Origin: Hyphococcus sp.
GTDB taxonomy: Bacteria; Pseudomonadota; Alphaproteobacteria; Caulobacterales; Parvularculaceae
DNA: 64,000 bases
Assembly: GCA_021776335.1 (NCBI GenBank)
Contig: JAJFGB010000001.1
Span: 427,431-491,430 of the forward strand
Direction of reading: 5' to 3'
A program made the translations under genes and the position numbers. Each line of letters begins with the position of its first letter. Position 1 is the stretch's first letter. Under the pieces are notes generated by a model. It had not been told where the DNA came from. It was given only the letters and a program-made list of their open reading frames with translations, and did not search any database. Shown here one piece after another: positions 1 to 64,000 of this stretch.

Positions 1-1
1 G

Positions 2-181
2 GCCACAGCTGCGATTACCTATTCCGCTTCATTTGGAAATGTGTCTGCGTCGCTTTTGGCCGCAGGCGTGGCCGGGATTAAACTTACGGTGGAAACAGAA
101 GATTTGAGATTTAGCAGTGGCGATGAAAAGCACCCATTTCAGTATGTCTCAAGATACGGTAGAGAGCTTAAATGGACCTAG
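2..181 (+). CDS. C-terminal end of an unidentified protein (cut by window edge)
   Basis: An open frame enters from the left edge and runs 59 codons to a TAG stop. It reads as plausible protein, starting ATAAITYSASFGNVSASLL and ending GRELKWT. No family is recognised. The start lies outside the window. It sits just left of the tRNA-Trp 3' fragment, so if that fragment marks the right end of an integrated element, this would be the element's last gene. The size of the whole protein is unknown. The next 150 bases up to the tRNA fragment hold no gene I can support. Confidence 0.5.
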   Translation, partial: ATAAITYSASFGNVSASLLAAGVAGIKLTVETEDLRFSSGDEKHPFQYVSRYGRELKWT

Positions 182-330
182 CGCCGAAGATGCTACCCGA
201 GCAAAAAGCTCATTCGTGCAATTTTGCTGGAAAAATGAATATGACTGGATGACAACAAAATCCTGTTTATGCCATGATTAAAGGGGCTAAATGCGATTAG
301 GCGAGATTGGACTTAACCGAACACGCAGAG

Positions 331-375
331 CTCCAAAACCGAGGGTCGCGGGTTCGAGTCCCTCCGCCCCTGCCA
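331..375 (+). tRNA. 3' fragment of tRNA-Trp(CCA), probable attachment-site remnant
   Basis: These 45 bases match the 3' part of a bacterial tRNA-Trp: anticodon loop CTCCAAA (anticodon CCA at 333-335), anticodon-stem strand ACCGA, T-loop TTCGAGT, acceptor strand CGCCCCT, discriminator G and encoded CCA. From the loop to CCA the length equals that of E. coli tRNA-Trp. The five bases before the loop (CAGAG) cannot pair as the 5' anticodon stem, and no D-arm or acceptor 5' strand lies at the right distance, so the gene is not complete. The T-stem has a C-U mismatch, as expected of a copy free of selection. Integrases commonly recombine in the anticodon loop and leave such a 3' end at the far side of the element. 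Confidence 0.8.
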
Positions 376-513
376 GGTCCAATTATCTGTTTCCGGAAAA
401 CATCGACAATGTTTAGCGGCGTGGTGAGGTTGCCACCTAGTTGGGCCTCATAGGCTACTTGTTTTCTACTTGATCAAGGGTGCGCTAAGCGCAGTAGAGG
501 AGGGAAGCGACAA

Positions 514-1011
514 ATGGAATCGGAAATAGCTGGAGCTTGGGGGGTTTTTGTTGGCGCCATTATTACTCTCGGTGGCACAATCTTTGTGGCCGAGCGTTAT
601 ACTTCCCACAAAAAACAACAAATCAGAGATGATCGGTATCTCGACGGGTGTGAGCGATTACTAACACGCGTTAACGACTCAATAGATCGAATAATCGCGG
701 CGTCTTTCTACGTCGGTTCGTACAGTTTGAATCCGAATGCTCCTTTTGACAGTATGATTGCAGATATTAGATTCGTTGAGATCGGTGCGTTGCAAGGAAT
801 ATACGCTCGCGCGTCAAAAAACTCCTTCGACGCGCTGTCAAATTGTTATCGAGAGTGGATAGTTGTTCTACGAACGGTTCAAACTGCAAACAGCGGAGAT
901 TTAAGTGCGGCAAAAACTGCTTACAAATCGAAAACTCGCGATCTTTTGGCGAAGATAAGAGAATTCTCTAATGAGATAGTCACATCCGTTAACAATCGTG
1001 GCCTTGTTTGA
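514..1011 (+). CDS. Hypothetical membrane-anchored protein
   Basis: 165 residues. The start has a strong Shine-Dalgarno (GAGGAGGG) about 10 bases upstream. Residues about 8-27 form one hydrophobic segment (AWGVFVGAIITLGGTIFVAE), followed by a basic stretch (HKKQQIRDDR) and a mostly helical soluble part. This suggests an N-terminal anchor with the bulk in the cytoplasm. No family is recognised. The base composition looks more AT-rich than the core genes further right, and it follows the tRNA-Trp fragment, so it may be accessory DNA. Function unknown. Confidence 0.6.
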   Translation: MESEIAGAWGVFVGAIITLGGTIFVAERYTSHKKQQIRDDRYLDGCERLLTRVNDSIDRIIAASFYVGSYSLNPNAPFDSMIADIRFVEIGALQGIYARASKNSFDALSNCYREWIVVLRTVQTANSGDLSAAKTAYKSKTRDLLAKIREFSNEIVTSVNNRGLV

Positions 1012-1053
1012 TAGCGCCTTATGCGGTTCCGCCCGAGTTCGCCCAAGGCGCCG

Positions 1054-1392
1054 CTATTTGCCCACCGCCGCCTTCCCGGTGTTTCGCCGAGCCACAGCCA
1101 AGGCGAGAATGTCAGCCTTGATGCCGCCGAACCACATGAGTTCCCGGCAATCGGAAAAGGAGATGTTGCTGTCGATACGGAGCGCTTCGCTTTCAAAGAC
1201 CGCAAGTTTAGCCTGCAGGGCCCATGGGGACGTCGCCGGCGTACTCAAAACCGCGTCGCGCGCTTGATCCAGTTCGTGATATAGACGATCTGTTTCCGCC
1301 GCGCGGGTTTTTTCTGCGCCGTCCAGTTCGGCGCAGCGCCCTTGCGCGATTTTGAAGGTTTCGAGGGCGTCGAAGAAGCTGTCCGTGGCCAT
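1054..1392 (-). CDS. Hypothetical small helical protein
   Basis: 112 residues, start ATG with an AAAGGA ribosome site about 7 bases upstream. It is mainly helical and charged (EKTRAAETDRLYHELDQARD) and has no signal peptide or membrane segment. No family is recognised. It is divergently transcribed from the XRE-family regulator at 1475, and a perfect inverted repeat lies between them, so the regulator probably controls both. Two short overlapping frames on the other strand are less protein-like and are not called. Confidence 0.55.
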   Translation of the reverse strand: MATDSFFDALETFKIAQGRCAELDGAEKTRAAETDRLYHELDQARDAVLSTPATSPWALQAKLAVFESEALRIDSNISFSDCRELMWFGGIKADILALAVARRNTGKAAVGK

Positions 1393-1413
1393 CTTGGATT
1401 CCTTTGCCGGTTG

Positions 1414-1440
1414 CTAATTGATACGAAAAGTATCAATTAG
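1414..1440. promoter_or_regulatory. Perfect 11-bp-arm inverted repeat, candidate operator
   Basis: Arms CTAATTGATAC (1414-1424) and GTATCAATTAG (1430-1440) are exact reverse complements separated by GAAAA. The repeat lies in the 82-base gap between divergent genes, one of which encodes a small XRE-type DNA-binding protein. Its position and symmetry suit an operator for that regulator. A hairpin terminator is unlikely, because it stands upstream of both genes and has no T-run after it. Confidence 0.6.
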
Positions 1441-1474
1441 AGTGCACATGTGACAATGGCACAACCGGGTAATT

Positions 1475-1699
1475 ATGACAAGCGCACAAGTGAGGGCAGC
1501 GCGCGGGCTGCTGAATTGGACCGTCCGGAACCTCGCTGATAAGGCGGGCATTCACAGAAACACGGTCACCAATATTGAAACCGAACGTTACAACGGTGAC
1601 GTCGAGACATTAAAAGCAATACGCAAAGCGCTCGAAAGGGCCGGCGTGCAATTTATTACCGAAAAAGGCGTAGGCGTTGGCGTAAAATTGAAACAATAA
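1475..1699 (+). CDS. XRE-family helix-turn-helix transcriptional regulator
   Basis: 74 residues consisting almost wholly of one Cro/C1-type domain. It begins TSAQVRAARGLLNWTVRNLA, followed by the recognition region AGIHRNTVTNIETER and the typical tail ALERAGVQFI. Such short XRE proteins are common in alphaproteobacterial accessory regions and act as DNA-binding repressors of their own locus. The divergent neighbour at 1054-1392 and the 27-bp inverted repeat between them suggest a self-regulated divergent pair. The actual target is unknown. Confidence 0.85.
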   Translation: MTSAQVRAARGLLNWTVRNLADKAGIHRNTVTNIETERYNGDVETLKAIRKALERAGVQFITEKGVGVGVKLKQ

Positions 1700-1718
1700 A
1701 CGCGAACGGGTGCACGAA

Positions 1719-1865
1719 ATGCGAATTGTTGTTCAAGCTGAAACCGAAAATGATGCGTTCACCGTTCGGGAAAACTCGAGCAAATCAGAAACTGTGTTTC
1801 GCAAAGATACAACAAGTGGCCGTCATGTGAGCAATGGGCAGAGATTCTTCCGGCCTGGTTCGTGA
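1719..1865 (+). CDS. Possible small protein overlapping the next gene
   Basis: 48-codon frame starting ATG (MRIVVQAETENDAFTVRENS). Its TGA stop overlaps the GTG start of the next gene in the arrangement GTGA, as often seen with translational coupling. No strong ribosome site is visible and no family is recognised. It lies 19 bases after the XRE gene on the same strand, so it could be part of one transcript. Weakly supported. Confidence 0.3.
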   Translation: MRIVVQAETENDAFTVRENSSKSETVFRKDTTSGRHVSNGQRFFRPGS

Positions 1866-2158
1866 AATATTTTGGGCCTGAGTTAAATCAACAGGAAGCG
1901 GAAGACTATGTAGAGCGCTGGCGTAAGCTTACGCCGCAAGAACGGCAAGAAGCGGAAGAGATTCGAGTGTGGTCTTTGTGTGACTGGATATACTGGTTTG
2001 AACCGCAAAACAGCAGTTGGACATGGTGTAGCGTCAACGCCATCGACTCAAAAAAACTGGAATTCATTCTTGAGGCTGAGGCATCGCCGATTCCAATGGG
2101 CGCTATGGATTTTCTGTTGCGATGCTTTGATGCAAAAAGAATTGATGCTGGCCGTTAG
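1862..2158 (+). CDS. Hypothetical protein
   Basis: 98 residues, GTG start inside the stop of the preceding small frame. The protein is acidic and rich in Trp, Glu and Gln (CDWIYWFEPQNSSWTWCSV). There is no signal peptide or membrane helix, and no family is recognised. It ends 18 bases before the convergent end of the DUF2474 gene of the bd-oxidase operon, so it marks the right border of the small accessory cluster. Confidence 0.45.
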   Translation: MKYFGPELNQQEAEDYVERWRKLTPQERQEAEEIRVWSLCDWIYWFEPQNSSWTWCSVNAIDSKKLEFILEAEASPIPMGAMDFLLRCFDAKRIDAGR

Positions 2159-2176
2159 CAGGGCGCGTCACGCGCT

Positions 2177-2338
2177 TCAATTCACAAACAACAGCGCCCG
2201 CATGAGATAGGCGACAGCGGCGACGCAAGCGACGCTAAGACCCGCAATTACGACAAACCAGAAGAGTTTGCGGACAGGCGATGTTTTGTCTGCATCTGTT
2301 TCTTCGGCGGGGCCGACGGGCGTAAAGCGGTCAGCCAT
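2177..2338 (-). CDS. DUF2474-type small membrane subunit of the bd oxidase operon
   Basis: 53 residues: a polar N-terminus (MADRFTPVGPAEETDADK) followed by one transmembrane helix with flanking aromatic and basic residues (LFWFVVIAGLSVACVAAVAY, then LMRALLF). This matches the DUF2474 pattern of small proteins encoded last in cyanide-insensitive-oxidase operons, the counterpart of CydX. Its ATG lies 8 bases inside the end of cydB, which supports coupled translation. It acts in the inner membrane, presumably stabilising the oxidase; that role is by analogy. Confidence 0.8.
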   Translation of the reverse strand: MADRFTPVGPAEETDADKTSPVRKLFWFVVIAGLSVACVAAVAYLMRALLFVN

Positions 2339-3365
2339 GATAACCGTCTTCGGGCTTCACCTTGCCCCAGAACAGCCTGTAGACATAAACCGTATACGCC
2401 AGAATGATCGGCAGCATCGGGCCGCCGCCCCACAGCAACAGGCTAAGGGAGTTATCCCGCGCGGCTGTTTCCCAGATGGTTTTGGCGAACGGCACATTAT
2501 AGGGGAAAATCGAAATCCCGAGGCCGAGATAGCCGGTGAGAAATAAACCGGCGGCCAGAAGGAAAGGCCGCCAGTCAGGCGCTTTCGTATTCGGCGCGGT
2601 GTTGCGCCACAACCAGATCACCAGGCCAAAAGCGATCATGGGCACAGGCGCCACGAATAAAAACTTGCTGAAATCGACACTCGCCATCGTCACGCCCCAG
2701 CGTTCGGTAATGCGCGGGTCAATAGAGAGCGTTGCGAGACTGACCATGCCCATGGAAACAGCAACGCCGACAAGAGCGCGGCGCGCCCATTTGCGCGCGC
2801 CGATCTGTGTTTCACCTTCGGTCTTGAGAATAAGCCAGCATGATCCGAGGAGCACATAACCGATGACAACGCTGGCGCCGGTCATCAGCGTAAAGGGTGT
2901 GAGCCAGTCAAAGATGCCGCCGGTAAAGGCGCGGTCAGTGACGGTCACGCCCTGAATAAAGGCGCCGAGAATAAACCCTTGTGAAAGGGCGGCGACAAGA
3001 GAGCCCCAAAAGAAGGCGCCGTTCCAGAACGCCTTTGTTGTTGCATGCGCCGCCTTGTGACGGAATTCAAAGGCGACGCCGCGAAAGATAAGCGCAAAGA
3101 GCATCGCAAATATCGGCAGATAAAATGCCGGCATCAAGATCGCATAGGCGAGGGGGAAGGCGGCGAAGAGCCCGCCGCCGCCAAGCACAAGCCAGGTTTC
3201 ATTCCCGTCCCACACAGGTTCAATAGAGGCGGTGAGCCGCGTTCGCTCGGCTTCATCACTGGCAAAGCCTGAAAGAATGCCAACGCCAAGATCAAACCCG
3301 TCAAGCAAGACATACATCATGACGGCAACGGCGATTAAGACGGCCCAGATCAGAGGAAGGTCCAT
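2331..3365 (-). CDS. cydB: Cytochrome bd-type (cyanide-insensitive) ubiquinol oxidase subunit II
   Basis: 344 residues, with several hydrophobic helices throughout. It starts MDLPLIWAVLIAVAVMMYVL, then LLDGFDLGVGIL, the signature start of CydB. The motif EPVWDGNETWLVLGGGGLFA follows near residues 49-68. The frame is open 60 codons further upstream, but that part overlaps cydA in another frame and the family begins at this methionine. It is separated from cydA by one base (TAA-A-ATG). CydB pairs with CydA in a membrane quinol oxidase that reduces oxygen to water. Its length suits the shorter CioB type. Confidence 0.95.
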   Translation of the reverse strand: MDLPLIWAVLIAVAVMMYVLLDGFDLGVGILSGFASDEAERTRLTASIEPVWDGNETWLVLGGGGLFAAFPLAYAILMPAFYLPIFAMLFALIFRGVAFEFRHKAAHATTKAFWNGAFFWGSLVAALSQGFILGAFIQGVTVTDRAFTGGIFDWLTPFTLMTGASVVIGYVLLGSCWLILKTEGETQIGARKWARRALVGVAVSMGMVSLATLSIDPRITERWGVTMASVDFSKFLFVAPVPMIAFGLVIWLWRNTAPNTKAPDWRPFLLAAGLFLTGYLGLGISIFPYNVPFAKTIWETAARDNSLSLLLWGGGPMLPIILAYTVYVYRLFWGKVKPEDGYHG

Positions 3366-3366
3366 T

Positions 3367-4809
3367 TTACGTCCCCTGTTGCGCTGGCGCGGCGACGATG
3401 TCGTCGGCGCTCTCGGCCGGTTCATTGATGGCGCCCAGCGGCGTACCGGGCGCGCGCCGTCCCGGGGGCGCCGGGCCTCCTGCAGCGGGCGGTTCAGCCG
3501 GCGCATCGTCAAAGCCTCGCGTTGCAATGCGCGCCATATAAACAATGCCCGCTGTAAAGATGATGGCGTAAACGATCATGAAGACCACAAGCGATGTGGC
3601 AACGGCGCTGACGGGGACAGGCGAAACGCTGTCGGCGGTGCGCAATGCGCCGTAGATTGTATAGGGCTGGCGGCCGACCTCTGCGGTCATCCAGCCGGTG
3701 ATCACAGCGATGAAACCAAGCATGCCGCCCGGAACCGCCAGCCAGTGAAAAAGCGCGGGTCTGTCGATGCGGCCCGTGCGCCAGAGCCATAACCCCCAAA
3801 GCCCGAGGGTTAAAAGCGCAAGGCCCGAGCCGACCATGATCCGAAAGCTCCAGAAGGTGATAAAAACCGGCGGATGTTCGCTCGCCGGAAAGGCGTCGAG
3901 ACCTTTCAGCGGTTTTCCGCCGCCGACAATGACATTGCCAAGGCCCGGCACGCCGATCTCGGCGATATTGCGCCCGGCTTCCTGGTCGGGAATGGCGAAC
4001 AAAATTGTCGGCTGGCTTTCTTTTGTTTCCCACCAGCCTTCCATCGCTGCGAGTTTTGCAGGTTGATAATGATGCACCACTTCGCCGGACCAATGACCGG
4101 CCCAGATCTGCAACGGCATCAACAGCGCCAGTGTGCTTGCCGCCATGCGCATCTGCCAGCGCGTCGGTTCGGTGCTGCGGCCTTTGAGGGTCTGCCAGGC
4201 GCCCGCCGCTAATATGACGGCCGCCGTGGTGATGAAAGCGGCGAGCATCATATGCACATAACGTGAGGGGAAGCTTGGGTTGAAAATAACCTCGGCCCAG
4301 TTCGTTGCATAAAACCGCCCGTCAGCATCGATCGCGTAGCCCACCGGCGTTTGCATCCAGCTATTGGCGGATAAAATCCAGAAGGCGGAAATCATTGTGC
4401 CAATCGCAACGGCGCAGGTGGCGGTGAAATGCAGACGGTTGCCGACCCGTTTCCAACCGAACAGCATGACGCCCAAAAAAGTCGCCTCAAGGAAAAAGGC
4501 GGTCAATACTTCATAGCCGAGGAGGGGGCCGATCACGCTGCCGGCCTTGTCGGAAAATACGCTCCAGTTGGTGCCGAATTGGTAACTCATGACGACGCCG
4601 GTCACGACGCCCATGGCAAAGGCGATCGCAAAAATTTTCACCCAGTGAAGATAGAGTTTTAGAAAGACATCGCGCTTGGTGCGCAGCCACAGGCCCTCGC
4701 AAACGGCGAGAAACGCCGCAAGACCAATCGTGAATGACGGAAACATGATATGAAAGGCGATGACAAAGCCGAATTGCAATCGCGACAGGATAAGAGCGTC
4801 AAGTTCCAT
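3367..4809 (-). CDS. cydA: Cytochrome bd-type (cyanide-insensitive) ubiquinol oxidase subunit I
   Basis: 480 residues. It carries the haem- and quinol-binding subunit hallmarks: His20 in FGFVIAFHIMFPSF, a second His in PSRYVHMML, the haem-ligand Met in SFRIMVG, the quinol-loop motif QPAKLAAMEGWW, and GWMTAEVGRQPY near the end. The Q-loop is short, which places it with the CioA (cyanide-insensitive) group. The last roughly 45 residues form a Pro/Ala-rich hydrophilic tail (PPAAGGPAPPGRRAPG) that is unusual and of unknown use. It is first gene of the operon cydA-cydB-DUF2474. Two near-identical palindromes lie 34-72 bases upstream of the start and probably bind its regulator. Confidence 0.95.
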   Translation of the reverse strand: MELDALILSRLQFGFVIAFHIMFPSFTIGLAAFLAVCEGLWLRTKRDVFLKLYLHWVKIFAIAFAMGVVTGVVMSYQFGTNWSVFSDKAGSVIGPLLGYEVLTAFFLEATFLGVMLFGWKRVGNRLHFTATCAVAIGTMISAFWILSANSWMQTPVGYAIDADGRFYATNWAEVIFNPSFPSRYVHMMLAAFITTAAVILAAGAWQTLKGRSTEPTRWQMRMAASTLALLMPLQIWAGHWSGEVVHHYQPAKLAAMEGWWETKESQPTILFAIPDQEAGRNIAEIGVPGLGNVIVGGGKPLKGLDAFPASEHPPVFITFWSFRIMVGSGLALLTLGLWGLWLWRTGRIDRPALFHWLAVPGGMLGFIAVITGWMTAEVGRQPYTIYGALRTADSVSPVPVSAVATSLVVFMIVYAIIFTAGIVYMARIATRGFDDAPAEPPAAGGPAPPGRRAPGTPLGAINEPAESADDIVAAPAQQGT

Positions 4810-4842
4810 ATTGCCGTTTCCTCAGCAGCTCCCTGTAATTAG

Positions 4843-4881
4843 TTGGAACTGTTCCAAAGTAATGAATTAGAACTGCTCCAA
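4843..4881. promoter_or_regulatory. Two 15-bp palindromic boxes upstream of cydA
   Basis: TTGGAACTGTTCCAA at 4843-4857 is a perfect palindrome around a central T. A second box, TTAGAACTGCTCCAA at 4867-4881, agrees at 13 of 15 positions. Their starts are 24 bases apart. They lie in the 332-base gap between cydA (transcribed left) and the DUF1330 gene (transcribed right). The layout suits two operators for a dimeric repressor controlling the oxidase. The regulator is not identifiable from the sequence. The rest of the gap holds no gene I can support. Confidence 0.6.
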
Positions 4882-5141
4882 AAACACGACGCCTCGGCGC
4901 CGCAGAGGCGCAATGTCGCATAACAATAATCGCGCAAAGCGATCCGGATTAAAAATTACTAACTGACTGGCGCCGGTGGTTATCGCTTCGATAACGCGTG
5001 GTCATGTCTGACGCCCATAAAATGTCTAATGCATTCTTAGGCGCTTTTCATTGTAAGCAACAGTCCGGGCGCATAAATGGTTGAGGCGGTTTTAAGACAG
5101 CCTGCGGCCGCGCGACGCTGTACTGCGAAAGGGTGTGACGG

Positions 5142-5432
5142 ATGACTGCTTATCTTGTCCTTGATTTTTCAATTCTCGATTTTGGCGCTTTTAGAAAATA
5201 TATCGACGGCGTGCCCGCATTCATCGCAAAGCATGGCGGACGCTACATAGTTCAGGGTGTGGAGCCGGAAGTCATGGAAGGGGACTGGACGCCGGAACGC
5301 GTCGTCATCATCGAATTTCCGTCAAGGGGACACGCCACAGAATTTCTGGGCGACCCGGCTTTCCAGGACCTCAAATCAGTGCGAAAAAACACGACCACAA
5401 GCAAACTGATTCTGGTCGAGGGCTGCGTTTAA
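5142..5432 (+). CDS. DUF1330 domain protein
   Basis: 96 residues, complete single domain of the DUF1330 (dimeric alpha/beta barrel) family. Visible features are the start AYLVLDFSILDFGAFRKYID, the segment GGRYIVQGVEPEVMEGDW and RVVIIEFPSRGHATEFLGDP, followed by the C-terminal SKLILVEG. Small proteins of this fold bind or process small molecules, but DUF1330 itself has no settled reaction. It stands alone between the bd oxidase promoter region and the secreted protein at 5607. Confidence 0.85.
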   Translation: MTAYLVLDFSILDFGAFRKYIDGVPAFIAKHGGRYIVQGVEPEVMEGDWTPERVVIIEFPSRGHATEFLGDPAFQDLKSVRKNTTTSKLILVEGCV

Positions 5433-5606
5433 CGCTGTTCATCCTTTCGCGTTGTCGCGCGTCTTAACCAAAAACACTGATATTATCCGGGCTCGCGCGG
5501 TTCAATCCATGCCCCGGGTGCGTGATTTCACTTGAGATTTTGTTATGGAGATTCTCAAGAGTTTTTGGTGTAAGCTTGCCAAGGTTTTGTGGTATTGGCG
5601 GTGCAT

Positions 5607-7364
5607 ATGGCGGTTTTAAAATACATCACTGTGGCAGGGCTTTTGTTTGTGAGCGCATTTTTTGCAGGCTCGCATGCGTTGGCATGGCAGGATCAGGCGC
5701 AGACAGAAGGCGCCGATCAACGTGCAGCAAAGATTCAAGGGGGCCCGTGGTTCCTGTCGCCATGGAATATAGAATCGGCGCCGGCGAATTTCATGCACGC
5801 CAATACTATGCTGTGGTGGGAAGGCCCGCCAAACAATAAAAAACGTCTTGATGCGCAATATATCAGTTCAGAGACAGGCCTGCCTCATTCGCTGCCGCGC
5901 GGTACATTCGCTACAACTGCTTATTACTGGAATGTTGCGGGCTTCGATGGAACATGGGTTCTCGAAGCGATTGGCGATGCAAGAGTGAGCCCCGGGCTCG
6001 CCCGCAATCAAAGACGCATTTCGAAAAAACGCGTCGAATTCGTGAACGATCCGAGCTTTCGGCCGGTGCTTTATATTCAAATTGACAGCATCGGCAAAGG
6101 CGGCCTCCAGGGGATACGTCTCTATCGCAAAGAAGATGAGGCGCGCCTTAAGGCCGGCAAGCATTGGTCGAGCGCCTTTGTCGCCGAAGCGGCGAAATAT
6201 GATGTGATCCGCACAATGGACCTTCAAAATACAAACGGCGCATTCGTAAACGAGGCAGCGGACATTCCGCCTGTCACTTATGCATTTTGGGGCAATAAGG
6301 GTGGAGGCCCCAAGGTATCACTGCCGCTCGAAGCTTTGTTTGCGCTGGGCGTTGAGGCCGATACTGAAATCTGGTTTCAGGCGCCGATCCATTTAGGGTT
6401 TCCATATAATTTGGGCGATCCGGCAATTACTGGCGGCGCCGACGGCGTTGACAGTGTGCGCAAAGTCGCCGGCGCTCATTACGAAGCGATCATCGCCAGT
6501 CCGGAATGGGATAAATATGCCGACGACGTCGTCGCCGCGCTGGAGGCTTCCGGTTATCCGGAAACGCGAACGCTCTATATTGGTCTCGGCAATGAAATCT
6601 GGAATTTCGCCGGCTGGGGCTTTCGCCTCCAGACCCATTATGCGGACGGCATTGGTGCTGCTTATATTGGGAAACCAGGTGACCATAATCGGGTTGGCTA
6701 TGGCGTTCTTTCCGCAAGACTGATGCTGGCGTTCGACGCTGCCTTTGCCCGCGCGGGGCGTGATCAGGCGCGCATTCATGTCATCGAAGGCCAGGCGGCA
6801 AATGATTATGCAACCCGGCGAACACTGGAACTGGCGCAACGTTATATTGTGAAGCAAGGTCATAACTGGAATGATTATGCGCCGCGCATGGGTGTTTCCA
6901 TTGCCTCCTATTGGGGCGGGTACTGGGACAAACAAATGAGCCTCCCGCAATGGAAGGATGCGATTGCGGCCGACCCGGTAGCGGCGGCGAAAGCGCGAGC
7001 AGATTTCATCATCGATGGGCCGGCGCATATTGTCGGCACCAAGGGGTGGGTTGTGCGCCAGTTTGCACGCCACAAAGTGCAGGCTGAAGTTTTCGGCGTT
7101 TCCGTCATTGGCGCCTATGAAGGCGGCAGCCACGATATTAAACCCGCGCAGATTCCCGGCGGATTTTATAATGCCTATCTTTGGGGGCCAGAGGGTGCGC
7201 GCGTGAATGAAGCCGTCAATGATGCGCTGGTCGCAGCCTATCCGGGGATTATCCTCTCAAACTATGCTTTGGCGGGCCGGGTTGGCGGCCAGCCCTGGCA
7301 TGACGGGCCGATCGGCGGCGACACTGAGATGCAGCGGTCCTGGGTCAAATATCAGCGGAGATAG
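5607..7364 (+). CDS. Exported glycoside-hydrolase-like TIM-barrel protein
   Basis: 585 residues from the preferred ATG, which begins a clear signal peptide (VLKYITVAGLLFVSAFFAG, cut near ALA-W). An upstream GTG would add 6 residues. I see no close named family. The segment YIGLGNEIWNFAGWGF, with Asn329-Glu330, resembles the acid/base Asn-Glu of clan-A glycoside hydrolases, and VSVIGAYEGGSHD, with Glu505, sits about where a nucleophile Glu would be. Aromatic-rich stretches (SPWNIES, MLWWEGPPNNKK) suit carbohydrate binding. Predicted periplasmic or secreted. Substrate unknown; the assignment to a glycosidase fold is inference. Confidence 0.6.
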   Translation: MAVLKYITVAGLLFVSAFFAGSHALAWQDQAQTEGADQRAAKIQGGPWFLSPWNIESAPANFMHANTMLWWEGPPNNKKRLDAQYISSETGLPHSLPRGTFATTAYYWNVAGFDGTWVLEAIGDARVSPGLARNQRRISKKRVEFVNDPSFRPVLYIQIDSIGKGGLQGIRLYRKEDEARLKAGKHWSSAFVAEAAKYDVIRTMDLQNTNGAFVNEAADIPPVTYAFWGNKGGGPKVSLPLEALFALGVEADTEIWFQAPIHLGFPYNLGDPAITGGADGVDSVRKVAGAHYEAIIASPEWDKYADDVVAALEASGYPETRTLYIGLGNEIWNFAGWGFRLQTHYADGIGAAYIGKPGDHNRVGYGVLSARLMLAFDAAFARAGRDQARIHVIEGQAANDYATRRTLELAQRYIVKQGHNWNDYAPRMGVSIASYWGGYWDKQMSLPQWKDAIAADPVAAAKARADFIIDGPAHIVGTKGWVVRQFARHKVQAEVFGVSVIGAYEGGSHDIKPAQIPGGFYNAYLWGPEGARVNEAVNDALVAAYPGIILSNYALAGRVGGQPWHDGPIGGDTEMQRSWVKYQRR

Positions 7365-7623
7365 AGGGGTATCCAGCAAAAAGGGATACAGTTTTGTTGT
7401 TCGAAAGCGCGCCCAAACAATAGCTTAGCGGGGGCAATCCGATTGTCAGGGCGGCCAATCTGTACCGCAACGGGCCGAATTTTCTACGCTGAAATACGCT
7501 ATTGTCCGCTTGACCAGGCGGGAAAAAGGCTTACCTAGGGGCTATCTTCCTAAATCCGAAGACAATGGCAGCGTAAGGGCAGCGCCCGAGCCCCCATGTC
7601 TTCAAGCCCGAAACGGACGACCG

Positions 7624-7908
7624 ATGGCGAAGAACAAAAAATCAGGCGATGGCGCGCAGACCATTGAAGGCAAATCCGCCGACACCGCCAAGAAAAAGAA
7701 GAAAACGAGTCCGCTTGAATTCCTTCAGCAGGTTCGAAACGAAGCGTTGAAAGTTACGTGGACGTCGCGCAACGAAACTATGGTGTCTACGGTGATGGTG
7801 TTGATCATGGTGGCGATCATGGCGGTTTTCTTTTTTGGCGTTGACCAGGGGCTGCGCTTTGGCGTTTGTAATGCGCTGCCGATCGATTGCGTATCATCTA
7901 ACAATTAA
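7624..7908 (+). CDS. secE: Preprotein translocase subunit SecE
   Basis: 94 residues: a basic, disordered N-terminus (AKKKKKTSPLEFLQQVRNEA), the conserved amphipathic helix and turn EALKVTWTSRNETMVST, then one transmembrane helix (VMVLIMVAIMAVFFFGVD). SecE is the clamp subunit of the SecYEG channel. The frame is open upstream, but homologues begin near MAKNKK. The C-terminal tail with two cysteines (NALPIDCVSSNN) is longer than usual. It is followed 11 bases later by nusG. The 259-base region upstream holds no gene; a complete tRNA-Trp, often found in front of secE, is absent there. Confidence 0.93.
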   Translation: MAKNKKSGDGAQTIEGKSADTAKKKKKTSPLEFLQQVRNEALKVTWTSRNETMVSTVMVLIMVAIMAVFFFGVDQGLRFGVCNALPIDCVSSNN

Positions 7909-7919
7909 CCAATTAGAGA

Positions 7920-8468
7920 ATGACGGAAAAATCCATGGAACCTAAGTGGTATATTGTTCACGCCTATTCGAACTTCGAAAAGAAGGTTGCTGAATCGATT
8001 CAGCTGGCTGCGAAGGAAAAAGGCCTGGAGCATCTGATTGAAGAAATCTTTGTGCCGACGGAAGAAGTCACTGAAATTCGACGCGGCCGCAAGGTGAACA
8101 CCGAGCGACGGTTCTTCCCGGGATATGTTCTTGTTAATATGGTTTTGAGTGATGAAACCTATCACCTGATCAAAGATACGCCAAAAGTCACCGGGTTTCT
8201 TGGTTCGGGCCAAAGGCCGCTGCCGGTGCCGCAAAAGGAAGTTGATCGCATCCGTGGTGTCATGGAAGATGGTGAAGCGCGTCCACGTCCGACCATCACC
8301 TTCGAGATTGGCGAGAATGTGCGCGTGACCGACGGGCCGTTCGCTTCCTTTTCCGGGGTTGTCGAAGATGTCGACGAAGAGGCGACACGCCTCAAGGTCG
8401 CTGTGTCAATTTTCGGCCGTGCAACGCCAGTGGAACTCGAATTCACCCAGGTTGAAAAGGGCGCTTAA
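7920..8468 (+). CDS. nusG: Transcription termination/antitermination factor NusG
   Basis: 182 residues. The NGN domain has WYIVHAYSNFEKKVAESI at the start and RRFFPGYVLVNMVLSDE in the middle. The KOW domain near the end shows VRVTDGPFASFSGVVEDVD. NusG binds RNA polymerase and couples it to Rho and the ribosome. Either ATG at 7920 or the one 15 bases later could be used. Unlike the common order secE-nusG-rplK-rplA, the next gene here is a convergent glycosyltransferase 24 bases away, so the ribosomal-protein operon has been separated from it. Confidence 0.95.
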   Translation: MTEKSMEPKWYIVHAYSNFEKKVAESIQLAAKEKGLEHLIEEIFVPTEEVTEIRRGRKVNTERRFFPGYVLVNMVLSDETYHLIKDTPKVTGFLGSGQRPLPVPQKEVDRIRGVMEDGEARPRPTITFEIGENVRVTDGPFASFSGVVEDVDEEATRLKVAVSIFGRATPVELEFTQVEKGA

Positions 8469-8492
8469 AACATATTCGGCGATTGAAGCGGT

Positions 8493-9386
8493 CTAGGCCG
8501 GAAACAATCGCCGGATAGGCAGGCCACCGCGCAGCCGCCGCAGGGTCGCCGTATCAATCCAGAAATTTACTGGATCCGGACGCGGATGCAGCGCATCCAG
8601 GTTTTCATCTGTATAGATATCATAAATATTGTCCGGCATGGCGCTGGCGCCCAGTGTCTTTAAGCGCTGATAAAGAACGCTTTTTTGAAAATGACGTTCT
8701 GAATAGCGGCGCAGCCGGCGGCGGTAGATTGCGATATCGCGAGCGTTGAAGGTCAAAGGGTCGAATTCAAAGGTTGCGTCCTCGGCAACTGCGATCCTCT
8801 TTAAGTGGCGATCATCAGTCCCGCCGGCATAATCTGTCAGCAACAGATAGCTGATAATGCCGTCTTCGCCCTTGGCGCCGAAAGGAAGGCGAAGCTGGCG
8901 CTGGCGGAACTTCGTGAGCGCTTTTTCAGACAGCGCGTAAAGATTGCCGCTTAAATAATGATTGTGCCGCAGGCGCGCCGCCCATTTCCGCTGGCTGCGT
9001 CCGCTTGCAGGTAAGGCTGCTGCGCCATCAGCATCAGGCGCAGCATTTAATGTTTGAACCAGCGCAGCGATGGCGCCGCGGCTCGGCCTGATGTCGCCAT
9101 CGAGAAAAATATGGGCGGCAGCCTCATCGGCGATACGATGAACATATTCGTTCCAGGCATGGGCTTTGTCACCTACAGGCAGTTCATGGATCGATATCCG
9201 AGGGTCGGCGGCAGCCAGGACGGCGGCGACCTGCGCCGTATCGTCGGTGCAGCCATTAACCAAAATATGTGTTCGAAAATTGATGCTCCGGGATTCAGCG
9301 CTATGGGCGCCAGCATAAAGAGCGGCGACGCAGCGCGGCAGATGCTCTGCTTCATTCCTCGCGAAAATACACACCGAAACGTCCAT
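8493..9386 (-). CDS. Family 2 glycosyltransferase
   Basis: 297 residues, GT-A fold. It starts DVSVCIFARNEAEHLPRC (nucleotide-sugar site), then ILVNGCTDDT and the metal-binding DXD equivalent HIFLDGDIRPSRG. No membrane segments are visible, so it is a cytoplasmic or peripheral enzyme. It transfers a sugar from a nucleotide donor to an unknown acceptor. The C-terminal half is rich in Arg and Tyr (IYRRRLRRYSERHF). It converges with nusG on the left and has no sugar-pathway neighbours. Confidence 0.85.
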   Translation of the reverse strand: MDVSVCIFARNEAEHLPRCVAALYAGAHSAESRSINFRTHILVNGCTDDTAQVAAVLAAADPRISIHELPVGDKAHAWNEYVHRIADEAAAHIFLDGDIRPSRGAIAALVQTLNAAPDADGAAALPASGRSQRKWAARLRHNHYLSGNLYALSEKALTKFRQRQLRLPFGAKGEDGIISYLLLTDYAGGTDDRHLKRIAVAEDATFEFDPLTFNARDIAIYRRRLRRYSERHFQKSVLYQRLKTLGASAMPDNIYDIYTDENLDALHPRPDPVNFWIDTATLRRLRGGLPIRRLFPA

Positions 9387-9508
9387 AGGGACGTGAAGAG
9401 CAAGTATTGTGCAATCGAAAGCATTGCCGAGGCGGATCGTTCGAGAAAGGCTGGATTTCGGGTGCTTCCGGGCGACAAACCAGGGAGCAATTTATCCCGG
9501 AAATGCGC

Positions 9509-9802
9509 TTAGGCGGTGGAGCGCCCGCTTTCCTCATTAGGAATGCCTGATTTGCGCAACTGTCGGGCGAGCCAGCCCGGCAGTTTTCGCTCCAGTTTGA
9601 TCAACTGGTTATCAAGCCAGCGCCAGCGTCGTCGCAGCCAGCGCATCATATCAGGAGATACAGCAGCGAGGAGGAAAAAGCCGAAAATAATCAAGACGAT
9701 CCCGAATGGAATCGGCGTGGGTGTCATGACGATCCCGACAAGGATGAGGACAATGGCAAACAAGGTAACAAGGAATTTGAAGGCGATGCGTAGAACCAGC
9801 AT
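9509..9802 (-). CDS. Small PGPGW-like transmembrane protein (paralogue 1)
   Basis: 97 residues: two hydrophobic helices separated by the TPTPIPFG turn (VTLFAIVLILVGIVMTPTPI, then FGIVLIIFGFFLLAAVSP), followed by a strongly basic cytoplasmic tail (RWLRRRWRWLDNQL). It resembles the PGPGW family of small membrane proteins of unknown role, though the motif is not exact. Closely similar in plan to the next gene: both share a Pro turn, a second helix ending in SP or NP, and a Trp-Arg-Trp segment. Together they look like an old tandem duplication. Confidence 0.7.
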   Translation of the reverse strand: MLVLRIAFKFLVTLFAIVLILVGIVMTPTPIPFGIVLIIFGFFLLAAVSPDMMRWLRRRWRWLDNQLIKLERKLPGWLARQLRKSGIPNEESGRSTA

Positions 9803-9848
9803 TTTAGTCTCCCATCAACGCAACTATATTGGCAGTGTTGAGCATTAT

Positions 9849-10136
9849 TCAATTGCCGCTGTCGCGGTTAGGGGCAGTTTCTTCCAACACGTCTTTAAAT
9901 CGCCGGGGCGAACGCCGCGCAATATGGCCGACCAGGAAATCGAACCAGCGCCAATGTTCCCGCATCCATCGGATCAGCGGCCGTGCGGCCGGATTGGCGC
10001 CGGCAATCATGATAAAACCAAGAACAATCAGCGGCACGCCCAAAGGTAGGGGCGAAATAGCAGCGATTGCGCCATAAATAATCAGGACGATACCGGACAG
10101 GGTTGTTGCAATTCGCGCAATCATAAGGCTCAACAA
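9849..10136 (-). CDS. Small PGPGW-like transmembrane protein (paralogue 2)
   Basis: 95 residues. First helix ATTLSGIVLIIYGAIAAISP, turn PLPLG, second helix VPLIVLGFIMIAGANP, then the basic Trp-rich tail RWMREHWRWFDFLVGHIA. The order of features matches the neighbouring gene on the same strand 46 bases downstream. Its start lies 88 bases from the start of the divergent HD protein. Function unknown. Confidence 0.7.
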   Translation of the reverse strand: MLSLMIARIATTLSGIVLIIYGAIAAISPLPLGVPLIVLGFIMIAGANPAARPLIRWMREHWRWFDFLVGHIARRSPRRFKDVLEETAPNRDSGN

Positions 10137-10224
10137 ATATTGAAGACGAAGAGGTGTATCGAACTCTTGAGTCGCTGTGCGGCGTAACGGTAATCTCCGC
10201 CCATCATACCCGAGGAGGACGCAT

Positions 10225-10824
10225 ATGCCAGACCACGGCGATCATCCGGAAGCTCGCGCCTCGTTCCGAGCCATGACCGAAGGCACACAAGAAGACTGGA
10301 TGAAAATCGCCGGTCATTTTGGGCCTTTCGCCGCCCAGGGCGGCAAGCGTGTGCTCGATCATCTGCGCCTGCTTGATGGAGATTACGGCGGTTTTCCCGT
10401 CGATCGCTTGACGCACAGTCTGCAAACAGCGACGCGCGCCCATAAGGATGGTCGCGACGAGGAATATGTCGTCTGTGCGCTGCTCCATGATATTGGCGAT
10501 ACGCTTGGAGCCTTTAATCATCCCGACATTGCAGCAGCGATCCTCAAGCCTTTTGTATCCGAGAAAAACCATTGGATGGTTGAAAACCATGGTCTTTTCC
10601 AAGGCTATTATTATTTCCATTATCTCGGCATGGACAGAGACCTTCGCGACGGTCTTCGCGACCATCCATATTTTCAGTATACAGCGGAGTTTTGCGAAAA
10701 ATACGACCAGGCTGCGTTTGACCCGGATTATGAATCGATGCCGCTCGAATTCTTCGAGCCCATGGTGATAAAGCTCTTCGCAACACCAAAGAATTCCGTT
10801 TATAGTCCGGCGTTAAGCGAATAA
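10225..10824 (+). CDS. HD-domain protein of the PhnZ-like diiron oxygenase type
   Basis: 199 residues; start chosen for its GAGGAGG ribosome site 6-12 bases upstream (the open frame extends 16 codons further). Metal-ligand candidates follow the HD order: His64 in RLTHSLQTA, His88-Asp89 in LLHDIGDT, His99 in FNHPDIA, His122 in ENHGLFQGYYY and Asp161 in EKYDQAAFD. This spacing, with a Gln after the fourth His, resembles PhnZ, a mixed-valent diiron oxygenase that cleaves a hydroxylated phosphonate, rather than a phosphohydrolase. No phosphonate genes are nearby, so the substrate may differ. Cytoplasmic. Confidence 0.75.
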   Translation: MPDHGDHPEARASFRAMTEGTQEDWMKIAGHFGPFAAQGGKRVLDHLRLLDGDYGGFPVDRLTHSLQTATRAHKDGRDEEYVVCALLHDIGDTLGAFNHPDIAAAILKPFVSEKNHWMVENHGLFQGYYYFHYLGMDRDLRDGLRDHPYFQYTAEFCEKYDQAAFDPDYESMPLEFFEPMVIKLFATPKNSVYSPALSE

Positions 10825-10830
10825 CGCGGT

Positions 10831-11742
10831 TTAGTTGAAGCCGCTCTCCAGCGCACCCTCATCGATCAGACGCTGGAAATAGGCGCCATCATGATCCGGC
10901 ACAATGATCAGGTCTGGCTCCTGCAAAGTGATATCATGGAGGGCGCGCACTTGGCGCAACACCTCTTCCCGGTCTTCGCTGGGGTCAAAAAAGAAGTATT
11001 GCAAGAGCCGCGGTCGCGTCCTGAGCCTTTTGATGTTTGAGATCGCCCAGACGATATCGCCGATGAAGAGATATTCCTGACCATCATCGCGGCGGACAAA
11101 GAATACGAGGCTGCCCGGAGAGTGACCCGCGGCGGGCGCCGCCACCACACCGGGTGCTATGCGCATGGGTTCCAAAATTTCAAAGGGCGGCAGCGATGCC
11201 AACGCAGACGACGGTCCGCTGGCGGGCGCGTATCGCGGTAGCGCAGCAATTTGCGGTGCGGTCAGCTTGAGTTTGGGTGCGAAAGATTCCGGCGCCGGGT
11301 GGCGCGTAATCGCCATCACATGATCGAGATGTTCGTGGGTTATAAAGATCTGATCAGCGTCCGCATAAGAATTTTTCAGCCGTTCATAGGCGGCCGCATC
11401 AAAAGTTGCTTTGTCGGATTGTGAAATTTCAGTCGCCGTAGGGCCGTCTACGGCGCCGCCAATGACAGTCACCATGGTCGGCGAGGTAATCTGAAACGCT
11501 GTATAATAGAGCGGGTGCTTTGAAAAACCGGCGCTGGTTTCCGTGAGAAATTTGGACAATTCATCCGTCCCGACGATCTCCACATTGATTTTGGCGGGAA
11601 GATCCTGATCGTTGGCGATCAGCGCACGATAAGCGGTAATGTCGAAAACATCTTCAGCGCTCTTGGGCGCACGAGAATCAAACAGAAGCCACCATGAAGC
11701 AAGCGCAAGAATAATGATGATGCCGGCGAAGATATTTTTCAC
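10831..11742 (-). CDS. Membrane-anchored metallo-beta-lactamase-fold hydrolase
   Basis: 303 residues. One N-terminal hydrophobic helix (IFAGIIIILALASWWLLF) anchors the protein with its catalytic part outside. The zinc motifs are complete: HEHLDHV, AAGHSPGSLVFF, FIGDIVWAI and PDHDGAYF. The fold hydrolyses esters, lactones, phosphoesters or thioesters; the substrate cannot be told. It converges with the HD protein (6-base gap) and lies behind the TonB receptor terminator on the same strand. Confidence 0.85.
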   Translation of the reverse strand: MKNIFAGIIIILALASWWLLFDSRAPKSAEDVFDITAYRALIANDQDLPAKINVEIVGTDELSKFLTETSAGFSKHPLYYTAFQITSPTMVTVIGGAVDGPTATEISQSDKATFDAAAYERLKNSYADADQIFITHEHLDHVMAITRHPAPESFAPKLKLTAPQIAALPRYAPASGPSSALASLPPFEILEPMRIAPGVVAAPAAGHSPGSLVFFVRRDDGQEYLFIGDIVWAISNIKRLRTRPRLLQYFFFDPSEDREEVLRQVRALHDITLQEPDLIIVPDHDGAYFQRLIDEGALESGFN

Positions 11743-11816
11743 GGCGCGCTCCCAAAATGCGAAGTCTGAGAATTACGCTGTCCTCGCGGCGTGGTCAAAC
11801 AATGTTGGCAGGAATG

Positions 11817-11847
11817 AAAAGCGCCCGGCCATGGGCCGGGCGCTTTT
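11817..11847. terminator. Rho-independent terminator after the TonB receptor, T-runs on both strands
   Basis: Perfect hairpin with arms GCGCCCGGCC and GGCCGGGCGC around ATG, extended by AAAA before and TTTT after. It lies 21 bases past the receptor's stop on the minus strand, where TTTTC follows the stem. A T-run also follows on the plus strand. Confidence 0.85.
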
Positions 11848-11867
11848 TAATTTTGGTGGTGCTAACG

Positions 11868-14165
11868 TTAGCTTCTGATTTTCAACTGGAAGCCGACAAT
11901 ACGTGGTTCATTGACGAAGCCCGTAAGGTTGTTGAAGTCGATGCCGCCCTTGACGTTTTCGGCGTCAAGAATGTTTCGGGCAAAGAAGGCGCCTTCAAAC
12001 CGGCCGTCACTGTGGCGGTAGCCGATGCGCAAGCCGCCTTCGGTATTGCCGTTCGACTGGAATTCAGCCGTTTCATAAAGCAGAAAGTTGGTCTTGCCTT
12101 GAATTGCCCAGTCGGTGTTGACGAACAGCTCGCCATCATCGCCGACCGGGTAGGTATATTCTGCGAACGCATTAAAGGTGAGCTCCGGCGCATTCGGGAA
12201 GGGGTTGCCGCCCACCAATGCCTGGCCGAGACCATTGAGCGGATCGAGGACGGTACAGGCGCCGGAACCACAAGGCGCGGTTGCCAGCGTTGAATCCTTG
12301 ATCTCTGTATTATTGTAGCTGAAGCCGCCGGATACGAAGAAGTTATCGGCCAGGAGAAACTCTGCGTCCGCTTCAAAACCCCAGCCGACGCCTTTGTCTG
12401 CATTGACGACCTGGTTGGTGTTTGATGCGCCGCCAATGATTGAGAATTGCTGGTCATTCACGCGATAGTAAAACGCCGTAGCATTGAGGCGCGCCCGGTT
12501 CTCCATGAATTCCGATTTAAAGCCGCCCTCGAAAGAGAGGATAGTCTCCGATGTGGCGACGGTTTGTGGATCGACGGCGCCGGAGAAAGCGGCAAAAGCG
12601 ACATCACGGCCCTGAATGGTTGGACCGCGGAAACCACGCGCCACGCGCCCGTAAATGTTGAACCCGTCATTGACGTTGTAGAGCGTGCTGACGTCCCAGC
12701 TGAAGTCGTTATCAGAAACAGATGTCGGGTTCACTGTCACAAATGGTGGCAACAGGACTGGGTCGAAATCACGATTGTCTTCGGTATAACGAGCGCCGGC
12801 CGTAATATTGAGGCGGTCGGAAACATCATAACTCGCCTGACCAAAAATCGCCCAGCTGTCATTTCGATGACGCAATGTAGTCATCGGTGGAAATCCCGGG
12901 CCGACTGTTGAAACAAGGACGTCGGAGTCAAAATAGTAAAACCCGACCTGCCAGTCGAATTGATTGTCGCCATTGGACGCAAGGCGAATTTCCTGCGTGA
13001 ACTGATCAACATCGTCGATCGAGTCCTGGGTTTCCGCAGCAAATGGAATGAAACCGGGGAACGTTGTCGAATCCACCATGCCATTTGGCGGGAAGCTTGT
13101 ATCGGTCAACCCCGAGGTCAGTCCCGGCGGAACGGAAGCGGCAATGCCTGGTGTGATAACGCCGCCGTCAATATCGCCGAGGCTAAAGCTGGACGCGGTT
13201 TCAAAGCCGGTGATCGACGTCAGGGTAACGCCGCCAAAATCCCAATCCACTTTGGCCGATCCGCCCCAGCCCTCACCTTCCTGAGGGTTGTTCTGACCAC
13301 CATCATAAAAAACCGTGTCGCGGTCGAAGGCGCCGGGAACAAGATCGCCAGTGCCTTGTTCCAGAATATTGGCGCGGAAGAGGGCTGACGTGCCTTCGTA
13401 GTCGCGACCATGGACATTAAGGAGCACGCTGAGCGAATCATTCGGTGTGAATAATAACTGAATGCGGCCTGCGAGTTCGTCATAGCCGCCCATGACATCA
13501 TCTTCGTTGGTAAAGCCATTATCGACCCAGTCGTCGCGATGTTGATAAAGGCCGGAGATGCGTAGGGACAATACATCTTGAATCAGCGGGCCGCCAACAC
13601 CGGCTTGCGCCGTTACGGTATTATAGGTGCCGTAAGCGACCTGGCCGATGGCGTCGAATTCATCGGTCGGTTTGCGCGTTTCAAATTTTACAATGCCGGC
13701 CGGCGTATTGCGGCCAAAGAGTGTGCCTTGCGGGCCGCGTAAGACTTCTACCTGAGCGACGTCAAACAAAGGCGCACTTTTGAGGACAACATTTTCCTGA
13801 ACGACGTCGTCCATGATAATCGAAACCGGCTGCGATGCGGCGACGTCGAAGTCTACATTGCCGAGGCCTCGAATATAAAACCGCGGCGCCAGACGCCCAT
13901 TCGATGATTCTGCATAGAGACTTGGAATGCGGGCGGCGAGGGCGAGGATATCCTCACCGGCTGCCTGAATATCACCGAAGCGCTCGCCAGACAGCGTCTC
14001 CACCGAAATCGGCACCTCTTGCTGATTTTCTTCCCGTTTTTGGGCCGTCACAATAATTACATCGAGCCCGGTGGTCTGAGCCAAAGCCGCTGGCGCCGTC
14101 GTCAGGGCAATCACGGACGCGCTGGCTGCAAGGGCTGTGCGTGTTGCAAAACTTGTTGTCTTCAT
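11868..14165 (-). CDS. TonB-dependent outer-membrane receptor
   Basis: 765 residues. Signal peptide at 1-29 (ALAASASVIALTTAPAALAQ), TonB-box-like LDVIIVTAQKREENQQEVPI, plug domain with FYIRGLGNVDFD and VEVLRGPQGTLFGRNTPAG, then a 22-strand-type barrel ending in the aromatic-poor GFQLKIRS. It moves a large ligand across the outer membrane using TonB energy. The plug resembles receptors common in oligotrophic alphaproteobacteria that take up sugars, lignin-derived compounds or siderophores; the ligand cannot be chosen. No TonB/ExbBD or FecIR genes are adjacent. The 390 bases upstream hold only a short tandem repeat. Confidence 0.93.
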   Translation of the reverse strand: MKTTSFATRTALAASASVIALTTAPAALAQTTGLDVIIVTAQKREENQQEVPISVETLSGERFGDIQAAGEDILALAARIPSLYAESSNGRLAPRFYIRGLGNVDFDVAASQPVSIIMDDVVQENVVLKSAPLFDVAQVEVLRGPQGTLFGRNTPAGIVKFETRKPTDEFDAIGQVAYGTYNTVTAQAGVGGPLIQDVLSLRISGLYQHRDDWVDNGFTNEDDVMGGYDELAGRIQLLFTPNDSLSVLLNVHGRDYEGTSALFRANILEQGTGDLVPGAFDRDTVFYDGGQNNPQEGEGWGGSAKVDWDFGGVTLTSITGFETASSFSLGDIDGGVITPGIAASVPPGLTSGLTDTSFPPNGMVDSTTFPGFIPFAAETQDSIDDVDQFTQEIRLASNGDNQFDWQVGFYYFDSDVLVSTVGPGFPPMTTLRHRNDSWAIFGQASYDVSDRLNITAGARYTEDNRDFDPVLLPPFVTVNPTSVSDNDFSWDVSTLYNVNDGFNIYGRVARGFRGPTIQGRDVAFAAFSGAVDPQTVATSETILSFEGGFKSEFMENRARLNATAFYYRVNDQQFSIIGGASNTNQVVNADKGVGWGFEADAEFLLADNFFVSGGFSYNNTEIKDSTLATAPCGSGACTVLDPLNGLGQALVGGNPFPNAPELTFNAFAEYTYPVGDDGELFVNTDWAIQGKTNFLLYETAEFQSNGNTEGGLRIGYRHSDGRFEGAFFARNILDAENVKGGIDFNNLTGFVNEPRIVGFQLKIRS

Positions 14166-14455
14166 GATGTTGGTTCCCGAAAAAAAAAGTTCACCGGGCC
14201 GGCCATCTCATACGCGGCCCTCTTGGGGTAGAGCTTAACCATATTTGACGGATATGCGCCGGTTTTAAGCAGATCAATTTCGACAAAAAACCGGCGTTGC
14301 AATTATGCACCGGGATTTAGCGGCTTGCAGACGACACTTGTGGAAAACGTCTGTAGAGGGCTGCGTTCAGCTGTGACTGCTTCTGGCGCTGGCGGTAGAA
14401 TGATGTCTTTCTCCCGGTATTCGGGATAATGCATGGATCGAACAACCGGGTCATA

Positions 14456-14503
14456 CCAGTGTGGGATTTGCCCAGTGCGGGATTTGGCCAGTGCGGGGTT
14501 TGG
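14456..14503. repeat. Three tandem 16-bp repeats
   Basis: Units CCAGTGTGGGATTTGC, CCAGTGCGGGATTTGG and CCAGTGCGGGGTTTGG follow each other without spacers. They lie in the 390-base non-coding stretch between the TonB receptor start and the end of the hypothetical gene at 14556. Nothing else in that stretch could be supported. Contiguous units of one length rule out a CRISPR. Slippage product or binding-site array. Confidence 0.7.
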
Positions 14504-14555
14504 CGCTATTGGATTGGCGGACGCCTGCAGGCCAGGGTAGCTTTTATCTGGCTGG

Positions 14556-15008
14556 CTATTTCAAGCGAGGCGTTCGTTTTTTCTTGTTCTTGCCGTTGTC
14601 GTCGCCGTCATCGCTATCGGCTTCATTGCGCGTATAAATTTCAACGTCGCCGCCGAGCTCGTCAATCATTTTGATAATATGGCGCGATGAGGCGGTGATT
14701 TCTTTGCCGGCTTCGGTCTTCCGGATCATCATCTTTTCATGGTTGTCCAGTGCGGCGGCAGCCCGAAAAGTTTGCTCGACGCCGCGGTTGAGATCCTGCA
14801 GCAGTTTTTCAAGCCCAGGCTCGTCAACGGCAAGTTTTTCATGAGCGACATTGCGGACGCGCACAACTTCCTCGCGGACATCCTGATAAAGACGCTTTAA
14901 GCGCATGTCAGCGATTTTGGCGCCAATCAGCCCGCCAACAATCATACTGACGACAGACCCGCCTATTGCGTATAGAGCAAGCTCGTACACCCCATCGTCC
15001 CAATTCAT
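14556..15008 (-). CDS. Hypothetical membrane protein with coiled-coil tail
   Basis: 150 residues. Residues about 8-30 form one membrane helix (LALYAIGGSVVSMIVGGLIG), then come charged helices likely to coil (RLYQDVREEVVRVRNVAHEK) and a low-complexity acidic-basic C-terminus (DDGDDNGKNKKKRTPRLK). No family recognised. Probably an inner-membrane protein with a cytoplasmic helical part. It stands alone between two long non-coding stretches. Confidence 0.6.
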   Translation of the reverse strand: MNWDDGVYELALYAIGGSVVSMIVGGLIGAKIADMRLKRLYQDVREEVVRVRNVAHEKLAVDEPGLEKLLQDLNRGVEQTFRAAAALDNHEKMMIRKTEAGKEITASSRHIIKMIDELGGDVEIYTRNEADSDDGDDNGKNKKKRTPRLK

Positions 15009-15538
15009 ACCCGGCGTTATATTCGGTCAATTATCGGGTTTTGGCAAGCGCGTCGCCGAGGCACACGCATGTAAAGCGCCTGCAGCCTTTCAATCATGGG
15101 GTTGTGGCTCGCGGAAATCATGAGCGCGCCAGTTTGGTTAATGGGCTTCAGGTCTGCAAATGCACCCGTCATGATTGTTTTCTCAGCGCCATAATAGACT
15201 TTGTGCAGAGAGTAACTGGTTTGCCTTTTCTCATATGCGGCCGCTTCGGCGACTTCGCGTCCTAAGCCCGATTTGAAGGCTGAGTTTTGGCCTCGTGATG
15301 TTGAAAACCTCACCATTGATATCGATGCGGATCGTTTCACCCGCGCGGAGCAGACGCCAAAGCATGTGTTGAATGGGGCATAATCAGCTGACTTCCGCTC
15401 GCGAGTCTTCACAACAATGCCAGATGGCGCGTGAGGTGGTTGTTCGACGTTCGAAAATTCGTCATAGCCGTTTTCGTTAGTATCGCATCGCATCCATCAC
15501 GCAAAACATGGGCATAAATCAGGCCCCCCGGAGTTGAA
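15009..15538. other. 530-base stretch without a convincing gene
   Basis: An open frame of 158 codons exists on the minus strand (15017-15493). Its composition is not protein-like overall: no signal peptide, no family, many Arg/Ser runs. One piece, ALMISASHNPMIE (about 15096-15134), resembles the active-site loop of phosphohexomutases, but neither the residues after it (the NG-IK stretch) nor any other mutase motif is present in the three minus frames. I treat it as non-coding or as a very decayed remnant. Confidence 0.4.
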
Positions 15539-16150
15539 ATGAAAAATTATGTATTGGCCGCCGCAGCAATGCTCACGCTCGCCGCTGGCTCGGCGCAGGC
15601 GCAAACAAGCACGGTAGCGAAAAGCCTTCAATCGTCAGCAATCAGCGATACGCAGGCAGCGCTTGATGCTCTTCAGGCAGGCGACTTTAGTCTTGCGGCG
15701 ACGCGTCTTGAGCTCGCGTCACAAAATGCCAGCCGATTGAAAATCCGGAACATCACGCAAAAGCTGGCTGGCGCCGTTCCAAAAATCAGCGCTAATGAAT
15801 TTAAGTATGCTCTTGCCGGTTCATCCACGTTGTCTTTCGACGCATTTGTCGCCGCCAAAAACACTGGTGAAACAAGTTTTACGGATGATCAGGGCCGAAC
15901 TGTAACGGTGCGGATTTTTTCCGACGAAGCGTCGATCAATAGCTTTATGGCGGCCGCGCATGATCCCGCGATGATTGCCAAGGAAAGTGTCGAACTGGCG
16001 GAGATGAGTGGCGCCCCGGCGCTCAAACGCCGCGATGAGGATGGCGCGCTGTCGGTGCTTTTGATGTCCGAATCCGACCACGCATTGATCGAGATCGAAA
16101 GCGCGTCGGAAGACGCCGTCATGGCTGTGATCGAAGATCTGGAAAAATAG
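15539..16150 (+). CDS. Hypothetical exported protein
   Basis: 203 residues. Clear signal peptide (NYVLAAAAMLTLAAGSAQAQ). The mature part is helical at first (TQAALDALQAGDFSLAATRL), then alpha/beta with SFTDDQGRTVTVRIFSDEAS, and ends acidic (ASEDAVMAVIEDLEK). No family recognised. Periplasmic. It is followed by a good hairpin terminator, so it is a single-gene transcript. Confidence 0.7.
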   Translation: MKNYVLAAAAMLTLAAGSAQAQTSTVAKSLQSSAISDTQAALDALQAGDFSLAATRLELASQNASRLKIRNITQKLAGAVPKISANEFKYALAGSSTLSFDAFVAAKNTGETSFTDDQGRTVTVRIFSDEASINSFMAAAHDPAMIAKESVELAEMSGAPALKRRDEDGALSVLLMSESDHALIEIESASEDAVMAVIEDLEK

Positions 16151-16169
16151 ACGCTGGCGATTGCTTCAC

Positions 16170-16203
16170 CCGGCGTCGCCTGGGGCGTCGCCGGTTTATT
16201 TTT
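16170..16203 (+). terminator. Hairpin terminator after the exported protein gene
   Basis: Arms CCGGCGTCGCC (16170-16180) and GGCGTCGCCGG (16184-16194) pair with one mismatch around TGG and are followed by TTTATTTTTG. It begins 20 bases past the stop. The remaining bases to 16567 contain only short overlapping frames with no protein-like content, and a promoter for the next gene is presumably there. Confidence 0.75.
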
Positions 16204-16573
16204 GACATGTAGTGAACGCGATGCGGGCGTTTGCGTCCAAACCATACCCGATATTATCGTCGTTACCGTCTTTTGGCTGTTTTCCCCATCGACCTGCGGC
16301 GTCAGGAAATCCCTCGGCATTCACACGGTTTACGGGTATTTCATCATTCAACGTGCCGGATTCCAATCTCGATGCCACGCTCGATAAACAATGCAAGCAG
16401 CAGCTCAGGGTCTACCGCCGGGCCGACGCTGGTTCTGTTTTGGGTCAAGAAAAGATCAAGAGTTAATGAGGTCGCCCATTAGGGCGGCCGTAGAGACGTG
16501 GTCTGGGTTTTCGTCGTAAGCCAGATCGTTTAGTCTCCTGATGAACAAGGCTGACATATGAGAAGGGATGATG

Positions 16574-18088
16574 ATGCGCGCGTTCTATTTGGTTCTGATA
16601 TTTTTTATAGGGCTGTCATCGGCTCACGCCCAGCGGGCGGTCGATTTTTCCGCAGCGCCGTCTTCGGGTGATGCGCTGATCGTTGCTGTTCAGAGCGACG
16701 ATTCTCTTGACAATTTAGGGGCCGTGATCGGCGCTGACGCGTTGGCGGACCTTCGGCGCGCGGTCGCAGCGACCGACTATGAAGCGAAAGCTGGCGCAAC
16801 TGCGAGTTTCATTTCGGGCGCCGAACCCTATGGCGAAATTCATCTCATCGGCGTTACGGAGGACATGCGCGCGCGGGACTGGGAAGATTTCGGCGGCCGC
16901 GCGGGCCTGTTGGCGAAGGAGAGTAAAGCGCCGCGTGTTTCTGTCATGGCGCCTGATGCTGGTGCAGCAGACACAGTTAGTGCGGCTTTCGGCGCCATTA
17001 TCGGCGCTTATAGCTTTGACCGATACCATACGGACGCAACGCCGGTGACCGGATCTCTTGTTTTTGTAACGGATAATGCAATCGCCGCCCGCGCGTCGTT
17101 CAATGGCGAACGTCGCCATGTGGCCAACGCCGTTAACTGGGTGCGCGACATGCAGTCGGAACCAGCTAATATCCTGTACCCACAAGAATTCGTTCGGCGC
17201 GCACGCGGTGAGTTCAGCGGTGTCGCCAATATTTCAATCAATGTCCTTGATGTGCGCGCCATGGAACGGCTCGGCATGGGCGCCATTCTCGGCGTTGGCA
17301 AGGGCAGCGTGCGCCCGCCGCGCATGATGATTGTGCGCTATAGTGGCGGCGTTTCAGGCGCCGCGCCGATCGTACTCGCCGGCAAGGGAATTACATTTGA
17401 TACAGGCGGCATATCGATCAAGGGAAATGACGGCATGTGGGCGATGAAAGCCGACATGACCGGCGCTGCCGCCGTTATGGGCGCCACCATCGGCCTTGCG
17501 AGGTCGCGCGCGCCGGTCAACGTGGTCGCAATTGCTGCACTGGCCGAAAACATGCCGGGCGGTAATGCGCAGCGCCCGGGCGATGTTGTGACGACGATGT
17601 CTGGTAAAACCATCGAGATCATGTCCACGGACGCCGAAGGCCGTCTCGTTCTGTCCGATGCTGTTCATTATGCGCAGCAGGAATTCAACCCGAGCCTGCT
17701 TGTGGATGTCGCCACACTGACCGGCTCGGTTGGCCGCGCCCTTGGCGATGAATATGCGGGGCTGTTTACTCGTGACGATGACATTGCAGATCGTCTGCGC
17801 GCTGCCGGCGACGTTGCCGGTGAAGATCTTTGGCGCCTGCCGCTGCATCCAAATCATGTAAAGCAGATTTCGTCGGTCATTGCAGATGTTAAAAATGGTT
17901 CCACGGGCGCGCCTGGCGCGAGCACCGGGGCTGCTTTTATCGGCGCCTTTGTCGATGAAGAAACGCCATGGGCGCATCTTGATATCGCTGGTGTTGACTG
18001 GCGCGAGGATCCGCAGCCGACTGTACCCAAGGGCGCGAGCGGTTTTAGCGTGCGGCTTCTCGACCGTCTTGTGCGAGACAGCCAGTAG
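16574..18088 (+). CDS. Exported M17 leucyl aminopeptidase-like enzyme
   Basis: 504 residues from the third of three consecutive ATGs, the only one correctly spaced from AGAAGGG. A signal peptide (AFYLVLIFFIGLSSAHAQ) makes it periplasmic, whereas typical PepA is cytoplasmic. The M17 catalytic core is complete for two zinc ions: LAGKGITFDTGGISIKG, MWAMKADMTGAAAV and TDAEGRLVLSDAV. The family signature NTDAEGRL reads STDAEGRL here. Such enzymes remove N-terminal residues from peptides. The C-terminus GASGFSVRLLDRLVRDSQ recurs as an isolated remnant at 20761-20826. It converges with the TPR regulator, with a 7-base gap. Confidence 0.9.
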   Translation: MRAFYLVLIFFIGLSSAHAQRAVDFSAAPSSGDALIVAVQSDDSLDNLGAVIGADALADLRRAVAATDYEAKAGATASFISGAEPYGEIHLIGVTEDMRARDWEDFGGRAGLLAKESKAPRVSVMAPDAGAADTVSAAFGAIIGAYSFDRYHTDATPVTGSLVFVTDNAIAARASFNGERRHVANAVNWVRDMQSEPANILYPQEFVRRARGEFSGVANISINVLDVRAMERLGMGAILGVGKGSVRPPRMMIVRYSGGVSGAAPIVLAGKGITFDTGGISIKGNDGMWAMKADMTGAAAVMGATIGLARSRAPVNVVAIAALAENMPGGNAQRPGDVVTTMSGKTIEIMSTDAEGRLVLSDAVHYAQQEFNPSLLVDVATLTGSVGRALGDEYAGLFTRDDDIADRLRAAGDVAGEDLWRLPLHPNHVKQISSVIADVKNGSTGAPGASTGAAFIGAFVDEETPWAHLDIAGVDWREDPQPTVPKGASGFSVRLLDRLVRDSQ

Positions 18089-18095
18089 CCGGCTG

Positions 18096-19970
18096 CTATC
18101 GGGCGCCTTGGATTTCCTTGAGCAATTCCCTGCAGGGAGGTGGCGCGAATTCTTGGCTGCGGCAAAAATCAGGAGGACTGCCGGTGTCGCGCCAATAGGA
18201 AACGAGCCCTGCTTTTTCCGCTGCCGCCCAATAGCGAGGGTCGTGACGCATTGCGGCGGTTTCCGGCCCGAAAGACCAGGCCATGATCTCCGCTGAGTCC
18301 AATCGCTCATCGATTGCATCAAAGGCAGGGCCCACTGCACCCAAGGCCGCAAATAAACGAATCTGTACGCTGCCAGCGTCACGACAATTTTCCGCAACGT
18401 CATGGGGTAGCGCATTGTCCGCGGGCAATGTGATGCTGTCGACAATCCCGATGTCCCGCCGGGCTGCGACAAAGGCAAGAAAGCAGGCTTTGTCTCTGGC
18501 GCCGGGCGACACATCACGGGTTTCATCATTCAGTAAAGCCTGGACGCGCGGCTTGTCGCCGTAAAGTAATTCACTCAGCACAAGTTCATCATGGGTTTGC
18601 GTCCAGCCGGGGTTTTCCGCCAGCGCCCGTTCGAAATGCGTCCGCGCACCTTCAATATCGCCCCTCTGCGCCAGCAGCGCCGCCAACTCAATGCGTGCAT
18701 AAACGCTGAGAACATCAAGAGGTTCGCGCGCCAGCGTGCGCCGATAGGCATGGATGGCTTCATCGATGCGGCCGACTTTTGACAGAAACCGCGCATACAT
18801 CAGGGACACAATATATTCTGAATTGTCCTTTGACAGCGCAACAAGAAACCGCCGCTCGATTACCGCCCAGTTATCCGGCGGATAATGGGCAAAGATCATG
18901 GCCGCATTGGCCACCCGATTATCAGCGTCGAGCGCCATGGCTTTTTCTGCATAGATGACGGCGCGGTCGCGCGCGGCGCTGCGTTGATCGCCGATGAGGC
19001 GGTCTGTCCAGTTTGCGCTAAGGCCCAGGGACGCGGCCATCAGACCATTGGCGGTGGCGCTGTCGGGCGCAGCGGCCAGCACTTCTTCGGCGTAGAACAT
19101 CGAGTTGGCCCGATGCTCCTGGCTGCGGTTGGCTTCGCAAAACTGCGCTAGACTGCGCAGCGCTTTACTGCGCAGGGCCGTATCGCTTTTTGCAAAGTCA
19201 AGCGTGCAACTTAAAACGCCAACCACATGGGCGAGCGCTTCAGTTTGCGCGGCTGTAAAATCACCCTCCGCATCTAAAACGTCGCCCGCCCAAAGAACAG
19301 CGCCTTCAGACCGGTCAACAATTTCAATATTGATCGCGGCCCCCGAAACATCCTCCTGAAGGGCGCCGGTAATAGTGAACGCGGCTTTGCCGGCGTCATC
19401 TCCATCGGCGGCAATTTCGATATTGTGGGCCGTTAACGCCGCCCGCAGATTTTCCGAGAAAACCTGCGCAGCCCCGGCCCCGGCATTTTGTGGTGCAAGA
19501 TTTTCAAACGACAGCACCGCGACGCGATCGTTTTGGTCGTTTGCGTTGCGCGCGGCAGCAGTCGTCCAGGGCGCCGGTGAAGCGATGGATAAAAAAACAA
19601 CAAGTGCAAAGGCGCCGATACCGAAAGCCCACACCGCCATCAACCAGATTGGCGGTCGCCCGGACGCACCGATAGATGTGTCCCCAGTTGCGCCCCCAGA
19701 AGCGTCAGGGCGTGATGCTGTTTCAGCGACAGCTGCGGTGGATGTGGATTTCACCCCAGCCGCCGCCTGCGTCTCAAGCCAAAGGTCGAGTTCTTCGGTT
19801 AAGGCAAAGACCGAGCTTTGCGCCGCGGCGCCATGGGAATGAACCGGCAGTCCCTCTTCGTCGCGCCAGCGCCGCGCGGTCCGCTCACCACATTGCAGAT
19901 AACGGGCAATGCGCTTCCAGGATGTGAGCTTTGTGCCATGCCGGCCGGCCGGCGGATTATCATCAACCAC
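18096..19970 (-). CDS. Membrane-bound HTH / FlgO-like / TPR signalling protein
   Basis: 624 residues, GTG start. Residues about 15-65 form a winged-helix DNA-binding head (TSWKRIARYLQCGERTARRW, then DEEGLPVHSHG), like the N-terminal domain of CadC-type membrane regulators. A membrane helix lies near 108-129 (WLMAVWAFGIGAFALVVFLS). The periplasmic part starts with a FlgO-like domain (VAVLSFENLAPQN), followed by TPR units (AEKAMALDADNRVANAAMIF, RRTLAREPLDVLSVYARIEL). It probably senses something outside and acts on DNA. It shares its layout with the TIR protein at 24471. Confidence 0.7.
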   Translation of the reverse strand: MVDDNPPAGRHGTKLTSWKRIARYLQCGERTARRWRDEEGLPVHSHGAAAQSSVFALTEELDLWLETQAAAGVKSTSTAAVAETASRPDASGGATGDTSIGASGRPPIWLMAVWAFGIGAFALVVFLSIASPAPWTTAAARNANDQNDRVAVLSFENLAPQNAGAGAAQVFSENLRAALTAHNIEIAADGDDAGKAAFTITGALQEDVSGAAINIEIVDRSEGAVLWAGDVLDAEGDFTAAQTEALAHVVGVLSCTLDFAKSDTALRSKALRSLAQFCEANRSQEHRANSMFYAEEVLAAAPDSATANGLMAASLGLSANWTDRLIGDQRSAARDRAVIYAEKAMALDADNRVANAAMIFAHYPPDNWAVIERRFLVALSKDNSEYIVSLMYARFLSKVGRIDEAIHAYRRTLAREPLDVLSVYARIELAALLAQRGDIEGARTHFERALAENPGWTQTHDELVLSELLYGDKPRVQALLNDETRDVSPGARDKACFLAFVAARRDIGIVDSITLPADNALPHDVAENCRDAGSVQIRLFAALGAVGPAFDAIDERLDSAEIMAWSFGPETAAMRHDPRYWAAAEKAGLVSYWRDTGSPPDFCRSQEFAPPPCRELLKEIQGAR

Positions 19971-20018
19971 GAAAGGGCCCCGTGAAACTGCGCCGCCTGA
20001 TTATAGGCCCCCGTTCAG

Positions 20019-20048
20019 TAGCGGCCAATAGCGGCCAATAGCGGCAAG
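20019..20048. repeat. Three tandem 10-bp repeats
   Basis: TAGCGGCCAA occurs twice in a row and a third unit reads TAGCGGCAAG. It lies in the 163-base promoter gap between the HTH/TPR protein (transcribed left) and the SnoaL-like gene (transcribed right). Either replication slippage or spaced binding sites one helical turn apart. Confidence 0.65.
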
Positions 20049-20133
20049 GGCGCCTGCCGCAGCTTGCGGATCGAGCGCCGATCACGCTGAAACGGCGGGG
20101 TCGTCAAGGATCACACAATTGGAGGTGAATATT

Positions 20134-20730
20134 GTGACCATTAAGTTTTTGAAGCGAGCGCTGATCGCATGCGGCCTCACTTTCGCAATTTCCATGCAAC
20201 CGGCGTTCGCGCAAGGCGCCTCATCCCCCCCAAACATTAATGAAGAAGCCAACAAGGAAATCGCCCGCGGCTTTTACGAGGATCTGTGGTTTTCAAACAA
20301 TACAGGAAATTTTGCTCAGTATGTTGCTGATGAGTATGTGGTTCACGATATCGGTAAGCGCAAAGGGATGACGGAACCGGCAATCCGACAAAAGGAAATC
20401 GCCGACATGTTCTGGAAGAATGGCGAACTTTCCGGATCGATCAATTTTATGGTCGTCGAGGGTGATCTCGTCGCTACACGCTGGGTCGGTGAATTTAACC
20501 CCCGGACAATCTTTGGGCGCATTTTTATCGGATCGGACGCACTGCCAATCATCAATGTTCTGCGTATCAAGGACGGCAAAATCGTCGAGTTCTGGAACCA
20601 CCGTCACGACATCGATACGCCGCAGACCTTGAAATTTTCTGCACGCGGTCTTGGCGTCGGCCTTTTGATTGCGCTTTTGCCGTTTGGTTGGGCGTTGATG
20701 CTGCGCCGCAAACTGCGCCGCTGGCTGTAG
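20134..20730 (+). CDS. Exported SnoaL/NTF2-like protein with C-terminal membrane helix
   Basis: 198 residues. The GTG start is chosen because GGAGGTG lies 6 bases upstream; an in-frame TTG would start 15 bases earlier. Signal peptide RALIACGLTFAISMQPAFAQ. The domain follows the SnoaL-like polyketide-cyclase pattern: ANKEIARGFYEDLWFSNN, YVVHDIGKRKG, VVEGDLVATRWVGEFN and IVEFWNHRHDIDTP. A C-terminal helix (GVGLLIALLPFGWALMLRR) would tether it to the inner membrane, facing the periplasm. Many SnoaL-like proteins are non-enzymatic ligand binders; the ligand is unknown. Confidence 0.8.
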   Translation: MTIKFLKRALIACGLTFAISMQPAFAQGASSPPNINEEANKEIARGFYEDLWFSNNTGNFAQYVADEYVVHDIGKRKGMTEPAIRQKEIADMFWKNGELSGSINFMVVEGDLVATRWVGEFNPRTIFGRIFIGSDALPIINVLRIKDGKIVEFWNHRHDIDTPQTLKFSARGLGVGLLIALLPFGWALMLRRKLRRWL

Positions 20731-20760
20731 TCATCGATTTGGAAACAAAAACGCCGGACC

Positions 20761-20826
20761 GGTATCAATGGCGCCAGCGGTTTCAGCGTGCGGCTTTTCG
20801 ATCGGCTGGTGCGGGACAGCCAATAG
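20761..20826 (+). pseudogene. 3' remnant of a second M17 aminopeptidase gene
   Basis: Reads GINGASGFSVRLFDRLVRDSQ and a TAG stop. Eighteen of the last 19 codons before the stop agree in amino acid or nearly so with the end of the intact aminopeptidase at 16574-18088 (GASGFSVRLLDRLVRDSQ). Most base differences are silent third positions, so the two copies diverged under selection before this one was cut down. No upstream aminopeptidase sequence is visible: the frame before it is unrelated and a different gene ends at 20730. A lost tandem paralogue is the simplest explanation. Confidence 0.75.
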
Positions 20827-20901
20827 CCTGACGTAAAGCTTTACTCAGTCTGCGGAACCATATAATCAGCGCTCTTCCTCGGGGAGGGGAAGGGGCGCTG
20901 C

Positions 20902-22326
20902 TTGCTATTTAATTCACTGACCTTTGTGGTCTTTTTTATTATCGTTGTTGCGCTGCACAACGCGCCGTTTTTTTCGTGGCGCATCAAAAAATTCAACCTC
21001 TTAATCGCCAGCTATCTATTCTACGCAGCATGGAATCCGCCATTCGTTATTTTGTTATGGCTCTCCACGCTGGTTGATTGGAACGCAGCGAAATGGATTC
21101 ACAGCGCCACGAATGAAACGCGCCGCCGGCTGTTTTTACTCCTGTCCCTCGCGACAAATCTCGGCATTCTTGGCTTTTTCAAATATGGCGGATTCTTGCT
21201 TGAAAACTTTCAGGCGTTGATGACCGCTATTGGTCTGGATTATCAGCCTGCGGAATGGGGCATCATCTTACCGATTGGCATTTCTTTCTACACCTTCCAG
21301 ACCATGGCTTATTCGCTTGATGTCTATTTAAGGCGCGCGGCGCCGGCAAAGTCGCTGCTTGATTTTTCATTGTTTGTGACGTTTTTCCCGCAGCTGGTGG
21401 CTGGCCCCATTGTGCGGCCGTCGCAACTGATCCCGCAATTTGCTGAGCCGAAAAAAGCAACGCCGCCGCAGTTTTACTGGGGCCTTGGGTTAATCACCAT
21501 TGGCCTCTTTGAGAAAATCGTGCTGGCTGACAGTTTTCTGGCGCCCGCAGTGGATGCGGCTTTCGGCGCCAGTGGCGGCTTGGCGACGCTGGATGCGTGG
21601 ACTGGTGTTCTCGCTTTTTCCGGTCAGATATTTTTTGATTTCTCGGGTTATTCGACCATCGCGATCGGCGCCGCGCTTTGTCTTGGCTTTGCGCTGCCGA
21701 ATAATTTCAGATTTCCCTATGCCGCCATCGGTTTTTCGGATTTCTGGCGGCGCTGGCATATTTCGCTTTCGACCTGGCTGCGCGACTATCTTTATATCCC
21801 CATCGGGGGCAACAAGAAGGGACCGGTGCGGACCTATATAAACCTGTCGATCACAATGCTGCTTGGCGGGTTATGGCACGGCGCAAGCTGGACCTTTGTG
21901 ATCTGGGGTGGACTCCACGGTCTTTATCTTGCCGGCGAACGTTTGTTACGTGAATTTACGCCGAAGCAGGACTGGTTTTCCGGCTGGCCGTTCAAATTCG
22001 CCATGGCGCTCGTGACGTATTTTCTCGTCAACATCACCTGGGTGTTTTTCCGCGCGGAATCCTTCAGTGATGCGATGCTCATGCTCTCATCGATGTTTGG
22101 TTTGGCGAAAGATGCGCAAAAAGTTCTCTATCTCAACGAGATTATTCCCGCCATGCTCGTCATCGGCGGCATGGTGCTAACCCATTGGGGCATGCGCTCG
22201 ACGACAAAAGAAGCCCTCATTGCCAAAACGCCGACCTGGGCGATAGCGGCGGTTTGGACGTTCATGTTGTTCATGTTGCTCATTACACAAGGATCGGACA
22301 GTGCCTTCATTTACTTCCAGTTCTGA
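20902..22326 (+). CDS. MBOAT-family membrane O-acyltransferase
   Basis: 474 residues and about 10 membrane helices. It starts at TTG behind a purine-rich GGGGAGGGGAAGGGG site and begins LFNSLTFVVFF, as the family does. Key motifs are FFPQLVAGPIVRPSQLIPQF, SDFWRRWHISLSTWLRDYLY, IPIGGNKKG and the active-site histidine segment LLGGLWHGASWTFVIWGGLH. AlgI/DltB-like members move acyl groups across the inner membrane to cell-surface polysaccharides. The next gene overlaps it and encodes an SGNH-type partner, the usual arrangement of such acetylation machines. The polymer is unknown; no polysaccharide synthase is nearby. An imperfect hairpin (20868-20899) could hide the ribosome site. Confidence 0.92.
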   Translation: MLFNSLTFVVFFIIVVALHNAPFFSWRIKKFNLLIASYLFYAAWNPPFVILLWLSTLVDWNAAKWIHSATNETRRRLFLLLSLATNLGILGFFKYGGFLLENFQALMTAIGLDYQPAEWGIILPIGISFYTFQTMAYSLDVYLRRAAPAKSLLDFSLFVTFFPQLVAGPIVRPSQLIPQFAEPKKATPPQFYWGLGLITIGLFEKIVLADSFLAPAVDAAFGASGGLATLDAWTGVLAFSGQIFFDFSGYSTIAIGAALCLGFALPNNFRFPYAAIGFSDFWRRWHISLSTWLRDYLYIPIGGNKKGPVRTYINLSITMLLGGLWHGASWTFVIWGGLHGLYLAGERLLREFTPKQDWFSGWPFKFAMALVTYFLVNITWVFFRAESFSDAMLMLSSMFGLAKDAQKVLYLNEIIPAMLVIGGMVLTHWGMRSTTKEALIAKTPTWAIAAVWTFMLFMLLITQGSDSAFIYFQF

Positions 22327-23431
22327 CAACGCTTATCCGGCAGTGAAGACATCGTTCTTCGATCCGGAACATGTTGTTCGCCCTGTGCCTGATCGGCCCT
22401 GGCGTGCAATTTTGCTTGGCGCCGTCATTGCGACCATCGCGCTAATGACCGGCTGGGAGATTTACTGGCGCGGAAAAGAGTTTGTCGCTGGTGATTTCAA
22501 GAATACGGCGGGTTTGTGGACCGAGCAGCGGAACAAGGCTGTCGGTGATGCGACCGTATTCATTGGCTCGTCACGGATGCTGTTCGATATTGACCTGGAT
22601 ATCTGGGAAGAGCTGACTGGTGAGCGGCCGATACAACTTTCGCTCGAAGGCACAAGCCCGCGCATCTTCCTGACGGATCTCGCCAATGATGATGCGTTTC
22701 ACGGCACCGTTGTCGTTGGCCTCATGGCGCCGTTGTTTTTTACAACAGATGGGGGACTGCGCGCTGAGGTTTTGAATTATCGCAAGGACGAAACGCCGTC
22801 ACAGCGATGGGATCATCAGCTGTCCCTGAATTTGGAGCGATATTTTGCGTTCACGGATGAGCAGACACGGCCGAAGCGGCAGATGTCGATGGCGCCGCTG
22901 CCTTTGCGAGATGGTATGAAGCCGCGCTTTGAACCGCGCAAGCTCGAAATCATGACTGCTGATCGGAACACCGAAATGTGGTCGCGGCTGATCAATGACG
23001 AAGTCTTCAGGGAAGAAGCGAAAGCACAATGGGAAATTGGGCTCAAACTTTTCGCGCCGCCGCCGAACCCCGATGGCAGCCCGCCGGCGCCAATGCCGGA
23101 CTTTGTTATCGATGAAGTCATCGGCTCCGTGCAGGCGGATATCGATAAGATCCGCGCCCGTGGCGGCGATGTGGCTTTCGCACGCTTGCCTTATGGCGGC
23201 GGCTTTACGCCCGCCGAAGACTTTGGCTTTCCGCGCGAACGGTTCTGGGATCGATTGCTTTCCGTCACTAACAGTGTTGGCGTGACCTGGCATGATCATG
23301 AAGAGCTTCAGGGCTATGACCTGCCAGAATGGTCGCATCTCTCGGCGCGTGAAGCAGAGCGCTACACGCGCGCCTTTGTGCCGATCTTCACGGCGCAAAT
23401 GGAAAAAGCAAAAGCGGAGGGCGCGCCCTAG
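22301..23431 (+). CDS. SGNH-like (AlgX/DltD-type) partner of the MBOAT acyltransferase
   Basis: 376 residues, GTG start 26 bases inside the MBOAT gene. One N-terminal membrane helix ([20 protein letters not shown]), then a periplasmic domain. [16 protein letters not shown] carries the nucleophile-serine position of SGNH enzymes and [17 protein letters not shown] near the end could supply the Asp and His. A Pro-rich loop ([14 protein letters not shown]) lies mid-protein. It would accept the acyl group from the MBOAT and place it on the polymer. The pairing is established for AlgI/AlgX and DltB/DltD; its use here is inference. Confidence 0.8.
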
Positions 23432-24210
23432 CTCCCCGGCGCCGCCGCTGATCCCGCAAGAATACCGCCATCCATGGTGAGTTCGGCGCCCGTCATATAG
23501 GCGGCGTTGTCTGATGCGAGCAGCAGCGCTAGGGCGGCGACTTCTTCCGGCGTTCCAAAACGTTTCAGCGGCGTATCGCTGACAAACGCGGCTATGCGCG
23601 CTTCGCGATCCGGCCCGTCGCCCAGCATCGGTTCCCACATGGGCGTCAGGATCGCCGCCGGGTGGATTGAGTTGCACCGAATGTTGAGGCCCTGTTGCGC
23701 ACAATAAAGCGCAACGCTTTTCGTGTGATTGCGGATGGCGGCTTTTGACGATGCATAGGCCGCAGCGCCAGGAATGCCGACCATGCCCGAGCGCGATGAG
23801 ATATTGATGATCGATCCTGCGCCTTTGCCGCGCATGGCTTTGATCGCGTAACGGCAACCAAGAAACGTTCCGTCGAGATTGATGCGATGAACCTCGCGCC
23901 ATGTCTCAAGGCTGGCGTTCTCCGGATCGTGAACCGTTTCGCCGGTTTCAAAACCGGTAATGCCCGCATTGTTTACCAGAACATCGAGTGTCGGAATGCG
24001 CGTCGCGATACGCGCCCAGTCATTTTCGTCGGAAACATCCAGCCGCTCAAATCGTGCGTCCAAATCGTCGGCGACAGCGCGGCCGCCTTCTTCGTTGATA
24101 TCAGTTACAATAATCTCGGCGCCCTCGGCCGCGAAGGCCCGCGCAATCGCGTCGCCAATGCCGCGCGCTGCGCCGGTGATGAGGCAGGTTTTCCCCTGTA
24201 GTTTTCGCAT
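23428..24210 (-). CDS. Short-chain dehydrogenase/reductase
   Basis: 260 residues, classical SDR: coenzyme site [17 protein letters not shown], an Asp after the second strand ([11 protein letters not shown]) favouring NAD(H), LVNNAGITG, the catalytic Ser in [12 protein letters not shown], and the Tyr-Lys pair in [10 protein letters not shown]. The C-terminal [11 protein letters not shown] is typical. It oxidises or reduces a hydroxyl or keto group of an unknown substrate. Its end overlaps the end of the convergent SGNH gene by 4 bases. The 260 bases between its start and the TIR gene hold the divergent promoters. Confidence 0.92.
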
Positions 24211-24470
24211 GAGTGAAACCTTTGGATAGAAAATGAACCTTGGGCGTTATCGCGCCCGCGAAAGCAGATAGTCCGTATTACCGGTTACTTTTGTTCATTG
24301 ATCTTTTCCTTGCCCGGTTGGAGTTAGCGGCGGTTTGCCGCCTCGTCAATGATAACGCCGCCACGTGCTGCGGAGGCCGCCACGCCTTGCGGGGTAGGTC
24401 ACAGGCGCAAATCCTGCTACGCTCAGTATTGTTTCAGAGTATCGATGAATGCGGTCTACCGGGGAATGCG

Positions 24471-26480
24471 ATGACCGAGAATGATGGAGATACCTCTGAC
24501 GCGACGCCTGAGCCGGAGCCATTACAGGCCGCCGACGGCAGGCATGTGTTTGTCTGCTATTCCCACAAGGACGCCAAAACCGTTTATTCAGATATTGACT
24601 GGCTGACAGGAGCGGGCTGTACGCTGTGGTATGACAAGGAACTCAATCCCGGCGCAGTGTGGCGCAGCGAGTTAGCGGCGGCGATTGAAAACGCATCCGT
24701 CGTTTTGTTTTATGCTTCGCCGGACGCCGTTGCTTCAGAACATTGCAGTCGCGAAATAAATTACGCGCTCGATTGCGGCGTGCCTGTAATTCCGGTTTAT
24801 TTAGTCGAAACGGCATTGTCGGGGGATCTGCGCATGGCGCTCGCCCGGGTGCAGGCAATCCATCGCCATGGCATGAGCACTGACGAGTACCGCGCGCAGC
24901 TTTTGTCGGTGCTTGGCGGCGTCAAAACGTCTATGACACGCACAATCACGCCGCCGCGCCCGGCAAAACGCCTTTGGCTCAGAGCCGGCGCAATTGTGGT
25001 CGCTTTTGCCGCCATCATGGCCGGCGCCTATTTACTGTCGCCGCAGTTTTCCGGAAACACGCATGTTCAAAATGTCAATGCTCCTGCACCGTCCCTTAAG
25101 TCCCTCGCTGTTTTGCCTTTCGACAATCTGTCAGGCGATCCTGAACATCGCTATTTCGCAGATGGCCTGCAGGACGCGCTGATTGGTGAACTCGCGCAGA
25201 TTAACGCGTTGCGTGTGATCTCGCGCACATCGACGCTGGGCTATGGAAATACCGACAAAACGATTCCGCAAATTGCGTCAGAGCTCGGCGTCGGCGGCAT
25301 TGTTGAAGCTTCTGTCATGCGCGCTGACGGGAATGTGCGCATTCAGGTTCAGCTGATTGGCGTGTATCCCGAGGAGCACCATTTATGGGCGTCGAGCTTT
25401 GATGGCGATGTCAGCGATATACTCGGCGTTCAAAGCGAGGTGGCGCGGGCGGTCGCCGCGCAGGTCGGCGCGACGCTTTCCGACGAAGAATCGAAACGGA
25501 TTAGCGCGACCCGAAAGATCGATCCATCCAGCTATGACGCCTATCTCCGGGGTGTGTCCTATATCAATCAGTTTACGCCCTATCCGACGCCTACGGAAAA
25601 TTTCGATCTTGGTGTGAAATATCTCGAACGCGCCGTCGAGCTGAACCCGAATGATCCGCTGGCATATGCGGGGCTGGCCATGGCCTATAGCGATTTGGGC
25701 CATATGCCGGCGCCGCCGACGGAATCGTTTCCAAAAGCGCGCGACTATGCGCTGCGTGCCCTGGCCCTCGACGATACGCTGGCGGGCGCCCATCTCGCGC
25801 TTGCGGAAACCATTGTTTATTTCGACTGGAATTTGGTCGCGGGCGTTGATGCCTTTGAGCGGGCGCTTGAACTTGACCCGAATAACGCCCGCGCCCGCGC
25901 CCACTATGGCTGGGCGTTGGATGGTTTGGGCCGGTTCGACGAAGCCGAAGCGCAGTTAAAGAAATCGGTTGAGCTGGCGCCGCTGGAGCCGATTTATGCG
26001 GCCTGGCTTGGCTGGTGGTATCTTGGCATGGAGCGATATGACGAAGCGATTGAAGCGTCGCAGCAATCTCTCGATTTGGTCGATGATTATTATATCGGTC
26101 TCTATGTGATGGGGGCCGTTTATGCGCATCAGAAACGGTTCGCGGAGGCTATTCACGTCCATGAACGTCTGGCGGAACTCTATCCGATGTTCTGGAACTG
26201 GCCGCTTGGCAGAACTTACGCCAGGGCCGGAAAAACAGAGGAAGCGCAGCAGATTATCAGCCAGATCGGCGGCGATAATGTGGTTCACACATGGGGACGC
26301 GCGATGATTTACGACGCCCTTGGCGACAAGGATATGGCATTTCAGTCTTTGCGTGATGCGGCGCGCCACAAGCACAGCTTTATTCCGTGGATCGGCCGGA
26401 ATTATGCGTTCAGCGCATTGAAAGACGATCCGCGGTTTGAGTTTTTGAACGCGGCGGTCAATTATGGCAGCGCGCCCTAG
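24471..26480 (+). CDS. TIR-domain / FlgO-like / TPR membrane signalling protein
   Basis: 669 residues; ATG chosen with GGGGAA just upstream and because the preceding 77 codons look non-coding. TIR domain at about 24-150: RHVFVCYSHKDAKTVYSDID, LWYDKELNPGAVW, VVLFYASPDAVASEHCSREI. Glu95 in SREINYAL sits where TIR NADases have their catalytic Glu. Membrane helix about 170-190, FlgO-like domain from 211 (SLAVLPFDNLSGDPEHRYFA), then at least six TPR units to the end. The TIR part is cytoplasmic, the rest periplasmic. Whether it cleaves NAD or only binds partners is unknown. It resembles a common alphaproteobacterial family often misnamed adenylate cyclase. Confidence 0.85.
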   Translation: MTENDGDTSDATPEPEPLQAADGRHVFVCYSHKDAKTVYSDIDWLTGAGCTLWYDKELNPGAVWRSELAAAIENASVVLFYASPDAVASEHCSREINYALDCGVPVIPVYLVETALSGDLRMALARVQAIHRHGMSTDEYRAQLLSVLGGVKTSMTRTITPPRPAKRLWLRAGAIVVAFAAIMAGAYLLSPQFSGNTHVQNVNAPAPSLKSLAVLPFDNLSGDPEHRYFADGLQDALIGELAQINALRVISRTSTLGYGNTDKTIPQIASELGVGGIVEASVMRADGNVRIQVQLIGVYPEEHHLWASSFDGDVSDILGVQSEVARAVAAQVGATLSDEESKRISATRKIDPSSYDAYLRGVSYINQFTPYPTPTENFDLGVKYLERAVELNPNDPLAYAGLAMAYSDLGHMPAPPTESFPKARDYALRALALDDTLAGAHLALAETIVYFDWNLVAGVDAFERALELDPNNARARAHYGWALDGLGRFDEAEAQLKKSVELAPLEPIYAAWLGWWYLGMERYDEAIEASQQSLDLVDDYYIGLYVMGAVYAHQKRFAEAIHVHERLAELYPMFWNWPLGRTYARAGKTEEAQQIISQIGGDNVVHTWGRAMIYDALGDKDMAFQSLRDAARHKHSFIPWIGRNYAFSALKDDPRFEFLNAAVNYGSAP

Positions 26481-26481
26481 A

Positions 26482-26563
26482 GCGATTTACCGCTCCAGGG
26501 TTTTTGTCAGTCGCGTTTTCGAACCGTAAAACCGGCGGCCACTTTTGCTGAAGACGCTCTAGA
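26482..26563. repeat. Dispersed intergenic repeat, copy A
   Basis: Bracketed by AGAGCG-like ends. Its core is GCGTTTTCGAACCGTAAAAC, then CGGCGGCCACTTTTGCTGAA, and it closes with GACGCTCT. The same order (GCGTTT, GACGG/CCGTAAA, ACC, CACTTT, GAAACGC/GACGC) recurs at 58585-58631. It fits the common class of palindromic intergenic repeats of alphaproteobacteria that start AGAGCG and contain a CCGGT/CACTTT core. It lies between convergent genes and may also end transcription. Confidence 0.6.
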
Positions 26564-27224
26564 CGCTCCCGCGGATCAATTGCAACGCAATCAACATAAA
26601 CCATACGCCCATCAACACGATGACGAGGCCCATGCCATGCACATTCAAGACAAGATGTCCCGTCAAGATGCCAATTGCGATCACGGGCCCGACAAAGAGC
26701 CCGCCAAAACCCGCGATGCGCGGAAGGCCGGACATAACCACAAGGCGTATGGACCAGAGCAAAATCGCGACGCCATAAAACAGGCTGCCCGCTTTCGCCA
26801 GCGTCTGGTTGGTTTCGCTAAGCGCCAATAGTTGCGCGCGGAAGACCTGATCATCGGCGACGTCGACATAATGTTCCGCGAGGCCGGGAACGATAAAACC
26901 GGAGACAAGTGCAGCGCCGGTCATGGCAATAGTGGCGGCGCCAAATAAAAGCTGCGCTGCACGTACGCTGGAATGGCTTTCATTGAGGCGCCGGGAGAGG
27001 GCCGACAGCGCGAAATAGAAGACCAGCACAAAGCCGATCATGCCACCATGGACAAAACTGTTGAGGGTCGATTCTGCGATTAGCTCACGAGCGACGCTGT
27101 CATGGCCGGGCGATCCGGTGGTCGGGTGGAGTGTCATCAGCGCTATCGCGCCTAGCGCTGCTGCCGCGAGGGCGCCGCCCGCAATCAAGCCGGCATGGTT
27201 GTTGTTGTTCTGGTCGGGCATCAT
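26559..27224 (-). CDS. Hypothetical integral membrane protein
   Basis: 221 residues with about seven hydrophobic helices (GLIAGGALAAAALGAIALMT, GMIGFVLVFYFALSALS, LFGAATIAMTGAALVSGFIV, GFGGLFVGPVIAIGILTGHL, GLVIVLMGVWFMLIALQL). A conserved-looking HPTTG lies in the first loop and LHPT/HGM histidines face one side. No family recognised with confidence. The gene stands alone, its start 178 bases from the TetR gene, which points away from it; that regulator could control it. Confidence 0.6.
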   Translation of the reverse strand: MMPDQNNNNHAGLIAGGALAAAALGAIALMTLHPTTGSPGHDSVARELIAESTLNSFVHGGMIGFVLVFYFALSALSRRLNESHSSVRAAQLLFGAATIAMTGAALVSGFIVPGLAEHYVDVADDQVFRAQLLALSETNQTLAKAGSLFYGVAILLWSIRLVVMSGLPRIAGFGGLFVGPVIAIGILTGHLVLNVHGMGLVIVLMGVWFMLIALQLIRGSV

Positions 27225-27402
27225 GTTCTTCCTCTGATTTCAAAGGAGGAACCTGCCTGCGTCATGGGGACTTATTCGAGGGAATAATCGGGCTGAAAGT
27301 CCCATTTCGGACAATCGGCGCGTTTTGTGCGGTAACGCGCCCCATGCTATAGAAAATAGTGGGCTATAGGAACTTATGGGGCTTTCCGGATAACGGGAGA
27401 AC

Positions 27403-27939
27403 ATGAAAGACACCGCTATAGACGACCGGCGCGTGCGTCGCACCCGGCTTGCAATATTCGAAGCGTTCAGAACGCTCGTCCTGTCACGGCGTTACGAAGA
27501 CATTCGTGTGGCGGATATTATTGCGGAGGCCGATGTCGGGCGCTCTACTTTTTACGATCATTTTACCGGTAAAGATGACGTTCTGCTTTCCAGTATTGAA
27601 GGGTTGTTTGATGTTCTCGCAGATACGGTGACGCAACGCGTGGCGCGCGAGCGCGTGTTTTTTGTGCTGTCGCATTTCTGGGACCAGCGTTCGCTATCGC
27701 GCATGGTGCTTTCAAACGAATTGTTTTTTAAATTATCGCGCAAGCTCGCCGAGATGATGGAGATGCGCCTTAAGGCCGACGGCGCCGCGCCGCAAGCCGC
27801 GCGCATTCACGCAACCGAAGCCGCCATGGCGCAACTCGGGCTGATCAAAGTCTGGAGTGCCGGCGATTTATCCTGCGACGTCGACGCGCTGGCGGATCAT
27901 TTTGTGACTCATTGGCGTGATCGTGCTGGTAATGGTTAG
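27403..27939 (+). CDS. TetR/AcrR-family transcriptional regulator
   Basis: 178 residues. N-terminal HTH: RRVRRTRLAIFEAFRTLVLS, YEDIRVADIIAEADVGRSTF and YDHFTGKDDVLL, which match the family exactly in order. The C-terminal ligand-binding half is helical and not assignable. TetR proteins usually repress the divergent neighbour, here the membrane protein at 26559-27224. No clear palindrome is visible in the 178-base gap. A hairpin formed by a repeat copy follows 16 bases after the stop. Confidence 0.9.
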   Translation: MKDTAIDDRRVRRTRLAIFEAFRTLVLSRRYEDIRVADIIAEADVGRSTFYDHFTGKDDVLLSSIEGLFDVLADTVTQRVARERVFFVLSHFWDQRSLSRMVLSNELFFKLSRKLAEMMEMRLKADGAAPQAARIHATEAAMAQLGLIKVWSAGDLSCDVDALADHFVTHWRDRAGNG

Positions 27940-27954
27940 CGAAGAGCGCTCCTG

Positions 27955-27980
27955 TTTTTCCCCCGTAAACGGGGGAGGAA
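27955..27980. repeat. Partial copy of the CCCCC/GGGGG dispersed repeat
   Basis: TTTTTCCCCCGTAAACGGGG followed by GAGGAA. The perfect hairpin CCCCCGT/ACGGGGG matches the right end of the longer elements at 40551-40676 and 42594-42748. It sits between the convergent tetR and gamma-glutamyltransferase genes, where it could act as a terminator for either. Confidence 0.65.
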
Positions 27981-27991
27981 TTTGTTCCTGA

Positions 27992-29728
27992 CTAACACCC
28001 CGCATCGGGACTGCAGGCGGCGCTGCCGGGAATGCGGGTGTCCGCATAGCCATAGGCCCATTCCCCATCATAGGATGCGGTTTGCGGACGCGCGTACCAG
28101 TTAAAGGGCGTGAGCTTGTGACCCTTTGCCTCAAGCAGTTTTTTTGTGTCTTCGCTGAGGCCCTCTTCATAAAGGATTTGATCCGGCAGCCATTGATGGT
28201 GAATGCGCAATTGCTCCGTTGCATCGGCGATATTCATCCCGCGATCAATGACGTTCAAAACGACGCTCAAGACCGATGTGATAATCCGCGAGCCGCCCGC
28301 GGCGCCGGTTGCTAGAACCGGTTCGCCATCCTTCAGTAAAAGCACCGGTGTCATGGAGCTTAATGGCCGCTTGCCCGCCTCGATGGCGTTCTTTTCATTG
28401 CCGATGAGACCGTAATAATTCGGAACGCCGGGGGCGGCGGAAAAGTCATCCATTTCATTGTTGAGAAGAATGCCCGTGCCAGGCACGACGATGCGCGAGC
28501 CGAAACTCAAATTCAGCGTATAGGTATTGGCGACCATATTGCCGTCGCCGTCGATCACGGAAAAATGCGTCGTATCGGGACTTTCATATGCGTAAGGATC
28601 GCCCGGTCCAATTTCCGACGACGGTCGCGCCCGGTCGGGATCAATCCCGGCGGCCAGTTCTCTCGCATAGGCTTTGGATGAAAGGCCTTCGACGGGCACG
28701 TCAGTGAAGTCTGGATCGCCGAGATGTTCGGCCCGGTCTGCAAAAGCAAGGCGCATGGTTTCGGCGAGAAAGTGCAGGGCGTCCGCGCTGTCGCCGCGTG
28801 CCTGATAAGGCTCCCTTGTTTCCATGATATTGAGCATCTGGATCAGATGTACCCCGCCGGAGCTGGGCGGCGGCATGGAATGAATCTCATAACCGCGATA
28901 CGTCCCTGTGACGGGTTCGCGTTCGACGACCTGATAATTGGCGAGATCCTCGCGCGTAATCAGCCCGCCATTGGCGGCCATGTCGTCGGCGATCGCATCG
29001 GCAATGGCGCCTTTGTAAAATCCGTCACGGCCTTCTTTCGCGATGATCCTGAGCGTGTTGCCAAGATCTTTTCGGCGCATGATGTCGCCGGGAAGATAAG
29101 AACCGTCCGCTTTAAAAAACTCCGCGCAGGCCGCTGCATCGGCGCATAAAGCGTCGCGATAACCTTCGGTCATGGCAATTGTGTAATAGGAAAGCGGATA
29201 GCCTTTTGACGCCAGTTTGATCGCCGGCGCCATCACGGTTTTCAGCGGCAGGCGCCCGTATTTTTTATGAGCATGCAACAGCCCTGCGACGGTGCCCGGA
29301 ACGCCGGCGGCCTTGCGCGAATAACGGATGGCCTGATCATCGACGGCGCCGTCTTCTCGCACATACATATCGGCCGTCGCCGCAGCGGGCGCCATTTCAC
29401 GATAATCGATGGCAATAGTTTTGCCCTCTTCGCGCATATGCACCAGCATGAAGCCGCCACCGCCGATATTGCCCGCGCGCGGTAAGGTAACAGCAAGGGC
29501 GAAAGCAGTTGCAACCGCCGCGTCAACGGCGTTGCCGCCCTTTGCAAGAATATCCGCGCCAACCTTCGCGCCGATCCTGTCACCGGCGACGACGATGCCG
29601 CCGCGTCCGGCATTAGGAAGATAGCGCTCATTTTCAAAGGGCGGGACGCTTTGGGCATATGACGGAACCGCTGTGAAGTTCACGGCGGCGATCAGGGCGA
29701 GGGCGGGGAGGAGGGATTTCTTTTGCAT
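27992..29728 (-). CDS. ggt: Gamma-glutamyltransferase precursor
   Basis: 578 residues from the methionine that begins a signal peptide (KKSLLPALALIAAVNFTAVP, cut after SYAQ); a methionine four codons upstream is also possible. The autoprocessing site with its nucleophile Thr is in SPDTTHFSVIDGDGNMVANT, followed by YTLNLSFGSRIVVPGTGILL, NNEMDDFSA and the oxyanion segment KRPLSSMTPVLLLKDG. Length equals the E. coli enzyme. The proenzyme cleaves itself into two subunits in the periplasm and transfers or hydrolyses the gamma-glutamyl group of glutathione and related compounds. The long extra open frame upstream is not homologous. Confidence 0.95.
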   Translation of the reverse strand: MQKKSLLPALALIAAVNFTAVPSYAQSVPPFENERYLPNAGRGGIVVAGDRIGAKVGADILAKGGNAVDAAVATAFALAVTLPRAGNIGGGGFMLVHMREEGKTIAIDYREMAPAAATADMYVREDGAVDDQAIRYSRKAAGVPGTVAGLLHAHKKYGRLPLKTVMAPAIKLASKGYPLSYYTIAMTEGYRDALCADAAACAEFFKADGSYLPGDIMRRKDLGNTLRIIAKEGRDGFYKGAIADAIADDMAANGGLITREDLANYQVVEREPVTGTYRGYEIHSMPPPSSGGVHLIQMLNIMETREPYQARGDSADALHFLAETMRLAFADRAEHLGDPDFTDVPVEGLSSKAYARELAAGIDPDRARPSSEIGPGDPYAYESPDTTHFSVIDGDGNMVANTYTLNLSFGSRIVVPGTGILLNNEMDDFSAAPGVPNYYGLIGNEKNAIEAGKRPLSSMTPVLLLKDGEPVLATGAAGGSRIITSVLSVVLNVIDRGMNIADATEQLRIHHQWLPDQILYEEGLSEDTKKLLEAKGHKLTPFNWYARPQTASYDGEWAYGYADTRIPGSAACSPDAGC

Positions 29729-29930
29729 GGGCTGGAGCATAAGGGGGTTTTGAGTGTTTATCGACCAAATTTCACCGTCATCCCGGATGCAATCCAGCAC
29801 CTTTGATGATGTATTGTACGGGACGACGACTAAAATTAAAGCCACCAGCATCGCCGCCAATACCGCCGCAGCTTCATTGCGATGGCGGCCAATTGGGCTA
29901 TCATCGCCCCGAATTCCAGAGGGGGCTTTT

Positions 29931-30917
29931 ATGAAAAAAACGGATCGATTGCTATGGCGATGTGTGCTGCTCGCGACAATTACATATGCCCTCAGCGCCT
30001 GTACGCCTTCACAAGACGCGTCAAGCGCTGATCCGGCGCCGCAGCCGATCATTAATGTACACATGCATTCTGCCTGGCCCGGTGGCGACGACGCCTATCG
30101 CGACGATGTTGTCAAAGAAATGGACAGCAATAATATTGTGCTGTCGGTGCTGCACTTTACCGAAGCGGCAGACATTGATGACTGGGCGCGGGCAGAACCG
30201 CAGCGCTTTCTTGCCGGTCCGCAAATGCCATGCCCTCAGCGAGAGGAGGGCGTGCTTTTTTGTTTTCCCGATGAAGATGGCTGGGCGGATCTCACATGGC
30301 TGGAAACGCATATGGCTTCCGGTGATATCGGCGCCATGGGGGAAATGTTGTTCGTATACGCAGGTATTGCTCCGGACGATCCCCGCATGGACGGTTATTG
30401 GGCGCTGGCGGAAAAATACGAAGTGCCGGTTGGCGTACATATCAATCGCGGACCGCCCATTGGCGCGCCGCCGCGCCTTGAAGGATGTTGTCCCGATTTC
30501 AACAGCGATATCGGCAATCCTGAACTATTGAGACCGGTGCTGGACCAATATCCGGGTTTGAGGATTTATCTGCAGCATGCGGGCATACCCGCCATGCCTG
30601 ATCTCGACGATATCGACTATACCGAGGAGACATTCGCGTTGATGCGCGACTATCCCAATGTCTATGCAGAGATGACCATTCTCAATTCTCTGTGGCCTGT
30701 GGAAATTCATGAAGCTGTGTTGAAAAATTTTATCGCACAGGGCTTTGGCGATCGCATCATGTTCGGCACGGATAATCTGCCGGCGGCGCCGATCATTGAA
30801 CGGCTCAATTCATTCGAATTTCTGACTGAGGCGCAACGCCGTGGTATTTTCTACGACAATGCTGCGCGATTTTTAAAGCTCGAGCAGGAGGTCATAGACG
30901 CACATTACGGCCGATAG
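29931..30917 (+). CDS. Amidohydrolase-family lipoprotein
   Basis: 328 residues; start chosen at MKKTDRLLWRCVLLATITYA because a lipoprotein signal follows with lipobox LSAC. The TIM-barrel amidohydrolase type (PF04909-like) shows the metal motif NVHMHSAW, VGVHINRGPP, IYLQHAG and MFGTDNLPAAP, then a C-terminal NAARFLKL. These enzymes hydrolyse or decarboxylate small ring compounds. The lipid anchor puts this one on the periplasmic side, which is unusual for the family. Its start is 202 bases from ggt, transcribed the other way. Confidence 0.85.
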   Translation: MKKTDRLLWRCVLLATITYALSACTPSQDASSADPAPQPIINVHMHSAWPGGDDAYRDDVVKEMDSNNIVLSVLHFTEAADIDDWARAEPQRFLAGPQMPCPQREEGVLFCFPDEDGWADLTWLETHMASGDIGAMGEMLFVYAGIAPDDPRMDGYWALAEKYEVPVGVHINRGPPIGAPPRLEGCCPDFNSDIGNPELLRPVLDQYPGLRIYLQHAGIPAMPDLDDIDYTEETFALMRDYPNVYAEMTILNSLWPVEIHEAVLKNFIAQGFGDRIMFGTDNLPAAPIIERLNSFEFLTEAQRRGIFYDNAARFLKLEQEVIDAHYGR

Positions 30918-30956
30918 TTCATTTGGCGCAGATTGGCGGCCGCACTGATTGAAACG

Positions 30957-31205
30957 CTAGTTGCGCGACGCTGCGCTGATCTCCACCAGTCGGTCATAGG
31001 CGCGGAACGCCAATATCCATGACTCGGTCAAAACGCGCATGAGCAACGGACCGAAGATCAGCGGGAACGGCCAGGCCCAGTTGCCGAGGGTGAACAGCAC
31101 ATAAGTTCCATAGAGCGAGCCGCCGACACCGGCCCAAAAGATGATCTGGATGAGGACCGGCGAGATCATCCGTTGAAAAGAAAGGATCGCCCAAAGCGTT
31201 TTCAT
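30957..31205 (-). CDS. DUF4282 small membrane protein
   Basis: 82 residues, two membrane helices. It follows the DUF4282 pattern: LSFQRMISPVLIQIIFWAGV in helix 1, PFPLIFGPLLMRVLTESWIL with the conserved Pro-Leu-Arg-Glu set, and a short helical tail AFRAYDRLVEIS. Function unknown. Last gene of a three-gene minus-strand cluster behind the DhlA-like enzyme and another membrane protein. Confidence 0.8.
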   Translation of the reverse strand: MKTLWAILSFQRMISPVLIQIIFWAGVGGSLYGTYVLFTLGNWAWPFPLIFGPLLMRVLTESWILAFRAYDRLVEISAASRN

Positions 31206-31294
31206 GATGGCCTCCGGAGTCTGTCACGAAGACCATCAGTTTCGCCGTGTTTGGATTTGGCGGCAAGCGGCTTTCTCCAGCACCTAACATGCAA

Positions 31295-31840
31295 TCAGAC
31301 TTTTCCGTCGGCCTTTAATTTGCGCAGCCTTTTTGCAAACCAGAACACAAAGAACGGCAAATACAACATCGCCAAAAAAGCCCTCAAGACCGGGTCCGGG
31401 TGTTTAAACGTTTCGCGTCCTTCGAGTTCAACAAGCAAATCACATGCTCGCCAGTTGAGCCGAAAGAATGCGTATATCGATACGGCGCCAAGGATATCAG
31501 TAATGCCGAGCGCATCGTTTTGATTGATACCGCCAATAGACAAAGCGCCAAGAAGAACTGCGGGTATGATCAACAGCAACAAAAATTGATTCATCCGGCC
31601 GGGCCTGTGTTTGGAAGTTTCTGCCACGTGTGGCGCGAGATGGTGGTACAAGAGCGTTGACCAGGAAACCCAGAAGAACTGGGTCAACAGCATTATTGCG
31701 AACCCCGTGTGACGCAATATCGAGGCCTCTTGATATATCCACAAGATCGGACCGCCAAAGCCGCCGACCATATATCCGATAAAAACCAACCATGGTCTGA
31801 AATACCACGGCAGAGAAAGTGTTGTATTCGTTTGATTCAC
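31295..31840 (-). CDS. Hypothetical integral membrane protein
   Basis: 181 residues with about five helices (WLVFIGYMVGGFGGPILWIY, TGFAIMLLTQFFWVSWSTLL, QFLLLLIIPAVLLGALSIGG, ALGITDILGAVSIYAFFRLN) and a basic end (FAKRLRKLKADGKV). It starts 12 bases after the stop of the DhlA-like gene, so the two are probably co-transcribed. No family recognised. Confidence 0.6.
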   Translation of the reverse strand: MNQTNTTLSLPWYFRPWLVFIGYMVGGFGGPILWIYQEASILRHTGFAIMLLTQFFWVSWSTLLYHHLAPHVAETSKHRPGRMNQFLLLLIIPAVLLGALSIGGINQNDALGITDILGAVSIYAFFRLNWRACDLLVELEGRETFKHPDPVLRAFLAMLYLPFFVFWFAKRLRKLKADGKV

Positions 31841-31852
31841 ATCACGTGTTTA

Positions 31853-32779
31853 TCACGCGATTCCGAATTTCTCCAGCGCTGCTTTGGCAATGGGCTCGCC
31901 CCACTCCTGCACGAAATGACCGCCATCGGCGATTTCCATCGGTTCCGGGCAATCTTTAATCATCTTACGGAGCATCTGCATGGCGGGCGGACCCAGGACC
32001 GGGTCCTGCATGCCGATCGCCATGAAACTGTCGCCGGTCCAGTCTTGTGACCAGAATTGGCGCGCCTTCAATGAGGTTTCTACGCCTTCGCTGGCCGCGG
32101 GCGTCAAGGCCTCGTCTTCGCTGCCGGTCAGCATCACAAGTTCGGGGAAACGCCTGACGCCCGCCTTGTATGTAATGTCCGGGAAGGGCGCGGCATAGGC
32201 GGCGACTTCGTCGTCAGTGAGAATTGGCGTTGCACGTTTCATCAACATGCCCACATTGAGATCGGGGTTTGCCTTACAAAAAGCCCGCCAGGCGGCAAAG
32301 CCTTCGCCGGCATTTTCGCCAGCGGGAAGGCCGGTGTTCATGACCAACAGCCGCGTATAACGATCCGGCGCTTCCATGGGGAGCGTCAGGCCCAACAACC
32401 CGCCCCAGTCCTGACAGACCACGCAGACATTCTTCAAATCCATGCGCTCGACAAAAGCGAGCAGCGCGTTGCGGTGAAAATGATAAGTGTAAACGTCATC
32501 ATCGACGGGCTTGTCCGAGCGGCCAAAGCCGAACATATCAACGGCGACAAAGCGATGACCGGCATCGGTGAAAACCCTGGCCATTTTGCGATAGAGATAA
32601 GCCCAGCTTGGTTCGCCATGAATGCACAGGAACGTGACGCCATCTTTCGGGCCCTCATCCACATAATGCATGCGGAGCCCCTCATAGCCCGGAAGGTCGT
32701 CGATATAGTTGGGGGCGTAATCCCAGCCTGAGAGGTTGTTGAAACGTTTATCTGGGGTGCGCAGGGCTTCAATGGTCAT
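31853..32779 (-). CDS. Haloalkane dehalogenase-like alpha/beta hydrolase, HLD-I (DhlA) type
   Basis: 308 residues from the family-typical start MTIEALRTPDKRFNNL, with AGGAACG upstream. Alignment to Xanthobacter DhlA (310 residues) from memory is nearly position for position: Glu56 in LCIHGEPSWAYLYRKM, nucleophile Asp124 and halide-binding Trp125 in VVCQDWGGLLGLTLP, Asp259 in IGMQDP, His288 in DGGHFVQEWGE. The second halide-binding Trp of DhlA (175, in a KRWAPTLT segment) appears as Ala183 here (KRATPILT). The reaction expected is hydrolysis of a carbon-halogen bond to an alcohol and halide; the lost Trp makes that less certain. Cytoplasmic. Confidence 0.85.
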   Translation of the reverse strand: MTIEALRTPDKRFNNLSGWDYAPNYIDDLPGYEGLRMHYVDEGPKDGVTFLCIHGEPSWAYLYRKMARVFTDAGHRFVAVDMFGFGRSDKPVDDDVYTYHFHRNALLAFVERMDLKNVCVVCQDWGGLLGLTLPMEAPDRYTRLLVMNTGLPAGENAGEGFAAWRAFCKANPDLNVGMLMKRATPILTDDEVAAYAAPFPDITYKAGVRRFPELVMLTGSEDEALTPAASEGVETSLKARQFWSQDWTGDSFMAIGMQDPVLGPPAMQMLRKMIKDCPEPMEIADGGHFVQEWGEPIAKAALEKFGIA

Positions 32780-32872
32780 GGGGCGTTCCTTATTGCGGCA
32801 ATAGGAAAACATGACGCTTAGGCCGGCGTCATGCAAAGCACTTTCGCAGTTAAAGCAAATGTATTTTGCGCG

Positions 32873-34447
32873 TTACCAGCTACGGCCCGACAAGCCGAGC
32901 CGCTGCGCATAGCCGCTGCGCGCCGGCAGCGCAGATTCCGTCGATGGATCCCAGACCGGAAGGCCATGACCGGGCGCCGCCGCTTCTTCTTCTCCATCGC
33001 CAAGCGTTTCAATCACACTCGTTGCATAGGCGAGCGCCCGGTTTTGGCGCTCGAAATGATCGATCAGCCATTCATAGCGATCGGATGCATCGCCAAAGGC
33101 GGCTTCAATGCCGTCACTATAATGGTCTGTGTCCGTGAGATCGCTGATATCTTCGCTGCTCGGCGGTTCGGTCATGCGGCGTGCGCGCTCTTCATAATAT
33201 TCGCGTCGTGCATTGGCTTCATTGATATCGTCAATGTTGATGACCGGGATTGGCGACTGCCACAGCATCGCCATTACTGGCGCCGCAAAACTGGCATGAC
33301 GCAACCGTCTGGTATCTAATCCGGCTTCGCGGATGCTTTCACTATTAAAGAAAATATGCCCGCCATTATCCGCGATGGCGACGCGCACAGCGCCGGTTGC
33401 GGGATCCGTCGAACGGATTTCAACGCGGGCGATGGGAAAAGCAACGACACCGCGATATTTTCGGCCGCTGATAGGCGCATCATCGGCGTAAGTTGTAATG
33501 ACGCTGTCGCCATTGTCGAAACGCATCTCAGAAATCCGGCCGACAGCATCGCGAATGATCTGCGCACGCTCCGGGACGATGATGTCAGCGGTCGCGCGCC
33601 GATAGGTGTCTGATTTATAGCGGATGAAATAACCACTCGGGTGCCAGGACCAGCGACCTGCAGGCACATCATCATCGGTTCGCGGCGCCTCACCGCTGCG
33701 AATGGCGATAGCTTCGAGTTCATCGAAACTCACATCGGGGCGCGCGGCGGCGCGGCGAAGTCGTTCATGAGCGTTATAAACATTGCGCACGGAACGAGGC
33801 ATTTTTCGCAACGCTGCACTGCTCAATTCCGGCGGCAAAAAAGCGTCCGATCCGTTCACCGCCAGGATTTGTTGCGGCGTTAACAATGCGGCCGCGGCGG
33901 CCTGTGCGTCTGTGTTCATGCTGGTGGTTTTGACACCGGCGATCATGCCCCAGATCAGCGACTGAATATGATCGCGATGAATATCAGGGCGTCGGTAAGA
34001 ATTGGCGAGAATGTCATGGAGATAGGGCGCCAGCTTACCGGTGATTTCACCGGACATGTACCCATTGCCGCCTGGCCGGCCATAGGCGCCGGGCTTCAGG
34101 CAATAGCTTTCAGACTGAAAGCGATAGCTTCCTGGCGCTAAAACAAAACCGCCGCTGTCTGTGCGCGCGAGGGCGCTCCCATCACTGAATGCGCGCGGCT
34201 GGTAATTGTCCATCAATAGCGACATGCGGCGTAAACTCGCGCTTTCTTCTTCGAGGGGAAACAGCGCCTTTGCGACTGTTGTTTCCGCCGCTTCGCGTGC
34301 TGCATCTTCTGCGCGGCGCTTGGCGTCATTGAGAACGCCGCCGATCTGGGCGGCGGCGAGTGTAGGGAGGAGCATTGCGCCGATCATGGCAAGCGCAAAA
34401 GGCGCAAATCTCGTGGCGCACCCGCGCGGCGTGGTCAGCAATGTCAT
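32873..34447 (-). CDS. Hypothetical large exported protein
   Basis: 524 residues. Signal peptide APFALAMIGAMLLPTLAAAQ. It begins with an Ala-rich helix (AKRRAEDAAREAAETTVAKA). The mid part includes SYCLKPGAYGRPGGNGYMSG, YKSDTYRRATADIIVPERAQ and VVAFPIARVEIRSTDPATGA; the C-terminus is acidic. No family recognised. The Cys in SYCLKPG might matter, as lone Cys residues are rare in the protein. Periplasmic. Single gene, its end 94 bases from the start of the dehalogenase operon on the same strand. Confidence 0.65.
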   Translation of the reverse strand: MTLLTTPRGCATRFAPFALAMIGAMLLPTLAAAQIGGVLNDAKRRAEDAAREAAETTVAKALFPLEEESASLRRMSLLMDNYQPRAFSDGSALARTDSGGFVLAPGSYRFQSESYCLKPGAYGRPGGNGYMSGEITGKLAPYLHDILANSYRRPDIHRDHIQSLIWGMIAGVKTTSMNTDAQAAAAALLTPQQILAVNGSDAFLPPELSSAALRKMPRSVRNVYNAHERLRRAAARPDVSFDELEAIAIRSGEAPRTDDDVPAGRWSWHPSGYFIRYKSDTYRRATADIIVPERAQIIRDAVGRISEMRFDNGDSVITTYADDAPISGRKYRGVVAFPIARVEIRSTDPATGAVRVAIADNGGHIFFNSESIREAGLDTRRLRHASFAAPVMAMLWQSPIPVINIDDINEANARREYYEERARRMTEPPSSEDISDLTDTDHYSDGIEAAFGDASDRYEWLIDHFERQNRALAYATSVIETLGDGEEEAAAPGHGLPVWDPSTESALPARSGYAQRLGLSGRSW

Positions 34448-34623
34448 GACAAAATCCCCCTTCTGAAACTCGCAATTGCGGCCACACTATAACAGCGATC
34501 GCCCTGCATGCCAGAAAACCTGATCCATCTATTTAGTTCTTGCTTGTTTTCTTCCCGGACGGGGCCGCTATAGTCGCGCCGAAATCATCGGCCCTGAGCG
34601 CCGGGCAAATCTAAGGAATTGAT

Positions 34624-36039
34624 ATGGCTGAGCATAGCGTTGATCTTGCGATTATTGGGTCCGGACCGGGGGGCTATGTGGCCGCAATCCGGGCGAGCCA
34701 GCTCGGCATGAAGGTCGCGATTGTGGAGCGTGACGCCCTGGGCGGTGTCTGCCTCAACTGGGGCTGTATCCCCACCAAGGCGCTTTTGCGGACGGCTGAA
34801 ATCTACACCAATATGAAGCATGCCGAGAGCTTTGGCCTTAAGGCCGACAATATCGGTTTTGATATCGACGCGGTGATCAAGCGCTCGCGCGGGGTTGCGA
34901 ACAAGCTTTCCGGCGGCATCGGCTATCTCATGAAAAAACATAAGGTGAAGGTGATTGAGGGGACTGCGCGTTTGGAAAAGGGCGCGGCTGCGCCCGTCGT
35001 CAAGGTGAAGACCAAAGACGGTGAAGACATGATCAAAGCCAAACATGTGATCCTGGCGACCGGCGCGAGGGCGCGCACAATCCCGCAGGCCGGACTTGAG
35101 CCGGACGGCAAGTTTGTCTGGACCGCAAAAGAAGCGATGGTGCCTGATGTGATGCCAAAGTCGCTGCTGGTGATCGGGTCCGGCGCCATCGGCATTGAGT
35201 TCGCAAGCTTTTACCGGGCGCTGGGCGCAGAGGTCACGGTCGTTGAAATGCTCGACCGCGTCTTGCCCGTGGAAGACGAAGAGATTTCAAAGCTCGCGGC
35301 AAAACAGTTCAAAAAACAGGGCATGAAACTCATCACCGGCGCCATGGTCGAAAAGCTCGACAAGTCCGGCGCGCTCGCCAAAGCGACTGTCAAAATGAAA
35401 GACGGCAAAACGGAAGTGATCGAAGCGGAACGTGTCATCCTTGCAGTCGGCATTGTCGGCAATACGGAAAATCTCGGGCTTGAGGCTGTCGGCGCCAAAG
35501 TTGATCGCGGTCATGTGGTGATCAATGAATGGATGGAAACAGGCGTTAAAGGCCTTTACGCCATTGGTGATCTTTGCGGGCCGCCATGGCTCGCTCATAA
35601 GGCATCGCATGAAGGCGTGATCTGCGTTGAAAAGATTGCGGGCAAGAATGATGTGCATCCGCTTGATATTTCGCTCATTCCCGGCTGCACCTATTGTCAG
35701 CCGCAGGTCGCATCCGTTGGCATGACCGAAGCGAAAGCCAAAGAAAATGGCCGCAAGGTCAAAGTCGGACGCTTCCCCTTTAACGGCAATGGCAAAGCGA
35801 TTGCGCTCGGCGAGCCTGAGGGATTGGTCAAGACGATCTTTGACGCAACAACTGGCGAATTACTCGGCGCCCATATGATCGGCGCGGAAGTCACCGAACT
35901 CATTCAGGGTTTCGGCATCGCCAAATCAATGGAAGCGGTCGAGGAAGACCTCATGCATGCGATCTTCCCGCATCCCACCTTAAGCGAGATGATGCATGAA
36001 TCTGTGCTCGATGCGTATGACCGGGTGATGCATATTTGA
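34624..36039 (+). CDS. lpdA: Dihydrolipoyl dehydrogenase (E3)
   Basis: 471 residues, AAGGA ribosome site. FAD site LAIIGSGPGGYVAAIRASQL, redox-active cysteines in GGVCLNWGCIPTKALL, NAD site LLVIGSGAIGIEFASFY, second FAD motif GLYAIGDLCGPPWLAHKASH, and the catalytic His-Glu pair in HAIFPHPTLSEMMHE. It reoxidises dihydrolipoyl groups of pyruvate and 2-oxoglutarate dehydrogenase complexes. None of those genes is adjacent, so this may be a separate or shared E3. The AT-rich defence-like pair begins 36 bases after its stop. Confidence 0.97.
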   Translation: MAEHSVDLAIIGSGPGGYVAAIRASQLGMKVAIVERDALGGVCLNWGCIPTKALLRTAEIYTNMKHAESFGLKADNIGFDIDAVIKRSRGVANKLSGGIGYLMKKHKVKVIEGTARLEKGAAAPVVKVKTKDGEDMIKAKHVILATGARARTIPQAGLEPDGKFVWTAKEAMVPDVMPKSLLVIGSGAIGIEFASFYRALGAEVTVVEMLDRVLPVEDEEISKLAAKQFKKQGMKLITGAMVEKLDKSGALAKATVKMKDGKTEVIEAERVILAVGIVGNTENLGLEAVGAKVDRGHVVINEWMETGVKGLYAIGDLCGPPWLAHKASHEGVICVEKIAGKNDVHPLDISLIPGCTYCQPQVASVGMTEAKAKENGRKVKVGRFPFNGNGKAIALGEPEGLVKTIFDATTGELLGAHMIGAEVTELIQGFGIAKSMEAVEEDLMHAIFPHPTLSEMMHESVLDAYDRVMHI

Positions 36040-36074
36040 TGGTTTTGGGACTGAATGACGATAGGTAGGAACGT

Positions 36075-37442
36075 ATGCGAATTAAATCATTTGAGGCCAA
36101 AAGTCTGCATGGCGTATTGAATTACAAGTTGAAGTTTGACCGCACGTTAAATTTTTTGACGGGAATAAACGGCTGTGGGAAAACGTCAGTTCTGAATGCT
36201 ATAGTTGCACTAATAACACCGTCATTGCAAAGGCTGTCTCACTTACGCTTTGATTCATTAGAATTAGAGATTACTTCTGAAGGAAAGCCTCTAACAATCA
36301 GTGCGACGCAAGAAAATGAAATGATTACGCTTGCATGCTCGGAATCCGATTCAAAACTCAAATTCCAACGATTTGCGGTTGAAGAATATTACGCATCCTA
36401 CAAAGAGCAAGAACAAGAAGCCGATTACTACAAAAATATTGTTATGCAAGAAGCGGCGCATGGAGTCGTAGAGATAATATCGTCTCTGCCGACCCCCATG
36501 TTTCTAGGATTAGATAGGCGAGCGATCAACCTCGACGAGAAGATGTTATTGGGTGCGCGTCGGACGCCTATTTCTCGTCGCCGGCGTAATATCTTTTCCC
36601 CGTCTATTGCGGTCAGCTTGCGTGACGCAGTTCGATTGGCGGTAAACAAAAGGCAAGAAAGCATCCTCGAGGTGGCAAATCTTGGGGACATATTGAGGGG
36701 CGACCTAATACTAGAATTGCTTCGTGTGGAACCGGTAAGCGCAGACGCCGGTACTTACTCGCTGCCTACAAAGGAAGACAGAAAAAATTTCGACAAACTG
36801 AAAAAAGATATTCGTGACTTGGACAAGATACTGGATATACCGCAGGCTGAAATAATAGCACAGATTAATCCCTTGATTGAGGCGTTGGAAGGTTACTTGT
36901 CGAAAATTCCGACGAAGGTGGTGAGTCGCAACAATAAACCACGTGACCTAACCCCACCTGAAATTGAAGGAATTGTGGGTTGGGGTTCGAATAGAATCCA
37001 GTTGAAAAAAATACAGGTATTAGCAAGCTTAGTTTCAAAGTTTAACGAGAGGAGGGAAACGCTTCTGGAGGCGACTGAAAGCTACCTGGCATTGTTGAAT
37101 AAATTCCTCTCTGACAGTGGGAAACAAGTAAAATTTGCGGAGAAGGGTAAAATATTCTTTACTCTGAGGAATTTTGAAGGCGAGAGGGATTTGGATAATT
37201 TGTCGTCTGGTGAGGCGCAAATATTTGTTATCTTAACGCATTTGGCATTTCACCCTCAGGCTCGTGAGGACAATGTTTTCATTATCGACGAGCCCGAGCT
37301 CTCGCTGCACGTGCAATGGCAAGAAATGTTTGTAGATAGCGTTATGTCTGTGAATCCAGACGTTCAATACATCATGGCAACACATTCCCCTTCAATTATT
37401 ATGGAACGAATTGATAGTTGTATTGATCTGGCATTGAATTGA
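36075..37442 (+). CDS. ABC/SMC-type AAA ATPase, AriA-like component of a PARIS-type defence pair
   Basis: 455 residues, GTAGGA ribosome site. Walker A LTGINGCGKTSVLNA (Lys36), ABC signature LSSGEAQ (about 376), Walker B VFIIDEPELSLH (about 401-413) and switch His437 in ATHSPSI make it a RecF/OLD-like ATPase with no fused Toprim domain. The middle is coiled-coil-like (DKLKKDIRDLDKILDIPQAE). The next gene supplies a DUF4435/Toprim protein, giving the AriA-AriB layout of PARIS, in which the ATPase holds the nuclease and releases it on sensing a phage protein. The gene is clearly AT-rich (36241-36300 has 20 G+C in 60) beside GC-rich lpdA, a sign of transfer. Confidence 0.85.
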   Translation: MRIKSFEAKSLHGVLNYKLKFDRTLNFLTGINGCGKTSVLNAIVALITPSLQRLSHLRFDSLELEITSEGKPLTISATQENEMITLACSESDSKLKFQRFAVEEYYASYKEQEQEADYYKNIVMQEAAHGVVEIISSLPTPMFLGLDRRAINLDEKMLLGARRTPISRRRRNIFSPSIAVSLRDAVRLAVNKRQESILEVANLGDILRGDLILELLRVEPVSADAGTYSLPTKEDRKNFDKLKKDIRDLDKILDIPQAEIIAQINPLIEALEGYLSKIPTKVVSRNNKPRDLTPPEIEGIVGWGSNRIQLKKIQVLASLVSKFNERRETLLEATESYLALLNKFLSDSGKQVKFAEKGKIFFTLRNFEGERDLDNLSSGEAQIFVILTHLAFHPQAREDNVFIIDEPELSLHVQWQEMFVDSVMSVNPDVQYIMATHSPSIIMERIDSCIDLALN

Positions 37443-37458
37443 TGTTGATGATTTAATC

Positions 37459-38310
37459 ATGGTTAGATATTCATCCAAATCGGCCAAAGCGCTTGGATTT
37501 CTCAAACGTCATTACAATGACATTGAAATCTATGTTGAGGATACCGGGTGCCCGCAGCTCTGGCTGGTGTTGCTTAGACGGTTTCTACCCGAGGGCGTCA
37601 CACTTTCGAGCGTAAATCCTCTTGGAGGAAAAGAGGCGGTACTAAAGGCATGCCGTAACGATCAGAAAGCTGATGGACGGAAGCGTCTATACGTAATAGA
37701 TGGCGATTTTGATTTTGCACTGAACCGACAGAAGCCACGATTGAAGTTTCTTTACAGATTGAGAGCATACAGTGTCGAGACTCTTTTATTGTATGAAGAT
37801 GCGTTCGTCCAGCTGGGGCTTACATTTAGCTCGGCGCAGAACGACGCAGACGTAAAACAACTATTTGATTTTGAGCAGTGCATCGATGAAATCGAACGCA
37901 AATTATGGCCGTTGTTTATAATTTATTTGGCTGCGAATGAACTGAGTCCATCAGTGAAGACTGTAGGTCGTTCTGCAAGCAAGCTTTATGAAGTCGTTGG
38001 GCAAGAAACGAATTACTCATCGCGGAAAGTCATTGTTCGAGCAATACAGGTGGCGCGAGAAATTTGTAACGAGCATAGCCGCGCTGATTTTTCGGCAATG
38101 ATCCGAGTGTTGCGTCAGAATGTATATAGGAAAAAAATTAGAGAATGGGTTTCAAGTAAGGATTATATCATTCCATTGCTTCATATTAAAGTCCGCAAAA
38201 AGTTACAGTTTGCAGGAAGAATCGATAATTTGAAAGTGTTCCTTGCTAACCATGTTGACCCAGTTCGGGAGCCATACTTAGCGCGGCGATTAAAGATGTC
38301 TTTGGTGTAG
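37459..38310 (+). CDS. DUF4435 Toprim-like effector, AriB-like component of a PARIS-type defence pair
   Basis: 283 residues, starting 16 bases after the ATPase stop. The N-terminal third has the DUF4435/Toprim layout: IEIYVEDTGCPQLW with Glu27, then SSVNPLGGKEAVLKACRND, then LYVIDGDFDFAL with Asp81, Asp83 and Asp85. The rest is helical (SVETLLLYEDAFVQLG and basic KKIREWVSSK). In PARIS, AriB is the metal-dependent nuclease that cuts host tRNA when released. Similar two-gene ATPase/DUF4435 pairs outside PARIS exist, so the exact system is not certain. Same AT-rich composition as its partner. Confidence 0.85.
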   Translation: MVRYSSKSAKALGFLKRHYNDIEIYVEDTGCPQLWLVLLRRFLPEGVTLSSVNPLGGKEAVLKACRNDQKADGRKRLYVIDGDFDFALNRQKPRLKFLYRLRAYSVETLLLYEDAFVQLGLTFSSAQNDADVKQLFDFEQCIDEIERKLWPLFIIYLAANELSPSVKTVGRSASKLYEVVGQETNYSSRKVIVRAIQVAREICNEHSRADFSAMIRVLRQNVYRKKIREWVSSKDYIIPLLHIKVRKKLQFAGRIDNLKVFLANHVDPVREPYLARRLKMSLV

Positions 38311-38450
38311 GCGAAGGTGCTCTCGCGACGGGGGCCGCTGACCCGCAATCAGGTGGGCGATTGCAGCTGGATCCCGGGTCGCCGTGGTTTGATCGCATTC
38401 GCGATCGGGGCCTAGGATGACCGGCGATGGATGCGTTTCGTGCGTTTCCA

Positions 38451-38566
38451 TTCTTCGAGGCTTGCCGTTGGCAAGCGCCTCAGGATGAGGGGCGCATATT
38501 AAACAAGACAACCCTCATCCTGAGGTGCGACCCCGGGCTTGATCCGGGGGAGCCGCGAAGGATGGC
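38451..38566. repeat. Pair of inverted dispersed palindromic repeats
   Basis: Left unit 38451-38490 reads TTCTTCGAGGCTTGCCGTTG, then GCAAGCGCCTCAGGATGAGG. Right unit 38513-38566 starts CTCATCCTGAGGTGCGACCC and ends GAGCCGCGAAGGATG. The units are roughly reverse complements (TTCGAGG...CCTCAGGATGAG against CTCATCCTGAGG...CGAAGGAT). A further palindrome GATCGCATTCGCGATC lies just left. Such repeats are common between genes in this bacterial group. The whole 556 bases between the DUF4435 gene and the MNT-HEPN gene contain only these and no gene I can support. Confidence 0.7.
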
Positions 38567-38866
38567 GACAAGAGAGAAGCGCCGATCCCTAAGTCTTCGC
38601 CCACCTTGCCACCACCCCCAAACCAGTGCGAATTCGCGGCAGTCCGGCCCGATCCACCCAGCCTTGGTCGGCCAAGTAAAACCCCGGTAATTGGCGAGGC
38701 GCGTGATGCCCTCTATGAACAGCATCATGAAAGCCGGGTTTGATCATCTGCCGCAAGCGCGGCCGGTCGTTGGTATATTGCTGGCGCCGCCCGGCGGGTC
38801 AGTATAGATTCGAACGCCTTACGCAACCGCCCGGAACGAATACGTAACATGGCTCCGCTCAACTAT

Positions 38867-39781
38867 ATGAAAACAGACATCGACCACCTGCCGGAGAAAA
38901 AGCAGCGCGAGCTGGCGCGTATTCAGGAAATCCTGTTTGAGGAGTTCGAGCTTGCCAAGGGCGCGAGCAAAAAGACCTATAATCTGAAAGGCCGGATTCA
39001 AAAGATTGTGCTGTTTGGCTCCTACGCCCGCGGTGACTGGGTTGATGAGCTGGGCAAGACCGCCAAGGGCTATCAGAGCGATTTCGATTTGCTGATCGTC
39101 GTCAATTACGCCGAGCTGACCGACATGGCGACCTACTGGTACAAGGCAGAGGATCGGATCATCCGCGACAAAACTATCAAGACGCCGATAGGTCTCATCA
39201 TCCATTCCCTTGCCGAAGTGAACGAAAAGCTGGCCCAGGGGCAATATTTCTTTACGGACATCGTGCGTGAAGGAATAGCTCTCTATGAACTCGCCCGCCA
39301 TCGCTTTGTCGATCCGAAACCGCTCAGCGCGAAAGAAGCCTGTGAAACGGCGAAGGACTATTTTGAAGAGTGGTTCCCATTAGCGGAACATGCCTTGAAA
39401 TTGTCGCGCGACAGCCTCGACGACAATGTCCCCAGACACGCTGCCTTTATGCTTCATCAGGCAGTCGAAGGATTTTATGCCTGCTTTCTGTTGGTTCTAA
39501 CAAACTACAGTCCCTCTACACATAATGTCAGACGCCTGCGCGCGCTGGCCGAGGAAAAGGACGCGCGGTTTCGCGACATCTGGCCCGACGAGGACAAGTT
39601 CCAGCGCCGCAGCTTCGAGCTGTTAAAAGACGCTTATGTGAAAGCGCGCTATTCAAAACACTACAAGATCACAGAAGAAGAACTGACCTGGCTCGGCGAG
39701 CGGGCAGACGCGCTCAAGGCGCAGGTGGAAACCGTCTGCGCCGAACGCCTTGCAAAACTGGCGAAAGAGGCGGGGGCGTAA
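38867..39781 (+). CDS. One-piece MNT-HEPN protein (nucleotidyltransferase fused to HEPN)
   Basis: 304 residues; a methionine 6 codons upstream is an alternative, but the chosen start MKTDIDHLPEKKQRELARI looks family-like. Nucleotidyltransferase domain: IVLFGSYARGDWVDE with Gly51-Ser52, and SDFDLLIVV with metal-binding Asp72 and Asp74. C-terminal HEPN domain: PRHAAFMLHQAVEGFYACFL, with an R-x6-H arrangement, and STHNVRRLRALA. Separate MntA/HepT pairs are toxin-antitoxins in which MntA adenylylates the HEPN RNase. Here both are one chain, a form widespread in proteobacteria whose toxicity is not established. It neighbours the PARIS-like pair, in an island-like setting. Confidence 0.88.
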   Translation: MKTDIDHLPEKKQRELARIQEILFEEFELAKGASKKTYNLKGRIQKIVLFGSYARGDWVDELGKTAKGYQSDFDLLIVVNYAELTDMATYWYKAEDRIIRDKTIKTPIGLIIHSLAEVNEKLAQGQYFFTDIVREGIALYELARHRFVDPKPLSAKEACETAKDYFEEWFPLAEHALKLSRDSLDDNVPRHAAFMLHQAVEGFYACFLLVLTNYSPSTHNVRRLRALAEEKDARFRDIWPDEDKFQRRSFELLKDAYVKARYSKHYKITEEELTWLGERADALKAQVETVCAERLAKLAKEAGA

Positions 39782-39849
39782 CCTGATGCGTCATTGCTGG
39801 ATTGATGGCAGGGAACCATCAATGACCCGGAAGTGCAGCGCCAGCAGCT

Positions 39850-40035
39850 GGATCCCGGATCAAGTCCGGGATGACGTTAGTGTCACCCCGTGCGTTCTCT
39901 CGCCGTCTTTCCGGACGCATCGCAGCATCTTCGATGATGCGATGCAGAGCCGGGACCCAGTGAGGCAAGCGCCAAGTTGATGGCGATCCCGTGTCTGCAA
40001 ATCAGCATTTCATGCTGCATTGCGCACGGGGTGAC
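39850..40035. repeat. Palindromic repeat cluster with 13-bp inverted ends
   Basis: GGATCCCGGATCAAGTCCGG (39850-39869) followed by GATGACG is a copy of the ATCCCGGA...TCCGGGATGA repeat. From 39882 to 40035 a 154-base stretch is bounded by GTCACCCCGTGCG and its exact reverse complement CGCACGGGGTGAC. It looks like a small non-autonomous palindromic element. The whole 280-base gap to the MAPEG gene is non-coding. Confidence 0.6.
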
Positions 40036-40061
40036 GGATCAAGAGTTGGAACGTGTGTGCC

Positions 40062-40484
40062 CTACATCACCGCGAGGAGCGCCACGACCACAAGAGCGAC
40101 ATTCATCGCCCATCCCGCCACATAAGTCAGCGAGCGCGGGCCGCCGGCAGGTTTGCCGTAACCGCCGAAATAAATCACTGCGTAAAGAACGCGAAAACCC
40201 ACATGGATGACCGCGAGCATGTTAACGAGCGACGGGCCCGCGCCGGCGACGATGGCGATCGTAAGCGCAACGGCGAAAGCAGGCAGGTTTTCAACGCCAT
40301 TCTGATATGTGCGCATAGCGCGAAAAGGCAACTCACCGTGATCGCCGGTTAGCGGTGCGCCGGGGATTTTGTCGCCTTTCACAAAACAGAAAAAAGCGCC
40401 TGCGAAAGATTGCAGAAGGACAATCAGTGTCAGGACCGTAAGCGCCAGGATGGCGGGTTGATAGGCAGAGATGAGTTCCAGCAT
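40062..40484 (-). CDS. MAPEG-family membrane protein
   Basis: 140 residues, AAGGAGG ribosome site 6 bases before ATG; the long frame upstream runs through a repeat and is not coding. Four helices (AILALTVLTLIVLLQSFAGA, FAVALTIAIVAGAGPSLVNM, VIHVGFRVLYAVIYFGGYGK, VAGWAMNVALVVVALLAVM). Between helices 1 and 2 the MAPEG segment ELPFRAMRTYQNGVENLPAF is clear. The superfamily includes glutathione-dependent enzymes of eicosanoid and xenobiotic metabolism; bacterial members are mostly uncharacterised. Confidence 0.9.
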   Translation of the reverse strand: MLELISAYQPAILALTVLTLIVLLQSFAGAFFCFVKGDKIPGAPLTGDHGELPFRAMRTYQNGVENLPAFAVALTIAIVAGAGPSLVNMLAVIHVGFRVLYAVIYFGGYGKPAGGPRSLTYVAGWAMNVALVVVALLAVM

Positions 40485-40550
40485 GGGGGCCTCCTTTTTC
40501 AAGCTAATATCAAGGGAGTCGCGCGGCGGGGCCAGTCTTTGGCGCCCTGC

Positions 40551-40676
40551 TTCTTCCCCCGCTTGCGGGGGAAGTGTCGACCCCGGATTAAATCCGGGGG
40601 AGACGATGGGGGGATGAGGAAAAGTCGGCCCCCTCCGTCCCTTTGGGACACCTCCCCCGCGAGCGGGGGAGGAATA
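40551..40676. repeat. Dispersed CCCCC/GGGGG palindromic element, copy 1
   Basis: Left hairpin CCCCCGCTTGCGGGGG (in TTCTT...AAGTG), middle CCCCGGATTAAATCCGGGG and GACGATGGGGGG, right part GGCCCCCTCCGTCCCTTTGG, then GACACCTCCCCCGCGAGCGG and GGGAGGAA. The same order is found at 42594-42748, and the right hairpin alone at 27955. It separates the MAPEG gene from the divergent flavoprotein gene. Confidence 0.8.
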
Positions 40677-40769
40677 GGGCGTTCGGCTTAACGCAAACAC
40701 AGTTTCGTGAATTGCCGTGCTATGACAGCCTCGCCACATCACACGCTCTGGACAACAGGAGATCAGGCC

Positions 40770-41384
40770 ATGCGCAATTTCGGCGACATCATGTTTACGC
40801 AGACGGTGAAAGCCGAGCAGGAAAAGCGCGGATCGCGCGCCGGTTACGCCAAGATGACCGCGCGCCCGGCGCCTGAGGCGCTGTCCGAACGCGAAGCGGC
40901 GTTCATCGCTGCGCGCGACAGTTTCTATATGGCGAGCGTCACGGAAACCGGCTGGCCCTATGTGCAGCATCGCGGCGGGCCGAAAGGGTTTTTGCGCGTG
41001 CTCGGGCCAACGACGCTGGGTTTTGCGGATTATCGCGGCAACAAACAATATGTCTCTACGGGAAATCTAAAAACCGACGATCGCGTATCGCTGTTTCTGA
41101 TGGATTACCCGAACAAGGCGCGGCTGAAATTACTGGCGCGGGCGAAAATTCAGTCAGCAGAAGATGCGCCGGAGCTGGTCTCGCTGCTGGAGGTCGCGGG
41201 ACAAGGCAATGTGGAACGTCTTTTCACATTGGAACTTGAAGCATTTGACTGGAACTGTCCGCAATTCATCACGCCGCGTTTTACCGAAAATGATGTGCGC
41301 GAGATCATCGCGCCGCAGCTGGAGGCGATGAAGACGGAAAATGAAGCGCTCAAGGCGCGGCTGGCTGCGCTCGAAACCGGATAA
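40770..41384 (+). CDS. Pyridoxamine 5'-phosphate oxidase-like flavin-binding protein
   Basis: 204 residues from the ATG with AGGAGA upstream (the frame runs 21 codons further). Split-barrel FMN-binding type: FIAARDSFYMASVTETGWPY with VQHRGGPKGFLRV, TLGFADYRGNKQYVSTGNL and VSLFLMDYPNKARLKLLARA. These match the family of predicted flavoproteins of about 200 residues. A helical C-terminal tail (LEAMKTENEALKARLAALE) could make a coiled coil. It binds FMN or a related cofactor; the substrate is unknown. Confidence 0.85.
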   Translation: MRNFGDIMFTQTVKAEQEKRGSRAGYAKMTARPAPEALSEREAAFIAARDSFYMASVTETGWPYVQHRGGPKGFLRVLGPTTLGFADYRGNKQYVSTGNLKTDDRVSLFLMDYPNKARLKLLARAKIQSAEDAPELVSLLEVAGQGNVERLFTLELEAFDWNCPQFITPRFTENDVREIIAPQLEAMKTENEALKARLAALETG

Positions 41385-41515
41385 CGCTCACCCCGCCGTA
41401 TGAAACGCGCGCCTCGCCGCAGTCGATGCCGAGGGCGCTTGCGACTGACACTCGAATGCGGGTTTAATGGTGGTTCTCGGGCGCGTTCAGAAACACATCG
41501 AACAGGGGATTCCCC

Positions 41516-42010
41516 ATGAAAATTCTAATTGCCAGCGCATTCGCGCTGTTTTCATCTGTCGCTATGGCGGCGGCTGAAGAAAAACCTTCCTCCGAGGCGG
41601 TCATCGCTGTCGCGGAAAGCTATCTCGCCGCTTATTCGACATTCGAGATGGAGAAAATCGAGCCATTCTTAACCGACGACATGACGTTTAACGACCCCAC
41701 TTCTGCGGGCCAGGCGCCGGGCGGCGGCGCGTTTCAATTTGAGGGCAAAACACAAGTTCTCAAAGAGCTCGGAACATTCGCCGACAGCAATAAGTCTTTT
41801 TCCGTCGATTATGATGTGGAGCGCCGCTATGAAAGTGCCGGCGTTGTCGTCTTTGTGGCGCAGTTAAACTATGAAGGCGAAACCCATGAGGGCCAAAAAT
41901 TCGCCGGCGCGGCGCCGATTGTAACGGCGGTCACGGTGACCGACGGAAAAATCAGCGCGCATTATGATTTCTTCGATTATTTGGAGAACGCCGTCGATTT
42001 TAGCGACTAG
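41516..42010 (+). CDS. Exported SnoaL/NTF2-like protein
   Basis: 164 residues, signal peptide LIASAFALFSSVAMAAA. The domain has VIAVAESYLAAYSTFEMEKI, EPFLTDDMTFNDPTS and ISAHYDFFDYLENAVDF, typical of SnoaL-like proteins that place a pocket in a curved sheet. Periplasmic and unlinked to other genes. It is the second exported SnoaL-like protein of the window but is not close in sequence to the one at 20134. Ligand unknown. Confidence 0.8.
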   Translation: MKILIASAFALFSSVAMAAAEEKPSSEAVIAVAESYLAAYSTFEMEKIEPFLTDDMTFNDPTSAGQAPGGGAFQFEGKTQVLKELGTFADSNKSFSVDYDVERRYESAGVVVFVAQLNYEGETHEGQKFAGAAPIVTAVTVTDGKISAHYDFFDYLENAVDFSD

Positions 42011-42017
42011 TCTTTAA

Positions 42018-42060
42018 TGTATGTCGTCATCCCGGACGCACAGCGCACGGGATGACGATG
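42018..42060. repeat. ATCCCGGA/TCCGGGAT-type palindromic repeat
   Basis: TGTCGTCATCCCGGACGCAC is followed by AGCGCACGGGATGACGA, so GTCATCCCG pairs with CGGGATGAC. It fills the 54-base gap between two convergent genes, where it could end transcription. Related copies are at 39850 and 55745, and a half copy is near 29778. Confidence 0.65.
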
Positions 42061-42064
42061 GCGG

Positions 42065-42406
42065 CTAATCCGTCTTTGGATTGGTAAGTAAAACGACAAC
42101 GATGACGGCGCCGCCCATGATGAAGTAATAGGTCTTCACAAAGCCTTCAAAGCCCAAAACGAACGGGGCGGCCACAAGCGCAACGCCAGCGACAAAGTCG
42201 ATCACCAGATGCACGCCAAAGGGGATCGCCTTGCGGGCGCTGAGCGAATAGCTGGTCATCAGGCTGTAAAGAAAGAGTGCGACGCCGGCGGCGACGGATA
42301 GTTGCAAGGCATGGCCCGCAAAGCCGAAATAAAACGGGGCGCCGATCAATGCGATAGCCGCGAGATAGTCGATGACCCCGTGCAGTTTGTCGTTGATGAT
42401 TCTCAT
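42065..42406 (-). CDS. Small membrane protein, SPW-repeat-like
   Basis: 113 residues, four helices in two similar halves: HGVIDYLAAIALIGAPFYFG and VHLVIDFVAGVALVAAPFVL, each with a His-x-x-x-Asp start and a Pro-Phe end, as in SPW-type repeats. The two half-repeats suggest an internal duplication. Function unknown. The 356 bases between its start and the peptidase at 42763 hold a repeat element. Confidence 0.7.
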   Translation of the reverse strand: MRIINDKLHGVIDYLAAIALIGAPFYFGFAGHALQLSVAAGVALFLYSLMTSYSLSARKAIPFGVHLVIDFVAGVALVAAPFVLGFEGFVKTYYFIMGGAVIVVVLLTNPKTD

Positions 42407-42593
42407 ATGTTTCTCTCCTGTGAGTCCCTTTCTGAGGACCGCACAGTCTATGCAGCATTGCGGCGTCTATGAAGTTGCTGGCTGGCTTTGTGATCACGGG
42501 AACCCGGCGGCTCACTCATTCGTGAACGGATTGTTTATGGATGATGCGGCGCAATATAGCGTGGGGATTGATGGCGGTGTTCGTTGCCGGCCT

Positions 42594-42748
42594 ATTCTTC
42601 CCCCATGTATGGGGGAAGTGCCGAGCGCAGCGAGGCGATGGGGGCATGTCCTTGCGCAGCGCATGTGCCGTTGTGATGAGATTTTCTCAAAGGGCAGCGA
42701 GCCCCCTCCGTCCCTTCGGGACACCTCCCCCGTAAACGGGGGAGGAAA
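42594..42748. repeat. Dispersed CCCCC/GGGGG palindromic element, copy 2
   Basis: Left hairpin CCCCCATGTATGGGGG followed by AAGTG, then GCGATGGGGGC, a less conserved middle of about 50 bases, GCCCCCTCCGTCCCTTCGGG, and the right hairpin CCCCCGTAAACGGGGG ending GAGGAA. It shares left end, right end and order with copy 1 at 40551-40676, while the middle differs. It lies just past the end of the M23 peptidase gene. Confidence 0.8.
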
Positions 42749-42762
42749 AGCTTGTCGTAGGT

Positions 42763-43767
42763 CTAGTTCCCGGCCGGCAGTGAGAATGGGTCCACTGCAT
42801 CAAGGCCAAAAGACCCCGCCGCACCGACCAGTTCGCCGGTGAGGATTTCATAATGCAGGTGGACAATGGGGGAGGCGCCGGTATTGCCGATCGGTCCGAG
42901 CAACTGCCCCTTGCTGACGGTTGCGCCGTCGGAAACGCCTGATCCGAAACTGGCAAGATGCGCATAGCGCGTGAAGACGCCGGCGCCATGATCGACGACA
43001 ATCATATTGCCGAAATCGCTGCGCGTGACGCGCTCACGGATGACGCCGTCGCCCGCCGCCAATACATCGCCGCCGGTGTCCGAGAAATAATCAATGCCTT
43101 TATGAAGTTTTCCGTTGCGCGTTCCATAGCCGGAAGAAAGGCAGGACTTTGTTGCGGGTTTCAGCAACAGCGATACGCCGTTTTTGGTTACCGTCGCCCC
43201 GGCTTTGCGCACAATGCCGTCGGCGCCAACGCTGGGTGCGTTGCTGATACCTGTATTGCACATGGTAATGTCGCCTTCGCTTACCACGATGTGTGTCGTT
43301 GCTGCCGGCGCCGCGGCTTCAGGCTCAACCACATCGCTTTCAGGCGCCTCTGGCGCAGCCCCGTCGTTTTCGGATGCGTCTGGTGTTTCTGCCGCTGCTT
43401 CAACAGCGCCGTCCTCTTCTGGAGCGGCTTCTTCGGAAGCGGCGTCCTCTGCCGGCGCTGCGTCGGCTTCGGCGCCATCTTCTACAGGCGGCTCAGCGAG
43501 GTCTTCCAGGACGTCTTCGACCGTACCGGCGACATAGTCGCCGCCGTCCTCGACCGCATCAGCGACAATTTCGCCGCCTTGCTCGACGGTGCGGCCAAGC
43601 AATGGCGAGATCACGGATTCAGCACGCGCGATTGTGCCATCGACGGCGCGGATGACGAGATCCGGCGCGCCATATTTGGCGCCGCCATACCAACCCGCGG
43701 CCAGAATTAGCACGGGCATCCATCCGCGCTTCGAAACAGTACCCAATATTGCCAGTATTATATTCAT
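42763..43767 (-). CDS. Membrane-anchored M23 (LytM-type) peptidase
   Basis: 334 residues; the start is chosen just before the membrane helix (MNIILAILGTVSKRGWMPVL, then ILAAGWY), with GGGGTGGG upstream. Residues about 60-170 are an acidic Ala/Glu/Pro-rich linker (AEDAASEEAAPEEDGAVEAA). The catalytic domain has zinc motifs HKGIDYFSDTGGDVLAAGDG and VHLHYEI, with VVDHGAGVFTRYAHLASFG between. Expected to cut peptide cross-links in peptidoglycan from the periplasmic face, or to activate amidases if degenerate; both His motifs look intact. Confidence 0.9.
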   Translation of the reverse strand: MNIILAILGTVSKRGWMPVLILAAGWYGGAKYGAPDLVIRAVDGTIARAESVISPLLGRTVEQGGEIVADAVEDGGDYVAGTVEDVLEDLAEPPVEDGAEADAAPAEDAASEEAAPEEDGAVEAAAETPDASENDGAAPEAPESDVVEPEAAAPAATTHIVVSEGDITMCNTGISNAPSVGADGIVRKAGATVTKNGVSLLLKPATKSCLSSGYGTRNGKLHKGIDYFSDTGGDVLAAGDGVIRERVTRSDFGNMIVVDHGAGVFTRYAHLASFGSGVSDGATVSKGQLLGPIGNTGASPIVHLHYEILTGELVGAAGSFGLDAVDPFSLPAGN

Positions 43768-43975
43768 TACCCACCCCCGTGGTTCCCAACATGTGACGTT
43801 ATCACAAGGCTGGATCACATGGAAGATACGCCGTTGAACAAGGCGGCCCTTGCTGGCGGGGCTTCGGTTTTCCTTGCGGAATATGCCAGACTCGCGCTTT
43901 ATAGCGCTGGAATCGCTCGCATTTTGCGCGCGCTAGCGACCGCGTGTTCAGGCGGCATCAGATGGAGACAATATA

Positions 43976-44602
43976 ATGGCGGCGATTTTATCAAATTTGA
44001 GGCAAGCGGTGATAGCCGGGCTCGTCCTCGCTGTGCTCATGTTTATCCTGTATCTGGCCGTGTGGGGCGGCAATGTGGATGGCGCGTTCTGGCGGTTTGT
44101 GTTCCGCTGGCTGCATGTCCTTTCCGGCGTGATGTGGATCGGCCTTCTTTGGTATTTCAACTTTGTCCAGATCCCGACCATGCCGGCGATCCCCGACGAG
44201 CAAAAACCGGCCATCGGCAAGCATATCGCACCAGCCGCTCTTTGGTGGTTCCGGTGGGGCGCGATGTCGACGATCGTTACAGGTCTGATCGTTGCGATGC
44301 TGAACGGGTATCTCTTCGACGTGCTGTCGCTCGGCGCAACATCGGGCTTTGCCATTGGCGGCCACACAGCGCTTGGCATCGGCATGTGGATGGGAATCAT
44401 CATGTGGTTCAATGTCTGGTTCATCATTTGGCCGAACCAGCAAAAGGCGCTCAATATCGACAATAAATATCCCGATATTGCCGCCGCCGACAAAGCCGCG
44501 GCAGGGCGCACAGCGATGCTGTTTTCGCGCACCAATACGGTGTTGTCGTTCCCCATGCTGTTTTCCATGGTAGCGGCGCAAAGCCTTTTCGGCCTGTCAT
44601 AA
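43976..44602 (+). CDS. PuuD-type (urate oxidase N-terminal domain) membrane protein
   Basis: 208 residues with about five helices. WLHVLSGVMWIGLLWYFNFV then QIPTMPAI matches the membrane domain found at the N-terminus of the bacterial urate hydroxylase PuuD, including the His in the first helix and the GH of AIGGHTALGIGMWMGIIMWF. The cytochrome c domain of full PuuD is missing, so this is the membrane part alone. Such stand-alone proteins are frequent in proteobacteria and their role is unknown. No purine genes are nearby. A GC-rich hairpin follows the stop. Confidence 0.85.
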   Translation: MAAILSNLRQAVIAGLVLAVLMFILYLAVWGGNVDGAFWRFVFRWLHVLSGVMWIGLLWYFNFVQIPTMPAIPDEQKPAIGKHIAPAALWWFRWGAMSTIVTGLIVAMLNGYLFDVLSLGATSGFAIGGHTALGIGMWMGIIMWFNVWFIIWPNQQKALNIDNKYPDIAAADKAAAGRTAMLFSRTNTVLSFPMLFSMVAAQSLFGLS

Positions 44603-44608
44603 TACTTT

Positions 44609-44634
44609 GGCGGCGGGCGTATCCGCCCGCCGCC
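44609..44634 (+). terminator. GC-rich hairpin after the PuuD-type gene
   Basis: Arms GGCGGCGGGCG and CGCCCGCCGCC pair perfectly around TATC, 7 bases past the stop. No T-run follows, so factor-independent termination is not assured. Confidence 0.45.
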
Positions 44635-44700
44635 GCCTAACTAAACGCCTGGCCTCAACATTTATGCGCAGCGCGGCGCTTGTAAAAAGCTGTAACCCTC

Positions 44701-45333
44701 ATGCCGAAATTCACCGCAGGCGTTGTCCGATTTCACAATGAGATCTTTCCCCATAAAAAGGCGTTGTTTGAAAAGCTCAGTAAAGGTCAATCGCCTGAAG
44801 CTTTGTTTATCACTTGCTCTGATGCGCGCATCGACGCCAATCTGATCACGCAAACCGAACCCGGCGATCTTTTCATCTGCCGCAATGCCGGCAACATCAT
44901 CCCGCCCCATACAGACCATACGGGCGCGATGACCGCGTCAGTGGAATTTGCCATGGCGGCGCTCAAAACCCCCAACATTGTTGTTTGCGGCCATATTGGC
45001 TGCGGCGCTATGGAAGGCGCACTTGATCCGTCGATGCTTGATAAGCTGCCGCATATGAAAAAGTGGCTCGGCTTTACCGCTGCTGCCCTCGGTATCGTCG
45101 AAGAACTGGCGGCCGGAAAATCAAAAACCGAACGCATGAAGATGCTGGTCGAGCAAAATGTGATTTTGCAGCTTCAGCATTTGCGCACCCATCCGTCTGT
45201 CGCGACGCGGCTTGCCAAAAACGACCTCAAACTACATGGCTGGGTTTACGACGTTAAGGCCGGCGCCGTTTCGGCCTATGATGAGGCACAGAACAAATTC
45301 CTGCCGGTTGAGGAGCGCTATCGCGACGTTTAG
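44701..45333 (+). CDS. Beta-class carbonic anhydrase
   Basis: 210 residues. Zinc ligands Cys39 in FITCSDARIDA (with the Asp-Arg pair), His98 and Cys101 in VVCGHIGCGAMEGAL. FICRNAGNIIPPH and the GAMTASVEFAM helix are typical. It interconverts carbon dioxide and bicarbonate in the cytoplasm. No SulP transporter is fused or adjacent. The next gene starts 31 bases later on the same strand. Confidence 0.93.
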   Translation: MPKFTAGVVRFHNEIFPHKKALFEKLSKGQSPEALFITCSDARIDANLITQTEPGDLFICRNAGNIIPPHTDHTGAMTASVEFAMAALKTPNIVVCGHIGCGAMEGALDPSMLDKLPHMKKWLGFTAAALGIVEELAAGKSKTERMKMLVEQNVILQLQHLRTHPSVATRLAKNDLKLHGWVYDVKAGAVSAYDEAQNKFLPVEERYRDV

Positions 45334-45364
45334 GGTCTGCCGTAACCGGGAAGAGGGGATTTTC

Positions 45365-46462
45365 ATGTTCAATCGCCGTGACGCCATTCGCCTGACTGCC
45401 GGCGCCGCCATCACAACAGCGGGCACTGCATCGTTTTCACCATCAATGGCCGCATCATCACCTGCGCGCCTGAAACGGCTTTATGACAATGCGCTGGTCA
45501 TCGACGCGCTTTCGTTTGCCGTTGAATGGGATGATGAAGAATATAAAGCGGTTGAACAATCCGGCTATGCGGGCATCGTCACCAGTCTTAATCGGCGCGA
45601 CTTACAGACCGCGATTGACGAACTCCTGACATGGAAGAGACGCGTTGAGGAATTTCCTGCGCGTTACATGATCGCTCTTGAGGCGAAAGATTTTGAGCGC
45701 GCCAAGCGATCAGGCAAGCTCGCGGTGATGATGAATTTTCAAAACGCAACGATGCTCGAGGGCGACGCAGACAATGTTGAAGCGCTGCATGCGCTCGGCA
45801 TGCGGTGTTTTCAGTTGACCTATAATTATCGCAACCTTCTCGGCGACGGCTGCACAGAACGCACCAATGCGGGGCTTTCCGATTTCGGCGTTGAGGTTGT
45901 TGAACGCATGAATAAAACGGGTGTTCTCGTCGACCTCTCCCATTGCGGGCGCCAGACGACCTTTGACGGCATTGAATTTTCCGAAAAACCTGTGGCGATC
46001 ACCCATTCAATTGTTGAGAAATACCGGCCGAAGCACCCGCGCGCGAAAACCGATGACCAGATCAAGGCGTTGGCGGATAAGGGCGGCGTCTTTGGCGTTG
46101 CCGCCATTGGGTATTTTGTTGGAACCGATCCCGGCGGCGAAACAACGATTGAAACCTATGCCGATCATATCGATCACGCGGTTTCTGTCGTCGGCGTTGA
46201 TCATGTGGCGCTCTCGACGGATTTTCCGTTACGCGGCATTGCAAGTTGGGCGACGCGCGAAGAATGGTACGAGCCGCGTCTTGAAGTCTTCAAGCCTAGC
46301 TATGACGTTAAATGGCCGCCTTACATTCCTGCTCTTGATACGCCGGATCGCTTTCGCAATCTGGTCGCTGTTCTCGATCGGCGCGGCTGGAAAACCGGCG
46401 ACATGGAAAAGCTGTTAGGCGGCAACTGGATGCGATTGTTCAAGGATGTTTTTGGGGATTAG
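45365..46462 (+). CDS. Tat-exported M19 membrane-dipeptidase-like protein with altered metal site
   Basis: 365 residues, start at MFNRRDAIRLTAGAAITTAG, a twin-arginine signal. The M19 fold is clear: RCFQLTYNYRNLLGDGCTER, VLVDLSHCGRQTTFDGI and AITHSIVEKYRPKHPRA supply the His ligands, and VDHVALSTDF the late Asp. The first metal motif, His-x-Asp in VIDGHND of typical members, reads VIDALSF here (residues 45-51). The bridging Glu segment reads VMMNFQNATML, with Asn/Gln instead of Glu. So the protein may bind one metal or none, or have another activity. The usual reaction is dipeptide hydrolysis. Periplasmic. Confidence 0.8.
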   Translation: MFNRRDAIRLTAGAAITTAGTASFSPSMAASSPARLKRLYDNALVIDALSFAVEWDDEEYKAVEQSGYAGIVTSLNRRDLQTAIDELLTWKRRVEEFPARYMIALEAKDFERAKRSGKLAVMMNFQNATMLEGDADNVEALHALGMRCFQLTYNYRNLLGDGCTERTNAGLSDFGVEVVERMNKTGVLVDLSHCGRQTTFDGIEFSEKPVAITHSIVEKYRPKHPRAKTDDQIKALADKGGVFGVAAIGYFVGTDPGGETTIETYADHIDHAVSVVGVDHVALSTDFPLRGIASWATREEWYEPRLEVFKPSYDVKWPPYIPALDTPDRFRNLVAVLDRRGWKTGDMEKLLGGNWMRLFKDVFGD

Positions 46463-46602
46463 CAACGCCTGGTCACCCAGTGGAACCCACAGCTTGACTT
46501 GTTTTGCGGTCAATTCATGATTTCTTGCACAATTAACATTGGCCTCGCGCCAGTAATGGTTGCATAAGAGAGAGACGGATATAGCGGGCGGGGGCCGAAC
46601 GA

Positions 46603-47253
46603 ATGACTTTATTTGGGTTTGCCAGATATCGCATGGCGCTTGCCATGATTATCTGCATGGGTTTGTCGAATTATCCGGCGATTGCGAAACAGGAAACGCA
46701 ACTGGCGGAAATTGAGTTTGAGACGCTGTTCATCGAGATCTCCGAAGAGGACAGTAATTTTACGGTCGTTGATGCGCGTATGGATGAAACAGCGACGGCG
46801 GCTGTGTTTTTCGGCGTTCTGGGCGCTGGTCTAACGTCTGCGGGAAATGCTGCCCACGACGACAAGAAAGCCGACACCCTGCGTGAGGCTGCAGCGAAAA
46901 TCGACCTCTCATCATTATTGCTCGACGCCATGAACCAGACGTTCGCGTCGAGTGAAGATATTGCCATGGCGTCAGGCCAGGATATGGCGTCGCATACGCT
47001 TGTCGTCGAGATTCGTAATTGGGGCCTCTTGAGAAAGAACAAGGAAAGTCAGGAAATGCGCTCGTTCCTCAATCTGACGCTCAAAATACGCGACAACAAG
47101 AATGAGATCATATGGGAGAAGAAAAGAGAAAACGCTGTCGGCGACAAGTCCAGTTTGTTTGAGGACTACACAGAAGAAAAACTAACGTCGGAAATGGAAG
47201 CGGTGGCGGAAAAGACGGGCCGCTATATCGCCTATCAATTTATCTATCGCTAG
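46603..47253 (+). CDS. Hypothetical exported protein, partner of the following lipoprotein
   Basis: 216 residues with signal peptide (ALAMIICMGLSNYPAIAK). It includes a small-residue, glycine-rich segment (AAVFFGVLGAGLTSAGNAAH) and ends in an alpha/beta part (LNLTLKIRDNKNEIIWEKKR, then VAEKTGRYIAYQFIYR). No family recognised. It lies 13 bases before a lipoprotein of similar size and similar C-terminal logic, and the two form an operon closed by a hairpin. Confidence 0.65.
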   Translation: MTLFGFARYRMALAMIICMGLSNYPAIAKQETQLAEIEFETLFIEISEEDSNFTVVDARMDETATAAVFFGVLGAGLTSAGNAAHDDKKADTLREAAAKIDLSSLLLDAMNQTFASSEDIAMASGQDMASHTLVVEIRNWGLLRKNKESQEMRSFLNLTLKIRDNKNEIIWEKKRENAVGDKSSLFEDYTEEKLTSEMEAVAEKTGRYIAYQFIYR

Positions 47254-47266
47254 GAAGGGACACAGC

Positions 47267-47911
47267 ATGAAACGTTTTGTTATTTTGATATTTGCCGCCC
47301 TCGGGCTTTCTGCTTGCGCATTTGGCGACGCGGAACTCGCCCTCGGGTTAAATCCGGAAACAACCAACAAGGGGCTGATATCGGAGGCGTCGTCTGCGAC
47401 GCTTTATCTTGCCGATGTTGACGACCAGCGTACCGATAAGGAGCGCATCGGCTATAAGCGAAACGGCTATGGCATGAAGACTGCCGATATTCTTGCCGAA
47501 ACGCCGCCGCCGGAAGTTGTGAAAGAGTCGCTTGCTGTTGTTCTTGAGACTAATGGCCATTCTTTGGGCGCCGCTGATGAGCGCTATGCGCTGCAGACGA
47601 CACTCAACAATTTCTGGTTCGATTATAAAACAGGCTTTGTTAGCGTAGAATTTTACGGCAGTATACAAGCCGTACTTTCGCTCGTTGATCAGTCAACAGG
47701 TGATGCGGTCTATTCTGAAACCTTTGACGGTTATCACTCTGAAAAGACCGGCGGTGGCTTGAAGGGAACGTGGGAGCGCATCATGAATGAAACGCTGGCG
47801 GACCTTGCAAAAAAGGTGAATCTCTCGCCGGGTTTCAAGGATGCGCTGGACGGGATTGCAAGCAATGCAGCGGTTGACGACGCCGTTGCCGCGGATGTTT
47901 CGGGTTCCTGA
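47267..47911 (+). CDS. YajG-like lipoprotein
   Basis: 214 residues with a lipoprotein signal (FVILIFAALGLSACAFG, lipobox LSAC). TLYLADVDDQRTDKERIGYK near residue 45, PPPEVVKESLAVVLETNGHS and LNNFWFDYKTGFVSVEFYGS follow the layout of YajG-type outer-membrane lipoproteins, which are uncharacterised. Second gene of the pair with 46603-47253. Confidence 0.7.
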   Translation: MKRFVILIFAALGLSACAFGDAELALGLNPETTNKGLISEASSATLYLADVDDQRTDKERIGYKRNGYGMKTADILAETPPPEVVKESLAVVLETNGHSLGAADERYALQTTLNNFWFDYKTGFVSVEFYGSIQAVLSLVDQSTGDAVYSETFDGYHSEKTGGGLKGTWERIMNETLADLAKKVNLSPGFKDALDGIASNAAVDDAVAADVSGS

Positions 47912-47932
47912 TCTATTGGCGCCCGCACATTG

Positions 47933-47959
47933 AAAGCCGGACCTAATTGGTCCGGCTTT
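47933..47959 (+). terminator. Hairpin terminator after the lipoprotein pair
   Basis: Perfect 11-bp arms AAAGCCGGACC and GGTCCGGCTTT around TAATT, 22 bases past the stop and followed by CGCTTGTT. The A-run before and T-run inside the stem end suit a Rho-independent terminator. Confidence 0.7.
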
Positions 47960-48035
47960 CGCTTGTTGGTTCTATGAGGCTGAATACTGTCAGATTCACT
48001 TAGCCAAGACGCGAGCAATCTGGCATAGACTTCAG

Positions 48036-48551
48036 ATGGTCACAGATTACGACGAGATTTACCGTGAAACAAAACACGCGCTTGGTCCGCCGACGCAGGT
48101 TTTTGTCGATTTTTTCAGGCTCTTTAAAAGAAAAAGCGCCGCCATTCTCGATATTGGCTGCGGGCAGGGGCGCGATGCGCTGTTCATAGCGCGCCTGGGC
48201 CATCATGTGACAGCTGTTGATTTTGCGCCTGCCGGCGTCGACGATCTCGTGAAAGACGCATTGAGTGAAGGCTTGTCGATTGACGGCGTTGTCGCCGATA
48301 TCCGCAATTATGAACTGCCATCAACATTCGATGTTATTGTCATCGATCGGACGTTACACATGCTGGCTGAGGCTGAACGCATCACGGTCCTGAAGCGGTT
48401 GATCAAGCATGTGACGCGTGAGGGGTTCGTCCTGATTGCCGATGAAAAATCAAATATCGAAGGGTTCAACGCTGTTTTCGATCAATCGGATTTCCAATGG
48501 ACCAGGGTTTTAAAGCGCCGTGGATATCTGTTTGTTCAAAAAGCGGCATGA
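48036..48551 (+). CDS. Class I SAM-dependent methyltransferase
   Basis: 171 residues. SAM site AILDIGCGQGRDALFIARLG, acidic loop VTAVDFAPAG, VVADIRNYELP and FDVIVIDRTLHML, then a short C-terminus. The Gly-Gln-Gly-Arg-Asp pattern recalls TehB-like small methyltransferases. Substrate unknown. It starts the plus-strand run methyltransferase, DoxX-like protein, HLD-II dehalogenase. Confidence 0.88.
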   Translation: MVTDYDEIYRETKHALGPPTQVFVDFFRLFKRKSAAILDIGCGQGRDALFIARLGHHVTAVDFAPAGVDDLVKDALSEGLSIDGVVADIRNYELPSTFDVIVIDRTLHMLAEAERITVLKRLIKHVTREGFVLIADEKSNIEGFNAVFDQSDFQWTRVLKRRGYLFVQKAA

Positions 48552-48584
48552 TTTAAACGAAACATTCAAACCGGAGAGAAACAA

Positions 48585-48920
48585 ATGAGTCTATTTCGAA
48601 AAATAATTCTGATTGTTTTGATCTTGATGAGCCTTGCCGCTGGCGCCGCAAAAGTTTTGCAGATGCCGCAGGAGATTCAGTTTTTTCAGACTGCGGGGCT
48701 AGGTATTGTATTGCTGATGGTCCTGGGTGTTGTTCAGGTCGTCGGGGCCGGTCTTGCAGCGGTTCCAAAGACCAGAACAATTGGCGCCGGGCTCATGGGC
48801 GTTGGATTTCTTGTTTCCGCGGCCGTTATTTTTATGACCGGCAATATCGGCTTTGGTGTGTTTTCTCTTTTGCCGGTCGCTTTGGCGGGTTTTTTGATGA
48901 CTGGCGCGCGCGAAGTGTAA
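48585..48920 (+). CDS. DoxX-like small membrane protein
   Basis: 111 residues, four helices (IILIVLILMSLAAGAAKVLQ, GLGIVLLMVLGVVQVVGAGL, TIGAGLMGVGFLVSAAVIFM, GFGVFSLLPVALAGFLMTGA). The spacing and the AGAAKV end of helix 1 match the DoxX-like family. Starts 33 bases after the methyltransferase gene with GGAGAG upstream. Function unknown. Confidence 0.75.
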   Translation: MSLFRKIILIVLILMSLAAGAAKVLQMPQEIQFFQTAGLGIVLLMVLGVVQVVGAGLAAVPKTRTIGAGLMGVGFLVSAAVIFMTGNIGFGVFSLLPVALAGFLMTGAREV

Positions 48921-49009
48921 GCGCAGCGCATGCGCTTGTTTAGCAACGGCCTTGCGACTAGCTTTCAGGGCTTCAGGCGCTGCCAGCGCCGGTTATCAGG
49001 GTGTGGTTC

Positions 49010-50068
49010 ATGGGGTCTGTTTTCAGCTGGTTCTTTCGCATTGTTGTCGTCGCGACTATCGCGGTCGTTGGATTTTCATTTTATTTAACGACACTTGGTC
49101 CCGATCCGGTGGTGAAGCCGGAACGTCAGATGTCAGAGACCTGGGCGAGCTATCCGTTTCAATCCCGTTACGTCACCGTCAACGGCTCGAAGATGCATTA
49201 TATTGACGAAGGCGATCCTGACGGGCCGGTCTTTTTGTTCCTTCATGGCAATCCGACATCATCATATCTGTGGCGTGATATTGTGCCCGTTGTCGCGGCT
49301 TCCGGCGGGCGGGCAATCGCCGTTGACAATATTGGTTTTGGCGCGTCCGACAGGCCGGATATCGGTTACACGTTTATTGAGCATGCGGACTATATTGACG
49401 GCTTTATTAAAACCATGGGCCTCACTGATGTAACGCTTGTCATTCATGATTGGGGTTCAGCACTAGGTTTTGATTACGCCTATCGCCATCAGGATAATGT
49501 CAAAGGCATCGTCTTTATGGAGGCGATCCATCGCATCGGCAGCATGGCTGATCTTGAGCCGCTGTCGAAAAGACTTTTTACCGCGTTCCGGACTAAAGGC
49601 GTTGGTGAACTTATTGTCATGGGCGGCAATGGCTTTGTGGAGAAAGTGCTGCCGCTCAGTGTCGTGCGCGAACTTTCAGAAGAGGAGATGAATGCCTATC
49701 GCGAGCCTTTTCCAAGTTTTGGGTCGCGCTATCCAACGCTGGTCTGGCCGCGGCAGATACCGTTTGACGGATCGCCCGAAGAAGTTGCGACACGTATTCG
49801 CCCTTTCGTTGACTGGCTGCCGCAATCATCTACCCCAAAACTGATGCTTTATTTTGAGCCGGGCGTTCTTATCGGAAAGCCCGAGGCGGAAGCCATTGCC
49901 CGGGACTGGAATAATATCGAGGCGAGATTTCTCGGTGAGGGGATTCATTTCGTTCAGGAAGATCACGGGCCTGAAATCGGCGCAGCAATAGTTGAGTGGT
50001 ACGCTGCGGCTTTTGCCGAGGTGGCCGTTGATGAGGCAACCACGCCGTTGCCGCCTGTCGAAGACTAA
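49010..50068 (+). CDS. Haloalkane dehalogenase, HLD-II type, with N-terminal membrane anchor
   Basis: 352 residues; ATG preferred over a GTG 9 bases upstream because of spacing from CAGG. A hydrophobic helix at 8-28 (FFRIVVVATIAVVGFSFYLT) precedes the enzyme, so it should be anchored and face the periplasm, unlike cytoplasmic relatives. Active-site set as in DhaA/LinB: Asn81 in FLHGNPTSSYLWRD, Asp147 and Trp148 in VIHDWGSALGFDYAYRH, Glu171 in IVFMEAIHRI and His313 in GIHFVQEDHG. The full pentad supports hydrolytic dehalogenation of haloalkanes. Second dehalogenase-type gene of the window, from the other subfamily. Confidence 0.92.
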   Translation: MGSVFSWFFRIVVVATIAVVGFSFYLTTLGPDPVVKPERQMSETWASYPFQSRYVTVNGSKMHYIDEGDPDGPVFLFLHGNPTSSYLWRDIVPVVAASGGRAIAVDNIGFGASDRPDIGYTFIEHADYIDGFIKTMGLTDVTLVIHDWGSALGFDYAYRHQDNVKGIVFMEAIHRIGSMADLEPLSKRLFTAFRTKGVGELIVMGGNGFVEKVLPLSVVRELSEEEMNAYREPFPSFGSRYPTLVWPRQIPFDGSPEEVATRIRPFVDWLPQSSTPKLMLYFEPGVLIGKPEAEAIARDWNNIEARFLGEGIHFVQEDHGPEIGAAIVEWYAAAFAEVAVDEATTPLPPVED

Positions 50069-50104
50069 CAATACTGCGCCCAATGATACCGGATGGGCGG
50101 CGGC

Positions 50105-50623
50105 TCAATCGGGCTGGCCAAAATAAGCGCGTTTTCCCAAGACAACGCCCTTATTGCGAAGAATATTGTACGTCGTCACCAGATGGAAAAAGTAATTCTG
50201 CGTGGCAAAGCCCAGAAGATATTGTTTCGCCGGCAGGGTCATTTCGTTTTCACCGATTGGGAAGGTTATTGGCAGATCTTCCCTGCCTTCAAATTGTTCG
50301 GCAGTAAATTGCGTGATGTAATTTCTTGCGTCGTTGATATTTTTTCCCAATTCCTCAAATCCCGGATTCTCCACTGCAAACAGCAACGCTTCGGGCACAT
50401 CGACCCCAAGAATTCGGGCCGGGGCTTGCTGCGCGAAATCGCAGACAATTTGGAATTGCTGATAAAGCGGAAACATGTCTGGATAGAGCCGCCAGTTGAG
50501 CACGTCCATTTCTTCGAGATTATTGCTTGCGGCAAATGAGACGGCTTTGTCTTTGAGTGTCTCCAGGCCGTTAAGGCCGCGGCCAAAGACGCCGACCGTG
50601 GGTTCGAACAGGTTTGTGGTCAT
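50105..50623 (-). CDS. DUF1993 domain protein
   Basis: 172 residues, helical bundle. Visible DUF1993 features are LYPDMFPLYQQFQIVCDFAQ with QAPARILGV, NINDARNYITQFTAEQFEGR and LPAKQYLLGFATQNYFFHLV, then the end TTYNILRNKGVVLGKRAYFG. The fold is DinB-like with a His and Tyr conserved in the last helices. No reaction known. Converges with the dehalogenase (36-base gap). Confidence 0.88.
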   Translation of the reverse strand: MTTNLFEPTVGVFGRGLNGLETLKDKAVSFAASNNLEEMDVLNWRLYPDMFPLYQQFQIVCDFAQQAPARILGVDVPEALLFAVENPGFEELGKNINDARNYITQFTAEQFEGREDLPITFPIGENEMTLPAKQYLLGFATQNYFFHLVTTYNILRNKGVVLGKRAYFGQPD

Positions 50624-50697
50624 TTTCTATGTCTTTCAAGTCAAAGTGTGTGTGCTTCAATGCAAACAGTACAAACCAACTCTATGCGGTTGCGCAA

Positions 50698-51150
50698 CTA
50701 TTTCAGGCTTTTACGCATATAAATACGGGTTTCATCCCGATCAATTTCTGACCATCCAAGCCGGGTGTAGAACAAAACATTTTCAGTGAGTGCAACATGC
50801 GTCGTGAGACGCATTTCATGGTAGTCCTGTTTCCCGGCTTCTGCCTCTGCCAGGGCCAAAAGACCCCGGCCGAGGCCTTTGCCTTGAAATTCCGGATGAA
50901 CAGCGATGTTGGCGATACTCATGCAATCTTCTTCAGGCATGAGGACAAGTCCACCCACAAGGCGATCGTTCGCCTCGGCAATCCAGACAGGAAAGTCGCG
51001 AATTTCATCTTCATAGTTTGCGGTCATGGGCGGCAGGAACACGCCTTTGAGCTGCAACGCGTAGATCCCGTAGGCGGCATGCATACATTTGGTCAGGGCC
51101 TCCGCGTCATCAACAGTTGCTTTGCGCAAGGTCCAGCTTTTTTCCGGCAT
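50698..51150 (-). CDS. GNAT-family N-acetyltransferase
   Basis: 150 residues. Acetyl-CoA site motif A: SIANIAVHPEFQGKGLGRGL (Q-x-x-G-x-G). It begins TLRKATVDDAEALTKCMHAA and ends FYTRLGWSEIDRDETRIYMR as in the family. It acetylates an amine of unknown substrate. Cytoplasmic, single gene, divergent from the helicase. Confidence 0.9.
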   Translation of the reverse strand: MPEKSWTLRKATVDDAEALTKCMHAAYGIYALQLKGVFLPPMTANYEDEIRDFPVWIAEANDRLVGGLVLMPEEDCMSIANIAVHPEFQGKGLGRGLLALAEAEAGKQDYHEMRLTTHVALTENVLFYTRLGWSEIDRDETRIYMRKSLK

Positions 51151-51304
51151 GGTCGTTTTCTGTTCCTTGAGCGATCAGTTTGCTTGCCGAACAAACATTG
51201 CGTTGCTTACGGGCGTCGATGCAATAGATTGCCTTATGATATCCCGATCATAAGCAGCGAAAGACGCCGTTTTGCCGCCTGAGGAAAGCCTGACAACCAA
51301 TGAC

Positions 51305-53749
51305 ATGCCGCCGAAATTCGCTGCGTGGTTTACAGCGCGCGGCTGGGCGCCGCGCCCGCATCAGCTTCAATGTCTTGAAGCGGCGCGCGCCGGCGCATCG
51401 CATCTTCTGATTGCGCCGACCGGCGGCGGCAAAACCATGGCGGGGTTCTTGCCGAGCCTGATTGAGCTCGATGGGCGTACTCCGCCGCAAAAGAGCCGCC
51501 TTCACACCCTCTATATTTCACCGCTAAAGGCGCTGGCTGTTGATATTGCGCGCAATGTGGAAACCCCTGTGCGCGAGATGGGGCTTGATCTTCTGATCGA
51601 GACGCGCACCGGAGACACACCGCCGGCGCGCCGTCAGCGCCAAAAATATAATCCGCCGGATATGCTGCTGACGACGCCGGAAAGCCTGTCGCTTTTACTG
51701 GCTGCGCCGGACGCCAGCGATTATTTTGCCGGGCTGGGTGTGGTGATCCTCGATGAGCTGCATTCACTGGTGGTGAACAAGCGCGGTCATTTGCTATCGC
51801 TGGCATTGGCGCGGCTGCGGGCCCATGCGCCGCAATTACGGCTTACGGGTCTATCAGCAACGGTTGCCGATGCGCGGCCGCTGATTGATTATTTGACACC
51901 GCAAAATACGCCGGCCGCGCCATCGGCGAGGCTGATCCGGGGCGCTGGCGGCGCCAAGCCGCAAGTGGATGTTCAGACTTCTGAGGAAAATATTCCATGG
52001 TCGGGCCATTCGGGTCGGCACGCGTTCGAGGACGTTTATAAGGCGATTGGCGCTGCAAAAATGACGCTGGTTTTTGTTAATACGCGCAGCCAGGCGGAAT
52101 TGACTTTCGCGGCGCTGTGGAAGTTAAATGACGATAATTTACCGATCGCGCTGCATCACGGGTCGCTTGAAATTGATCGTCGTCGCAAAGTGGAAGCGGC
52201 GATGACACGGGGCGAATTACGCGCGGTCGTTTGCACATCGACTCTCGATCTTGGCATTGACTGGGGCGATGTTGATCTGGTGATCCAGATGGGGGCGCCG
52301 AAAGGCGCCAGCCGGCTGACCCAGCGCATCGGCCGCGCCAATCACCGTATGAATGAACCGAGCCGTGCCTTGCTGGTGCCGGCGAACCGCATGGAAGTGC
52401 TCGAATGTATCGCTGCGAAAGAAGCGATTGAGGAGGGCGCGCTTGACGGGGATCCGCCGCGCAAAGGAACCTATGATGTTCTGGCGCAGCACATTCTTGG
52501 TATGGCTTGCGCTGCGCCCTTTGACCCCGCGGCGCTTTATCAGGAGATCATGACGGCGTCGCCCTATGCAGATTTACCGCGCGACGTCTTTGATCAAGCG
52601 CTGGAATTTGTTGCGACTGGCGGCTACGCGCTCAAGGCCTATGACAAATATCGCAAGATCGTTAAAACAGCGGAAGGCTTTTACCGCGTTCGCGATGGCA
52701 GGGTCGCGCAGCAATATCGCATGAATGTCGGCACGATTGTCGAAGCGCCTGTTTTAAATGTCCGTCAGGCGTCAAGGCGCGCGCCCAAACGGCCCGGCCG
52801 CAAACTTGGGACGGCAGAGGAATGGTTTTTTGAACGCCTGTCGCCCGGCGATGCGTTTTATTTTGCAGGACAAATCCTCAAGCTTGAACGCATTGACGGC
52901 ATGGATGCGATTGTCACGCAGGCGACGGGCCGCGAGCCACGCATTCCCGTCTGGGGCGGTAACAAGTTTCCCTGGTCAACCTATCTGGCGGAGCGTGTGC
53001 GCAAGATGCTCTATGATCCTGAGAGCTGGTCGCGCTATCCGGAACCCGTACGCATCTGGCTCGAAAAACAAAGAGAAGTTGCGACCATTCCAAAGCCCGA
53101 TGAATTGTTGATCGAGACATTTCCGCATTCGGATCGGCACTTTATGGTCTGTTATCCCTTTGATGGCTGGCTTGCCCATCAAACCCTCGGCATGCTGATT
53201 ACCCGCCGGCTTGAACGGTTAGGAAAACAGCCCATCGGGTTTGCGCCGACGGAATACGCGCTTTCCATCTGGGCGCGTCAGGATTTGAGCGATATTGATT
53301 TTGATGCGCTGTTCCATGAGGACATGCTTGGTGACGATCTGGAAAGCTGGCTGGAAGAATCTGTCCTGATGAAACGCACATTCAGGAATTGCGCCGTGAT
53401 CGCCGGGATGATTGAGCGGCGCTATCCAGGCGAGCAGAAAACCGGGCGGCAGGTCACGTTTTCCGCTGATCTCATCTACGACGTATTGCGCGAGCATGAG
53501 CCAAACCATTTGCTGTTGCGCGCGGCCTGGGATGATGCGGCGGGCGGGTTTCTGGATTTGGAACGGCTGCAGGCGCTTTTAACGCGGGTTAAATCTCGCC
53601 TTAATCACGCACGGCTTGATCGGGTCTCGCCTTTGGCGGTGCCGGTGATGTTGGAAATCAGCCGGGAAAATGTTGCGCGCGATGCAACAGAGGCGATGTT
53701 GAAATCCGCATCAGACGGGTTGATTGCCGAGGCCATGAGATCGGCGTAA
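51305..53749 (+). CDS. Lhr-type (ligase-associated) DEXH-box DNA helicase
   Basis: 814 residues from ATG MPPKFAAWFTARGWAPRPHQ; a TTG 33 bases upstream would add 11 residues. Walker A LLIAPTGGGKTMAGFLPSL, motif II VVILDELHSLV, motif III LTGLSATVAD, motif VI SRLTQRIGRANHRM, then the long C-terminal Lhr domain (AEEWFFERLSPGDAFYFAGQ). The plan matches the ligase-associated Lhr helicase, usually clustered with an ATP-dependent ligase, an exonuclease and PdeM. Here only PdeM follows, 10 bases on. It unwinds DNA or RNA:DNA hybrids in repair. Confidence 0.93.
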   Translation: MPPKFAAWFTARGWAPRPHQLQCLEAARAGASHLLIAPTGGGKTMAGFLPSLIELDGRTPPQKSRLHTLYISPLKALAVDIARNVETPVREMGLDLLIETRTGDTPPARRQRQKYNPPDMLLTTPESLSLLLAAPDASDYFAGLGVVILDELHSLVVNKRGHLLSLALARLRAHAPQLRLTGLSATVADARPLIDYLTPQNTPAAPSARLIRGAGGAKPQVDVQTSEENIPWSGHSGRHAFEDVYKAIGAAKMTLVFVNTRSQAELTFAALWKLNDDNLPIALHHGSLEIDRRRKVEAAMTRGELRAVVCTSTLDLGIDWGDVDLVIQMGAPKGASRLTQRIGRANHRMNEPSRALLVPANRMEVLECIAAKEAIEEGALDGDPPRKGTYDVLAQHILGMACAAPFDPAALYQEIMTASPYADLPRDVFDQALEFVATGGYALKAYDKYRKIVKTAEGFYRVRDGRVAQQYRMNVGTIVEAPVLNVRQASRRAPKRPGRKLGTAEEWFFERLSPGDAFYFAGQILKLERIDGMDAIVTQATGREPRIPVWGGNKFPWSTYLAERVRKMLYDPESWSRYPEPVRIWLEKQREVATIPKPDELLIETFPHSDRHFMVCYPFDGWLAHQTLGMLITRRLERLGKQPIGFAPTEYALSIWARQDLSDIDFDALFHEDMLGDDLESWLEESVLMKRTFRNCAVIAGMIERRYPGEQKTGRQVTFSADLIYDVLREHEPNHLLLRAAWDDAAGGFLDLERLQALLTRVKSRLNHARLDRVSPLAVPVMLEISRENVARDATEAMLKSASDGLIAEAMRSA

Positions 53750-53759
53750 GCCTTCTGGC

Positions 53760-54500
53760 GTGTCTGACACTTCAATTGATATAGTCGTTTGCGATGAGCG
53801 TCTGACGCCCGATCCGCTTGGCGCGCTTTACTGGCGCGCGGAGGAAACACTGATCGTTTCCGATCTGCATTTTGAAAAAGGCTCAAGTTTTGCCAAGCGT
53901 GGCGTGATGTTGCCGCCATACGACACGCGCACGACATTGACGCGTATCGCGGCGCTGACGCGCCGATATAATCCGAAAAAGCTGATTTCCCTCGGCGACG
54001 CCTTTCATGACGTTGGCGCTGAAACGCGTATGGATGTGGATGACGGGAAGATGCTGGAAACGCTGATGAAGGCGTGCGACTGGCTCTGGATTCTCGGCAA
54101 TCATGACCCTGAACCACCCGAGCGCTTCGCTGCGGAAACAGCCTGTGAGCGCAAAATCGGGCCGCTGATCTTTCGCCATGAACCGCGCGCCATAGGTGCT
54201 GCGGGCGAGATCGCCGGGCATCTTCACCCTTGCGCGCGTGTTATCAGCGAGGGCCGCATGATTCGCCGGCGCTGTTTTGCTGCTGGCGATAATCGGCTGA
54301 TCATGCCCGCCATGGGCGCCTATACGGGCGGCCTCAATATTCTCGATGAAGCCTTTGATAGATTGTTTGAATTTCCAGTTGCTTGGGTGATGGGTGAGGA
54401 AGGCGTTTACCCTATTAAGGGCAAGCGCTTGGCCGCGGATGCGCCACACACAGGCCGTGAAACCAGAAGCCGGCGGATGGCGACCAAAAACGCCAGTTAA
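53760..54500 (+). CDS. pdeM: Ligase-associated DNA-damage-response metallophosphoesterase PdeM
   Basis: 246 residues, GTG start 10 bases after the helicase stop. Calcineurin-like motifs in order: LIVSDLHFEKGSSFAKRGVM, LISLGDAFHDVG, WILGNHDPEPPE, FRHEPRAI and EIAGHLHPCA. It is the usual companion of the ligase-associated Lhr helicase. Metal-dependent phosphodiesterase, exact substrate in vivo not settled. The last 25 residues are basic and not conserved-looking. Confidence 0.93.
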   Translation: MSDTSIDIVVCDERLTPDPLGALYWRAEETLIVSDLHFEKGSSFAKRGVMLPPYDTRTTLTRIAALTRRYNPKKLISLGDAFHDVGAETRMDVDDGKMLETLMKACDWLWILGNHDPEPPERFAAETACERKIGPLIFRHEPRAIGAAGEIAGHLHPCARVISEGRMIRRRCFAAGDNRLIMPAMGAYTGGLNILDEAFDRLFEFPVAWVMGEEGVYPIKGKRLAADAPHTGRETRSRRMATKNAS

Positions 54501-54570
54501 TTCGCCATGTTGACAAGGATCGGGGCTTTGACTATTTCCCCCGCTCACTTGTGAATTAAAGGTTCGTCCG

Positions 54571-54696
54571 ATGAAAGTCCGTAGCTCCCTTAAGTCGTTG
54601 AAAAAGCGGCATAAAGACTGCCGCGTTGTACGCCGCAAGGGCCGCGTCTATGTGATTAACAAGACGCAGCGACGCTTTAAAGCGCGCCAGGGCTAA
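54571..54696 (+). CDS. rpmJ: 50S ribosomal protein L36
   Basis: 41 residues: [20 protein letters not shown] followed by [20 protein letters not shown] and G. This is the alphaproteobacterial L36, very basic and with one Cys only, so without the zinc ribbon of the four-ligand type. It binds 23S rRNA in the large subunit. The gene stands alone between pdeM and a TPR protein, away from the ribosomal-protein operons, as commonly seen in this class. Confidence 0.95.
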
Positions 54697-54764
54697 TCAA
54701 TTCGCTGATTTCATTACTGAATTCTGCCTTGGATTTTAAGGGGTCGCAGTTTATCCTGTCACCC

Positions 54765-55310
54765 ATGCAAAGACTATTTTGCACAATTTTATTGGTTGCG
54801 GCTTTGACCGCACCTGCCGCCGCTGATCAGACCGATCCGCGGTTAGATGGCTTGTTTGAGGAATTGCGGGTCGGTGAAGCGCTTCGCCCCGAAGACAATG
54901 TCGCCCGAATAATGGAAATCTGGGCGGATGCCGAAAGCGATACCGTCGATATACTCTACGCTCGAGCACAATTAAGCGCCAATAATGGTGCTTTTGATCT
55001 CTCGGGGGCGCTGCTTGATCACATTGTCGGGCTCGCGCCGAATTTTGCTCAAGGCTATGCCCTGCGCGGCGCGGTGAGACTGGCTCAGGAAGATCGGGCG
55101 GGCGCCATCGAAGATTTCTCGAAAGTCCTTGAGCTTGAACCGCGGCAATTTGAAGTGCGGACAACGCTTGCTGAAATTCTCCTGGCGGCTGGCGAAACCC
55201 GTGATGCTTATGAAATGTTCCAAAAAGTTCTGGAATGGAATCCTCACAACGAACACGCCCGTGATCGCGCTCGAAATTTGCGCCGGGATCTCGACGGTCA
55301 AGAGATATAA
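54765..55310 (+). CDS. Exported TPR protein
   Basis: 181 residues from the ATG that opens the signal peptide MQRLFCTILLVAALTAPAAA; an in-frame TTG lies 12 codons upstream. The mature part has about four TPR units, for example DILYARAQLSANNGAFDLSG, YALRGAVRLAQEDRAGAIED and VRTTLAEILLAAGETRDAYE. It acts as a periplasmic protein-interaction scaffold; partner unknown. The last of these units fits the canonical pattern well. Confidence 0.85.
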   Translation: MQRLFCTILLVAALTAPAAADQTDPRLDGLFEELRVGEALRPEDNVARIMEIWADAESDTVDILYARAQLSANNGAFDLSGALLDHIVGLAPNFAQGYALRGAVRLAQEDRAGAIEDFSKVLELEPRQFEVRTTLAEILLAAGETRDAYEMFQKVLEWNPHNEHARDRARNLRRDLDGQEI

Positions 55311-55430
55311 TTTTCCCCATTAGCTGACTTCCGGCTTGCAAGCCGCAGCGGCTCTTTCCTATTCCTAATGTCTTGCAGAATCGCATCAGCGAGTTGCACC
55401 CACATAGACGAGAAACAGGAGAGTGCTGCA

Positions 55431-55697
55431 GTGGCGGACGGATCAGCGGCGATAGACGGGGCGACAACAGTAGCTGCAGACCGGCTGCGTTCTTTCATTG
55501 AGCGTGTTGAGCGCCTTGAAGAAGAAAAAGCGGCAATCCTGAATGATTCAAAAGAGGTTTACGCTGAGGCCAAGGGCGAGGGCTATGATGTAAAAATCCT
55601 TCGTCAGGTGGTTCGCATACGAAAAATGGACCGCGCTGATCGGCAGGAACAAGAAGCACTGCTCGATCTTTATCTGTCGGCGCTCGGCGATAGCTAA
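55431..55697 (+). CDS. gapR: GapR nucleoid-associated protein (DUF2312)
   Basis: 88 residues. GTG start chosen because AGGAGA lies 8 bases upstream; the open frame continues 21 codons further. [40 protein letters not shown] and [20 protein letters not shown] is the full GapR sequence pattern. In Caulobacter GapR clamps overtwisted DNA ahead of polymerases and supports chromosome replication and segregation. The N-terminal 20 residues are variable. A palindromic repeat follows. Confidence 0.95.
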
Positions 55698-55744
55698 GGC
55701 GACGCTTTTCAAAATTCGTCTTCGCGTGTTGGCTCAAGACATAC

Positions 55745-55800
55745 AGCGATCCCGGATCTGCGCAGCGATACTTCGTGTCACAGCGTGTCCGGGATGATCG
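55745..55800. repeat. ATCCCGGA/TCCGGGAT-type palindromic repeat
   Basis: GCGATCCCGGATCTGCGCAG opens the element and GTGTCCGGGATGATCG closes it, so GATCCCGGA pairs with TCCGGGATG imperfectly. It lies between the convergent gapR and tacA-like genes. Same family as 39850 and 42018. Confidence 0.65.
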
Positions 55801-55815
55801 ATGTTGCGCTCTCAG

Positions 55816-57297
55816 TTATCCCGCGCGCTTTATTTCCAGATCATGTTCGCGGAGTTTGCGATAGAGCGTGGACCGGCCCATGCCGAGGCGGCGCGCGATT
55901 TCTGACATCTTGCCCTCATAGGTCTCAATGGCGAGTTCAATCAGATCTTTTTCGATTTCCTGCAACGAGCGTAGATGCCCCTCACGATCGAATATGGTGA
56001 CCGCTTCCGGCGTTTCAGTACTGGTGGAAGCAGGAATAGGCGCGCTGGCTATGCGTGGCGGCGCGGTATCTTCACTTGCAAGAATCGGCGGTCCGGATTC
56101 AATGCCGAGAGCTTCGAATTCTTCTGCCAGCAGCGGAAAGTCGCTTGAAGATAAATAAGCGTCTTCGGCAAGAACGACGGCCCGGAAGATTGTATTTTCG
56201 AGCTGGCGGACATTACCGGGCCAGGCATGCTGAGCCAGAACTTCAAGCACTTCGTGACGAACGCCGCGCACATCACGGCGCTCTTCTGCATTGTAACGAC
56301 CAATAAAATAGTCAATCAGCGCTGGAATATCGTCTTTGCGTTCGCGAAGCGGGGGCACTTCAATTGGGAAGACATTGAGGCGGTAATAGAGGTCTTCACG
56401 GAAGCCGCCGGTTTTGACCTCTTCTCCGAGGTCACGGTTCGTTGCAGAGATCACGCGGACATCGACCTTGACCGTGCGCTTGGAGCCAATCGGATCAACT
56501 TCGCTCTCTTGTAGAACGCGCAAAAGTTTGACTTGCATGTCTGCCGGCAGCTCGCCGACCTCATCCAGGAATATAGTGCCGCCATTTGCTTCCTGAAATT
56601 TGCCGATATGTTTTGCGCTGGCGCCGGTGAATGAACCTTTTTCGTGACCAAAAAGAATACTCTCCACGAGGTTTTCCGGAATGGCGCCGCAATTGACGGT
56701 GATGAACGGCCTGCCGGCGCGGTCTGACGAACCTTGAATGGCGCGTGCAATAACTTCTTTGCCGGTGCCGGATTCGCCGCTGATCAATATAGGAATGTTG
56801 GATGCCGCCGCGCGTTCGCCGACCTTGATGACGTGAGCAAGGGCCGCGCTCGATCCGATAAGGTCGCTGAAGCCAAACACGCCTTCATGTTTGCGTTTGA
56901 GCCGGGATACTTCGCCTTTAAGCGTCGTTAAATTGAGTGCGTTGTTGATGGAAACGATGATGCGCTCCGGCGATGCCGGTTTAACAAAAAAGTCTGTTGC
57001 GCAGTTTTGCATCGCCTCGACGACTGTATCTATGCCGCCCTGTGCCGTCAAAACAATCACCGGCAGATCTTCGCGGAATGACTTGGCGCGCTTTAGCGTT
57101 TCCATGCCGCCAAGCCCAGGCATCCGAAGATCGAGCATCATCAGCCCGACATCTTGACCTTGCTGGCTTTGCAGCAGTGACAAGGCGCTTTCTCCGCTGT
57201 CGGCTTGCAAAACGGGATAGCCCGCTTTTTCACAAACGGCGCGCATCAGTCGGCGCTGTGTCGGATCATCGTCAACAATTAATACGGTCTTCACCAT
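55816..57297 (-). CDS. tacA: TacA-like NtrC-family sigma-54 response regulator
   Basis: 493 residues; start chosen at [20 protein letters not shown]. Receiver domain with phosphoacceptor Asp56 ([10 protein letters not shown]). AAA+ domain with [18 protein letters not shown] and [14 protein letters not shown], where the sigma-54 loop reads GSFTGA rather than GAFTGA, and [18 protein letters not shown]-terminal Fis-type [23 protein letters not shown]. The order and the segment [20 protein letters not shown] match TacA of Caulobacter, which is CtrA-activated and drives polar development genes with sigma-54. A perfect CtrA-type site lies 128 bases upstream. Confidence 0.85.
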
Positions 57298-57424
57298 AAC
57301 AGGCAGATCCCCTTTGAGGCAGGCAGTTCGACGGGAGATTGGCCCCAGCAAGTAAAGATCGGTTTAAAAACGTGTCATTCCGAAACATTTTTAACGCACT
57401 GCAGCGTCATACTTCGTTTACGAA

Positions 57425-57440
57425 TTAATTTGTCATTAAC
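57425..57440. promoter_or_regulatory. CtrA-type binding site TTAA-N7-TTAAC
   Basis: TTAATTTGTCATTAAC is an exact match to the cell-cycle regulator's full site, with two TTAA halves 7 bases apart. It lies in the 253-base gap between the divergent tacA-like gene and the alpha/beta hydrolase gene, 128 bases from the first start and 111 from the second. In Caulobacter, tacA is a CtrA target, which fits. Confidence 0.75.
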
Positions 57441-57550
57441 CGGCGGGCTAACGGAGATGCAGACAGGAAATGTCTGTCACCGGGCCTGCGGCGCGACCTT
57501 TGCGCGATCGACAAGCTGCGCTATCAGGGCCCTTCAAACAAAATGAGGCT

Positions 57551-58546
57551 ATGGAAAATATGGCGCAGTCCAGCGGCGCAAAACTCAAATCCGACTTAAT
57601 CCGGCCTTTGGCGGATCTCGGCGGCGCGCCGCCGCCTGCGCCGGCATGGTTCGAAAAAGCCATCGCGGCGCCGTGCGAGGAAGGCTCGGTCGAGGTCGGC
57701 GGCGCTCGCATCACCTATTCAGCCTGGGGCGAGGAGGGAGGCCGCGGCCTCCTTTTTGTCCATGGGGGTCGGGCGCACCGCAACTGGTGGCGACCTTTTG
57801 CGCCATTTTTCGCCGGTAATCGGCGGGTTGCGGCGCTTGATCTGTCTGGTATGGGCGATTCCGGATGGCGTGACCGCTATTCTCTCGATTTGCAGGTCGA
57901 CGAGATCTTTGCCGTCATAGAGAAGGCGGGGCTCCATACGCGTGGTCGGCCAGTGGTTGTGGGGCACAGTTTCGGCGGCTGGGTGACGTTGGCCGCTGTA
58001 GAGCGCGAAGGCGAACGTCTTGGCGGCGCGGTGATCGTCGACAGCCCCCTCGGGGTTCCCGACCCTGACGAAGGCTATACGGTGCTGAAGGCGCAAGCCG
58101 ATCCGAAGGACAAAAAAAGATCGACAAGGATTTATGAAACCAAGGAAGAGCCAATCCAGCGTTTTCGGTTCCTGCCAAACCAGCCTGCCGAGCACCTTTT
58201 TTTGGTCGATTATATCGCGCGGCAGGGTTTAAGGCCCGCGCCGTTGCCCGATGGCGGAGAGGGCTGGACCTGGAAATTTGACCCGACCAAGGGCAGCACT
58301 TTCGATATTCATTTCGAGCGGGACCTCCTAAGAGCAGCTCGATGTCCGCTTGCCTTCATATATGGGGAAAAATCTGCCTTTGCTCAAGGCAAAGGGATGG
58401 AGCATCTCAAAAACCAGGCGCAAAGCCGCTCGCCCTTTGTGGTGGTGCCGGATGCCTATCATCATCTGATGATGGACCAGCCGCTGGCGTTTGTATCTAC
58501 AGTGAGGACACTTCTGAGCTGCTGGCCGGTGAGATTTGGAGCCTAG
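57551..58546 (+). CDS. Alpha/beta hydrolase
   Basis: 331 residues from the first of two nearby methionines; the frame is open to 57470 but the start here follows AATGAGG. Core motifs: LLFVHGGRAHRNWWRPF, VAALDLSGMGDSGW, nucleophile Ser in VVVGHSFGGWVTLAAVE, and the His in VVPDAYHHLMMDQP. The cap region contains VLKAQADPKDKKRSTRIYET. Hydrolyses an ester, epoxide or similar bond; no specific family can be chosen. No signal peptide. It may share the CtrA-type site with the divergent tacA-like gene. Confidence 0.88.
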   Translation: MENMAQSSGAKLKSDLIRPLADLGGAPPPAPAWFEKAIAAPCEEGSVEVGGARITYSAWGEEGGRGLLFVHGGRAHRNWWRPFAPFFAGNRRVAALDLSGMGDSGWRDRYSLDLQVDEIFAVIEKAGLHTRGRPVVVGHSFGGWVTLAAVEREGERLGGAVIVDSPLGVPDPDEGYTVLKAQADPKDKKRSTRIYETKEEPIQRFRFLPNQPAEHLFLVDYIARQGLRPAPLPDGGEGWTWKFDPTKGSTFDIHFERDLLRAARCPLAFIYGEKSAFAQGKGMEHLKNQAQSRSPFVVVPDAYHHLMMDQPLAFVSTVRTLLSCWPVRFGA

Positions 58547-58584
58547 CGTATTTCCGGGAAGAATTGCGCATCGGTATTAATTCC

Positions 58585-58631
58585 GAGCGTTTCTGGACGG
58601 TAAACCGGGAACCACTTTACCTCGGAAACGC
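58585..58631. repeat. Dispersed intergenic repeat, copy B
   Basis: GAGCGTTTCTGGACGGTAAA, then CCGGGAACCACTTTACCTCG and GAAACGC. The ends GCGTTTC and GAAACGC are exact complements. Its order of blocks (GCGTTT, GACGGTAAA, ACCACTTT, closing complement) matches copy A at 26482-26563. It lies between the alpha/beta hydrolase and the pnt operon, in a 154-base gap with no gene. Confidence 0.6.
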
Positions 58632-58700
58632 CCCCAAAGCCCTTGCGGGCCGGGGTAAATTCCGACAGAACCAAGTAAAAATGAAACGGGGATTTATTCA

Positions 58701-58925
58701 ATGACCGACGACGCCGTTCAGCGCACCAAAGATGCCGACGAGCATCTTCATTCCTATCAGGCGGTTATGAAGGCCGGATCGGAAATCGGCGTTCCGTTCT
58801 CTCTGGCGCTGACGATGTTTTTCACCAGTCTTGTTATGGCGAACGGCATCTGGCTGTCGCTATTTGCAGGTGTGGTTACCTATGTATTTGTGTTTTTTGT
58901 GGTGAAAACGTTCTTTTCTCACTAG
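58701..58925 (+). CDS. Small two-helix membrane protein, aa3-oxidase subunit IV-like
   Basis: 74 residues: a polar N-terminus (DDAVQRTKDADEHLHSYQAV), then two hydrophobic helices (GVPFSLALTMFFTSLVMANG, LSLFAGVVTYVFVFFVVKTF). It resembles the small proteins annotated as bacterial aa3 cytochrome oxidase subunit IV that often stand in front of pntA in alphaproteobacteria. The similarity is mainly in size, layout and place, so the name is tentative. It starts the run that continues with pntAA 41 bases on. Confidence 0.6.
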   Translation: MTDDAVQRTKDADEHLHSYQAVMKAGSEIGVPFSLALTMFFTSLVMANGIWLSLFAGVVTYVFVFFVVKTFFSH

Positions 58926-58966
58926 CGACAATCTGAATGGCGGCGTGCGCCGTCCGTGGAGGCTTG

Positions 58967-60193
58967 ATGAAAATTGCCGTCCTGAAAGAAACGCGATCTG
59001 GTGAAACCAGGGTTGCGGCATCGCCCGAGACAGTCAAAAAGTTTGTCGGTCTTGGCGCGAATGTGGCTGTACAGTCACGCGCAGGCGAGGAAGCAAGGTT
59101 TTCTGACGAAGCCTATCGTGAGGCCGGCGCTGAAATCAGCCCAAGCACGGCCGATGCGACGCAAAACGCGGATCTTGTGATCAAGGTTCAACGCCCGTCG
59201 AGCGAGGAATTGCGGTCATTGGGCCGCGGCGTGAAGCTGGCGGCGATCCTGGCGCCTTATAATGATGCGGATTCAATTGCTGCCTATGCGCGTCTTGGCG
59301 TTGACGCCCTGTCGCTTGATTTGATGCCGCGCATCACACGCGCGCAGTCGATGGACGTCTTGTCATCGCAGTCAAATCTTGCGGGCTATAAAGCCGTCAT
59401 CGATGCGGCGGCGTATTTCGGTAAGGCTTTTCCGATGATGATGACCGCTGCGGGCACAATCGCGCCGGCAAAGGTTCTGGTGATGGGCGCAGGCGTTGCC
59501 GGGCTTCAGGCGATTGCCACGGCGCGGCGTCTCGGCGCCGTTGTGTCGGCGACCGACGTGCGTTTTGCGGCGAAGGAGCAAGTTGAGAGTTTGGGCGCAA
59601 CTTTTGTCACTGTTGACGAAGAAGCGATGAAAGAGGCCGAAACAGAAGGCGGCTATGCGAAAGAAATGTCGGCGGACTTTCAAAAACGTCAGGCCGAGTT
59701 TATTGCCGCCCATATCAAGAAACAGGACATCGTGATCACGACAGCGCTGATCCCGGGAAGGCCGGCGCCGAAGCTCCTCAGTGAGGAAATGGTCCACTCC
59801 ATGGCGGCGGGCTCGGTGATCGTTGATCTGGCGGCCGAGCAGGGCGGTAATGCTGCACTCACCCGGCCCGGCGAAGCGATTGAAACCGGCGGGGTGACCA
59901 TCCTCGGTTTTTCTAATGTTGCCGGGCGTTTGGCGCGGGACGCGTCGAGCCTTTATGCGCGCAATGTTTTCAACTTTGTATCAGCGTTTTACGACAAGGA
60001 AACGAACAGTTTTGCTGTGGATTGGGATGACGAGCTCATTAAAGGCGTCGCACTGACCAGAGACGGCAAGGTGATCCATCCGGCTTTCGCGAGCGCTGAA
60101 GAGGCGCCAACGGCAGCGGCAAAAGAAGCGCCCTCCGAAGAGCCATCGACCGACGATGGCGCGACAGAAAAGAGCGCCGAAGACGGCGCCTAA
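58967..60193 (+). CDS. pntA: Proton-translocating NAD(P) transhydrogenase subunit alpha, NAD-binding domain (PntAA)
   Basis: 408 residues, start MKIAVLKETRSGETRVAASP with GGAGG 5 bases upstream. NAD site VLVMGAGVAGLQAIATARRL, then VVSATDVRFAAKEQVESLGA, ALIPGRPAPKLLSEEMV and VIVDLAAEQGGN are characteristic of domain I. It is soluble, bound to the inner membrane through its partners, and passes hydride between NADH and NADP. The last 40 residues are an acidic Ala/Glu linker tail (EEAPTAAAKEAPSEEPS). The subunit is split from PntAB, as usual in this class. Confidence 0.95.
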   Translation: MKIAVLKETRSGETRVAASPETVKKFVGLGANVAVQSRAGEEARFSDEAYREAGAEISPSTADATQNADLVIKVQRPSSEELRSLGRGVKLAAILAPYNDADSIAAYARLGVDALSLDLMPRITRAQSMDVLSSQSNLAGYKAVIDAAAYFGKAFPMMMTAAGTIAPAKVLVMGAGVAGLQAIATARRLGAVVSATDVRFAAKEQVESLGATFVTVDEEAMKEAETEGGYAKEMSADFQKRQAEFIAAHIKKQDIVITTALIPGRPAPKLLSEEMVHSMAAGSVIVDLAAEQGGNAALTRPGEAIETGGVTILGFSNVAGRLARDASSLYARNVFNFVSAFYDKETNSFAVDWDDELIKGVALTRDGKVIHPAFASAEEAPTAAAKEAPSEEPSTDDGATEKSAEDGA

Positions 60194-60217
60194 ACTCTAC
60201 CTTCAAAGGAGCGGACC

Positions 60218-60697
60218 ATGGCCGCACAGGATAGAACAGAGCAATTAGAAGAAGCAGCAAAAGCCGCTGAAGACGCTGCGCAAACGGCGGAGGCTGCGGC
60301 GTCAAATGCCTCAGGCGATGCCGAAGTGGCGACCGCCGCAGCTGAGCAGGCGCGTGACATAGCCGATCAAATTGCCCTCCTTGCCGCGTCCAGCCCGATT
60401 TCTGATTTTGTATTTCTGCTGGCGATTTTCATCCTCGCAATCTTTGTTGGCTATTACGTTGTGTGGTCAGTGACGCCGGCGCTGCACACGCCTTTGATGT
60501 CTGTGACTAACGCCATTTCGTCTGTTGTGATCGTTGGGGCGCTGATCGCGCTTGGCGCTGATCTCGTCGATTCAGCTAATAGCTTCTGGCCAAAAATGTT
60601 CGGCTTTGCCGCCGTGATGCTCGCCAGCGTCAACATCTTCGGCGGGTTTCTGGTGACCCAGCGCATGCTCGCGATGTACAAGAAAAAAGAAGGGTAG
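60218..60697 (+). CDS. pntAB: NAD(P) transhydrogenase subunit alpha part 2, membrane domain (PntAB)
   Basis: 159 residues. The first 65 are an unusual Ala/Glu-rich helical extension ([20 protein letters not shown]); the domain proper has helices [40 protein letters not shown] and [20 protein letters not shown] with the hallmark [12 protein letters not shown] and NIFGGF. It forms part of the proton channel. Ordinary PntAB is about 100-140 residues, so the extension is the odd part. GGAG 9 bases before ATG. Confidence 0.93.
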
Positions 60698-60707
60698 GGG
60701 CTTCATA

Positions 60708-62108
60708 ATGGCGGACAATTTACCAGCTATCCTCTACATCGCCTCGGGCATTCTGTTTATCCTTGCGTTGCGCGGGCTTTCATCTCCCGAAACCGCTCGT
60801 GAGGGTAACCGCTTCGGCATGATCGGTATGGGTATTGCGATCGTGACAACGCTGTTTGTTCTGCAGAACAAAGGCATCGGAACGTGGTTCTTTATTCTCG
60901 TTGCTGTCGGCATCGGCGGCGGGTTGGGGGCTGTTATCGCTCGCCGCGTTAAAATGACCGAGATGCCTCAGCTTGTCGCGGCATTTCACAGTCTTGTCGG
61001 CCTCGCCGCCGTTCTGATTGCCTGGGCCGCTTTCCTGGCGCCGAGCGCCTTTGGTATTGGCGAAGCCGGCCACATTCATTTGCAATCGATGGTCGAAATG
61101 TCTTTGGGTGTCGCCATCGGCGCGATCACCTTCTCCGGTTCGATCATCGCCTGCGCAAAACTCAACGGCAATATGTCGGGCAAGCCGATCTTGTTGCCTT
61201 ATCGGCATTCTATCAATCTGGGCCTGGCGCTTTTCATGCTGTTGACCATCGGCATGTTGATGACGTTTGAGCAATCAACGACCGTATTTCTATTGTTGAC
61301 GCTTGCAGCTTTTGTTCTTGGCTTTTTGATCATCATCCCCATCGGCGGCGCCGATATGCCGGTGGTTGTTTCAATGCTCAATTCTTATTCAGGCTGGGCT
61401 GCGGCCGGCATTGGGTTCACGCTTGAGAACATGGCGCTGATTATTACCGGCGCCATTGTGGGGTCATCAGGCGCGATCCTTTCCTATATCATGTGCAAAG
61501 CCATGAATCGGTCGTTCATCTCTGTGATCCTTGGCGGCTTTGGCGGCGAGGATGCGGCGGCTGGCGACGGCGCTGAAGAAACCCGGCCGGTTAAACGCGG
61601 CTCTGCTGATGACGCTGCCTTCATCATGAAGAATGCTGGCAAGGTGATCATCGTGCCGGGTTACGGGATGGCGGTGGCGCAGGCGCAGCATTCGCTGAAA
61701 GAAATGGTCGATAAGCTGAAAGCCGAGGGTGTCGAAGTCAAATATGCTATCCACCCGGTGGCGGGGCGGATGCCGGGCCATATGAATGTGCTGCTTGCTG
61801 AAGCACAGGTACCTTATGACGAGGTGTTTGAACTCGAAGATATCAATTCCGAGTTCCGCACCGCTGACGTTGCCTTCGTGATTGGGGCCAATGATGTGAC
61901 GAACCCGGCGGCAAAAACCGACAAGGCATCGCCGATCTACGGCATGCCAATTCTCGATGTTGAAAATGCCGGTACGGTCTTGTTTATCAAGCGCTCCATG
62001 GCGGCTGGCTATGCTGGTGTCCAGAATGAATTATTCTTCCGCGACAACACAATGATGTTATTCGGCGACGCCAAGAAAATGTGCGAGGAAATCGTTAAGG
62101 CGCTTTAG
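60708..62108 (+). CDS. pntB: NAD(P) transhydrogenase subunit beta (PntB)
   Basis: 466 residues. Nine or so membrane helices with RHSINLGLALFMLLTIGML and MPVVVSMLNSYSGWAAAGIG, followed by the soluble NADP-binding domain III: VIIVPGYGMAVAQAQHSLKE, YAIHPVAGRMPGHMNVLLAE, FVIGANDVTNPAAKTD and MAAGYAGVQNELFF. It binds NADP(H) and, together with PntAA/PntAB, uses the proton gradient to make NADPH. Starts 10 bases after pntAB. Last gene of the operon. Confidence 0.97.
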   Translation: MADNLPAILYIASGILFILALRGLSSPETAREGNRFGMIGMGIAIVTTLFVLQNKGIGTWFFILVAVGIGGGLGAVIARRVKMTEMPQLVAAFHSLVGLAAVLIAWAAFLAPSAFGIGEAGHIHLQSMVEMSLGVAIGAITFSGSIIACAKLNGNMSGKPILLPYRHSINLGLALFMLLTIGMLMTFEQSTTVFLLLTLAAFVLGFLIIIPIGGADMPVVVSMLNSYSGWAAAGIGFTLENMALIITGAIVGSSGAILSYIMCKAMNRSFISVILGGFGGEDAAAGDGAEETRPVKRGSADDAAFIMKNAGKVIIVPGYGMAVAQAQHSLKEMVDKLKAEGVEVKYAIHPVAGRMPGHMNVLLAEAQVPYDEVFELEDINSEFRTADVAFVIGANDVTNPAAKTDKASPIYGMPILDVENAGTVLFIKRSMAAGYAGVQNELFFRDNTMMLFGDAKKMCEEIVKAL

Positions 62109-62150
62109 TTTCTGACGGCAGAGTTCTGCAAATATCGACGGGGAAAATCG

Positions 62151-63065
62151 ATGAAATATGTTTTGATGGCAACAGCGGCACTCGCCGTGTTTGCATGCGA
62201 CGGTTCAAAGGCTGATACGGATATCGCAGCTGGTCAGGCTCAGAAATCAGGTTCAGGGATATCGGCATCCGCCGAGACACAGCTTGATGCCGTTCTCACA
62301 GCGCAGTCTGATGAAGCGAAGGCGCGCTATCAATATAGGCATCCAAAAGAGACGCTGAGCTTCTTTGGCATTGAACCCGGCATGACAGTTGTCGATACGC
62401 TGCCTGGTTCGGTTTGGTATGCGGGCATTCTTTCCGAATATTTAGGGCCGGAAGGTCGTGTTATTGGTGCGAATTATTCTCTCAGCCAACGCCTGGCGAT
62501 GGGTGGGCGTTATGCATCCGATGAATGGCAGGAAGAAAACCTGACCTGGCCGCAAAATTGGACTGAAAAGCGTAACGCTGACCTTGGTGAGGGACGCGCG
62601 CCATTTTCCGCGTTTTTCTATGGCGACCTGCCAGAGAGTTTGAACGGAACCGCTGATGTGATTTTGATGGTGCGCGCAGTCCATCATTTTAACCGTACAG
62701 AAGAAGAGGGCGGTTATCTGACCGAAGCTCTCACGACGGCATTTGATGTGTTAAAACCAGGCGGTGTTGTTGGTGTCGTTCAACATCGCGCGCCGGAAAG
62801 TAATTCAGATGAATGGGCGATCGGCAACAACGGCTATGTGAAACAAAGCCGTGTCATTGCGGTGTTCGAAAGCGCCGGATTTGAATTGGTTGAAGCAAAC
62901 GAAGTCAACGCCAATCCGAATGATCAGCCAACTGAAGAAGACTATGTCTGGCGCTTGCCGCCGGCATTGGGCGGCGCCAGCCGCGACAATGAGGAAATAC
63001 GCGCGGCGATGATCGCGATTGGCGAGTCTGATCGCATGACGCTGAAATTCCGCAAACCTCATTGA
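62151..63065 (+). CDS. Exported methyltransferase-like lipoprotein
   Basis: 304 residues. Signal peptide with lipobox-like VFAC (VLMATAALAVFACDGSKADT). SAM-methyltransferase fold of the secreted COG4798 type: ETLSFFGIEPGMTVVDTLPG, then YLGPEGRVIGANYSL, ADVILMVRAVHHF, VLKPGGVVGVVQHRA and VFESAGFELVEAN. The usual Gly-x-Gly-x-Gly loop reads DTLPGSVWYAG. A periplasmic enzyme has no known SAM supply, so its substrate and even its activity are open. Starts 42 bases after pntB. A perfect hairpin covers its stop codon. Confidence 0.82.
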   Translation: MKYVLMATAALAVFACDGSKADTDIAAGQAQKSGSGISASAETQLDAVLTAQSDEAKARYQYRHPKETLSFFGIEPGMTVVDTLPGSVWYAGILSEYLGPEGRVIGANYSLSQRLAMGGRYASDEWQEENLTWPQNWTEKRNADLGEGRAPFSAFFYGDLPESLNGTADVILMVRAVHHFNRTEEEGGYLTEALTTAFDVLKPGGVVGVVQHRAPESNSDEWAIGNNGYVKQSRVIAVFESAGFELVEANEVNANPNDQPTEEDYVWRLPPALGGASRDNEEIRAAMIAIGESDRMTLKFRKPH

Positions 63066-63074
63066 GGTTTGCGG
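63050..63074. terminator. Perfect hairpin across the stop codon between convergent genes
   Basis: Arms CCGCAAACCTC and GAGGTTTGCGG pair over 11 bases around ATT, and the TGA stop of the methyltransferase-like gene lies at the start of the second arm. No T-run follows on either strand. It lies 20 bases from the end of the convergent MipA/OmpV gene, so it may end both transcripts or protect their 3' ends. Confidence 0.5.
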
Positions 63075-63094
63075 CAGCACTAATTCAATGCTGT

Positions 63095-64000
63095 TTAGTC
63101 GTCTTTGCCGAAGGTAAATTCGCGCATTAGGTGGAACCCGACGCGAAATTGCCGGCGGCTGCCGAATTGTTCGATTATCGGCGTCGCTGCAAAGTCATCA
63201 AACACATAATCATAGGACGCGTAGGGGTTTAAGGACCAGCGATCGCGGATGTTGATATAGCCGTTGACGCTGGCGCCGACATTGAGAATGCCAGGATCTG
63301 CATCATACACGCTCAATACGCCGCCGGACGCAGCTGCCTGCGCGGGCGTTACTGAAAAATACGCATCTGCATATTTGTCGCCAACCCAACTTGCCTGGGC
63401 GCTGGTGGAAAGAGATATAGGGCCGGCCTTGAACAACAACGCCGTCAAGTTACCATCAACGATGGTGCCGCGGTGGCCGGTTTTCAAACCATGACGCGCT
63501 TTGGCCTTAAATGAAAAACGGTCGAGAAATGTCGTGGCGACAAAGCCGCCAAATTCAAATGTCTCGCCCACATCGCCAAGGCCCATTAGGGCGGGATTGT
63601 CGCTTTCCTTTCGGCGACCTTTGATACGCACCGACGGACCAAAACGAACGTTTGAAAATCCGAATAGCGCGAAGTCTGCGCCATCATCATCGAGAAAAAC
63701 AAAGTTCCTGAATTTCACATAGACTTGCGGATCAGCATCAAACTCATAATCGTCCGATCCGAAATAATCCGGGCGATATTGCGGTCCGACGCCGAGGCTA
63801 AGATTAGTTGTCTCGGGAACAAGAAATGTCAGCGCGCCAAAGAAACGTCGATTGTTATCACTTTCGCCCAGGCTGATGCGCCCACCAATCAGGTCTTCTT
63901 CTTCGATATCGGCTGCGGGCGGACCAAAGATCGGCTGTAATTTTGGATCATCCAGATCCTGGCCGTCATATTCCTGTTCCTGCGAGATGCGTTGGGCTTC
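63095..64000 (-). CDS. MipA/OmpV-family outer-membrane protein (5' end outside the window)
   Basis: At least 301 residues; the frame stays open to the right edge with no stop, so the start lies beyond it. Family features are LSLGVGPQYRPDYFGSDDYE, the PSVRIKGRRKESDNPALMGL segment with GDVGETFEFGGFVATTFL, and the barrel end SRRQFRVGFHLMREFTFG. The part at the window edge (EAQRISQEQEYDGQDLDDPK) is a polar region not typical of the barrel, so an N-terminal extension is likely. The 8-12-strand barrel sits in the outer membrane; MipA links murein enzymes in E. coli, but most homologues have no known role. Confidence 0.85.
   Translation of the reverse strand, partial: EAQRISQEQEYDGQDLDDPKLQPIFGPPAADIEEEDLIGGRISLGESDNNRRFFGALTFLVPETTNLSLGVGPQYRPDYFGSDDYEFDADPQVYVKFRNFVFLDDDGADFALFGFSNVRFGPSVRIKGRRKESDNPALMGLGDVGETFEFGGFVATTFLDRFSFKAKARHGLKTGHRGTIVDGNLTALLFKAGPISLSTSAQASWVGDKYADAYFSVTPAQAAASGGVLSVYDADPGILNVGASVNGYINIRDRWSLNPYASYDYVFDDFAATPIIEQFGSRRQFRVGFHLMREFTFGKDD

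Follow-up and report, generated by a model that had tools for sequence, protein, structure and literature searches.

PARIS, the described system closest to the locus treated here, consists in E. coli of an ATPase, AriA, and of AriB, which stays caged in AriA and is set free by a phage protein, Ocr for example (PMC11455837, PMC12409363). Freed AriB nicks tRNA-Lys(UUU), tRNA-Thr(UGU) and, to a lesser extent, tRNA-Asn(GUU), near U36AAUC/A41 (PMC11455837, PMC12409363). For detection, the rule given in PMC9122126 combines an ATPase scoring at least 32 bits with AAA_15 or at least 27 bits with AAA_21 and a DUF4435 protein scoring at least 27 bits.

In this study, we analysed a window of 64,000 nucleotides from a Hyphococcus sp. 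genome (G000 below), at G000:C1:427431-491430, in which two adjacent genes, ariA and ariB, very probably form a two-gene PARIS system with the tRNA-nicking mode of its E. coli counterpart. We read the pair as a divergent member of this known system and infer its mechanism, targets and trigger by analogy. As a system it is ordinary; the interest lies in its site behind the core gene lpdA, which matters more. The features are as follows:

34624-36039, plus strand: lpdA, from its sequence a putative dihydrolipoamide dehydrogenase and core gene, whose 3' end is the border of the variable site
36040-36074, plus strand: the 35 bp that lead from the stop of lpdA to the start of ariA, read from the sequence
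36075-37442, plus strand: ariA, an ABC/OLD-type ATPase of 455 aa, proposed hexameric sensor and cage (profiles, motifs and fold)
37459-38310, plus strand: ariB, a DUF4435 Toprim nuclease of 283 aa, proposed tRNase effector with E27, D81 and D83 at the predicted active site (profiles and fold)
38448-38567, no strand assigned: dispersed repeat on the right flank of the pair, with near-copies of about 79-98% identity elsewhere in its own genome
38849-39781, plus strand: fused nucleotidyltransferase-HEPN (NT-HEPN) gene, an accessory neighbour outside PARIS (PADLOC and Pfam profiles)

The ariA-ariB pair and its relatives

The first-pass annotation had placed two ORFs here, 16 bp apart and straight after lpdA, in an AT-rich stretch without an integrase nearby. 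All of this agrees with our results: the two frames lie where it put them with that 16-bp spacing, 35 bp separate the lpdA stop from the ariA start, positions 36241-36300 hold exactly 20 G+C, and no integrase was noticed by eye among the ORFs of at least 150 aa between 20000 and 64000. The GC content is 0.431 for ariA and 0.437 for ariB, against 0.558 for lpdA and 0.547 for the whole window. Because the pair lies on the same strand as lpdA and only 35 bp past it, read-through is possible, and from this context ariA and ariB may be transcribed in that way.

AriA is the best PADLOC model for the ATPase (113 bits, E 3.8e-33), and the three best sequences in a phmmer search of the PDB are AriA chains (8ux9, 8v45 and 8v46, E 5e-18 to 1e-17). 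The ATPase matches 152 PADLOC models at E of 1 or below, and AAA_15/AAA_21 ATPases are common to many systems. The nucleotide motifs that the first-pass annotation had described are all present. Across the five aligned proteins the invariant positions are G30, N32, G33, G35, K36 and T37 of Walker A, the signature S378-G379-E380, DEPELSLH at 405-412 and His437. An AlphaFold2 model, built from a five-sequence alignment and of moderate confidence (pLDDT 71.8, pTM 0.64), gave 1050 Foldseek matches in the PDB, 193 of them at E of 0.001 or below. The top 15 are chains of the PARIS entries 8v45, 8v46, 8v47, 8v49 and 8ux9 (E 1e-16 to 1.5e-12), and chains of retron I-A and Ec83 come next.

The second protein matches a single PADLOC model, AriB (78 bits, E 2.2e-22), although this model may hold little beyond Pfam DUF4435. 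Its Pfam DUF4435 score of 77.2 bits, with the 71.1 bits of the ATPase for AAA_15 and 73.6 bits for AAA_21, passes the published thresholds with both genes present, the scores being compared with those thresholds directly and not through a MacSyFinder run. The AlphaFold2 model of AriB, also from five sequences and of moderate confidence (pLDDT 79.6, pTM 0.76), has a predicted Toprim fold with the catalytic Glu and DxD. Only two of its 258 Foldseek matches in the PDB reach E of 0.001 or below, 8ux9_A and 8v46_D (probability 1.00; TM 0.44 and 0.43, 14-15% identity, rmsd about 12); we take these to be AriB chains because the AriA chains of both entries are others. Of the residues Glu27 and Asp81/83/85 named by the first-pass annotation, E27, D81 and D83 are invariant in all five aligned proteins. 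D85 does not hold, since the four others carry N, Y, D and E there, and the motif is really D81-x-D83. By its place in the motif, E27 would correspond to E26 of E. coli AriB, while no counterparts of K60 and K64 of that protein could be mapped on the window's AriB.

Sequence comparison did not reach the solved E. coli AriB: no PDB search found its chain, whether with the protein alone, a two-row or a five-row profile. The same was true of the homologue in G506, whose best PDB match was a nuclease-domain protein (E 0.0066). Such detectability lies outside the published rule, but its lack marks this AriB as divergent. Taken together, the best PADLOC profiles with no non-defence family on top, the published thresholds, and both predicted folds being closest to chains of PARIS entries uphold the AriA/AriB reading of the first-pass annotation.

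A homologue of the window's AriB occurs in one of 40 relatives, namely its own genome, and in two of 385 genomes of the class, its own included. The 39 other relatives, 23 of them of the same genus, gave none, which bears out the expectation that the pair is not conserved. DUF4435 of any kind is found in nine of the 385 class genomes (seven over the cut-off), in 23 of 398 genomes of the phylum (18 over the cut-off) and in four of the 28 genomes of the genus, its own included; in the other three it lies in open frames of 486-582 aa. Viral contigs yielded 63 stretches with the pattern and no relative among them. Genome contigs yielded 143 and one relative (L148), apparently the same locus as that of G401, and plasmids gave two Lactococcus DUF4435 matches (about 26%). 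Four more adjacent ATPase-DUF4435 pairs were found in other genera, in G401 (L089), G457 (L151), G506 (L149) and G595 (L152). They share the gene order, can be aligned along most of both proteins, and show 23-29% identity to the window's AriB and 26-32% to its AriA.

These data allow other readings to be weighed. The pair might be a toxin-antitoxin or defence system of a sister ATPase-DUF4435 type, with the PARIS fold but acting on another nucleic acid (DNA, rRNA or another tRNA) in response to another kind of trigger. The lack of detectable similarity to solved AriB would fit this, as would a DUF4435 family that includes both two-gene forms and longer open frames. However, fold and gene order are closest to PARIS, the catalytic E and DxD are retained, and the E. 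coli target motif is present in host tRNAs, so that we hold a sister system to be rather unlikely. A decayed or silent remnant is less likely still: a consensus scan of the 35-bp lpdA-ariA gap found no sigma-70-like promoter, but the frames are intact, the motifs are kept, and the position behind lpdA allows read-through.

Other ATPase systems fit less well. It has been considered that a Septu- or retron-PtuA-like ATPase merely stands beside an unrelated DUF4435 gene, since PtuA models reach 86 bits on the ATPase in PADLOC and retron I-A ATPase chains come right after those of PARIS among the fold matches. This reading, already disfavoured, is scarcely credible: AriA scores above PtuA in the PADLOC, PDB sequence and PDB fold comparisons, and the same ATPase-DUF4435 pairing recurs in the four other genomes. 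Furthermore, the partner is a DUF4435 protein instead of an HNH PtuB, no reverse transcriptase showed up next to the pair, and the next neighbours are lpdA and the NT-HEPN gene. Gabija and OLD have ATPase and Toprim in a single chain (GajA/OLD); here, ATPase and DUF4435 are separate proteins and no Toprim family is among the Pfam matches of the ATPase. PARIS, with intact nucleotide motifs and AriA as the closest of the ATPases, is the reading we keep.

Host tRNAs and the proposed mode of action

By analogy with E. coli PARIS, AriA would act as an ATP-binding cage that keeps AriB inactive. A phage protein recognised by AriA would lead to the release or activation of AriB, which would then dimerise. 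Its Toprim site (E27, D81 and D83), presumably metal-dependent as in the model system, would introduce nicks into the anticodon stem of host tRNAs, and the resulting stop of translation would end the infection. The host tRNAs give a direct prediction for the targets: Lys(UUU), Thr(UGU) and Asn(GUU) have exactly UAAUCA at positions 36-41, as does a second Asn(GUU) sequence. Among five other host tRNAs, Arg(CCU) has UAAUCU and Thr(CGU) UAAUGA; the departure from the motif is greater in Thr(GGU), Arg(UCU) and Met. We predict on this basis that the window's AriB could cleave the Lys(UUU), Thr(UGU) and Asn(GUU) tRNAs of its host. A divergent alphaproteobacterial PARIS can help to find out whether the family has kept its triggers and tRNA targets.

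A separate observation concerns an array of 16 tRNAs in 2.3 kb (G000:C1:127249-129578, locus L198 9250-11579), on the same contig about 300 kb from the window. Its tRNAs have divergent sequences and odd D arms. At positions 36-41 its Lys(UUU), Thr(UGU) and Asn(GUU) members read UAAGCU, UAAGCA and UAACCG, so that U39 of the AriB motif is altered in all three. U39 is altered in the tRNA-Lys of phage T5 too (PMC12409363). Arrays of tRNAs are known elsewhere and are defined as having at least 20 tRNAs (PMC5966550). Within the 28 genomes of the genus, with at most 10 candidates scored per genome, a full-length DNA match to the array was found only in G000. The idea that the array might protect its cell against the resident PARIS is weak, because G001, which lacks PARIS, has a 23-tRNA cluster of its own; there, Lys is changed and Thr and Asn are unchanged. 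The G001 contig C17 (148771 bases) has tRNA genes widely spaced along the stretches read and may be a large phage that ended up in the same bin as the genome.

The variable site behind lpdA

The first-pass annotation had regarded the pair as gained by recombination. Comparison of the lpdA 3' flank among relatives supports acquisition, as the site is variable across the genus; recombination as the route of entry is supported only in part. The best match of lpdA has 63-100% identity in 23 of 24 genomes (33% in the 24th, G005), and its 3' end was located in 26 of 28 genus genomes, G005 and G015 being the exceptions; in G420, where another contig carries a second lpdA-like gene, the closer one was used. 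Judged by eye from ORF lists, a short insert, AT-rich for the most part, begins no more than 0.8 kb after lpdA in 15 of the 26 (G000, G003, G004, G006, G008, G009, G011, G012, G014, G017, G021, G022, G420, G422 and G423), and it has the orientation of lpdA in all except G011. The other 11 are G001, G002 (NT-HEPN), G007 (amino-acid permease), G010, G013, G016, G018, G019, G020, G023 and G421. Downstream DNA is short in G019 (284 bp), G010 (596 bp) and G011 (1089 bp). G017, the closest relative within the genus by lpdA (93% protein identity), has a different AT-rich gene behind it; its MAPEG-PNPOx region, which lies to the right of the site in the window, is on another contig, and the two contigs are not joined.

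Profile scans of 20 of the 23 insert proteins, with matches at the level of genes and not of whole systems, together with the PARIS pair of G000 put defence genes, recognised ones or candidates, in nine of the 26 genomes; these are of seven kinds, and those of G021, G022 and G422 are candidates only:

G000: PARIS
G008: type II-A retron (NDT 244 bits, RT 388 bits)
G423: another type II-A retron (122 and 485 bits)
G004: DarT1-NADAR (DarT 68 bits in Pfam and 30 bits in PADLOC; DarT1-associated NADAR antitoxin 259 bits)
G009: PD-Lambda-5 A (278 bits)
G420: OLD/Gabija-like ATPase (GajA 69.4 bits, AriA 69.5 bits; a match at the ATPase level only)
G422: DEDDh-BRCT, candidate PDC-S48 (118 bits)
G021 and G022: RelA/SpoT, candidate PDC-S33 (53 and 31 bits)

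The scanned insert proteins of G003 (L038), G006 (L032), G012 (L042), G014 (L035) and G017 (L048) had no match, and that of G011 (L043) had a weak one of 24 bits; these six inserts, without a convincing family match, are candidates for unknown defence genes. No integrase was recognised among the 20 scanned proteins or, by eye from protein starts, in the ORFs downstream of lpdA.

Base composition sets the site apart from the one control gene, pntB, which was compared in this respect only. GC below 0.50 in the first 1 kb was found in 12 of 25 lpdA flanks (G019 omitted as too short, G010 included with 596 bp) vs one of 26 pntB flanks. The median difference between flank and own gene was -0.111 for lpdA vs +0.016 for pntB (Mann-Whitney p 6.7e-8; raw GC p 0.0015), p values that are indicative only, the genomes being related.

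To the right of the pair, the NT-HEPN gene has a homologue directly behind lpdA in G002. The gene is multi-copy: G000 has four matches, counting that of the window, and G017 has at least six, at 73-78% DNA identity to the window's. It was considered as a possible transposable unit, the homology covering about 67 bp upstream of the start codon and most of the gene.

In one genus, a site behind a central metabolic gene holds PARIS, retrons, DarT1-NADAR, PD-Lambda-5 A, an OLD-like ATPase and unknown genes. It can be mined for new systems and may reveal how defence genes are captured without a resident integrase.

Entry of inserts and known hotspots

In three of the 26 genomes the 3' end of lpdA occurs a second time, displaced to a place downstream of the intact gene: G007 (L033), G009 (L040) and G423 (L088), at 1.57, 0.43 and 0.64 kb and beginning 146, 123 and 122 bp short of the end of the gene, respectively. 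Two of these are most like the lpdA of their own genome (about 90%), and the third is about equally like that of G022 and its own. An AT-rich cassette begins about 54 bp (G009) and about 30 bp (G423) past the displaced end, and the displaced ends with their adjoining cassettes suggest joining inside the lpdA 3' end. Several findings argue the other way. The DNA that separates the two copies in G007, G009 and G423 is not AT-rich (GC 0.58, 0.53 and 0.68) and holds no known defence gene in G007 (a permease) or G423 (a 177-aa ORF), 23 of the 26 genomes are without a second copy, and no integrase was recognised. Behind the window's cassette, a protein search found no leftover lpdA 3' end, and DNA matches on the plus strand stayed below those of shuffles. 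A 28-point minus-strand match at 39290-39321, inside the NT-HEPN gene, was dismissed as chance, being reached by 4 of 200 two-strand shuffles. When the 24 other flanks were scanned for lpdA ends with one-strand shuffles, only the three displaced ends stood out.

The codons at the end of lpdA are also low in GC3. Over the 26 genomes, GC3 of the last 15 codons averages 0.59 vs 0.77 in the body of the gene (p 1.4e-5, amino-acid content not factored out); the values for pntB are 0.71 and 0.71. From the preceding 15 codons to the last 15, GC3 passes from 0.84 to 0.59 in lpdA and from 0.77 to 0.71 in pntB. These values do not show that AT-rich cassettes recently replaced the end of lpdA, since low GC3 is equal with and without an insert (p 0.92).

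One hypothesis, which we consider doubtful and put forward tentatively, is that the lpdA 3' end serves as a landing pad on which cassettes poor in promoters and without an integrase settle. Each would bring along an lpdA 3' end of its own to act as half-site, be joined within the last 40-50 or so codons by a recombinase in trans or by homologous recombination, and be expressed by read-through from lpdA, PARIS being one swappable cassette among many.

Compared with PARIS of the E. coli B185 type (8ux9, 8v45 and 8v46), the window's pair has the same adjacent AAA_15/21 ATPase followed by DUF4435, the same Walker A, signature, Walker B, switch His and Toprim E and DxD, and its best fold match in both subunits. 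It differs in an AriB beyond sequence detection against the solved one, and in lying behind an alphaproteobacterial core gene and not in a P4-like satellite. As for the site, none of the titles and abstract openings listed in a literature search reported an lpdA hotspot. The defence hotspots described for the core genome of Pseudomonas aeruginosa (PMC10250203) and for P2/P4 (PMC9122126) differ from the lpdA site, which usually holds one short insert with no integrase noticed nearby; on the other hand, they share with it a fixed position occupied by different defence systems from genome to genome.
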